From: a virus | IMG/VR virus record: IMGVR_UViG_3300026094_000027 | Coordinates: 1 to 29,331 of that record | Strand: one strand, 5' to 3' | Length of the DNA stretch: 29,331 nt | Shown: piece by piece, positions 1 through 29,331 of the stretch | Layout of the letters: every line of letters begins with the position of its first letter | Position numbering within the stretch: position 1 is the first letter of the stretch | The notes under the pieces: generated by a model | Told to the model about the DNA's origin: nothing | Database searches by the model: none | Seen by the model: only the letters and a program-made list of their open reading frames with translations | Translations under genes and position numbers: made by a program

Positions 1-567
1 CTGACTTTTAAGGTCTGCAACAGTGCTATTGTTTTCAATTATCTGATCCATGCGGCTTTGCATCCAAGCCCACTCTGAAGGATGAATGTCCTTAGGAGGT
101 ATGCCTTTAATTCTCAAATCACCACACCATGCAGGCTGTTCACCTCTACGAACTTCGCAGATTACACCCTGTTCGCTGTGAATCATATCAATCTCATTTG
201 GAAAGCGCACATCAGGAAGAACAAAATTCTTTTCGGGGTATTGTTGAATGATCTGCTTTGTGCGTGACACCCAAATACCGTCGAACAAGCCCTGCCTCAT
301 ACACTCAGTGCCTACCTTCTGAAGCACAAATCGAGGAGTGATAGTATAGCCTACCTCTTCAGTCCAGAACTCATCTGCCTGTTCGCGCCATGTTCTTGAT
401 TCTTCCGTGTCACCTTCAAGCAGATGTCTAGGCCAGTCAAACATGGCTGCTACACCATCTTTGAGTGAGTCTGCGAATGAAAGTTTTTGAAAGCCGTAAT
501 GTTCGACGAGACAGTCTGCTACAGTGCCTTTGCCCGAGCCAATTAAACCACATACACCTATAATCAT
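1..567 (-). CDS. Deoxynucleoside monophosphate kinase (T4 gp1-like), partial at window edge
   Basis: The reading frame is open from an ATG at base 567 to base 1, giving 189 residues, and the C-terminus lies outside the window. Residues 7-15 read GLIGSGKGT, a Walker A loop of the GxxxSGKxT form found in phage dNMP kinases such as T4 gp1 (241 aa). Later the protein has LPDVRFPNE and VRRG, then a segment around HPSEWAW before a predicted NDGS-like end, all in the order expected for this family. The enzyme would phosphorylate dNMPs to dNDPs with ATP in the host cytoplasm for phage DNA synthesis. AAGGAA lies just upstream of the ATG. It follows the SGNH hydrolase gene by 34 bases and is probably cotranscribed with it. 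The kinase fold is secure; the exact substrate is inferred. Confidence 0.85.
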   Translation of the reverse strand, partial: MIIGVCGLIGSGKGTVADCLVEHYGFQKLSFADSLKDGVAAMFDWPRHLLEGDTEESRTWREQADEFWTEEVGYTITPRFVLQKVGTECMRQGLFDGIWVSRTKQIIQQYPEKNFVLPDVRFPNEIDMIHSEQGVICEVRRGEQPAWCGDLRIKGIPPKDIHPSEWAWMQSRMDQIIENNSTVADLKSQ

Positions 568-601
568 ACAATTCCTTATTTTAGACTAGAACATGAATAC
601 A

Positions 602-1225
602 CTATATACTTTTTTCATCTTCAAATATTTTCTGTAAAATTAAATTAGCTACTTGTGTATTTGCTTTGTTACCATTAATATGATTAGCTGCATACGGATT
701 ATCATCTGCAAAAGTTACTAATGGAGTGTCAATACTAACACCTGTGCACCATGTATATGTATTTTCAAAACAAAATAAATGTATAATTTTAGAATCTGCT
801 AGAGGAAGTATTACTTTGTCGAAATAATATAAAAATGCTTTGTATTCTAAGTTATGTTTATCTTCGTCGTATAAATGAGAATAATACATTTTTGCAGCCC
901 GGACTGTTTGTCTATGAACTATTTCAGAAAATTTAAGAGTTTTTAATTTTTTATTTGTAACAGAACCGTAAGTTAAATTTCTAATTTTATTATTATATAA
1001 CCTAGAGGAATCAGTCCAACAAAAAATTGAAACATCGGGTGCATTATCTGGGTCGAACTGTTTTAACGCAACGTCCCATATAGAACTACCGCCTTGGCCA
1101 AGATGCACAATATTTGCATCCAGTTTGTTTTTTATCTTTGTAATATAGGTATCATAACCTTTAAGGACACTATGCGGGCTCCGTTCTTCAGAACAGAAAC
1201 TGTCTCCGTAAAATCCTATGTTCAT
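602..1225 (-). CDS. SGNH/GDSL-like hydrolase, 207 aa
   Basis: The N-terminus reads MNIGFYGDSFC, a block I GDS motif with the likely nucleophile Ser9. HLGQGGSS at residues 41-48 fits block II, and NHINGNKAN at 181-189 fits block V with His182. The Asp normally three residues before that His is Ala179, and the block III Asn is not evident (CWTDSSR at 69-75), so the catalytic set is incomplete or rearranged. A GTG at 1231 would add two residues, but GGAG lies five bases before the ATG at 1225, so the ATG is preferred. Family members usually remove acyl or acetyl groups from esters, often on polysaccharides. No signal peptide is visible. It sits about 100 bases downstream of a strong sigma70 promoter, followed by the dNMP kinase gene, so it may be an early or middle gene rather than a virion part. 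Substrate unknown. Confidence 0.7.
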   Translation of the reverse strand: MNIGFYGDSFCSEERSPHSVLKGYDTYITKIKNKLDANIVHLGQGGSSIWDVALKQFDPDNAPDVSIFCWTDSSRLYNNKIRNLTYGSVTNKKLKTLKFSEIVHRQTVRAAKMYYSHLYDEDKHNLEYKAFLYYFDKVILPLADSKIIHLFCFENTYTWCTGVSIDTPLVTFADDNPYAANHINGNKANTQVANLILQKIFEDEKSI

Positions 1226-1250
1226 CTTCACTCCGTAACTTATAAATTTA

Positions 1251-1266
1251 GAATAAGTTCTTATTC
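1251..1266. repeat. Inverted repeat in the leader of the SGNH hydrolase gene
   Basis: GAATAA and TTATTC are separated by four bases, a six-pair AT-rich stem. It lies about 25-40 bases upstream of the hydrolase ATG. It could be a weak operator or RNA hairpin. It has no run of T after it in the gene's direction that would make it a convincing terminator. Confidence 0.35.
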
Positions 1267-1302
1267 GGTAAATGCATTTAAGTATTGTCTAAATTTGTTC
1301 AA
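1261..1302 (-). other. Possible 13-codon leader ORF or gene remnant in the SGNH hydrolase leader
   Basis: A TTG-initiated frame of 13 codons, ending TAA, would encode NKFRQYLNAFTE after its first residue. The composition looks protein-like, but no Shine-Dalgarno sequence precedes it. It lies between the sigma70 promoter and the hydrolase gene, so it is either a leader peptide, a remnant of a lost gene, or chance. Confidence 0.15.
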
Positions 1303-1331
1303 GGCTTGTTAAAGATTTTAAGCATAACTTC

Positions 1332-1360
1332 ATGATAGCAAATGTGATAGAGTTTGTCAA
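1332..1360 (-). promoter_or_regulatory. Strong sigma70-type promoter (TTGACA-17 bp-TATCAT)
   Basis: On the minus strand TTGACA (1360-1355) is followed by a 17-base spacer and TATCAT (1337-1332). This is a perfect -35 and a five-of-six -10 at ideal spacing. Transcription would start near base 1325 and run into the SGNH hydrolase and dNMP kinase genes, with a leader of about 100 bases. It begins just after the gp13-like gene stops, so it separates an early or middle unit from the late structural gene upstream. Confidence 0.75.
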
Positions 1361-1376
1361 GTGTTATTTCAGTAAA

Positions 1377-2135
1377 TTAGCCTATGGAGAAATAATATCC
1401 CATTCCGCCGGTAAACTGCTGTGCAACTTCCACATCAAGTTTTTCCATTTCCTGCTGTGCTTCTGCCTTAAGCGCGTCGCCGTTGAGGGTGCTTCCGCCT
1501 TGTGGTCCTGCTATTGTAGCGAATTTCGAGCGTGCTTCGCCCAGTTGATACTTACAGGCAGCAAGGGTATAATCTTTGATCCACTGTCTTACCAAATAAT
1601 CTACGAGCAAATTTTCTGTAGGTCTATAGTTGTAGGTGTATAGCAGGAGATCTTCTCTTGCACGAGGACGTTGCAGTAAAGTCAACTTTTTAGTAACTGT
1701 GTTCCATTTAAATTCTATAAAGGAACCAAACATTCTGCCTACTAGTTCTTGATGCTGCGCAAACATGTCATAGGTTGCCAATCCGCCCATATTTGAACTT
1801 GACAGTAGATAGGTGTTTGTGTAGGCAAGGTTAAACGGTTCAAACAGTGTGCCGCCGTCTCCGCCGCCGGTTCTCGAGCCGATTGTTCTGCGAAAGATTC
1901 TACGAACTTCTATAACTTCGTTAGGTAAAATATAGTCATTTTCGTCGATAACAGTGGGAAGGAAAACATATGATTCTTCAACAGAATTATCAGAACGCTG
2001 TCTAAAACGAGTAAGTGCTTTGTCTAACGCAGTTTCATAGTGAACAGGATCAAGTTCTACATCTACCATGCCTCCGCCTAGCATGTTATAAACATAATCA
2101 AATATTTGTTGTTTTTGTGTGGCAAGTTCTGACAT
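1377..2135 (-). CDS. gp13-like neck protein, 252 aa
   Basis: The protein follows the outline of T4 gp13 (309 aa): an N-terminal part with ELDPVHYETALDKAL near residue 27, a middle with beta-rich segments, and a C-terminal part with RQWIKDYTLAACKYQL, GPQGGSTLNG near residue 210 and EAQQEMEKL. The C-terminal order (WIKDY, gap, GG..LNG, EA..E.E.L, final G) matches the T4 protein. gp13 forms the connector between head portal and tail in the virion. SD AGGAG lies just upstream of the ATG, directly beneath a late promoter box at 2152-2159. From memory, marine T4-like phages carry this shorter type as well as a closer T4 gp13 homologue, so it may be a paralogue rather than the canonical gp13. A low-complexity Gly/Asp stretch (TGGGDGG) lies near residue 90. 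Confidence 0.75.
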   Translation of the reverse strand: MSELATQKQQIFDYVYNMLGGGMVDVELDPVHYETALDKALTRFRQRSDNSVEESYVFLPTVIDENDYILPNEVIEVRRIFRRTIGSRTGGGDGGTLFEPFNLAYTNTYLLSSSNMGGLATYDMFAQHQELVGRMFGSFIEFKWNTVTKKLTLLQRPRAREDLLLYTYNYRPTENLLVDYLVRQWIKDYTLAACKYQLGEARSKFATIAGPQGGSTLNGDALKAEAQQEMEKLDVEVAQQFTGGMGYYFSIG

Positions 2136-2151
2136 TGGATTCTCCTAGCAG

Positions 2152-2159
2152 TATTTATC
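2152..2159 (-). promoter_or_regulatory. T4-type late promoter box for the gp13-like gene
   Basis: GATAAATA on the minus strand differs from the T4 late consensus TATAAATA at one base. Start of transcription six to seven bases downstream would fall at about 2146, so the mRNA would begin almost exactly at the AGGAG ribosome-binding site. It is one half of a perfect 16-base palindrome. Confidence 0.65.
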
Positions 2160-2167
2160 GATAAATA
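2160..2167 (+). promoter_or_regulatory. T4-type late promoter box for the gp14-like/gp15-like/Nudix operon
   Basis: GATAAATA on the plus strand is the other half of the palindrome. A start near 2174 would give a leader of about 14 bases carrying AAGAGG six bases before the ATG at 2188. This supports 2188 as the real start over the out-of-frame ATG at 2183. Confidence 0.65.
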
Positions 2168-2187
2168 TGTAATACAAGAGGTATGAT

Positions 2188-3564
2188 ATGCCAAGACTCA
2201 GTTTATACAGGCCCGAACGCGGCAACGACTACGAATTTCTAGATCAACAGATTTTCGAAATGTTCACTGTAGGCGGTACTGATGTCCTATTGCACAAGTA
2301 TCTTGGTCCAGATAATCCAGAAGAAAGCACTGCAGACCAGCCTCAATACGACAAGCTAGATCCTACAAATATACAGGATCTGCTATTTTTAGAAAACAGA
2401 GATAGAAAATACGACGAAGACATTTATTCTATTCGTGGCATATATAATGTGCAGGATATAGATTTTAATCTTTCTCAGTTTGGTTTATTCTTAGACAATG
2501 ACACACTTTTTCTTACCGTGCATATCAACTCTTCGGTTAAAACTGTAGGTAGAAAAATTATATCAGGTGATGTCATAGAACTACCGCATCTAAAGGATCC
2601 GTACAATCTTTCAGACACTGCATACGCTCTTAAAAGATTTTATGTTGTGGATGATGTGTCGCGTGCGTCAGAAGGATTTTCGCAGACATGGTATCCGCAT
2701 TTATATAGACTGAAATTGAAACAGATTGTAGATTCACAGGAATACCGAGAAATACTGGACTTACCTGTGGACGAAGAAAACCCAGGCGGAGATACCCTAA
2801 GAGACATGCTTTCTACATTTGAAAGAGAAATGCAAATCAATGATGCAGTAATAGATCAAGCAGAAGCAGATGCTCCGAAATCAGGTTATGACGTTTCTCA
2901 CTATTATTCGCTAGATGTAGAAACTACAGAAAAAGAATCCTCAGTAAACATACAACAGCTAGATTCGGGCGCAACTACAGCTCCTCCTACTCGTGTAGGC
3001 TATCAAGGCTATTTGTTAGGTGACCAAAACACACCGAACGGCAATCAGTTTGGACATGGCATACAGTTTCCTCAAGATCCGCAAAAGGGAGATTACTTTC
3101 TGCGCACTGATTTTCTGCCTAAGAGAATGTTTCAGTATGATGGCACCAAATGGCTTAAAGTACACGACGGTGTGAGAATGACAATGACAAATTCCAAGGA
3201 TAGAAGAACTCAGAAAACCAAATATATCAACAACCAAGTGTTTACCTACAATGAGTTAGTTCGTCAAGACGTTGTGCAACTCGCAGAAGGCGATATAGAA
3301 ATTTTTACTGAAATTCCTGTAGGCACAGAGGCGCTCTATGTGGTTCTAAAATATCAAACAATTGAAAAAGATTATGATGTTTCAAATTACCCATCTTTAA
3401 TCGACTCGGACAACAATTCAAATATCAAAATTATATTACCCGTGCGCGACGGAGTACAAGATCGGATAGAATACACAGGTGCATGGACTGTCAAGCTATA
3501 CAACAATAGAGAATCAGAAAGACAGAGTTTATCACAGGCTCTTAGACCAAGGTCAGACAACTAA
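2188..3564 (+). CDS. gp14-like neck/tail structural protein, 458 aa
   Basis: The N-terminal half has the gp14-like order seen in T4 gp14: a short 'LFLDNDTLFLTVHIN' beta segment near residue 100, then SGDVIELPHLKD, KRFYVVDDV and a YRLKLKQIVDSQEY end. T4 gp14 is 256 aa, so about 200 residues are added here. The added part includes GDYFLRTDF at about residues 301-309 and YDGTKWLKV, an arrangement recurring in phage fibre and baseplate proteins that display a small beta domain. AAGAGG precedes the ATG, and the stop codon overlaps the next ATG (TAATG), so it is translationally coupled to the gp15-like gene. It probably works at the head-tail junction or tail terminus. Some cyanophage relatives carry the label VrlC; that name comes from memory and was not checked. 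Structural role likely, exact position uncertain. Confidence 0.6.
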   Translation: MPRLSLYRPERGNDYEFLDQQIFEMFTVGGTDVLLHKYLGPDNPEESTADQPQYDKLDPTNIQDLLFLENRDRKYDEDIYSIRGIYNVQDIDFNLSQFGLFLDNDTLFLTVHINSSVKTVGRKIISGDVIELPHLKDPYNLSDTAYALKRFYVVDDVSRASEGFSQTWYPHLYRLKLKQIVDSQEYREILDLPVDEENPGGDTLRDMLSTFEREMQINDAVIDQAEADAPKSGYDVSHYYSLDVETTEKESSVNIQQLDSGATTAPPTRVGYQGYLLGDQNTPNGNQFGHGIQFPQDPQKGDYFLRTDFLPKRMFQYDGTKWLKVHDGVRMTMTNSKDRRTQKTKYINNQVFTYNELVRQDVVQLAEGDIEIFTEIPVGTEALYVVLKYQTIEKDYDVSNYPSLIDSDNNSNIKIILPVRDGVQDRIEYTGAWTVKLYNNRESERQSLSQALRPRSDN

Positions 3565-5060
3565 TGGCAAATTTACAGCACTACTATGACGGCCAGATTC
3601 GAAGATATCTAACACAGCTTATTAGAATGATGAGTGGGTTTTCTTACAAAGATTCGTCAGGCACTGTAAAAGTTGTACCTGCGATGTATGGTGATCTTAG
3701 TCGTCAAGTTGGTTCTATTCTGAGAGACAATTCGGAAAATCGAATACCCAATGCACCTCGAATGGCAGTGTACGTGAACTCTCTAGAGCTTGACACTTCT
3801 AGGTTGGCCGATTCGTCGTATGTAAACAAGGTGAACATCCGAGAAAGAGCCTACGACGAAGCAGGCAATGAATATCTTGATCAGGAAGGCAAAAACTACA
3901 CTGTAGAGCGTCTAATGCCAACTCCTTATACGCTTACCGTTAATGTTGACATATGGAGCACAAACACAGATCAGAAGCTGCAGATACTTGAACAGATACT
4001 AATGTTGTTTAATCCTTCACTAGAACTGCAGACCACCGACAACTATCTTGATTGGACAAGTTTAACTTCTGTATATCTAAACGGCGTTACTTGGAGTTCA
4101 AGAACCATTCCCCAGGGCACAGAATCCGAGATTGATGTGTCTACACTAGAATTTGAAACTCCTATCTGGATTGCTCCTCCTGCTAAAGTAAAAAGACTGG
4201 GTGTTATCACAGATATAATTTCTAGAATACATAATTCTACTCAAGACATGTTCGATGCTACTCAAGACATTGACTTTACTGTAAGAGAAGGCGATGCTGT
4301 TACAAATACTAGAGCAACTACAGACAAGGAAACCGAAGCAAAATCTAGCCAGTATTCTCAAGACGACGAGTTTGGACTAGAAAGGTTCACAAGATCAATC
4401 ACAAGAGCAGACAGAGCAACAGATAGCTCTGTTATTTCTATTATGAAGACCACGTATCAAAATATTGATCTCCTTGTCATGCGAGACAGAGGCACGCTAG
4501 TTAAGAATGGTTCTGTTGGGGGTATGACTTGGTGGGAATTCCTAGAAGCATTTCCTTTTAAGCTGGAAGAAGGTGTGTCGCTCATTCGTCTTAAACGATC
4601 AGATCGATCGCAGCAGATTGTAGGCACATTTGCTGTCGATCCTCAGCAACCTGAATCAGTTCATATTACATGGGATATAGATTCGCTACCAACAGACACT
4701 GTGTTCACAGGTCCAAACGGTGAACGTTCCAAAATAGATTATATTGTTGATCCAAATACTCTAAATCCACAAGATTTAGGTTTAAATTCTTCGCTGAGGA
4801 TTCTTATTCTAGAAAGGATTGATTCCTCAAGAGCAGAAGCTTGGCAAAATTCAGACGGTTCTGACTTTTCTGCGGACGCAAACGATATTATCGAATGGGA
4901 CGGTGCCAACTGGCATCTAATATTTGACGCTTCGGCTAGTAATATAACTGTGTTTACAACCAATTTAAACACAGGTGTACAATACAAGTTTGAAAATTCA
5001 GAGTGGTTGCTTTCATATGAAGGCGAATATCCGAATGGCACTTGGCTTGTAGAATTCTAA
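3564..5060 (+). CDS. gp15-like tail sheath stabiliser/completion protein with C-terminal extension, 498 aa
   Basis: Residues 1 to about 225 match the outline of T4 gp15 (272 aa): YYDGQIRRYLTQLIRMMSGF at the start (compare FYNSSFRRYATLMGDLF), a VVPAMYGD segment, NAPRMAVYVNSLELD, PTPYTLTVNVDIWSTN, a QKLQILEQIL helix with NPSLELQ, and ETPIWIAPPAKVKRLGVI. gp15 caps the tail tube and sheath and joins the tail to the neck. The remaining 270 residues are extra and contain a WWEFLEAFPF segment near residue 318 and a C-terminal beta-rich part with EWDGANWHLIFD and EGEYPNGTWLVEF. The start codon overlaps the upstream stop by one base. Being paired with the gp14-like gene and opposite the gp13-like gene, it belongs to one neck/tail-completion group, possibly a second set beside the canonical proteins. 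Confidence 0.65.
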   Translation: MANLQHYYDGQIRRYLTQLIRMMSGFSYKDSSGTVKVVPAMYGDLSRQVGSILRDNSENRIPNAPRMAVYVNSLELDTSRLADSSYVNKVNIRERAYDEAGNEYLDQEGKNYTVERLMPTPYTLTVNVDIWSTNTDQKLQILEQILMLFNPSLELQTTDNYLDWTSLTSVYLNGVTWSSRTIPQGTESEIDVSTLEFETPIWIAPPAKVKRLGVITDIISRIHNSTQDMFDATQDIDFTVREGDAVTNTRATTDKETEAKSSQYSQDDEFGLERFTRSITRADRATDSSVISIMKTTYQNIDLLVMRDRGTLVKNGSVGGMTWWEFLEAFPFKLEEGVSLIRLKRSDRSQQIVGTFAVDPQQPESVHITWDIDSLPTDTVFTGPNGERSKIDYIVDPNTLNPQDLGLNSSLRILILERIDSSRAEAWQNSDGSDFSADANDIIEWDGANWHLIFDASASNITVFTTNLNTGVQYKFENSEWLLSYEGEYPNGTWLVEF

Positions 5061-5073
5061 CATAACTACAAGT

Positions 5074-5496
5074 ATGATATGTTCAGGCGCTCTGTTCTTA
5101 GCCCAGGATACGCAACGTTTTTTATTCTTACATAGAACACAGGGTAAACACTCAAATGTGTGGGGTCTAGTAGGAGGAAACAACGAAGTAGGCGAAACTC
5201 CCTGGAAAGCTTGCAAAAGAGAGATAATTGAAGAAATAGGGTTAGTAGACATTTCAAAAACTGTGCCTCTGGAACGGTTTTGTTCTCAAGACAATTTATT
5301 TGAATATCATACCTATGTATGTTTAGTTAAACAAGAATTTATGCCTACTCTAAATCACGAGCATGACGGATACGCATGGGTAGAATATTCCAAATGGCCT
5401 AGACCGTTGCATTATGGTGTGAAAAGTACACTAATGAAGAAGATAAACAAAACAAAATTAACAACAATTTGCAAAGTTTGTATTAATTTTAGATAA
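5074..5496 (+). CDS. Nudix hydrolase, 140 aa
   Basis: Residues 35-57 fit the Nudix box Gx5Ex7REUxEExGU exactly: Gly35, Glu41, Arg49-Glu50, Glu53-Glu54, Gly56-Leu57. The preceding strand FLFLHRTQGK and WGLVGG are typical of the fold. These enzymes hydrolyse nucleoside diphosphates linked to another moiety, using Mg2+ held by the Glu residues. Phage examples include T4 NudE, which acts on ADP-ribose and related compounds; the substrate here cannot be read from sequence. The ATG is 13 bases after the gp15-like stop, without an obvious Shine-Dalgarno sequence; an in-frame stop at 5050 limits upstream extension. The last 20 residues are basic. It ends the plus-strand operon and meets the fibre cluster head-on two bases away. 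Confidence 0.85.
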   Translation: MICSGALFLAQDTQRFLFLHRTQGKHSNVWGLVGGNNEVGETPWKACKREIIEEIGLVDISKTVPLERFCSQDNLFEYHTYVCLVKQEFMPTLNHEHDGYAWVEYSKWPRPLHYGVKSTLMKKINKTKLTTICKVCINFR

Positions 5497-5501
5497 CGTT
5501 A
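5494..5501. other. Palindromic junction of two convergent stop codons
   Basis: TAACGTTA supplies the TAA stop of the Nudix gene (5494-5496) and, on the other strand, the TAA stop of the 184-aa gene (5501-5499). No GC-rich terminator hairpin separates the two convergent operons. Confidence 0.6.
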
Positions 5502-6053
5502 ACCGCCCCAAAGTATATTACCATTACTGTCTCTTATAGTTAATTCTCTATCACTAGTATCTAATAAACTTGAAGTTTTTACTTGATTAGCTTCCAGTCT
5601 TCCTGAGCTTGGTTGATAGCTTAGTTTAGTGTCTGATGTGTTAACCGTCGAAATTGTGCCGTTAGTTGCGGTGGTAAAGAGAGGATAATTTATGGTGTTA
5701 TCGGCTGTTTGGTTTGTTACAGATAGTTCAGCATCGGAAAAAGAAAGGTTTCCTGATCCGTCGCTTGTTAAAACAGTGCCTTCCGAAGTGGAACTTGGTA
5801 GTGTCAAAGAAAGGTTATTGGATAAATTAGCTGGAGCCTTAAATTCTACAAAATTAGAAGAATCCGAGTCTGCAAACCTTACAGAGTTTTCATTTTCTAC
5901 CTGCAAACTAGAATTTGTTTTGACTATACCAAATCCATTCGGATTGAGCACAATGTCTTGATCCTCTTCTACAGTACCGAACGTGTTATTAAACGCAGAA
6001 AAATTACCAAGTACTCTTCCGCCTACAATGCCTGTTGATATTCTACGCGCCAT
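5499..6053 (-). CDS. Tail-fibre-like structural protein, 184 aa
   Basis: The protein is rich in Ser, Thr and Asn and beta-prone throughout. It has an N-terminal MARRISTGIVGGRVLGNFSA segment, a VLNPNGFGIVKTNSSL region near residue 36, a repeat-type LSLTLPSSTSEGTVLTSDGSG segment near residue 80 as in many fibre proteins, and a TKLSYQPSSGRLEANQV motif near residue 142. No chaperone domain or enzyme motif is visible. AAGGAA lies before the ATG, within a few bases of the preceding 106-aa gene's stop. It is the last gene of the minus-strand fibre cluster and was probably placed there as a fibre or accessory subunit. Function inferred from composition and position. Confidence 0.6.
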   Translation of the reverse strand: MARRISTGIVGGRVLGNFSAFNNTFGTVEEDQDIVLNPNGFGIVKTNSSLQVENENSVRFADSDSSNFVEFKAPANLSNNLSLTLPSSTSEGTVLTSDGSGNLSFSDAELSVTNQTADNTINYPLFTTATNGTISTVNTSDTKLSYQPSSGRLEANQVKTSSLLDTSDRELTIRDSNGNILWGG

Positions 6054-6063
6054 TATAATTTCC

Positions 6064-6384
6064 TTACGCTGTTGAAGTTTCTATACCAAACACTACAACA
6101 TTTATATCTGTAGAGTTAGAGTATGCAACTATTTTTTTACCTGCGTCCAGCACTATACCAGATCTTTCAAAAGTACCATTGCCTAAGATTTCTGCATCGA
6201 ATTCGATCCATTCTGAACTATCTGGAGTGTCTGAACTTGCAGTTGCTATTCTTATCTGTCTGGATTGATTGTCTTTATTTGTTACATTTACTGTAACTAC
6301 AGCAAATGTTTCATTGGGAACAGTATACACAGTGGTATTTGTGGTTGCTATTAGTTCTTCTGTTCCTAGTATTCCTGTTGCCAT
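6064..6384 (-). CDS. Small beta-sandwich-type structural protein, 106 aa
   Basis: The protein alternates short beta strands: TTVYTVPNETFAVVTVNVTN, RQIRIATAS, SSEWIEFDAEI, SGIVLDAGKKIVAYS and VVVFGIE. The pattern of a VP-containing strand, a TNxxx turn, an IVL-x2-G-K strand and a final hydrophobic strand before Glu is shared with the 109-aa protein (19270-19599) and 117-aa protein (27064-27417), suggesting a common fold. Similar small proteins are found among fibre genes of cyanophages; I recall them as virion-associated, with no known job. CGGAG precedes the ATG. It lies between the 2314-aa and 184-aa genes and is probably translated with them. Confidence 0.6.
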   Translation of the reverse strand: MATGILGTEELIATTNTTVYTVPNETFAVVTVNVTNKDNQSRQIRIATASSDTPDSSEWIEFDAEILGNGTFERSGIVLDAGKKIVAYSNSTDINVVVFGIETSTA

Positions 6385-6396
6385 TTTGTTCTCCGT

Positions 6397-9300
6397 TTAT
6401 CTTAAAAAGTAATGGAATGCAAGCGGTATGCCTTTTACTGTCTTAGTATACTCGACATTTGCTCGTATATTTAGCGGATCTCCGCTTACTGTTGTTATTT
6501 GATCAGACCCTATGAATATATCACCTGCTGTTATGCTATTTACATTAAGCGATGCGCCACCGCCGCCGATCTGTGCTTCAATAAATGCTTTAATAGCTCT
6601 TTGTGTTGGAATAACAGAATCCGAGTTTGCACTAAAGAACGGATCAGTTGAAAATTCTTCAATTGATGCAGAATTACCTCCTAGACTTACTTCACCTAAT
6701 GTAAGCTCTTGCAGGCCTGCTAAGTTGAAAGCATCGGCACTAATAGAAGCTATACCTGTGGCCTGTTCTACTGAGAACAATGCGCCCACTCTAAAGTTAC
6801 CGTCTTGGTCTGTCGAAGTAAAGAATACTCTTCCGCCGTCTGATTCAGTTGTTTCTTTGTTCGGATCAGGCAAATATTCAGGATCATTGGGATAATTTGT
6901 TTCTTCAAAATTTCCTGTACCTATATCTAGAAAATCATGGCCAGTTAGTCTTACTTGAGAGTAACGAATTCTGAGTGATAACTCTTCTTCATCGTTCGGC
7001 GCTTCTTCTATAGTTAAACCAGGTGACAATCTAAAGAACGCAGTATACGATCCGTCATTTTCTCCCACAAATGACACAGTGCTTACAAGTTTAAAGACTT
7101 TGTCAGGAAGGTTATCGAAAATTACGTTAGAACCGTTAACTGGCCTTTGACTTAACCTTTTTACAGCGATACTATCAACAGCTTGGAAGAAATCTGCCTC
7201 ACCATTTGACTCTTCATCGTTGACCTCGAAAGATGCTTCGCTGTAACCTTCTCCTCTGTCCAAATAGGTAGGATTAGCTAGAGAACCTTTTCCTGTTCTT
7301 ACTTGGAAAACAACGTCAACAACATTATTAGGATCAGTGATCGTAATAGACGGCGAAGTATCATACCCAGATCCTGGCTCTAACAGTCTAACCTCGAACA
7401 CTTGCTCGTTAGATACACTTGCTCTACCTCGTGCTCTTGCACCTGCTCTAAAGTCTAAACCTGCACTAGTAGCACCGGCACCTAGAGCAAAAAATCTACC
7501 TGTTCTGTTCGGATTACCAAACTGGATTGCGTCATAATTTGTAGAAAGACCGGTTTCGGACTCCCATTCAATCCCAAACTCTGAGTAGAGAATTTCTGTT
7601 GCATCTGTTGTAACAGCAAACACGCCTTGACCATACGCAATTGATCTGGTAGTAGTTACTCCTGTGTCTATTAATTCGCTCCAGTTTTGTCCGTCTAGAC
7701 TATATGAAACGTCGCCTCCAGTAGTAATAGCAACAAATCTGCCATTGCCCCAGACAAGGTCTGTCCAATCTCCTGTTGGTAAGTTACTTCCAGGAGACCA
7801 AGTAACACCGTCTTCTGAATACACAGTATTTACTGTGCCTGACTCTATTGCAACAAATAACCCCTTACCGTACGAAAGAACATTATAACCAGTGTTCGGA
7901 AGTGCATCTGTAGTTATAGTCCAGTTTACGCCGCCGTCTACTGTAAATGCAACATCACGCGAATTATTTGATAATGCAACAAATCGATTATTGTCTACGC
8001 CTACATTTCCAAATGCAATGCGTTTTGCGCCTGTACTAGGTAATCCGGTAATACTAGATGCCCAATTTTGTGCGCCATCTGTTGAATAATTTACCACGCC
8101 AGTTTCGCTTATAATAACAACAGAGTCTGGCTTGAAAACAGAGGAGCCGTCGTCTAACAGCCCTGAAGCAATATCATTCCAGGTATTATTACTAGCTAGC
8201 GTTACCTCGTTCCAGTTATTTCCGTCTACTGAAGTATATGCCGTTGCTCCAGATGTGCGAACTGCAATAAAGATGCCTTTTTCTGCAACACCTTTAAATT
8301 CAAAATCTAGGATTTCTCCTGTCTCGTTGATAGAAAGCACAATAATAGTAATATCGTTAAGAGGAGATTCTCCATTTAAGTCTGTACCTGCAATTGTAAG
8401 TTCATCTAGCCTGTTATATTCACTGCCAACTGAATCTATTGCAAGATAATATTTAGAACCCACTCTTGTAACATCAAACGTAGCGCCCGTTCCAGAGCCT
8501 CCTGTTGGGGATAAAGCTGTATATAAGTCTGTAGTTTCTACATAATCAACCGCTGTATATTCATCTTGGGGAATTGTAAGCGCAGATGAAGTAACGGGAG
8601 GAGCAGAAAATTCTACCTTCGGCTCGATCCGATATGTCGAAGTTGAATTAGGTGCTACAATGTCAACGCCCGGAATAACATGCTCCCATCCAGGCGTTCC
8701 GTCATCTTTTACAACTTCAGCTAGTTTTGTGCCTGCATTATATGTATCGATTGTAGCGTACTGGCCAGTAGCTTCGCCTGCAAGAATGTAAATTTGCATC
8801 CCAGGGTACGCTCCGGATGGGTTTCCGTCTGTGGCTGCTAGAGATATGCTTGTTAATGTGCCTGATTGAGCAGTGTTTGATGCAACCAGATAGGCGCTGC
8901 CGCCGGCTTGGCCTTCATTGTTTGTAACAACTCTTGCTTGAATTACAGCATCGTCTCTAAACTCGTCTGCAACTATTTGAGCACCTATGCCTGGACCAAA
9001 TATGTCTATTTCTGCTTCTGTATAATTGTTTCCTGCGTGTTCATATTCGGCTGTAAGAATTTGATCGCCATCTGTAAAAACATTACTAATAGTGGCATTA
9101 AACTGTGTTCTATTGTCTACTACTGCAGTAACAGGCGTTTCTTCGGGATCAACACCTTCTGCAACAGCACCAAAAGTGCCATAAGAATTGTTACCGTTTG
9201 TGCCTCTTATTCTGCCTCCTGTTTCTGCAAGATATCCTACATGAGCATAATAAGAGAATACAGATACTAATTCTGCTCTGCCGTTGTTGGTAATCCAGGC

Positions 9301-12300
9301 TCCTATGCCGTCTGATATTACCTGCGTAAAGTCATTTGAAACAATAGAATCATTCCCGCCGTCGTGCAGCTCGCCGTCTATCTTTTGACCTATAGCAGCA
9401 AAACCAAATGTAGTAAGATTCTGCACATATGGCGAGCGTGCTGTGATCCATACTCTTTCGTCGGCAGGCCCCCAGCCCGGATCTAGTGATGCATAAGCGC
9501 CTGCTGTTGGTCTTCGTGTGCCGAATTCATTTCTAGCGCCGAGGTCTCCTTGAAGTCCGGCTACTGTGTGTAATCTAAGACCAGTGGCATTGCGCAGATA
9601 ATACATATCTTCTTCTTGCGAACCAATAATAGAGTTTGCATAATATCTAGATGATAATCTGTGTTTGTAGCTTGCCGGACGATATATTGTAAAGTCATCT
9701 ACACCTGCGTTACCAATATAATTTCTTTGCCATTTTGCCGGCCATATCATATCCCATTTGACACTGTCTATGTACTCTCTTACATCTCTAGTGCATATTC
9801 CTTTGTCATAATTATAAGCTTTCTCTACAGTAAATTCTCCTTCAAACGGATCAGTAATATCAAATTCCGATCCGCCTTCTTCTTCAGAAATTTTAAATTC
9901 TGTAGCACTTACAATATCATAGACATAGAAGGTTTGGTCGTTACCAAAACCGCCGAACCGAATAGGCATGTACAAGGAAAGCCAGTCAGTAGATAATATA
10001 GTGATTGTATTTGTAGCTGTGTTAACATTCGTTGCAGTGTCTTTGAAATAGTTATCCACAAAAGCTACTGCTTCTTCTGCTATAAAATCTTTATTCAATT
10101 CTAGTTGTCTTACAGCGTTGTAAACTTCTTGGTCTTCCGTTTGATAGTTACTGCCTTCGGACGCACTACCAAAAACAATATCGTCTAGCCATTCGTAGGT
10201 TTTGTTTATAGAATTTCTTGCAAACTCATATTCTGAGTCGAGAGGAACTTCCTGCAGTGTTCTTCTTTTAAGAAATTCAAAGTTTGCAAGGCTAGCTTCT
10301 TTCTGTTCTGCAAGAACTTTTTTCCCTGTCTGTCTTAAATAACTATAAGCCGAAACCATTGAAGCAAAATTGGTGTCTAGTCCAAGGTCATATTTTGCAG
10401 CATCTAATATATAACCTACATCTCTTTCGCACTTGGCTTCGTCGTATTCTAGATCGGGAAAATTTGTGTTTATAAAAGTAATTGCATCACTCTGTATTGA
10501 GGATTTTGCACTGTCAATTGCGTTTATAACAGTGTTAGCATCTGCATTGTCGACAGTTGGAAATGTTATAGATACAGTGTCTTCGCCTGATGTAATTGTG
10601 TTAATTATGTCTATAAAACGAGAGTCAATAATATCAGTTGAAGTATTTGTTCCTCCAACTCCTAAAATCTGTGTAAAATCAGTTTGAAAAGGAGATATTA
10701 TCTCGCTGCTTGATGCAACGTCTTTTGTAATATCATTTATGTAGTTGTATACTGAAATTAATTCGTCCTTCTCCGCTGAGGTAGATTGAAGAGTACCAAT
10801 TTCTACAATTGCCTCTGCAGCAGTTACACTCTGCCAATTACCCCCGTATGTCAAATCATACGAAATTGCATCAATAACATCTTCTAGCTCGCGTTTGAAT
10901 TGTGTTTTAGAAAATCTTATTTCTCTGTCTATAATAGAATCTTCAAGAAATGCAATTGCTTCTGCCTTAATAAATTCAATATTGATTCTAACTAGGTCTC
11001 TTGACTTGCCAATTTCTTCTGTTGTTAATTCATAAGATGGAGTAAATTTAGCTTCATTTTTTAGCCCAATTTTTTGATCGCTTAGTCGACGTATAGACCT
11101 AAATAGTTTTTCAATCTGCGGTGCAACCACTTCGGTTTCAGCATAAGGCCAATCTTGACTTTGAAGGACAGGATTTGGTTCAGTTGCCGAGACTGTTAGT
11201 CCTTCTACTATGTCTCCGACTACTTGCTCTATCCTTTCAAGTCCTTCAAAACTGTACCGAAAGTCTGATCTTGGAGTGAGCGTAGAATTGTTTTTTGATT
11301 GAGCTTCTATCCTTGTAGAGCGAAGCTCGTCGCCCATTATACAGCACAAGCGAGGAACAATTATAGGTAGAACTTCACTGTACCTACCTGTTGTTACTTT
11401 GATTAGTGTGTGTCTTTCCAGTTCTCTAGGCAATTTGTCTTCGTCTTGCTCGTCGATAGCAGATTTAATTATTTCGGATAGACTTTCTATGGTTTCAAAA
11501 ACTCCTTCCTCTGCATTTAATGTTGAATTTGTATATTCAATAACTTTTCTGCTTGAATTATCATCAAAGAGATCTTGGTAGTCTAAATCTAAGGGCTCTT
11601 GTTCTAATACTGGTTCAATAATTTCAAGAACATCGTTTACTATCTGTATCGTAATTGCTTTTTGACTTCTAGTATATTCTTTTCTCGAATCGTTGATATA
11701 TTCAAGAGCTTCTTTTCTTGATCTCACATTCCCGCCATGACTAATATCCCAAGCAAATGCATCTATCAATAATCCAATATCTCTATTATACTTTTCTGTA
11801 TCAAAGTTAAAATCGATACTGTACGGTTCGATATCGTTTTGAATTCCTAATTCAATTTTCGATAAAACCTGCCGCTGTATATAACTTCTATTCAATTCTA
11901 GCAACTTCTTTGCACTGGGATTTCGCGCGCCGTTTTCAATCTGTTGCGTTGCGTATCTTATGGATTTCCAAGGTCTGTCTTGTGTCTTACCGTAAATAGG
12001 GGCAGGAGAATTTTTACCTCCTTCACTTACATAGTAAATATCTGCAATCGACGCCGGGAATTCCCACTCCGGCAACTGCTGATCAGAAACTTGCAATATT
12101 TGTCCGTCTTCGCCTATTGGCAGCCTTACAGGAGCTGTACCAGAGTAATAAACCAAATCACCGGCTCTTGTAAGAACGCTCTGTTCAGAGCCAATAGCTA
12201 TAACACTCCAAACCTCTGTTGAATCTACAATGTCGGGAGAATTAACTCCGTCTTCTGCAATATGGTAAGCAGTTGCAACATAGGAGTTGTCTCCGAAGCG

Positions 12301-13341
12301 AACAACATCACCTTCGTAGTATTCTGCACCGTTTAACCACTGTGATCTCCAGTCAAAGCCCGAATTAAGTCTCTGCCAAAATTCTTCATTCGGTGGTTGT
12401 TGATCAGAGTGGTCTTTTACACAGCGATATGTGAACCCGCCTAGTCTTACAACTTCGCCTATCTTATATTCAATCTGAGAAGAATCTTCATTCCAGTCGC
12501 CTACAAACTTAAGGCCTTCTGAGAAAAGCTGCCATTCCGACGGAGAGGTAGAAGGAAATTCTCCTGAATTGTCTGAAATTGCGATATACTGGTTACCGCC
12601 ATACGTAACAACGTCACCTATTTGGTAGTTTCCGTTTCCGGACCATTCTGATTCATATTGGAATCCTTCTACAAACTTTTCCCAATTAGCGATATCGTTT
12701 TCGAAATTATCTGTAGAAGTGTGTGCTTGCAGAGAAATCCAGAGGCTGCCGCCGCGTTTAACTACATCGTTCTTTTTATACCTATACTGCGATTGCCAAT
12801 CATTTTCATATTCAAAGCCTTCGTTGAACAGTTCCCAGTCTGACTGGTTTTCTTCCAGTCCTAGCTCATCTGTTGCAGCAGAAATATGATCGTTAATACA
12901 AATATAGCTACTGCCACCATACTTTACAAGATCGTTAATCTTGTAATTGAAATCTGTCTGCCAGTCTCCTTTCCAGTCAGATGCCTCTGCAAAAACATCC
13001 CATTTGTCTTGGTCTGCTTCTAATCCTTCCAAATTAGTTTCTGCTGCGGTGTGAGGAGTGTTAGCAATATAAACGCGGCCGCCGTACTTTACAATATCAT
13101 TATCTACATAGCCTCGACCCGATTCCCATTCACCTTGCCATGTCTGTCCTGTCGCTATTAGATTCCATTTTGTAGGAACTTGAGAAAGATCTGTAAAAAA
13201 ATCGCTATCACTGGTATGGCCTATAACACAGATATAGGTTTTGCCGCCAAATCTTACAACATCGTCTTTGTAATATTCATTTTCAGGAGTCCATTCTCCT
13301 TTCCATACAAATCTTATTCTACCTAATTTAAATTCAGCCAT
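6397..13341 (-). CDS. Giant modular tail-fibre/adhesin protein, 2314 aa
   Basis: Residues 11-387 hold seven carbohydrate-binding-like repeats (W..EW...Y..GD.V.YGG..Y.). A linker with RAGDLVYYSG follows, then YYVSEGGKNSPAPI opens a beta-helix near residue 437. Between about 470 and 1210 lies a mostly helical insert with four copies of a motif like RDxGxxIDAxxYDLxxGGN. The helix resumes with LDPGWGPADERVWI near 1284 and RIRGTNGNNSYGTFG near 1375. Six Asp-box blades (S.DG..W) occupy about 1689-1962, then GSGYD-type turns. The C-terminus has TSTDQDGNFRVGALF near 2170 and SDSVIPTQRAIKAFI near 2233. A late promoter box and GGAG precede the ATG. It is a paralogue of the 1819-aa protein and is probably a long host-recognition fibre or baseplate appendage. 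Enzyme activity is not evident. Confidence 0.8.
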   Translation of the reverse strand: MAEFKLGRIRFVWKGEWTPENEYYKDDVVRFGGKTYICVIGHTSDSDFFTDLSQVPTKWNLIATGQTWQGEWESGRGYVDNDIVKYGGRVYIANTPHTAAETNLEGLEADQDKWDVFAEASDWKGDWQTDFNYKINDLVKYGGSSYICINDHISAATDELGLEENQSDWELFNEGFEYENDWQSQYRYKKNDVVKRGGSLWISLQAHTSTDNFENDIANWEKFVEGFQYESEWSGNGNYQIGDVVTYGGNQYIAISDNSGEFPSTSPSEWQLFSEGLKFVGDWNEDSSQIEYKIGEVVRLGGFTYRCVKDHSDQQPPNEEFWQRLNSGFDWRSQWLNGAEYYEGDVVRFGDNSYVATAYHIAEDGVNSPDIVDSTEVWSVIAIGSEQSVLTRAGDLVYYSGTAPVRLPIGEDGQILQVSDQQLPEWEFPASIADIYYVSEGGKNSPAPIYGKTQDRPWKSIRYATQQIENGARNPSAKKLLELNRSYIQRQVLSKIELGIQNDIEPYSIDFNFDTEKYNRDIGLLIDAFAWDISHGGNVRSRKEALEYINDSRKEYTRSQKAITIQIVNDVLEIIEPVLEQEPLDLDYQDLFDDNSSRKVIEYTNSTLNAEEGVFETIESLSEIIKSAIDEQDEDKLPRELERHTLIKVTTGRYSEVLPIIVPRLCCIMGDELRSTRIEAQSKNNSTLTPRSDFRYSFEGLERIEQVVGDIVEGLTVSATEPNPVLQSQDWPYAETEVVAPQIEKLFRSIRRLSDQKIGLKNEAKFTPSYELTTEEIGKSRDLVRINIEFIKAEAIAFLEDSIIDREIRFSKTQFKRELEDVIDAISYDLTYGGNWQSVTAAEAIVEIGTLQSTSAEKDELISVYNYINDITKDVASSSEIISPFQTDFTQILGVGGTNTSTDIIDSRFIDIINTITSGEDTVSITFPTVDNADANTVINAIDSAKSSIQSDAITFINTNFPDLEYDEAKCERDVGYILDAAKYDLGLDTNFASMVSAYSYLRQTGKKVLAEQKEASLANFEFLKRRTLQEVPLDSEYEFARNSINKTYEWLDDIVFGSASEGSNYQTEDQEVYNAVRQLELNKDFIAEEAVAFVDNYFKDTATNVNTATNTITILSTDWLSLYMPIRFGGFGNDQTFYVYDIVSATEFKISEEEGGSEFDITDPFEGEFTVEKAYNYDKGICTRDVREYIDSVKWDMIWPAKWQRNYIGNAGVDDFTIYRPASYKHRLSSRYYANSIIGSQEEDMYYLRNATGLRLHTVAGLQGDLGARNEFGTRRPTAGAYASLDPGWGPADERVWITARSPYVQNLTTFGFAAIGQKIDGELHDGGNDSIVSNDFTQVISDGIGAWITNNGRAELVSVFSYYAHVGYLAETGGRIRGTNGNNSYGTFGAVAEGVDPEETPVTAVVDNRTQFNATISNVFTDGDQILTAEYEHAGNNYTEAEIDIFGPGIGAQIVADEFRDDAVIQARVVTNNEGQAGGSAYLVASNTAQSGTLTSISLAATDGNPSGAYPGMQIYILAGEATGQYATIDTYNAGTKLAEVVKDDGTPGWEHVIPGVDIVAPNSTSTYRIEPKVEFSAPPVTSSALTIPQDEYTAVDYVETTDLYTALSPTGGSGTGATFDVTRVGSKYYLAIDSVGSEYNRLDELTIAGTDLNGESPLNDITIIVLSINETGEILDFEFKGVAEKGIFIAVRTSGATAYTSVDGNNWNEVTLASNNTWNDIASGLLDDGSSVFKPDSVVIISETGVVNYSTDGAQNWASSITGLPSTGAKRIAFGNVGVDNNRFVALSNNSRDVAFTVDGGVNWTITTDALPNTGYNVLSYGKGLFVAIESGTVNTVYSEDGVTWSPGSNLPTGDWTDLVWGNGRFVAITTGGDVSYSLDGQNWSELIDTGVTTTRSIAYGQGVFAVTTDATEILYSEFGIEWESETGLSTNYDAIQFGNPNRTGRFFALGAGATSAGLDFRAGARARGRASVSNEQVFEVRLLEPGSGYDTSPSITITDPNNVVDVVFQVRTGKGSLANPTYLDRGEGYSEASFEVNDEESNGEADFFQAVDSIAVKRLSQRPVNGSNVIFDNLPDKVFKLVSTVSFVGENDGSYTAFFRLSPGLTIEEAPNDEEELSLRIRYSQVRLTGHDFLDIGTGNFEETNYPNDPEYLPDPNKETTESDGGRVFFTSTDQDGNFRVGALFSVEQATGIASISADAFNLAGLQELTLGEVSLGGNSASIEEFSTDPFFSANSDSVIPTQRAIKAFIEAQIGGGGASLNVNSITAGDIFIGSDQITTVSGDPLNIRANVEYTKTVKGIPLAFHYFLR
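7455..8277 (-). repeat. Six Asp-box propeller blades in the 2314-aa fibre
   Basis: Six Asp-box-like sequences occur at about 44-residue spacing: SVDGNNW, STDGAQNW, TVDGGVNW, SEDGVTW, SLDGQNW and SEFGIEW. Each is preceded by a strand of the kind GxFVAI or NRFVAL. This is the layout of a BNR/sialidase-type beta-propeller. Sialidase active-site residues cannot be assigned, so a binding rather than cleaving role is more likely. Confidence 0.65.
9700..11790 (-). repeat. Four helical repeats in the 2314-aa fibre
   Basis: The motif (C/Y)xRDxxxxIDAxxYDL(x)xGGN or a close variant appears near residues 518 (YNRDIGLLIDAFAWDISHGG), 820 (IDAISYDLTYGGN), 978 (CERDVGYILDAAKYDL) and 1188 (CTRDVREYIDSVKWDM). 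They are separated by long predicted helices. The 1819-aa paralogue has only one short trace of it. Similar motifs recur in cyanophage fibres, from memory. Confidence 0.5.
12181..13311 (-). repeat. Seven carbohydrate-binding-like modules at the N-terminus of the 2314-aa fibre
   Basis: Units start near residues 11, 67, 122, 178, 229, 279 and 331 and are 50-56 residues long. Each has an initial W..(E/D/Q)W, a Y...D(V/I)V strand, an (F/Y)GG..Y(I/V) strand and a W near the end. This pattern recalls chitin-binding type 3 (CBM5/12) modules. Aromatic residues that would stack on sugars are kept in most units. Similarity to CBM families is by pattern only. Confidence 0.6.
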
Positions 13342-13359
13342 TCTTTTACTCCGCTAATT

Positions 13360-13367
13360 TATTTATG
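13360..13367 (-). promoter_or_regulatory. T4-type late promoter box for the 2314-aa fibre gene
   Basis: CATAAATA on the minus strand lies 18 bases upstream of the ATG at 13341, so transcription would start near 13353 and include the GGAG at about 13348-13351. It is just upstream, in the direction of the plus strand, of the stop codon of the 1819-aa gene, so it lets the 2314-aa gene be expressed apart from the genes before it. Confidence 0.6.
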
Positions 13368-13368
13368 C

Positions 13369-16300
13369 TTAAGTTGACTCGTCGTCTATGTTCCGTAAAA
13401 ACAGTTGCTGAGATATCATAGTTCCGCTCACTCCTTGGAACTGATTTACATCAGCGTTTATAATAAAACTATTAACTCCGACGGTATCGATGACGTTGTT
13501 AGGTCCTCCTAGTGTAACAAGTCCGGACTGTACCTGATTGGTTTCTAGATTTTCGCCACCAACTGATAGTCTGGATGCTAGAAAAGACGAAATTGCTCGT
13601 TGAGTAGGAATAATATTATCTGAGTCTGCAGAAAAATTGGAGTCTGTAGAAAATTCTCTAACTACAGTGCCAGAACCGCCTAGACGTATTCCTCCTAGTG
13701 CAAGCTCTGATAAGCCTTCTAAATCAAAAAACTCTGCTGATATAGTAACTACACCTGTTGCCTGGTCAACCGCAAATAAGTCGCCGCCTCTAAAATTTCC
13801 GTCTTGGTCTGTACTTACATAAAAAACACGTCCGCCGTTGAATTCTCTAACTTCATTTTCAGGCGAAGCTACAAAAAAGTTGGCGTCTGCATAAATTTCT
13901 GGATAGTTAGTTTGTTCAAAATTTCCTGTACCTATATCTAGATAGTCATGGTTTGTAACTCTTGCTTGACTGTATACTTCTCTAAGCTCAACGTTTGTAC
14001 CGCTTTGTAGGTTATATTCATTTTCAAGAGACGGATTTATTTGAAATTCAATAAGCCTTAAATTTATATTTGAAGGGTCAGGTCCTCGATCAATGATTCT
14101 AGAACCTTCAAACAGCAACAAATCTTCTCCGTTGTCGTCGAAGATACCGTCTATAATAATTTGAACTCCTACACCTGGAATAGTTTCCACACCTCTTACA
14201 ACTAGAGTATTATCTTCCGGAATAATATCAGCAAAACCGTCTCCTGATATAATAATCTGAGACGAGTTAGTTTGATAACCGCCTCCTCTGTTGATAAAAT
14301 CAGGTTGAGCCAAAACACCGGTACCTAATCGTGTTTGAGACTCAGCTTCGATTACAAACTGAGAATCTATAATATCTACAGTCAAGTCTTCTGAATCCGA
14401 ATATCCGCTGCCCGGATCCCATATTTTCAATCGCTCAATACTGCCTGTTTGAACATCTGCTCGCAGTTTAGCTTTTTTACCAGTTTTAATTATACTAATT
14501 GCATCAAATTTTTCATTGTCTGCAAACACAAACCACTCAGGCGAGCCGTTGAACGACGCAAAGCTAAACGCTGTCCAGTCTCTTGTCTCTGAAATTATTT
14601 GTTTTACCCAATGAAGACCAGTCTCTGTAGTAAAAACAAAATTTGTAAGACCTTCAGAATCTCGTGCTATTGCTAGAAATACACCTTGATAATATTTTAG
14701 TGATACAAATTCAGTTGTTGCATTTGGAAGAGGAGCAGGGTCACTTTCGTACCAAGTGACACCGTCAAAGCTGTACAAAGTAACTCCATCTGTATTTAAG
14801 AGAAGATATCTGTTATCTCCATAGGCCAGCCCTGCAGTTTCATTTAAAAATTCTGCTCCTTTATCTACCAGTGCTTCGTTGTGTCTAGTCCAAGTTACGC
14901 CGTCAGGCGAAGTTGCAGTTGCTCTGTCTGAACTAGACACTGCTAGAAATTGTCCTTTTCCGTATACAATATGTGTATAGGAAGATATTGTAGAATCACC
15001 TGTACTATCGCTTACAGTGTCTTCAGGAATGTCAGTTTCTTGCCATATTTCTCCGTCGTTACTATAAAGCGCATTATTTGAATTATCAGAAATTATTACA
15101 TATTTTCCTTTACCGTCATAAGCAGCATCTACCCAGTTTTCTTTAAGTGGCAGAGGTCTTTCTTCCCAATCGATCCCGTTCAAACTAAAACCGATACGGT
15201 CATCTCCACCAGCAATTGCAACAAATCTGTCGTCAGCGTCGATAATTCTATTGTAATCTCCAACAAAACTCAGTAGATCTTCTTGCCAATCTCTTCCGTT
15301 GTCAGAGTATAGGACAAAGTTAGGCTCTGCAATAGCAACTAGCCTGCCGCCTCGGCCTTTCCCTCGTATATTGAGGTCTAATATACTGCTTGAGCTGTCA
15401 TCAGATACCTGTGTAACTGTGATGGTAACATCGTTGTCAGGCGAGACACCGTCCAGGGCGCTTCCTAAAATTACAAAGCTGTCTCCGACTGAATATCCGG
15501 CACCACCGTCTTGAATTGATACAGAATATTCTCGTGCCTTTCTTGTAATATCTACCAAGGCACCTTCTGGTACTAAATCTGGGTCTGTAAATGATCCTGC
15601 ATTTAGTTGTAAATTTTCAAACACTTGAGTAGTATTACTAAAAACTGTATCTATTACTGTTCTGCCTGTGGGCAAGTTTGCTGTAGTGTTAGAAAATCCT
15701 GGATGACTAACTTCTACTCTTGGTTCAATTCTATATTGGGTAGATGTTTGAAATCCTTCTACTAATGGCGTTCCGGGAATTAAATGGTCCCATCCTAATT
15801 CGTTGTCGCTTTCTCGTCTAATAGTTGCACGTTTTCTCGGAGGATCATAAGCAGCAATATAGCCGTATTGTCCGGTTCCTGCTCCGTTAATTATTATCAC
15901 TCTCTGTCCGATTAATAATGTGTCAACCTGAGTTTCTTCTGTACCCGACAAAAGTATCGTGCTAGTTGCATCTTCTGTGGTTTGAGCAAATCCCTGTTTT
16001 ACTAGATAATTAGCGCCGCCGGGTTGTCCAGAACCTTGGGTGTTGATAATCCTTTCTTCAAATACAGCTCCGTCTCTGAAATCCCAATATTCGACTTCTG
16101 CAAAGCTGCCAGCGCCAATAACTTCTGCCTCTGCTTGTGTGTAGTTTTCGCCTGCATTTGAGTACTCAAACACCAAAATTTCATCCGCAAACCCTCCGGT
16201 AAATGCATCTTCTACCTGCGCTTCGTTGTTTCTATTAAAAACATTTACAATTTGCGGAATTTCTGTGGGATCGTTTCCGTCGGTGACAGTTCCGAATCTT

Positions 16301-18828
16301 CCGTAAGAATTATTTCCGTTTGTTGCTCTTATAATGCCTCCTTGATTCGCTAGATACCCTACAGCACAATAGTAAGTAAAAACAGAAACAAGTTCTGTTC
16401 TTGCACCGTCTGATACCCATACACCTATACCATCAGAAAGAACTTGTGTAAAGTCATTTGAAACCATAGAACGGTTCCCACCATTGTGCAGGGTGCCGTC
16501 TATTCTCTTACCTATGCAGCCCGTGCCTGTGGTTGTGACTCCCTGAATGTAGGGAGAACGATTTACAATCCAAGTTCTTTCGTCGTCTGGACCCCAACCG
16601 GGATCCAGAGACACATAAGCACCACCGGTTACTAGAGGATACTCTCTCAAAGAGCCGTCAAAAATAACTTCACCTTTTAGACCTCCTGTTGTGAGCTGTC
16701 TAATTCCTGTAGTATCTCTGACATAAAACAAATTTTTATCTTCAGATCCTTGAACTGAATTTACATATCTTTCTGCTGCTAAAATAGTTCTATGATTCCC
16801 GCTAAATTGTAAATCATCTTTTATGCCTCTCAGCAAACTGTAAACATCGTTTTTTATTCTAACAAAGTCAAAATCCTGTGAAGTAAACTCGTTGCTAAGT
16901 CGTGCCCAGACTTCTCCTGCGACGAATTCTCTATTTTCCCATAGAGCCTTGCCGGCGTCTATTTCGTTTTGATTGGTATTTTCTATATTAGAACCTTGAA
17001 TTACAGGATCGGAAAAACCAATAGACAATCTCGATCCTATATAATTTTCGAAAACATCAAAATAAGGCAGTATAGCGTTAAGACCAGATAGATCGGTAGT
17101 TGTTGTATCCACTTTTTGTGTAGTAGGGTTTCCTTCGGTACGACTTATCCTTTCGTTTTTTACGATCGGCAACAGAAACGTAGAAAAATCATTCAAATAA
17201 TATTGAAGAAATTGAAAGTCATCCTGATACTCGGGTATAGGAGTATTTGGCTCAACTCTTGTTGTTCTTAACTCTGCTCCTACAACTGCGCAGCCTGCAG
17301 GCACAATAATAGGAGCAATTTCCTCATATCTACCAGCGGTCACATTTATTGTAACATTTGATAGCGGTTCGAAATTATCTTCAGCATACTGTGCTGCAAA
17401 CTTTATACTTTTAAAGGGGTCTTGCGGTGTTAATCCTCTTCTAAAAGAATCATCATCTGTGCCGCTTTCTGCAACATATAAATTTTGAGACGTGAGAATT
17501 CTAGAGCGCCAAAAAATATCAAGATCTTCTGATACGCTTAATTGTTGTCCCGTGTTTCCTATTGGAACACTAATGTCGCCCTCGGATGAATCGTTGCCTG
17601 CAAGCGTTTTGTTAAGTCCATAGGAAATTAGGTCTCCGCGCTGTGCAAGAGCCCCTGGCTGCCCTGCTTGAATCACTAGGTCCCAGTAATCAAAAATATT
17701 GCCGTTCTCGCCTGGAAAATTTGTTTCATCGGCAAAATGATCTATATTGGCTCGGTAAGCCGAGCCAAGAAAGTATACTATGTTTCCTACTGAATAGTTT
17801 ACACCCGGAGACCATCCATTGGCCCATGCTGATCCGGGAACTAATAGATCCCAGAGATTGCCATCAAGATAGTCAAGAACACTCGAACTAGTATCTAGAA
17901 GCTCGATGTTTTCTCTTGCAACGTATAGTTGTCCTCCGCGCTGAACAACATCGCCTGTTCTGTAAGGAACTCCTAATCTCCAATTTCCTCTAAAATTATA
18001 GTTTTCCGCAAATTTTGTCCAAACCGGATTTTCTTCTTCGCTTGTTGGTAATGTGTCTTGGTTTGGAAAATTAGCGTAGTATAGGAAACCCCCTAGTCTT
18101 ACAATATCTCCTGTTTGATACTGCGTGGATGAGTTCCACTCTCCGTCAAACCGAAAGCCAGGAAACTCTATTGCAAATTTTGATATATCAAAATTCTGTG
18201 TAGATGTGTGAGTTTCTAGGCAGCGGAAAAGCGAAGATCCAAATTTAACAATGTCGTTTTTTCTAAATTCTGTGTCTGCCTGCCAAATGCTTCTATATTC
18301 AATGCCTTCAAAATACACAATCCATTTATCGATATCATTTTCAAACTCGCTATCTGATTTATGAGATTCAATACATCTATAGACTATACCATTGTATTTT
18401 ACCAAAACTCCGTCAGAATAATCGGTTGAACTAGACCAATTATTTTGATACCCGGACCCTAACGCAAATATTTCCCAATTTGACCTATCTTCTACAAAAT
18501 TTGTACTTACATGAGCTGTTGTACAGATATACACAGTGCCTTTATAAGATACAGATTCACTCAGATTATATTCCGTTGATTCCTGCCATTCACCTCTAAA
18601 GCTAACGCTTTCGGTCATCAATATCCATTTAGGAGCAGGTTGCGGCGGTTCACTCTCAGGCACAACAGCATTAAGATCAGACTGAAAAGTGCTGCTAGAA
18701 GTGTGTCCTACAATACATACATAGGTTTTTCCTGATAACCCTACTATATCATCTCGGATATATTCTTCGCTAGGACTCCACTCTCCTTTCCAGTTGTATC
18801 TAAATCTTTCTAGTTTAAATTCCGTCAT
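13369..18828 (-). CDS. Giant modular tail-fibre/adhesin protein, 1819 aa
   Basis: A paralogue of the 2314-aa protein with the same order of parts. Seven carbohydrate-binding-like modules occupy residues 11-390. A QRGDLISYGL linker follows, then a beta-helix starting near residue 447 (NLYVAESGTDDDS), with INVTAGRYEEIAPIIVPAG and LDPGWGPDDERTWI. Six Asp-box blades lie at about 1162-1446, followed by GSGYSDSEDLTVDI turns. The C-terminus has STDQDGNFRGGDLFAVDQAT and SDNIIPTQRAISSFLASRL. The N-terminal 50 residues are nearly identical in pattern to those of the paralogue (MTEFKLERFRYNWKGEW versus MAEFKLGRIRFVWKGEW). The ATG overlaps the stop of the 151-aa gene by 14 bases, and a weak GAGAG precedes it. 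Role: probable host-surface binding appendage. Confidence 0.8.
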   Translation of the reverse strand: MTEFKLERFRYNWKGEWSPSEEYIRDDIVGLSGKTYVCIVGHTSSSTFQSDLNAVVPESEPPQPAPKWILMTESVSFRGEWQESTEYNLSESVSYKGTVYICTTAHVSTNFVEDRSNWEIFALGSGYQNNWSSSTDYSDGVLVKYNGIVYRCIESHKSDSEFENDIDKWIVYFEGIEYRSIWQADTEFRKNDIVKFGSSLFRCLETHTSTQNFDISKFAIEFPGFRFDGEWNSSTQYQTGDIVRLGGFLYYANFPNQDTLPTSEEENPVWTKFAENYNFRGNWRLGVPYRTGDVVQRGGQLYVARENIELLDTSSSVLDYLDGNLWDLLVPGSAWANGWSPGVNYSVGNIVYFLGSAYRANIDHFADETNFPGENGNIFDYWDLVIQAGQPGALAQRGDLISYGLNKTLAGNDSSEGDISVPIGNTGQQLSVSEDLDIFWRSRILTSQNLYVAESGTDDDSFRRGLTPQDPFKSIKFAAQYAEDNFEPLSNVTINVTAGRYEEIAPIIVPAGCAVVGAELRTTRVEPNTPIPEYQDDFQFLQYYLNDFSTFLLPIVKNERISRTEGNPTTQKVDTTTTDLSGLNAILPYFDVFENYIGSRLSIGFSDPVIQGSNIENTNQNEIDAGKALWENREFVAGEVWARLSNEFTSQDFDFVRIKNDVYSLLRGIKDDLQFSGNHRTILAAERYVNSVQGSEDKNLFYVRDTTGIRQLTTGGLKGEVIFDGSLREYPLVTGGAYVSLDPGWGPDDERTWIVNRSPYIQGVTTTGTGCIGKRIDGTLHNGGNRSMVSNDFTQVLSDGIGVWVSDGARTELVSVFTYYCAVGYLANQGGIIRATNGNNSYGRFGTVTDGNDPTEIPQIVNVFNRNNEAQVEDAFTGGFADEILVFEYSNAGENYTQAEAEVIGAGSFAEVEYWDFRDGAVFEERIINTQGSGQPGGANYLVKQGFAQTTEDATSTILLSGTEETQVDTLLIGQRVIIINGAGTGQYGYIAAYDPPRKRATIRRESDNELGWDHLIPGTPLVEGFQTSTQYRIEPRVEVSHPGFSNTTANLPTGRTVIDTVFSNTTQVFENLQLNAGSFTDPDLVPEGALVDITRKAREYSVSIQDGGAGYSVGDSFVILGSALDGVSPDNDVTITVTQVSDDSSSSILDLNIRGKGRGGRLVAIAEPNFVLYSDNGRDWQEDLLSFVGDYNRIIDADDRFVAIAGGDDRIGFSLNGIDWEERPLPLKENWVDAAYDGKGKYVIISDNSNNALYSNDGEIWQETDIPEDTVSDSTGDSTISSYTHIVYGKGQFLAVSSSDRATATSPDGVTWTRHNEALVDKGAEFLNETAGLAYGDNRYLLLNTDGVTLYSFDGVTWYESDPAPLPNATTEFVSLKYYQGVFLAIARDSEGLTNFVFTTETGLHWVKQIISETRDWTAFSFASFNGSPEWFVFADNEKFDAISIIKTGKKAKLRADVQTGSIERLKIWDPGSGYSDSEDLTVDIIDSQFVIEAESQTRLGTGVLAQPDFINRGGGYQTNSSQIIISGDGFADIIPEDNTLVVRGVETIPGVGVQIIIDGIFDDNGEDLLLFEGSRIIDRGPDPSNINLRLIEFQINPSLENEYNLQSGTNVELREVYSQARVTNHDYLDIGTGNFEQTNYPEIYADANFFVASPENEVREFNGGRVFYVSTDQDGNFRGGDLFAVDQATGVVTISAEFFDLEGLSELALGGIRLGGSGTVVREFSTDSNFSADSDNIIPTQRAISSFLASRLSVGGENLETNQVQSGLVTLGGPNNVIDTVGVNSFIINADVNQFQGVSGTMISQQLFLRNIDDEST
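14490..15345 (-). repeat. Six Asp-box propeller blades in the 1819-aa fibre
   Basis: Asp-box-like sequences SDNGRDW, SLNGIDW, SNDGEIW, SPDGVTW, SFDGVTW and TETGLHW recur at 40-50-residue spacing, each after a strand such as RFVAIAG or QFLAVSS. The last copy is degenerate. Layout fits a six-bladed BNR propeller like that of the 2314-aa protein. Confidence 0.6.
17659..18798 (-). repeat. Seven carbohydrate-binding-like modules at the N-terminus of the 1819-aa fibre
   Basis: Units begin near residues 11, 77, 127, 178, 227, 279 and 335. The first unit is longer by a Pro-rich stretch (PESEPPQPAPKW). Residue pattern W..EW/W..(Y/F)...D.V..GG..Y matches the paralogue unit by unit. Confidence 0.6.
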
Positions 18829-19270
18829 TCTGATTGCTCTCTATTTCTGTGTATTCACTATTAGCTAAAACTTCGCTGTCTTTGCTTTCGTTATAACCCG
18901 GAGTTGATATTTTTTCAGGATACCTATAGTTCTCCGAAACTCTCTGCACAAATTGACCGTTTCCTTCTTCTACATAAAATGTAAGTGAACGAGAATCCCA
19001 TTTAAGCTGCGGATATCTAAGATTGGAAAAAACTATATCATGATTTTCGTCTATGCCTTCTAGGTAATCAACACCTTCTTCAAAATCAGGAAAACTGTTG
19101 TCTCGCGTGCCCTGTTCATTAATTACAATTGAATTATCATCTCCGCCTTGTAATTGATTAACTCTTATTAAAAAGAGCTCGCCGTCGTCGTTTCGCCTAA
19201 GGCCATAGAGATATTTTTTTGAAATACCGTCTAAAACTGTTTGCGGTGAACTTCCTATATAGTAAGTCAT
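18815..19270 (-). CDS. Small virion-associated protein of unknown function, 151 aa
   Basis: Not recognised. The protein has an N-terminal ISKKYLYGLRRNDDGELFLIRVNQL region, which predicts as beta strands, an acidic centre with FEEGVDYLEGIDE, then LKWDSRSLTFYVEEGNGQFV, and a polar C-terminus rich in Ser, Asn and Glu. No membrane span, signal peptide or enzyme motif is seen. Its ATG overlaps the stop of the 109-aa gene (TAATG), and its own end overlaps the start of the 1819-aa gene by 14 bases. Translational coupling suggests a fixed ratio with the fibres, for example an attachment subunit or assembly factor. Confidence 0.65.
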   Translation of the reverse strand: MTYYIGSSPQTVLDGISKKYLYGLRRNDDGELFLIRVNQLQGGDDNSIVINEQGTRDNSFPDFEEGVDYLEGIDENHDIVFSNLRYPQLKWDSRSLTFYVEEGNGQFVQRVSENYRYPEKISTPGYNESKDSEVLANSEYTEIESNQNDGI

Positions 19271-19599
19271 TATATTGTCTCCACGTAACTGAGAATAACA
19301 TCAACAGCATTGTTTTCTGAGGCTCTAATACTAACTCTAGTTTCCGGAGCTAGTATTAGCTTTTCTCCGTTTGTTACAGCTCTAAGGCTGCTGTTTTCGG
19401 GCAAAAGAGTTTCTTTGAGGTAAAATCCCGAAACCGAGCTGTCGTCTTGAACTAGAACATCTATATATACAAAGCTGTCTATTAAATTTGTTAAGCTTAA
19501 TCCTACTATAGTTGCTGTTACTGCAGGGCCTACACTAAGGACTTCTACCAAGTCAACTCCAACATTTGTTATAATTTTGTTTCTAAAATTGTTTGCCAT
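19270..19599 (-). CDS. Small beta-sandwich-type structural protein, 109 aa
   Basis: Beta-rich and without charge clusters. The order of segments is VEVLSVGPAVTATIVGLSLTN, a FVYIDVLVQDDSS stretch, GFYLKETLLPENSSLR, KLILAPETRVSIRAS and VDVILSYVE. This matches the 117-aa protein (PAGKSYAITTIIVCN, LPAGETFTF, IVLEEGDYVAFEA, AATISYLE) and the 106-aa protein, making a three-member family in the cluster. It lies 4 bases after the 1242-aa gene and overlaps the 151-aa gene by one base. Probable virion accessory protein; function unknown. Confidence 0.6.
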   Translation of the reverse strand: MANNFRNKIITNVGVDLVEVLSVGPAVTATIVGLSLTNLIDSFVYIDVLVQDDSSVSGFYLKETLLPENSSLRAVTNGEKLILAPETRVSIRASENNAVDVILSYVETI

Positions 19600-19603
19600 T
19601 TAT

Positions 19604-22600
19604 CTATCCAAATTGAATCACGGTTGAAAACGCAATATCTTCCGCGTCGCCTGGAGATATATTTTCTTCAGAACCTGCAACAGATATCCAATCACTGCCG
19701 TCATAGATTTCAACACGACCGTCATCTGTATTGAAACGAGTTAGGCCAATTTCCGTAAAATTTTCTGGCGGTCTTGTTAGGTTAGTTCCTACCGGAATGA
19801 CAAGACCGCTAGTACCTTCAAATTTTACATATCCATTATCTGTGTTTTCAAATACTGTAATACCATCCTGCACAGTATTTGTGATTTTGTTTTCCTTTAT
19901 TGCTAGATCATCGATAACAACAGAGCCTGAACCTTGTGCTGTAAGTTCAAGGTCAGTGTTAGATGTAATAGTACTTATTACATTGCCATTTATCTGTATA
20001 TCGTCTATTATTATTTTGTCAGAAGTAATACCGGTTTGATCAATAAGTGTCGAGATATATCCGTCTGTTGTAAATCTAATAATGCTGTCGTTTGCACCCG
20101 GCGTGAGTTCTGCAGTCACAGAAGTATCACCGTCGATGTCAACAACACCATTTAGTTGTATCCAGTCCGTGCCGTTAAATCCTTCGAATCTATTCAGACT
20201 GGTGTTAAAACGAATTTGCCCTGCCAACGGCGTTTCTGGCCTATCACTAGTACTTCCTACTGGTATCCTAATACTTCCAGTAGAATCTAGTACGAACACC
20301 TCCGACCCTGACTGTAAAACAAAATCGTTTGGGGTTGAGATAGTGTTATCTGAAACTTCAAACTCTTGAAAAAATACAGAGCCGGTTCCTGAAGTACGTA
20401 ATTCTAGATCTGCATTTGATTCAGTTGTTTGGATATAATTATCTGAAATTTCGATATCAGAAACTAGTATCGTATTTACATAGGAATTTTGCCAACGTTC
20501 TGTAATTGTTCCGAGTGAATATGTTGAGTCTTGTGAAGGAATTATATCAGAATCTATATCAGCAACGAATTCAATTGTGTCTGAATTTTTATCACCAATT
20601 GTGATATTTCCGCCTATAGTCACATCTCCGGTAACATCTAAATCGCCTGTAATATTCACAGAGTTTTCAAGATTAATTTCTTTAGAAAATGCATCAAGGT
20701 TTATTGCGCCTGACAAACTTTCTACTGTGTTTCCAGATATTCTAATGTTGCCTGTTTCGACCTTTGTTGCATCAATAGTAGTACTATCAATACCGTCTGA
20801 AAAGGTAAAAGCCTGTGTACTGTCTACAGAAAAATTTGCGCTTTGGAAAGTAATGTCACCGGTTTCTTGATTGATAGCAAACAAGTCGCCAACCCTAAAA
20901 TCACCTTCATGATCTACAGATGAAAAACGAACCTTTGCTCTATTAAGTTCTATAAATTCATTTGTTTGGATTACTGCCTCGGGATCATTGCTTGACTCTT
21001 TGCCGCTGCCGATGTAGGCAACGTTATGGCCGATCGCGTATATAATTACGCCAGCACCGTTGCCTACAATTCCTTGATTTCCGTAAACCGAAGCTGAAGA
21101 AATTATTCTTACTTCTGCGCCGAAATCTGTAAAGTCAACTAAAGTAAACTCGGTTGCTGTTGCTCCGCTAGAAAACCTTATATCTTGAGAAAGAATAACA
21201 TCGTCTTTAAAGGTCTGAGTGCCATCCTCTCCGTCAAATCGCGCCATAAGCACTGTTTGCTCTGTTGTAATCAACTCAAACTGTGGGCCGCCGCTCGGAG
21301 GCGTAATTGCCTCCCCATTAACTATTCTCACGTCGTCTACGTTGCCTTGGAAGAAGGATTGTGATCCGTCAAACAGCGCGCCTATTACTAGAGGTTTCGA
21401 TGTGCCGTAATCAGTGTTATCTGTCCACGATCCGATGTCTGTGCCGTTGAGATAAAGTGTTCCTATAGACCCTGAACGTGTGTATGCAACGTGATTCCAT
21501 TCATTCAATGACAAATCTGCATTACCAGTTATTTGATACGCACCTTCCACGTAAACTTCTGGCGTCAAACCATCTATATTAATTGAAACTGCGTTATCGT
21601 TGATTTGCCCTGCGCGGAAATCTAAAAGTCTCCTTACACCTGAAGTTACTGTAGGATAAAACCATCCTTCTACAGTAAAGTCGTCGGTGCCGAATCCAAA
21701 ATCATCCGAAGAATTAAGAGAGACATAGTCTCCGTTACCATCAAGCAACAAAGAAGATGCACCATGTTTTATAATAGAGGTGTCTAACTGTGCGTCCCCG
21801 TTGGCTGTTAGAGTTTTACCTAGTCTTTCGTCGGCTTCTTCAAATCCTAACTGCTTTCCTGCAACATAGATTTTTCCGTCTAAGTCTATTCTTTGTATAA
21901 TAGCTGATTCTAGCAGAGTAGCACCGTCAATGTCGTAATATTCGATAGCATCGCCTTCGGACACTGATCCTTGAATGTTTGCTATTCTTAGCGCAGTTTC
22001 TCCGTTGCCTTTAAGACCAGACGAACCGTCTACTGCATATATAGATCTTTTTGCAAAATATGTAAAACAGCTAAGCCATTCAGCTCTTACACCGTTAGTT
22101 AATGTTACAGCGTCTACGCCCGGAGTAATAAAGGTAACAGTATGAAATAGTCCGCTGGCTTCTTTACTATTTGCTGTTGCAGCGGAGCCGTCTAATAACA
22201 CACCTTTACCTGCATCACCTTTGTCGTAACCTCTAGGATCTTCTTGAGATGTTACAGATCCTTTAGTAATCACGGTTATGTTTTTTATATAAGGAGATCT
22301 AGACAATACTGTAAATCCTGATGCATACCTAAAAGCGTAACCTGTATCATCTGCGGCATTATAAAGAAAATTCTGCACAGTAAGATCTTCTACAGTAGTT
22401 TCCCCGTTTAAAAGAAAACAGTCGTTTGTATTTGTAGCAGCAGTAGGGATAATGGTGACTGATCTTAAACTATGACCTTTTACAGTAACTCCTTGAGGAA
22501 TTTCTAAAGGAAATTGTTCTTCATATTCGCCAGGAAATACAAAAACTGTGTCTCCTGCTTCGGCAACAGTTAAAGCTTGTTTAATACTAGAATAAGGATC

Positions 22601-23332
22601 TTGTATATGGTCGCCTGAATTAGTATCGTCGCCGTTTTCTGCAACATAATATATGTTACCTTGTCTTAAGGTTAAGTCTATTCCGTCTACATCAAGTCCT
22701 GCAGAATTTATTGTAGAAGCGACTAGATTATTTGTATAAATATCAGACCATTCTTTCCCGCCTGTGGTCGGATCCGAGCCTAAATTGTAGGTGTCTGTTT
22801 CGACAGGTATGATATCAGAAGCTACTTCTGCGTTAAAAGTAACATTATCTGTGTCCTCGTCGCCGATTGTAATGTTGCCTTCAGCAGTAATATTACCAGA
22901 TACAAACAAATTGCCGTCTATATCTAGATCAGAGTAGACTGCTACCGAGCCAGTGCCGTTTGCTCTAAATTCAAGATCCGCATTAGAATCTTGTATCTCT
23001 ATACGGTTGCCTTCTAAGCGGATAGAATCTATTTCTAGTTTGCTGAGACTTACTACAGAGTCTAGTGTTGAAAGATTAAGGTAAGGCGCACTAGACGTTA
23101 TTGTATCACCCTGTATTGTGATATCGCCTATGTCAGCTTTTGTAACAACTTCAAGTGCGTTTGATTGTGTAGTGCCATTGACGTCTAATTCATGCTGAGG
23201 GTTGCTATTCCTAACACCAATGCGCTGGTTATTAACATCTAGATATAGTAGGTCAGTCTCAAAGGCTAAATCAATACCATTACGTATCAAATTAGACTTT
23301 AAGAGCGGCCCTGAAATACGACCAACAGCCAT
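19604..23332 (-). CDS. Tail-fibre protein with inserted LamG-type lectin domain, 1242 aa
   Basis: The N-terminus (GRISGPLLKSNLIRNGIDLA, LYLDVNNQRIGV) matches the 954-aa protein closely. Two fibre segments follow with the pattern SDIIP...YNLG near residues 172 and 945. A right-handed beta-helix begins at YYVAENGDD (residue 228) and includes FPGEYEEQFPLEIP and FITPGVDAVTLTNGVRAEWL. After YAVDGSSG at 432-439 there is an insert of about 300 residues containing a LamG/concanavalin-type domain at about 515-685. The beta-helix then resumes with GAEVRIISSASVYGN. FSSVDHEGDFRVGDLF is near 805. AAGGAG precedes the ATG. A late box lies about 115 bases upstream. Probable host-binding fibre. Confidence 0.8.
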   Translation of the reverse strand: MAVGRISGPLLKSNLIRNGIDLAFETDLLYLDVNNQRIGVRNSNPQHELDVNGTTQSNALEVVTKADIGDITIQGDTITSSAPYLNLSTLDSVVSLSKLEIDSIRLEGNRIEIQDSNADLEFRANGTGSVAVYSDLDIDGNLFVSGNITAEGNITIGDEDTDNVTFNAEVASDIIPVETDTYNLGSDPTTGGKEWSDIYTNNLVASTINSAGLDVDGIDLTLRQGNIYYVAENGDDTNSGDHIQDPYSSIKQALTVAEAGDTVFVFPGEYEEQFPLEIPQGVTVKGHSLRSVTIIPTAATNTNDCFLLNGETTVEDLTVQNFLYNAADDTGYAFRYASGFTVLSRSPYIKNITVITKGSVTSQEDPRGYDKGDAGKGVLLDGSAATANSKEASGLFHTVTFITPGVDAVTLTNGVRAEWLSCFTYFAKRSIYAVDGSSGLKGNGETALRIANIQGSVSEGDAIEYYDIDGATLLESAIIQRIDLDGKIYVAGKQLGFEEADERLGKTLTANGDAQLDTSIIKHGASSLLLDGNGDYVSLNSSDDFGFGTDDFTVEGWFYPTVTSGVRRLLDFRAGQINDNAVSINIDGLTPEVYVEGAYQITGNADLSLNEWNHVAYTRSGSIGTLYLNGTDIGSWTDNTDYGTSKPLVIGALFDGSQSFFQGNVDDVRIVNGEAITPPSGGPQFELITTEQTVLMARFDGEDGTQTFKDDVILSQDIRFSSGATATEFTLVDFTDFGAEVRIISSASVYGNQGIVGNGAGVIIYAIGHNVAYIGSGKESSNDPEAVIQTNEFIELNRAKVRFSSVDHEGDFRVGDLFAINQETGDITFQSANFSVDSTQAFTFSDGIDSTTIDATKVETGNIRISGNTVESLSGAINLDAFSKEINLENSVNITGDLDVTGDVTIGGNITIGDKNSDTIEFVADIDSDIIPSQDSTYSLGTITERWQNSYVNTILVSDIEISDNYIQTTESNADLELRTSGTGSVFFQEFEVSDNTISTPNDFVLQSGSEVFVLDSTGSIRIPVGSTSDRPETPLAGQIRFNTSLNRFEGFNGTDWIQLNGVVDIDGDTSVTAELTPGANDSIIRFTTDGYISTLIDQTGITSDKIIIDDIQINGNVISTITSNTDLELTAQGSGSVVIDDLAIKENKITNTVQDGITVFENTDNGYVKFEGTSGLVIPVGTNLTRPPENFTEIGLTRFNTDDGRVEIYDGSDWISVAGSEENISPGDAEDIAFSTVIQFG
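21278..21790 (-). other. LamG/concanavalin-like lectin domain inside the 1242-aa fibre
   Basis: Residues about 515-685 read as a Laminin_G_3-type fold: SLLLDGNGDYVSL, DDFTVEGWFYP, RRLLDFRAG, LNEWNHVAYTRSGSIGTLYLNG and FFQGNVDDVRIVNGEA. The order GDYV, FTVEGWF, WNHVAYTR, LYLNG and VDDVRI is the usual one for this family, which binds sugars or proteins, often with Ca2+. The 954-aa paralogue lacks it at the same place. Confidence 0.8.
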
Positions 23333-23368
23333 CTCTTCTCCTTAACACGGGGATCCTGTCCCTCCAAC

Positions 23369-23440
23369 CTATTTTTCAGCTTCTAGCTCTTTGCTGGTTG
23401 ACCACAGTTTGTCCTGCCAATCATTGGTCGTGTTTGGCAT
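23369..23440 (-). CDS. Possible 23-aa small protein in the leader of the 1242-aa gene
   Basis: An ATG at 23440 opens 23 codons ending in TAG and would encode a peptide starting MPNTTNDWQDKLW and ending KELEAEK. The composition is amphipathic and protein-like. There is no Shine-Dalgarno sequence, and the late box at 23447-23454 predicts a transcript starting at or one base before the ATG, so translation would be leaderless. It could be a short coding gene, a remnant, or part of a structured leader. Coding status uncertain. Confidence 0.35.
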   Translation of the reverse strand: MPNTTNDWQDKLWSTSKELEAEK

Positions 23441-23446
23441 TAATAT

Positions 23447-23454
23447 TATTTATG
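23447..23454 (-). promoter_or_regulatory. T4-type late promoter box upstream of the 1242-aa gene
   Basis: CATAAATA on the minus strand lies 115 bases upstream of the 1242-aa ATG, within the 143-base gap after the 954-aa gene. The predicted start is near 23440. The transcript leader would carry the possible 23-codon ORF, a GGGA/TCCC hairpin and AAGGAG just before the ATG. Confidence 0.6.
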
Positions 23455-23475
23455 TAAAATGAATTATTTTAAGAA

Positions 23476-26340
23476 TCAGCCAAACATAAGACTGTATTCG
23501 AGAATTAGATTATCAAATTCTTCCTCAGTTACAAACTGCGCTACTCCTGAAGCATCAAGGAAGACAGAACCGTCCCATACTTCTACAATTTTTGCATCAG
23601 TATTCCACCGTGTTTCGCCGATCTCCGGTGTCTCTGCCCTTTCTGCTTCAGACCCGCTAGGTAAAACAAAGCCATTAGTGCCTGTAATTTTTTGATAACC
23701 AAACCCTGTGATTGCAAATGAAAGTTTCTTGTCACTTGCAAAAAGCTTTATTTTATTATCTACTATTGCAATATTGCCTGTCCTTATTTCTCCGACACCG
23801 TTTCTTTGAAGTTCTAGGTCTGAATTCGATGCATTTGTTTGTATTCTATTGTTATCTATCAATACGTCGTCAATCTGTAAACTGTTAGTGTCGACCCCAA
23901 AATCGTTAATTACGCCTATTAACTCATTGTCTACTGTAAACAATATCGAGTTTTGTGCAGGATCTGCAACCATTGTAGTTTCTCTATCGTCTGAATACAC
24001 TCCGCCAAATGCAATTGTTGCATTTTGAAAACCTTCGAAAACACTATCATCGTCGTTAAACCTTATGTTACCTAAACTAGATAGGTCTGTTGGTTCTAGA
24101 GGAATTTGTTCAGTAGTGCCGATCGGAAGTCTTAACGATTTAGTAGACTCTACAATTGCTCCGTTCTTTGACGATAGAATAAAATCGCCAGAATTGCTCT
24201 CAAGATAGTTGCTTCCGAAATGTATATTGTCTAGTGCAACAGCCCCGTTGCCGCTTGTTCTAAACTCTAACGAAGAGTTTGACTCAACAGAAGTAATTGT
24301 GTTGTTATTAATTGTTAACGAAGGTAACTCTATTTTGTCAAGTCCGGCAAATTGCCATCTTTTTGTATTACTGCCTAGATTAAATTTTGAGTCTTGAGTA
24401 GGAGCAAAATTAGAATCAATAGATGAAATAAAACTTACACTATCACTTGTTGCGTCACCAAAGAAAACAATTCTACTATCTGTAGCCAAATTTCCTGTAA
24501 TAGCAAGATCATTGTCTATACTAGTGTTGTTTTTAAGATTAATTTGTGCAGGAGCATTTATGTTAATTGGGCCAACAAAACTCTGAATAAGATTATTGCT
24601 GACTTGCATATTTCCTGTAAAATAGTCGCTGTACGTAAAAAATGTTTCATTGCTGTTGTTTTCTATTCTTAAATTTGTTAGTTCGTCGCCGCTTAAATTT
24701 GCATTTGATATAGAAGTTGTTCCTTTTTCGAAATCGGCAAAGAAAATATCACCTACTCGATATGTGCCAACATGATCTACAGAAGTAAAATAAATTTTTC
24801 CATTGTTTAATTCTATTACTTCTTGTGCTTGAACACTTTGGGTCTTGTCATTATTGGTACTTTTACCTAATCCTACATACGCAAAGTTATGCTGAATAAG
24901 ATACATCAAACAGTTGTCACCGTCTGCAACTGCACCAAAATTGCCGTAGATATTTGCGCTTGCAATTGCTCTTATTTCAGCTCCAAATTTTATTGTAGAG
25001 CCGTCTGCAGTAGTTCTTCCTTCGCTTCCGTTAACAGCATACAGTCCTCGATTTGCAAAATATGTAAAAGAAGATAGCCACTCTACTCTTACACCGTTTG
25101 TCATTGTAATCGCATCTACACCTGGTGTAATAAATGTACAAGATTGAAATAGCATAGAAGCTTCGTCGCTTAAACCGTCAAGTGCTGCGCCGTCTATTAA
25201 TGCACCTTGTCCTGCATCACCGCTTTCGAACCCTCTAGGATCGGTAGGAGAGGTTTCTGTGCCTTTAGTGATAACGGATACATTTTTTATGTATGGCGAT
25301 CTATTTTGTATAATTGCACCGGGTTTAAATCTAAAGGCATAGCCTTTGTCTGCCTGAGAATAAAAGTCTCTTATTGTGAGATTCTCTATTGTTGTATCAC
25401 CGTCTAACAGAAAAACATCTTCAAATTCACTTGAGGTATCAGGAGATATATTTATACCTCTTAAACTAGTACCTAATACAGACACAAAATTAGGCACTTC
25501 TAAAGGAAATTGTTCTTCATATTCACCTGGAAAGACATAGATAGACACAGGACCTGATGTAGACGCATCTGCTGCTTCTAGAGCGCGTCTTATCGTTTTA
25601 AAAGGTAATTGAAGATGATCTCCAGAGCTATCGTCGTTGCCGTTCGTTGCAACAAAAAAAACATTTCCTTGCTTGAGATTGAAATTTATTTGCCCGCTTA
25701 CTAGTTCAGAGGTCGAAACTGACTGTCCGTTTACAAATTTAGTAAATGTGTTATTCCATCTTTGATTTGGTCTGCCTAAACTAGATGTATTTGTTTCGTC
25801 TGGGATTAAATCAGAATTTATTTCAGAGTCGAAATCTACCGTATCGCCACTTTCGTTGCCAATAATAATCTTTCCGTCAACCGTGATATTTTTTGGCGTG
25901 AAAAAATCGCCAAAAACTTTGGTGTTTGATTGGAAAATAGTCTTGCCGATTCCGCTAGGGGTTAAGATTACAGAGCTGTTTGACAATTCTGTAAAAATAG
26001 TGTTATCTTTGATAAGAATAGTATCATTAGATAGTCTGCCAAAACGCACAGCAGTTTCGGCAACTAAATTGATATTACCAGATAGTTTTTGTATTTTTGA
26101 ATCGGAGATGTTGTAAGCCGAAACAGTTAATTGGTTAGCAACAAGACTATCTGTTTTAAAATGTCCTGGTATCTGTAATTCTTTTGTAGGAGAATCCGTG
26201 TCAACGCCTATTCGATGGTTGTTTACATCTAAAAATAAAAGTGGCTCAGTTTGTTGCTGATTAGAAAAAGATAGATCGTTACCTTGCCTCTCTAAATTAG
26301 CAAATAATAATGGGCCTGATATTCTACCTATCTGTGCCAT
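23476..26340 (-). CDS. Tail-fibre protein, 954 aa (paralogue of the 1242-aa fibre)
   Basis: Collinear with the 1242-aa protein but without its LamG insert. The N-terminus has GRISGPLLFANLERQGNDL and LLFLDVNNHRIGVDT. A fibre segment with DLIPDETNTSSLG is near residue 177 and a second near 650. The beta-helix starts with FFVATNGNDDSSG (residue 228), has FPGEYEEQFPLEVP (270-283) and FITPGVDAITMTNGVRVEWL (403-422), and passes through YAVNGSEG directly to GAEIRAIASANIYGN. FTSVDHVGTYRVGDIF is at 518-533. The C-terminal part repeats the GSG/LELQRNGVG strand pattern and ends in Phe-Gly like its paralogue. A late box and GAGGAAA precede the ATG. Probable fibre for receptor binding. Confidence 0.8.
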   Translation of the reverse strand: MAQIGRISGPLLFANLERQGNDLSFSNQQQTEPLLFLDVNNHRIGVDTDSPTKELQIPGHFKTDSLVANQLTVSAYNISDSKIQKLSGNINLVAETAVRFGRLSNDTILIKDNTIFTELSNSSVILTPSGIGKTIFQSNTKVFGDFFTPKNITVDGKIIIGNESGDTVDFDSEINSDLIPDETNTSSLGRPNQRWNNTFTKFVNGQSVSTSELVSGQINFNLKQGNVFFVATNGNDDSSGDHLQLPFKTIRRALEAADASTSGPVSIYVFPGEYEEQFPLEVPNFVSVLGTSLRGINISPDTSSEFEDVFLLDGDTTIENLTIRDFYSQADKGYAFRFKPGAIIQNRSPYIKNVSVITKGTETSPTDPRGFESGDAGQGALIDGAALDGLSDEASMLFQSCTFITPGVDAITMTNGVRVEWLSSFTYFANRGLYAVNGSEGRTTADGSTIKFGAEIRAIASANIYGNFGAVADGDNCLMYLIQHNFAYVGLGKSTNNDKTQSVQAQEVIELNNGKIYFTSVDHVGTYRVGDIFFADFEKGTTSISNANLSGDELTNLRIENNSNETFFTYSDYFTGNMQVSNNLIQSFVGPININAPAQINLKNNTSIDNDLAITGNLATDSRIVFFGDATSDSVSFISSIDSNFAPTQDSKFNLGSNTKRWQFAGLDKIELPSLTINNNTITSVESNSSLEFRTSGNGAVALDNIHFGSNYLESNSGDFILSSKNGAIVESTKSLRLPIGTTEQIPLEPTDLSSLGNIRFNDDDSVFEGFQNATIAFGGVYSDDRETTMVADPAQNSILFTVDNELIGVINDFGVDTNSLQIDDVLIDNNRIQTNASNSDLELQRNGVGEIRTGNIAIVDNKIKLFASDKKLSFAITGFGYQKITGTNGFVLPSGSEAERAETPEIGETRWNTDAKIVEVWDGSVFLDASGVAQFVTEEEFDNLILEYSLMFG

Positions 26341-26358
26341 TCTGTTTCCTCTACACAG

Positions 26359-26366
26359 TATTTATG
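26359..26366 (-). promoter_or_regulatory. T4-type late promoter box for the 954-aa fibre gene
   Basis: CATAAATA on the minus strand lies 18 bases upstream of the ATG at 26340 and overlaps the stop codon of the 67-aa gene. The predicted start, near 26352, gives a leader with GAGGAAA before the ATG. Confidence 0.6.
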
Positions 26367-26565
26367 AGAATAGCAGATGCTCAGGAGCCTGGGGTGCCCC
26401 AGATGAGATATTTGTAGTTTTGTAGGCATAGTCGGGCAGGATAGCATCGTCGAAAAATAATAACGTAAGAGTGTCAAGTACTTCGTCTGCTTCCACAGTT
26501 TCTAGTGTTTCTCCAGGAGGAGATTGTAGCTTTATTTTCCTAAAAAAATCATAGAAAGCAGTCAC
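26362..26565 (-). CDS. Small protein of unknown function, 67 aa
   Basis: Starts with GTG at 26565; there is no in-frame ATG near the beginning and no clear Shine-Dalgarno sequence. It begins 10 bases after the previous gene's stop. The N-terminal half reads TAFYDFFRKIKLQSPPGETLE, then EADEVLDTLTLLFFDD, and the C-terminal half is polar and Pro-rich (SGAPQAPEHLLFS). The frame is open to its stop, and codon usage resembles the neighbours. Not recognised; a small virion or assembly protein is possible from position. Confidence 0.5.
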   Translation of the reverse strand: MTAFYDFFRKIKLQSPPGETLETVEADEVLDTLTLLFFDDAILPDYAYKTTNISSGAPQAPEHLLFS

Positions 26566-26575
26566 TTACAGCTCA

Positions 26576-27064
26576 TTACTTGTCAAAATTGTGTAGTGCA
26601 GTTACAGGTTTACCTAGCGGAACTGGTGATGTAAATTCGAGATACCATCCTTCTGCAAAATCAGAAGGATTTTGCACAAGAGAATAGTTTATGCCTGACA
26701 ATTGAAAAACGTTCTCAATAAAAACTAAAACGTTTTGGGCTGCTACAGGCACAGGATTTAGTGGTCCAAACACAGTTTTTGAAGAATCTCCGCTGCCTAA
26801 GTCTTGCTGATTAATGCCGGCAGGAAAGGGTTCTTCGTACCTTACAGTTCTCCAGGCCCCATTGGAAAAAAATTCAAAGTCGTTGGTGTCTGTGTTGTAA
26901 CGCATGTGTCCGTTTGTCGGGTTTAAAGGCCTTTCTCCGGTTGAACCTTTTGCAAGAAGCACCACATTATTAGAATCAACAATTACCTCGTCGTTTATTT
27001 CGTATCTAACACCCTTGCCTTTGATGTTTCTTAGATTAGTATTTTGAGCTTTTAATAAACGCAT
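26576..27064 (-). CDS. Fibre-like structural protein, 162 aa
   Basis: The start is taken as the ATG at 27064, which overlaps the TGA of the 117-aa gene (TGATG); a TTG at 27067 would add one residue. The middle has GSTGERPLNPTNGHMRYN and ending GAWRTV, a motif repeated in phage fibre proteins of this type (compare RPETPLAGQIRFNTSLNRFE in the 1242-aa fibre). The C-terminal half has GSGDSSKTVFGPL, NVLVFIENVFQ, INYSLV and LEFTSPVPLGKPVTALH, resembling a fibre module with the order GDGSxTxF, VxVFVNGVxQ, xxYxV, IxFxxPPPxG. Likely part of an appendage. Confidence 0.65.
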   Translation of the reverse strand: MRLLKAQNTNLRNIKGKGVRYEINDEVIVDSNNVVLLAKGSTGERPLNPTNGHMRYNTDTNDFEFFSNGAWRTVRYEEPFPAGINQQDLGSGDSSKTVFGPLNPVPVAAQNVLVFIENVFQLSGINYSLVQNPSDFAEGWYLEFTSPVPLGKPVTALHNFDK

Positions 27065-27417
27065 CAAACTTCCAGGTAGCTTATTGTAGCTGCTAAATCC
27101 GTCTCACCAGAATCTAAGTTAGGGTCGCCTGACTCAGGTTGTGCTTCAAAAGCTACATAATCGCCCTCTTCTAATACAATTTTTTCTGAATCAAATGTAA
27201 AAGTTTCTCCCGCAGGTAATTCTAGTCCTCTTACAATAGTATTCTTAGGTCCTATAGCATCAGCATCTTTTGCAATATACAGGTTAAAGTTAGAATCTGT
27301 GCTTGCAGAAAGGTTAGTGTTGCAAACTATTATAGTAGTAATTGCATAGCTTTTACCAGCCGGTACTATTAAAATATCTAGCTGAGTGGTTGTTAATTGT
27401 GCATTTTCAATTGCCAT
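27064..27417 (-). CDS. Small beta-sandwich-type structural protein, 117 aa
   Basis: Largest member of the three-protein family with the 106-aa and 109-aa proteins. It has QLDILIVPAGKSYAITTIIV, SNFNLYIAKDADA, VRGLELPAGETFTFDSEKIV, EEGDYVAFEA and AATISYLEV. AGGAAA precedes the ATG, and its TGA overlaps the next ATG. It lies 8 bases after the 430-aa gene. Likely translated in step with the fibre proteins on both sides. Function not known. Confidence 0.6.
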   Translation of the reverse strand: MAIENAQLTTTQLDILIVPAGKSYAITTIIVCNTNLSASTDSNFNLYIAKDADAIGPKNTIVRGLELPAGETFTFDSEKIVLEEGDYVAFEAQPESGDPNLDSGETDLAATISYLEV

Positions 27418-27425
27418 TGTATTTC

Positions 27426-28718
27426 CTAAAATAACATGCTAAAAAGCAGTGATCTATTTTTACTTATAATCTCATCATTTGTGTTGTTTTTATTAACATA
27501 GAACAAACCAGTGTTTCCCGTATAAGGGTCAGTAGAATACAGTTTGAGCCCTTCAAAAGGTACAATCGGTGTAGTATTGTTATCATCGTCGTAAGGAATA
27601 CTAGTCAGCTCTAAAACATCATCAATTTGCACGCTACCAACACCTGGCGCTTTTAAAACTAGTGTTTCGTTGCTAGCAGTGGTAGAAATTTCTGTTCCTT
27701 TAATTTCAATATCTTCTAAGTTAATTCTATTTTCATAAAAGTTGGCATTATTGTTGCCTTGGACTTGGACTTTTACCCTAGTTTCCTCAAAAACACTTTT
27801 TGTAATTGTTCCAGAATTTTCTAGATAGTTAGAAATGTCTCCGCCTGAAACGCTTATATTAAGTCTAACTAGGTTTGGATTTAATATTTCTACTATAGGA
27901 ATATTAATTCCGTTAAGTCCTTCTATAGGATCACCATTTGCTTTAATGCCAGATATATTAACAGTATCAGTTTCTCTAAAACCATGCCTACCATTTGTTT
28001 GTATAATAGTAGTTGCATTTCCGTCCTCATTTACAGATACAATATCTAATAATGGGTGTATTTCGTCAATTGTTTCTACAGATGTATCGCCTTCTGCTAT
28101 TATAGGCCTAATGATATCTCTAAATGTATAATCAAAATAATCTACCAAAGCTTTTGCGTTTGGAACACCGTCGTTGTTTAAGACAACCCGACCGTTGCTG
28201 TCTGGTGAAATTTCGTCGTTAATATAATTAAAAACTTTTTCTTCATAATTTGCACTAGTAACTTGAATTATTCCAGCACCTGTGTTAATATACAAATCGC
28301 CTTGCGCAACAATACCGGGCGTAGTAAGAGGAATTTTACTATTACCTTCTTCGGCATAGAATGATCCCTGCCCAGCAATTCCACCTAGTTGCCAAGTAAT
28401 GTTTTCATCATATATCCATCTAGCGTTAGGAAGTGTGCCTCTGTCTATTTCAATTCCTGATTTTCCATTAAAAATTGACGGGATGCCTGCTGTTTGCTCA
28501 GATTCTTCATCATCTGCTTGCGAACTAAGCACAATAATGTTATCATCTATTTGTAAATCTGATGAATTAACCGTAGTTGTAGTACCATCTACCTGTAAAT
28601 TACCGGTAACAACAACTGTACCAATGCCGGCTCCGGTGTCAAGCGTAATTGTGCCGGTACCGTCATCAATAACAGCTATTCTATAATTATTGTCGTATGA
28701 TTTTACAACTTTAGGCAT
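27426..28718 (-). CDS. Tail-fibre-like structural protein, 430 aa
   Basis: A short N-terminal strand (YDNNYRIAVIDDGTGTITLD) leads into VTGNLQVDGTTTTVNSSDLQ and IDDNIIVLSS, a pattern found in phage fibres where strands stack along a fibre shaft. Two further stretches are GIEIDRGTLPNARWIYDE near residue 88 and LKAPGVGSVQIDDVLEL near residue 365; the latter echoes the GSGSVVIDD motif of the 1242-aa fibre. AAGGA lies before the ATG, and a hairpin ends just upstream. No catalytic motif is visible. Appendage subunit by sequence pattern and context. Confidence 0.7.
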   Translation of the reverse strand: MPKVVKSYDNNYRIAVIDDGTGTITLDTGAGIGTVVVTGNLQVDGTTTTVNSSDLQIDDNIIVLSSQADDEESEQTAGIPSIFNGKSGIEIDRGTLPNARWIYDENITWQLGGIAGQGSFYAEEGNSKIPLTTPGIVAQGDLYINTGAGIIQVTSANYEEKVFNYINDEISPDSNGRVVLNNDGVPNAKALVDYFDYTFRDIIRPIIAEGDTSVETIDEIHPLLDIVSVNEDGNATTIIQTNGRHGFRETDTVNISGIKANGDPIEGLNGINIPIVEILNPNLVRLNISVSGGDISNYLENSGTITKSVFEETRVKVQVQGNNNANFYENRINLEDIEIKGTEISTTASNETLVLKAPGVGSVQIDDVLELTSIPYDDDNNTTPIVPFEGLKLYSTDPYTGNTGLFYVNKNNTNDEIISKNRSLLFSMLF

Positions 28719-28727
28719 TCCGATTCC

Positions 28728-28758
28728 TTAAAACAGGGGGAAACTCTCCCCCTTTTTT
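28728..28758. terminator. Hairpin with T tracts on both sides (possible bidirectional terminator)
   Basis: GGGGGA (28736-28741), a five-base loop and TCCCCC (28747-28752) form a strong stem, followed on the plus strand by six T (28753-28758). On the minus strand the stem is followed by TGTTTT, a shorter T tract. In the minus direction it lies just after the 161-aa stop codon and just before the 430-aa gene, so it can separate their transcripts. An A-T sequence CTATAATA at 28765-28758 (minus) is a poor late-box match for the 430-aa gene. Confidence 0.7.
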
Positions 28759-28759
28759 A

Positions 28760-29245
28760 TTATAGCGCAGTTAAGATGATTGCGTTATCTAGAGTGCTGT
28801 CTTCGCCTGTTTGGGCGCCGACATACCATGTATAAGCATTAGAATCAAAATCATAAGCCTTGCGACCTGAGATCTTTCTAATAGCAACACCGTCGCCTGC
28901 GCCGTCTACGTAGCCTTTTAGAACCATTTCGCCTTCGTCGAGAGCAGATTCTCCATTGACTAGTTTGCAAGTTCCGATACCATCAGCAGTATCTACAATA
29001 AAACGTCTTGCTGCTCTCTGTGCAACAATGTAAGGCTTACCGTCTGCACCGGCTGAATCAGCGTCTCCGCCGACGATTCTTGCCGCATCAACAGGCATGT
29101 TAAAGCCTTGACGATATTCTTGTGTATTACCTGTGAGGTCGTTGCCGTGTTGGTCTTCCCCATTTTTAGACGGGGGCGTGTTTACGTCAGGTGCTGGATC
29201 GTTATTGATCGGTCCAAACATTCTTCTTGATAGTGGTCTTCCCAT
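28760..29245 (-). CDS. Small structural protein, 161 aa
   Basis: The N-terminus reads MGRPLSRRMFGPINNDPAPD, then a polar Gly/Asn/Asp-rich region, KPYIVAQRAARRFIVDTADG near residue 70, and EMVLKGYVDGAGDGVAIRKI with KAYDFDSNAYTWYVG at the end. Similar proteins beginning MGRPL and containing GVAIRKISGRKAYDF are known to me from cyanophage virion regions, with no assigned role; this was not checked. AAGGAG lies before the ATG. It is the first complete gene of the fibre cluster in this window, with a strong hairpin after its stop. Confidence 0.65.
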   Translation of the reverse strand: MGRPLSRRMFGPINNDPAPDVNTPPSKNGEDQHGNDLTGNTQEYRQGFNMPVDAARIVGGDADSAGADGKPYIVAQRAARRFIVDTADGIGTCKLVNGESALDEGEMVLKGYVDGAGDGVAIRKISGRKAYDFDSNAYTWYVGAQTGEDSTLDNAIILTAL

Positions 29246-29273
29246 TTGTTTTCTCCTTAGTTAGAAGTCCGAT

Positions 29274-29331
29274 GTAGGTTCTAACCTACTACGCGGTGGG
29301 TACCGCATAAGTACACCTTATCAGGGTACAC
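29274..29331. promoter_or_regulatory. Three tandem hairpins upstream of the 161-aa gene
   Basis: Three stems lie in a row: GTAGGTT/AACCTAC with a two-base spacer (29274-29289), GCGGT/ACCGC with loop GGGT (29293-29306), and GTAC-A-CC/GGGTAC with loop TTATCA (29311-29330, one bulged A). They sit 30-85 bases upstream of the 161-aa ATG. They may be an RNA leader structure or the end of the upstream transcript; the window ends here. Confidence 0.4.

Follow-up and report, generated by a model that had tools for sequence, protein, structure and literature searches.

Two phage tailspike depolymerases are described in which a small domain interrupts the beta-helix, namely a six-stranded beta-barrel of about 87 residues in LKA1gp49 (PMC5701251) and a beta-barrel domain in KP34gp57 (PMC10653864). 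For pelagimyophages and cyanomyophages, the sections of PMC7029224 drawn on here report concanavalin A, YHYH, and other carbohydrate-binding proteins within the structural operon or host recognition cluster; these sections give a domain list, from which nested or site-specific insertion is absent. In the open-access literature on LamG insertions in phage fibers, we found no description of the nested arrangement reported below.

The window analyzed is a viral fragment of 29331 bases, in which two paralogous genes lie in tandem on the minus strand. The downstream gene (19604..23332) encodes the long copy, a 1242-aa beta-helical tail- or baseplate-associated protein recognized by its open reading frame, its match to phrog_13163, and its inserted module and LamG domain. 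The upstream gene (23476..26340) encodes the short copy of 954 aa, recognized by its open reading frame and its identity to the long copy; here the site is empty and a Pfam search returned no LamG match. BLASTP aligns the two proteins end to end in two blocks, with 43% identity over the N-terminal half (E = 4e-116) and 37% over the C-terminal half (E = 2e-90); collinearity is broken only by a single large stretch of the 1242-aa protein that remains unmatched. Between the flanking beta-helix cores, the gap measures 298 residues (437-734) in the long copy versus 12 in the short. The original prediction that the two fibers are collinear except for about 300 residues, with a LamG domain in the larger protein that its paralogue lacks, thus held.

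Residues 214-913 of the long copy match positions 231-946 of the 976-position phrog_13163 profile ("baseplate wedge subunit"; E = 5.5e-189), a match that spans the helix, the insert, and the C-core. The "baseplate wedge" label of phrog_13163 proteins is a name transferred by annotation; T4 Gp7 is absent from pelagimyophages and cyanomyophages according to the cited sections of PMC7029224. The setting is T4-like, as the window encodes the gp15 tail sheath stabilizer and gp23 was found in all 12 long relatives examined. The long copy is thus placed as a tail protein of a T4-like phage. The photosynthesis gene psbA, used as a marker for cyanophages, was found in 0 of 12 long relatives. The likeness to the phages of PMC7029224, within the sections cited, lies in their being T4-like and marine and in having several structural proteins with carbohydrate-binding domains. 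Two long fiber-like proteins are also encoded in the window, one of 1819 aa (13369-18828) with six stretches of CBM_5_12 (carbohydrate-binding module family 5/12) and one of 2314 aa (6397-13341) with five.

The insert of the long copy can be divided on the minus strand as follows. The upstream half of the beta-helix, or N-core (residues 214-436; 22025..22693), ends in ...FTYFAKRSIYAVDG and was delimited by an HMM from A1 and by gap analysis, with AlphaFold pLDDT mostly above 90. It is followed by the first part of a beta-module (residues 437-498; 21839..22024), which comprises predicted strands 1-4 and aligns with relatives that carry the module only. The LamG/concanavalin A-like domain and its linkers occupy residues of about 499-712 (21197..21838, boundaries approximate), a stretch matched by Pfam PF13385 and missing from the module-only relatives. 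The second part of the module (residues 713-734; 21131..21196), defined by the alignment of relatives and containing predicted strands 5-6, ends in QDIRFSSGATATEFTLVDFT. The downstream half of the helix, or C-core (residues 735-847; 20792..21130), was placed by the relatives' alignment and gap analysis. In the short copy, the empty site is the 12-residue linker between the two cores (residues 439-450; 24991..25026, minus strand), also located by gap analysis. The motif GAE(V/I)RII had been proposed as the right flank of both proteins; the C-core of the long copy does contain GAEVRII, but the short copy reads GAEIRAI.

Pfam PF13385 (Laminin_G_3) matches residues 531-673 of the long copy (window 21314-21742) with E = 7.6e-23 and a score of 81.8 bits (cutoff 27.6), covering model positions 1-143 of 151 and agreeing with the earlier placement of LamG at 21278-21790 (residues 515-685). 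The predicted gain of some 300 residues was right in size and incomplete in content, as only about 205 of the approximately 298 inserted residues are LamG and the remainder is a second domain, the beta-module, split around it. The module contributes about 62 residues before LamG (GETALRIANIQGSV...IEYYDIDGATLLESAIIQRIDLDGKIYVAGK) and about 22 after it. With six predicted strands and about 85-100 aa, it interrupts the beta-helix and holds LamG between strands 4 and 5. AlphaFold models residues 214-847 of the window protein with a pLDDT of 90.0 (about 86-98 in the LamG domain) and a module-only relative with 89.3, and in both models the DSSP strings, from which strand order was taken, give the same six strands around the site. 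Module-only relatives align with the long copy on either side of LamG. As read from sequence, the insert is two nested domains, with LamG inside a beta-module that is itself inside a beta-helix turn.

Compared with the insertion domains of LKA1gp49 and KP34gp57, the module is alike in position and in size (about 87-100 aa), the folds being compared by description; a search of profile A3 against the PDB returned no tailspike insertion domain at E≤1. Unlike those domains, the module hosts a nested LamG, its presence varies between paralogues, and a tandem copy is empty. Its recursion and its changing occupancy, together with the tandem copy that stays empty, set it apart from the tailspike insertions. 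Relative to PF13385 at large, the window domain is a full-length match above the cutoff that differs by lying within a second inserted domain; some of its relatives have PF13385 nested in itself. The cyanophage DUF1565 proteins annotated as "baseplate wedge" (P-HM1 PHM1_095, MED4-213, ACG-2014f; phrog_13163) clearly belong to the same family, with the same helix flanks and LamG at the same turn. They have longer C-terminal parts than the window protein (P-HM1, about 2425 aa), and in P-HM1 the module holds about 50 more residues. ACG-2014f differs in having LamG in both copies, and the DSL-LC03 phage in having the module only.

Scans of viral contigs yielded at least 585 relatives, of which the best were read (scanned loci carry L-numbers). 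For the proposed comparison of the site across related phages, 236 distinct regions contained both flanks; their gap sizes fall into discrete classes, although the relatives were picked by similarity and are non-independent. The site is empty in 81 of the 236 regions, measures about 75-110 aa in 57, holds one LamG in a gap of about 295-305 aa in 86, and holds a nested LamG in a gap of 501-512 aa in 9; the remainder are P-HM1 at 367 aa (n = 1) and two odd short gaps. The 75-110 aa class resolves into two clusters, one of 42 regions with the beta-module, a state seen in DSL-LC03 and many environmental relatives, and one of 15 with an unrelated module bearing the motif YPRxxDP, which occurs in short copies. 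For example, an unrelated module (TFTCAMDGH...YPRPSDP...) of about 110 aa occupies the same turn in the short copies of L072, L080, L083, and L094, the turn being empty in near relatives such as L057 and L085. A search for other lectin types at this point, suggested as a check, found no other lectin fold, only this unrelated module in some short copies. The site in the short copy of L075 (3216-7190) is filled by yet another insert, of about 73 aa, and the Laminin_G_3 match of this copy lies away from the site, at residues 826-963.

Both sites could be read at 101 two-copy loci. The downstream copy is filled with LamG or the module in every one of them. The upstream copy has LamG at the site only in cyanophage ACG-2014f; in L186 and L189 it has the module. 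Relatives with LamG in both copies had been named as the case that would point to loss from the 954-aa protein; that case exists, in this single phage.

The recursion extends one level further in some relatives. In L093, the LamG profile HMM matches in the order 3-137, 3-200, and 130-205, which indicates that one complete LamG lies within another. This form was found on ten contigs at 89-100% identity, and we rejected an assembly artifact as the source of the double domain because ten contigs carry it. A similar form is present in L236. L179 has its inner LamG close to the beginning of the outer one, a different entry point from that in L093, indicating that the LamG-in-LamG form arose at least twice.

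Whether the module and LamG were inserted or lost was assessed with trees built on the insert-free helix. The polarity comes from an outgroup family of distant paralogues, including the 1819-aa protein of the window, in which the homologous turn (FTYYCAVGYLANQGGIIRATNGNNSYGRF; 16294..16380, minus strand) is free of an insert. Copies bearing the module or LamG are separated from empty copies by a single bipartition with support of 99/93 (ten empty rows), which falls to 71 in a larger quick tree. In AU tests, neither a single origin of the module (p-AU 0.50) nor monophyly of the empty copies as a derived clade (p-AU 0.29) was rejected. With the outgroup empty, both rootings need one gain and zero losses, and insertion of the module and LamG is therefore favored over loss, although not proven. 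The converse scenario, a clean deletion from the short copy of a module and LamG already present before the two paralogues diverged, gains something from the filled upstream copies of ACG-2014f, L186, and L189, from losses of LamG from the module that look real in some lineages (L092/L103), and from a root that is uncertain, being weak on a long outgroup branch. We nonetheless regard such a loss as improbable, since it demands an extra gain before the duplication, the turn is empty in the outgroup paralogues, the filled copies form one bipartition against the empty ones, and the empty sites share no common module remnant. The same insertion is found in the isolate cyanophages P-HM1, P-HM2, MED4-213, and ACG-2014f. 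Of the proposed insertion event in this fiber, the direction is thus the favored one, whereas its scope has to be revised, as the insertion is, on these comparisons, old, not unique to the window phage, and made of two nested insertions.

Within the filled copies, the state of LamG changed six times or more, and well-supported branches force three to four of these changes. Mean pairwise identity is 45% for LamG, 53% for the module, and 67% for the helix flanks. Between closely related loci, for instance L098/L101, nucleotide identity drops from about 93% to 57-71% across LamG and returns to about 83% after it; pairs without such a drop also exist (L049/L051, L061/L091), and further lineages conserve LamG as well as they do the scaffold. 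A synonymous-site test in the close group showed no clear excess in LamG over the C-core, with third positions too diverged, so accelerated amino-acid change explains the data there as well as allele replacement does, and we dropped a pure allele swap as the explanation for this group. The trees of LamG and scaffold conflict for the window clade. Its LamG groups with those of L011/L012/L017 and others, and its helix with L025/L041/L038 and module-only rows. The helix data reject the LamG-tree grouping (p-AU 0.001) and the LamG data reject the helix grouping (p 0.041), for groups that were chosen after the trees were seen. This conflict suggests exchange of LamG.

Profile searches with LamG matched an S-layer LamG (4qvs, 1.4e-13), the carbohydrate-binding domain of AbnA (5hon, 2.2e-4), and laminin LG, and Foldseek returned pentraxins and AbnA domain 4. 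AlphaFold, Foldseek, and the profile matches agree on a jelly-roll fold like that of solved PF13385 members. Going by fold only, LamG most likely binds glycans and has an accessory role in host recognition. An altered binding of the fiber through LamG is plausible in view of these lectin and carbohydrate-binding matches, the faster divergence relative to the scaffold, and the gain, loss, or exchange of the domain. LamG/ConA-like folds also serve many non-lectin roles, and the domain could instead be an assembly element, acting as a spacer, a contact to a neighboring fiber, or a cap. The invariant LamG residues W612, H614, E555, and D666 resemble the structural signature of the family, and in phage A-1(L) the insertion domain of a wedge protein holds a fiber (PMC10966104). 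A purely structural role seems doubtful, if still worth serious consideration, because a contact needed for assembly would not usually change in presence or diverge faster than the scaffold, and because the short copy has no LamG. Another reading takes the protein as a tailspike-type, glycan-degrading enzyme, in which the module and LamG form or deepen a substrate groove, as in LKA1gp49 and KP34gp57. An insertion of six strands and similar size breaks the helix in both tailspikes (residues 284-370 of LKA1gp49 and 103-203 of KP34gp57), and Foldseek matches our helix to polysaccharide lyases and tailspikes. These matches are, however, at the level of fold, with about 10-12% identity; the same helix is kept in empty copies without the module, and no sequence relation of the module to the two insertion domains was found. 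We give an enzymatic role only a small chance.

We favor, with a probability of roughly 0.6, the explanation that one beta-helix turn was filled stepwise and that LamG is an exchangeable glycan-binding accessory unit on a conserved scaffold. In the long-copy lineage, the helix turn would first have been entered by a beta-module of about 85-100 aa with six predicted strands, the tandem short copy keeping the ancestral empty turn. LamG would then have entered the module loop between strands 4 and 5, and in some lineages a second LamG the first. We propose that the domains enter at surface loops, so that the helix can stay intact on both sides. LamG would project from the helix, bind a host-surface glycan, and serve as an accessory unit for receptor binding or adhesion that can be exchanged. 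Architecture and occupancy states are read from the sequence, and the trees support the order of events and the gain, loss, or exchange of LamG; we infer that LamG binds glycans, is exposed at the surface of the virion, and influences host recognition.

The site appears to be a reused place for adding lectins, which are probably sugar-binding. A bolder version, to which we assign even odds, holds that a single turn serves as a recursive docking site (module in helix, LamG in module, and, at least twice independently, LamG in LamG) with exchanged LamG alleles and a tandem copy kept empty. Were this true, it would constitute a natural scheme for tuning the type and number of lectins. That phage fibers are built from modules is well known, but it is rare to see the steps side by side. 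Here, every intermediate (empty, module, module plus LamG, and LamG in LamG) occurs at one homologous site that evidently tolerates a folded domain within a beta-helix, and most genomes also hold an internal control copy beside the filled one. This makes it possible to test directly in what order the domains were gained, what an insertion costs, and what the lectin does.

Other turns of this beta-helix also hold inserts, of about 37 to 186 aa, near profile positions of about 113 and 150, in L176 (7505-11278), L179 (785-4210), L180 (539-4210), L200 (367-4209), L204 (2-4201), and L211 (750-4238); those of L200 and L204 gave no Pfam match above the cutoff. The long copy of L018 (9648-12207) is split across several open frames, perhaps by a frameshift in the sequence or assembly. 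Finally, a related LamG lies in unrelated flanks within giant structural proteins, thousands of residues long, of P-SSM4, Syn33, and S-RIM8 (L022, L023, and L024), indicating that these phages use the domain in more than one of their structural proteins.
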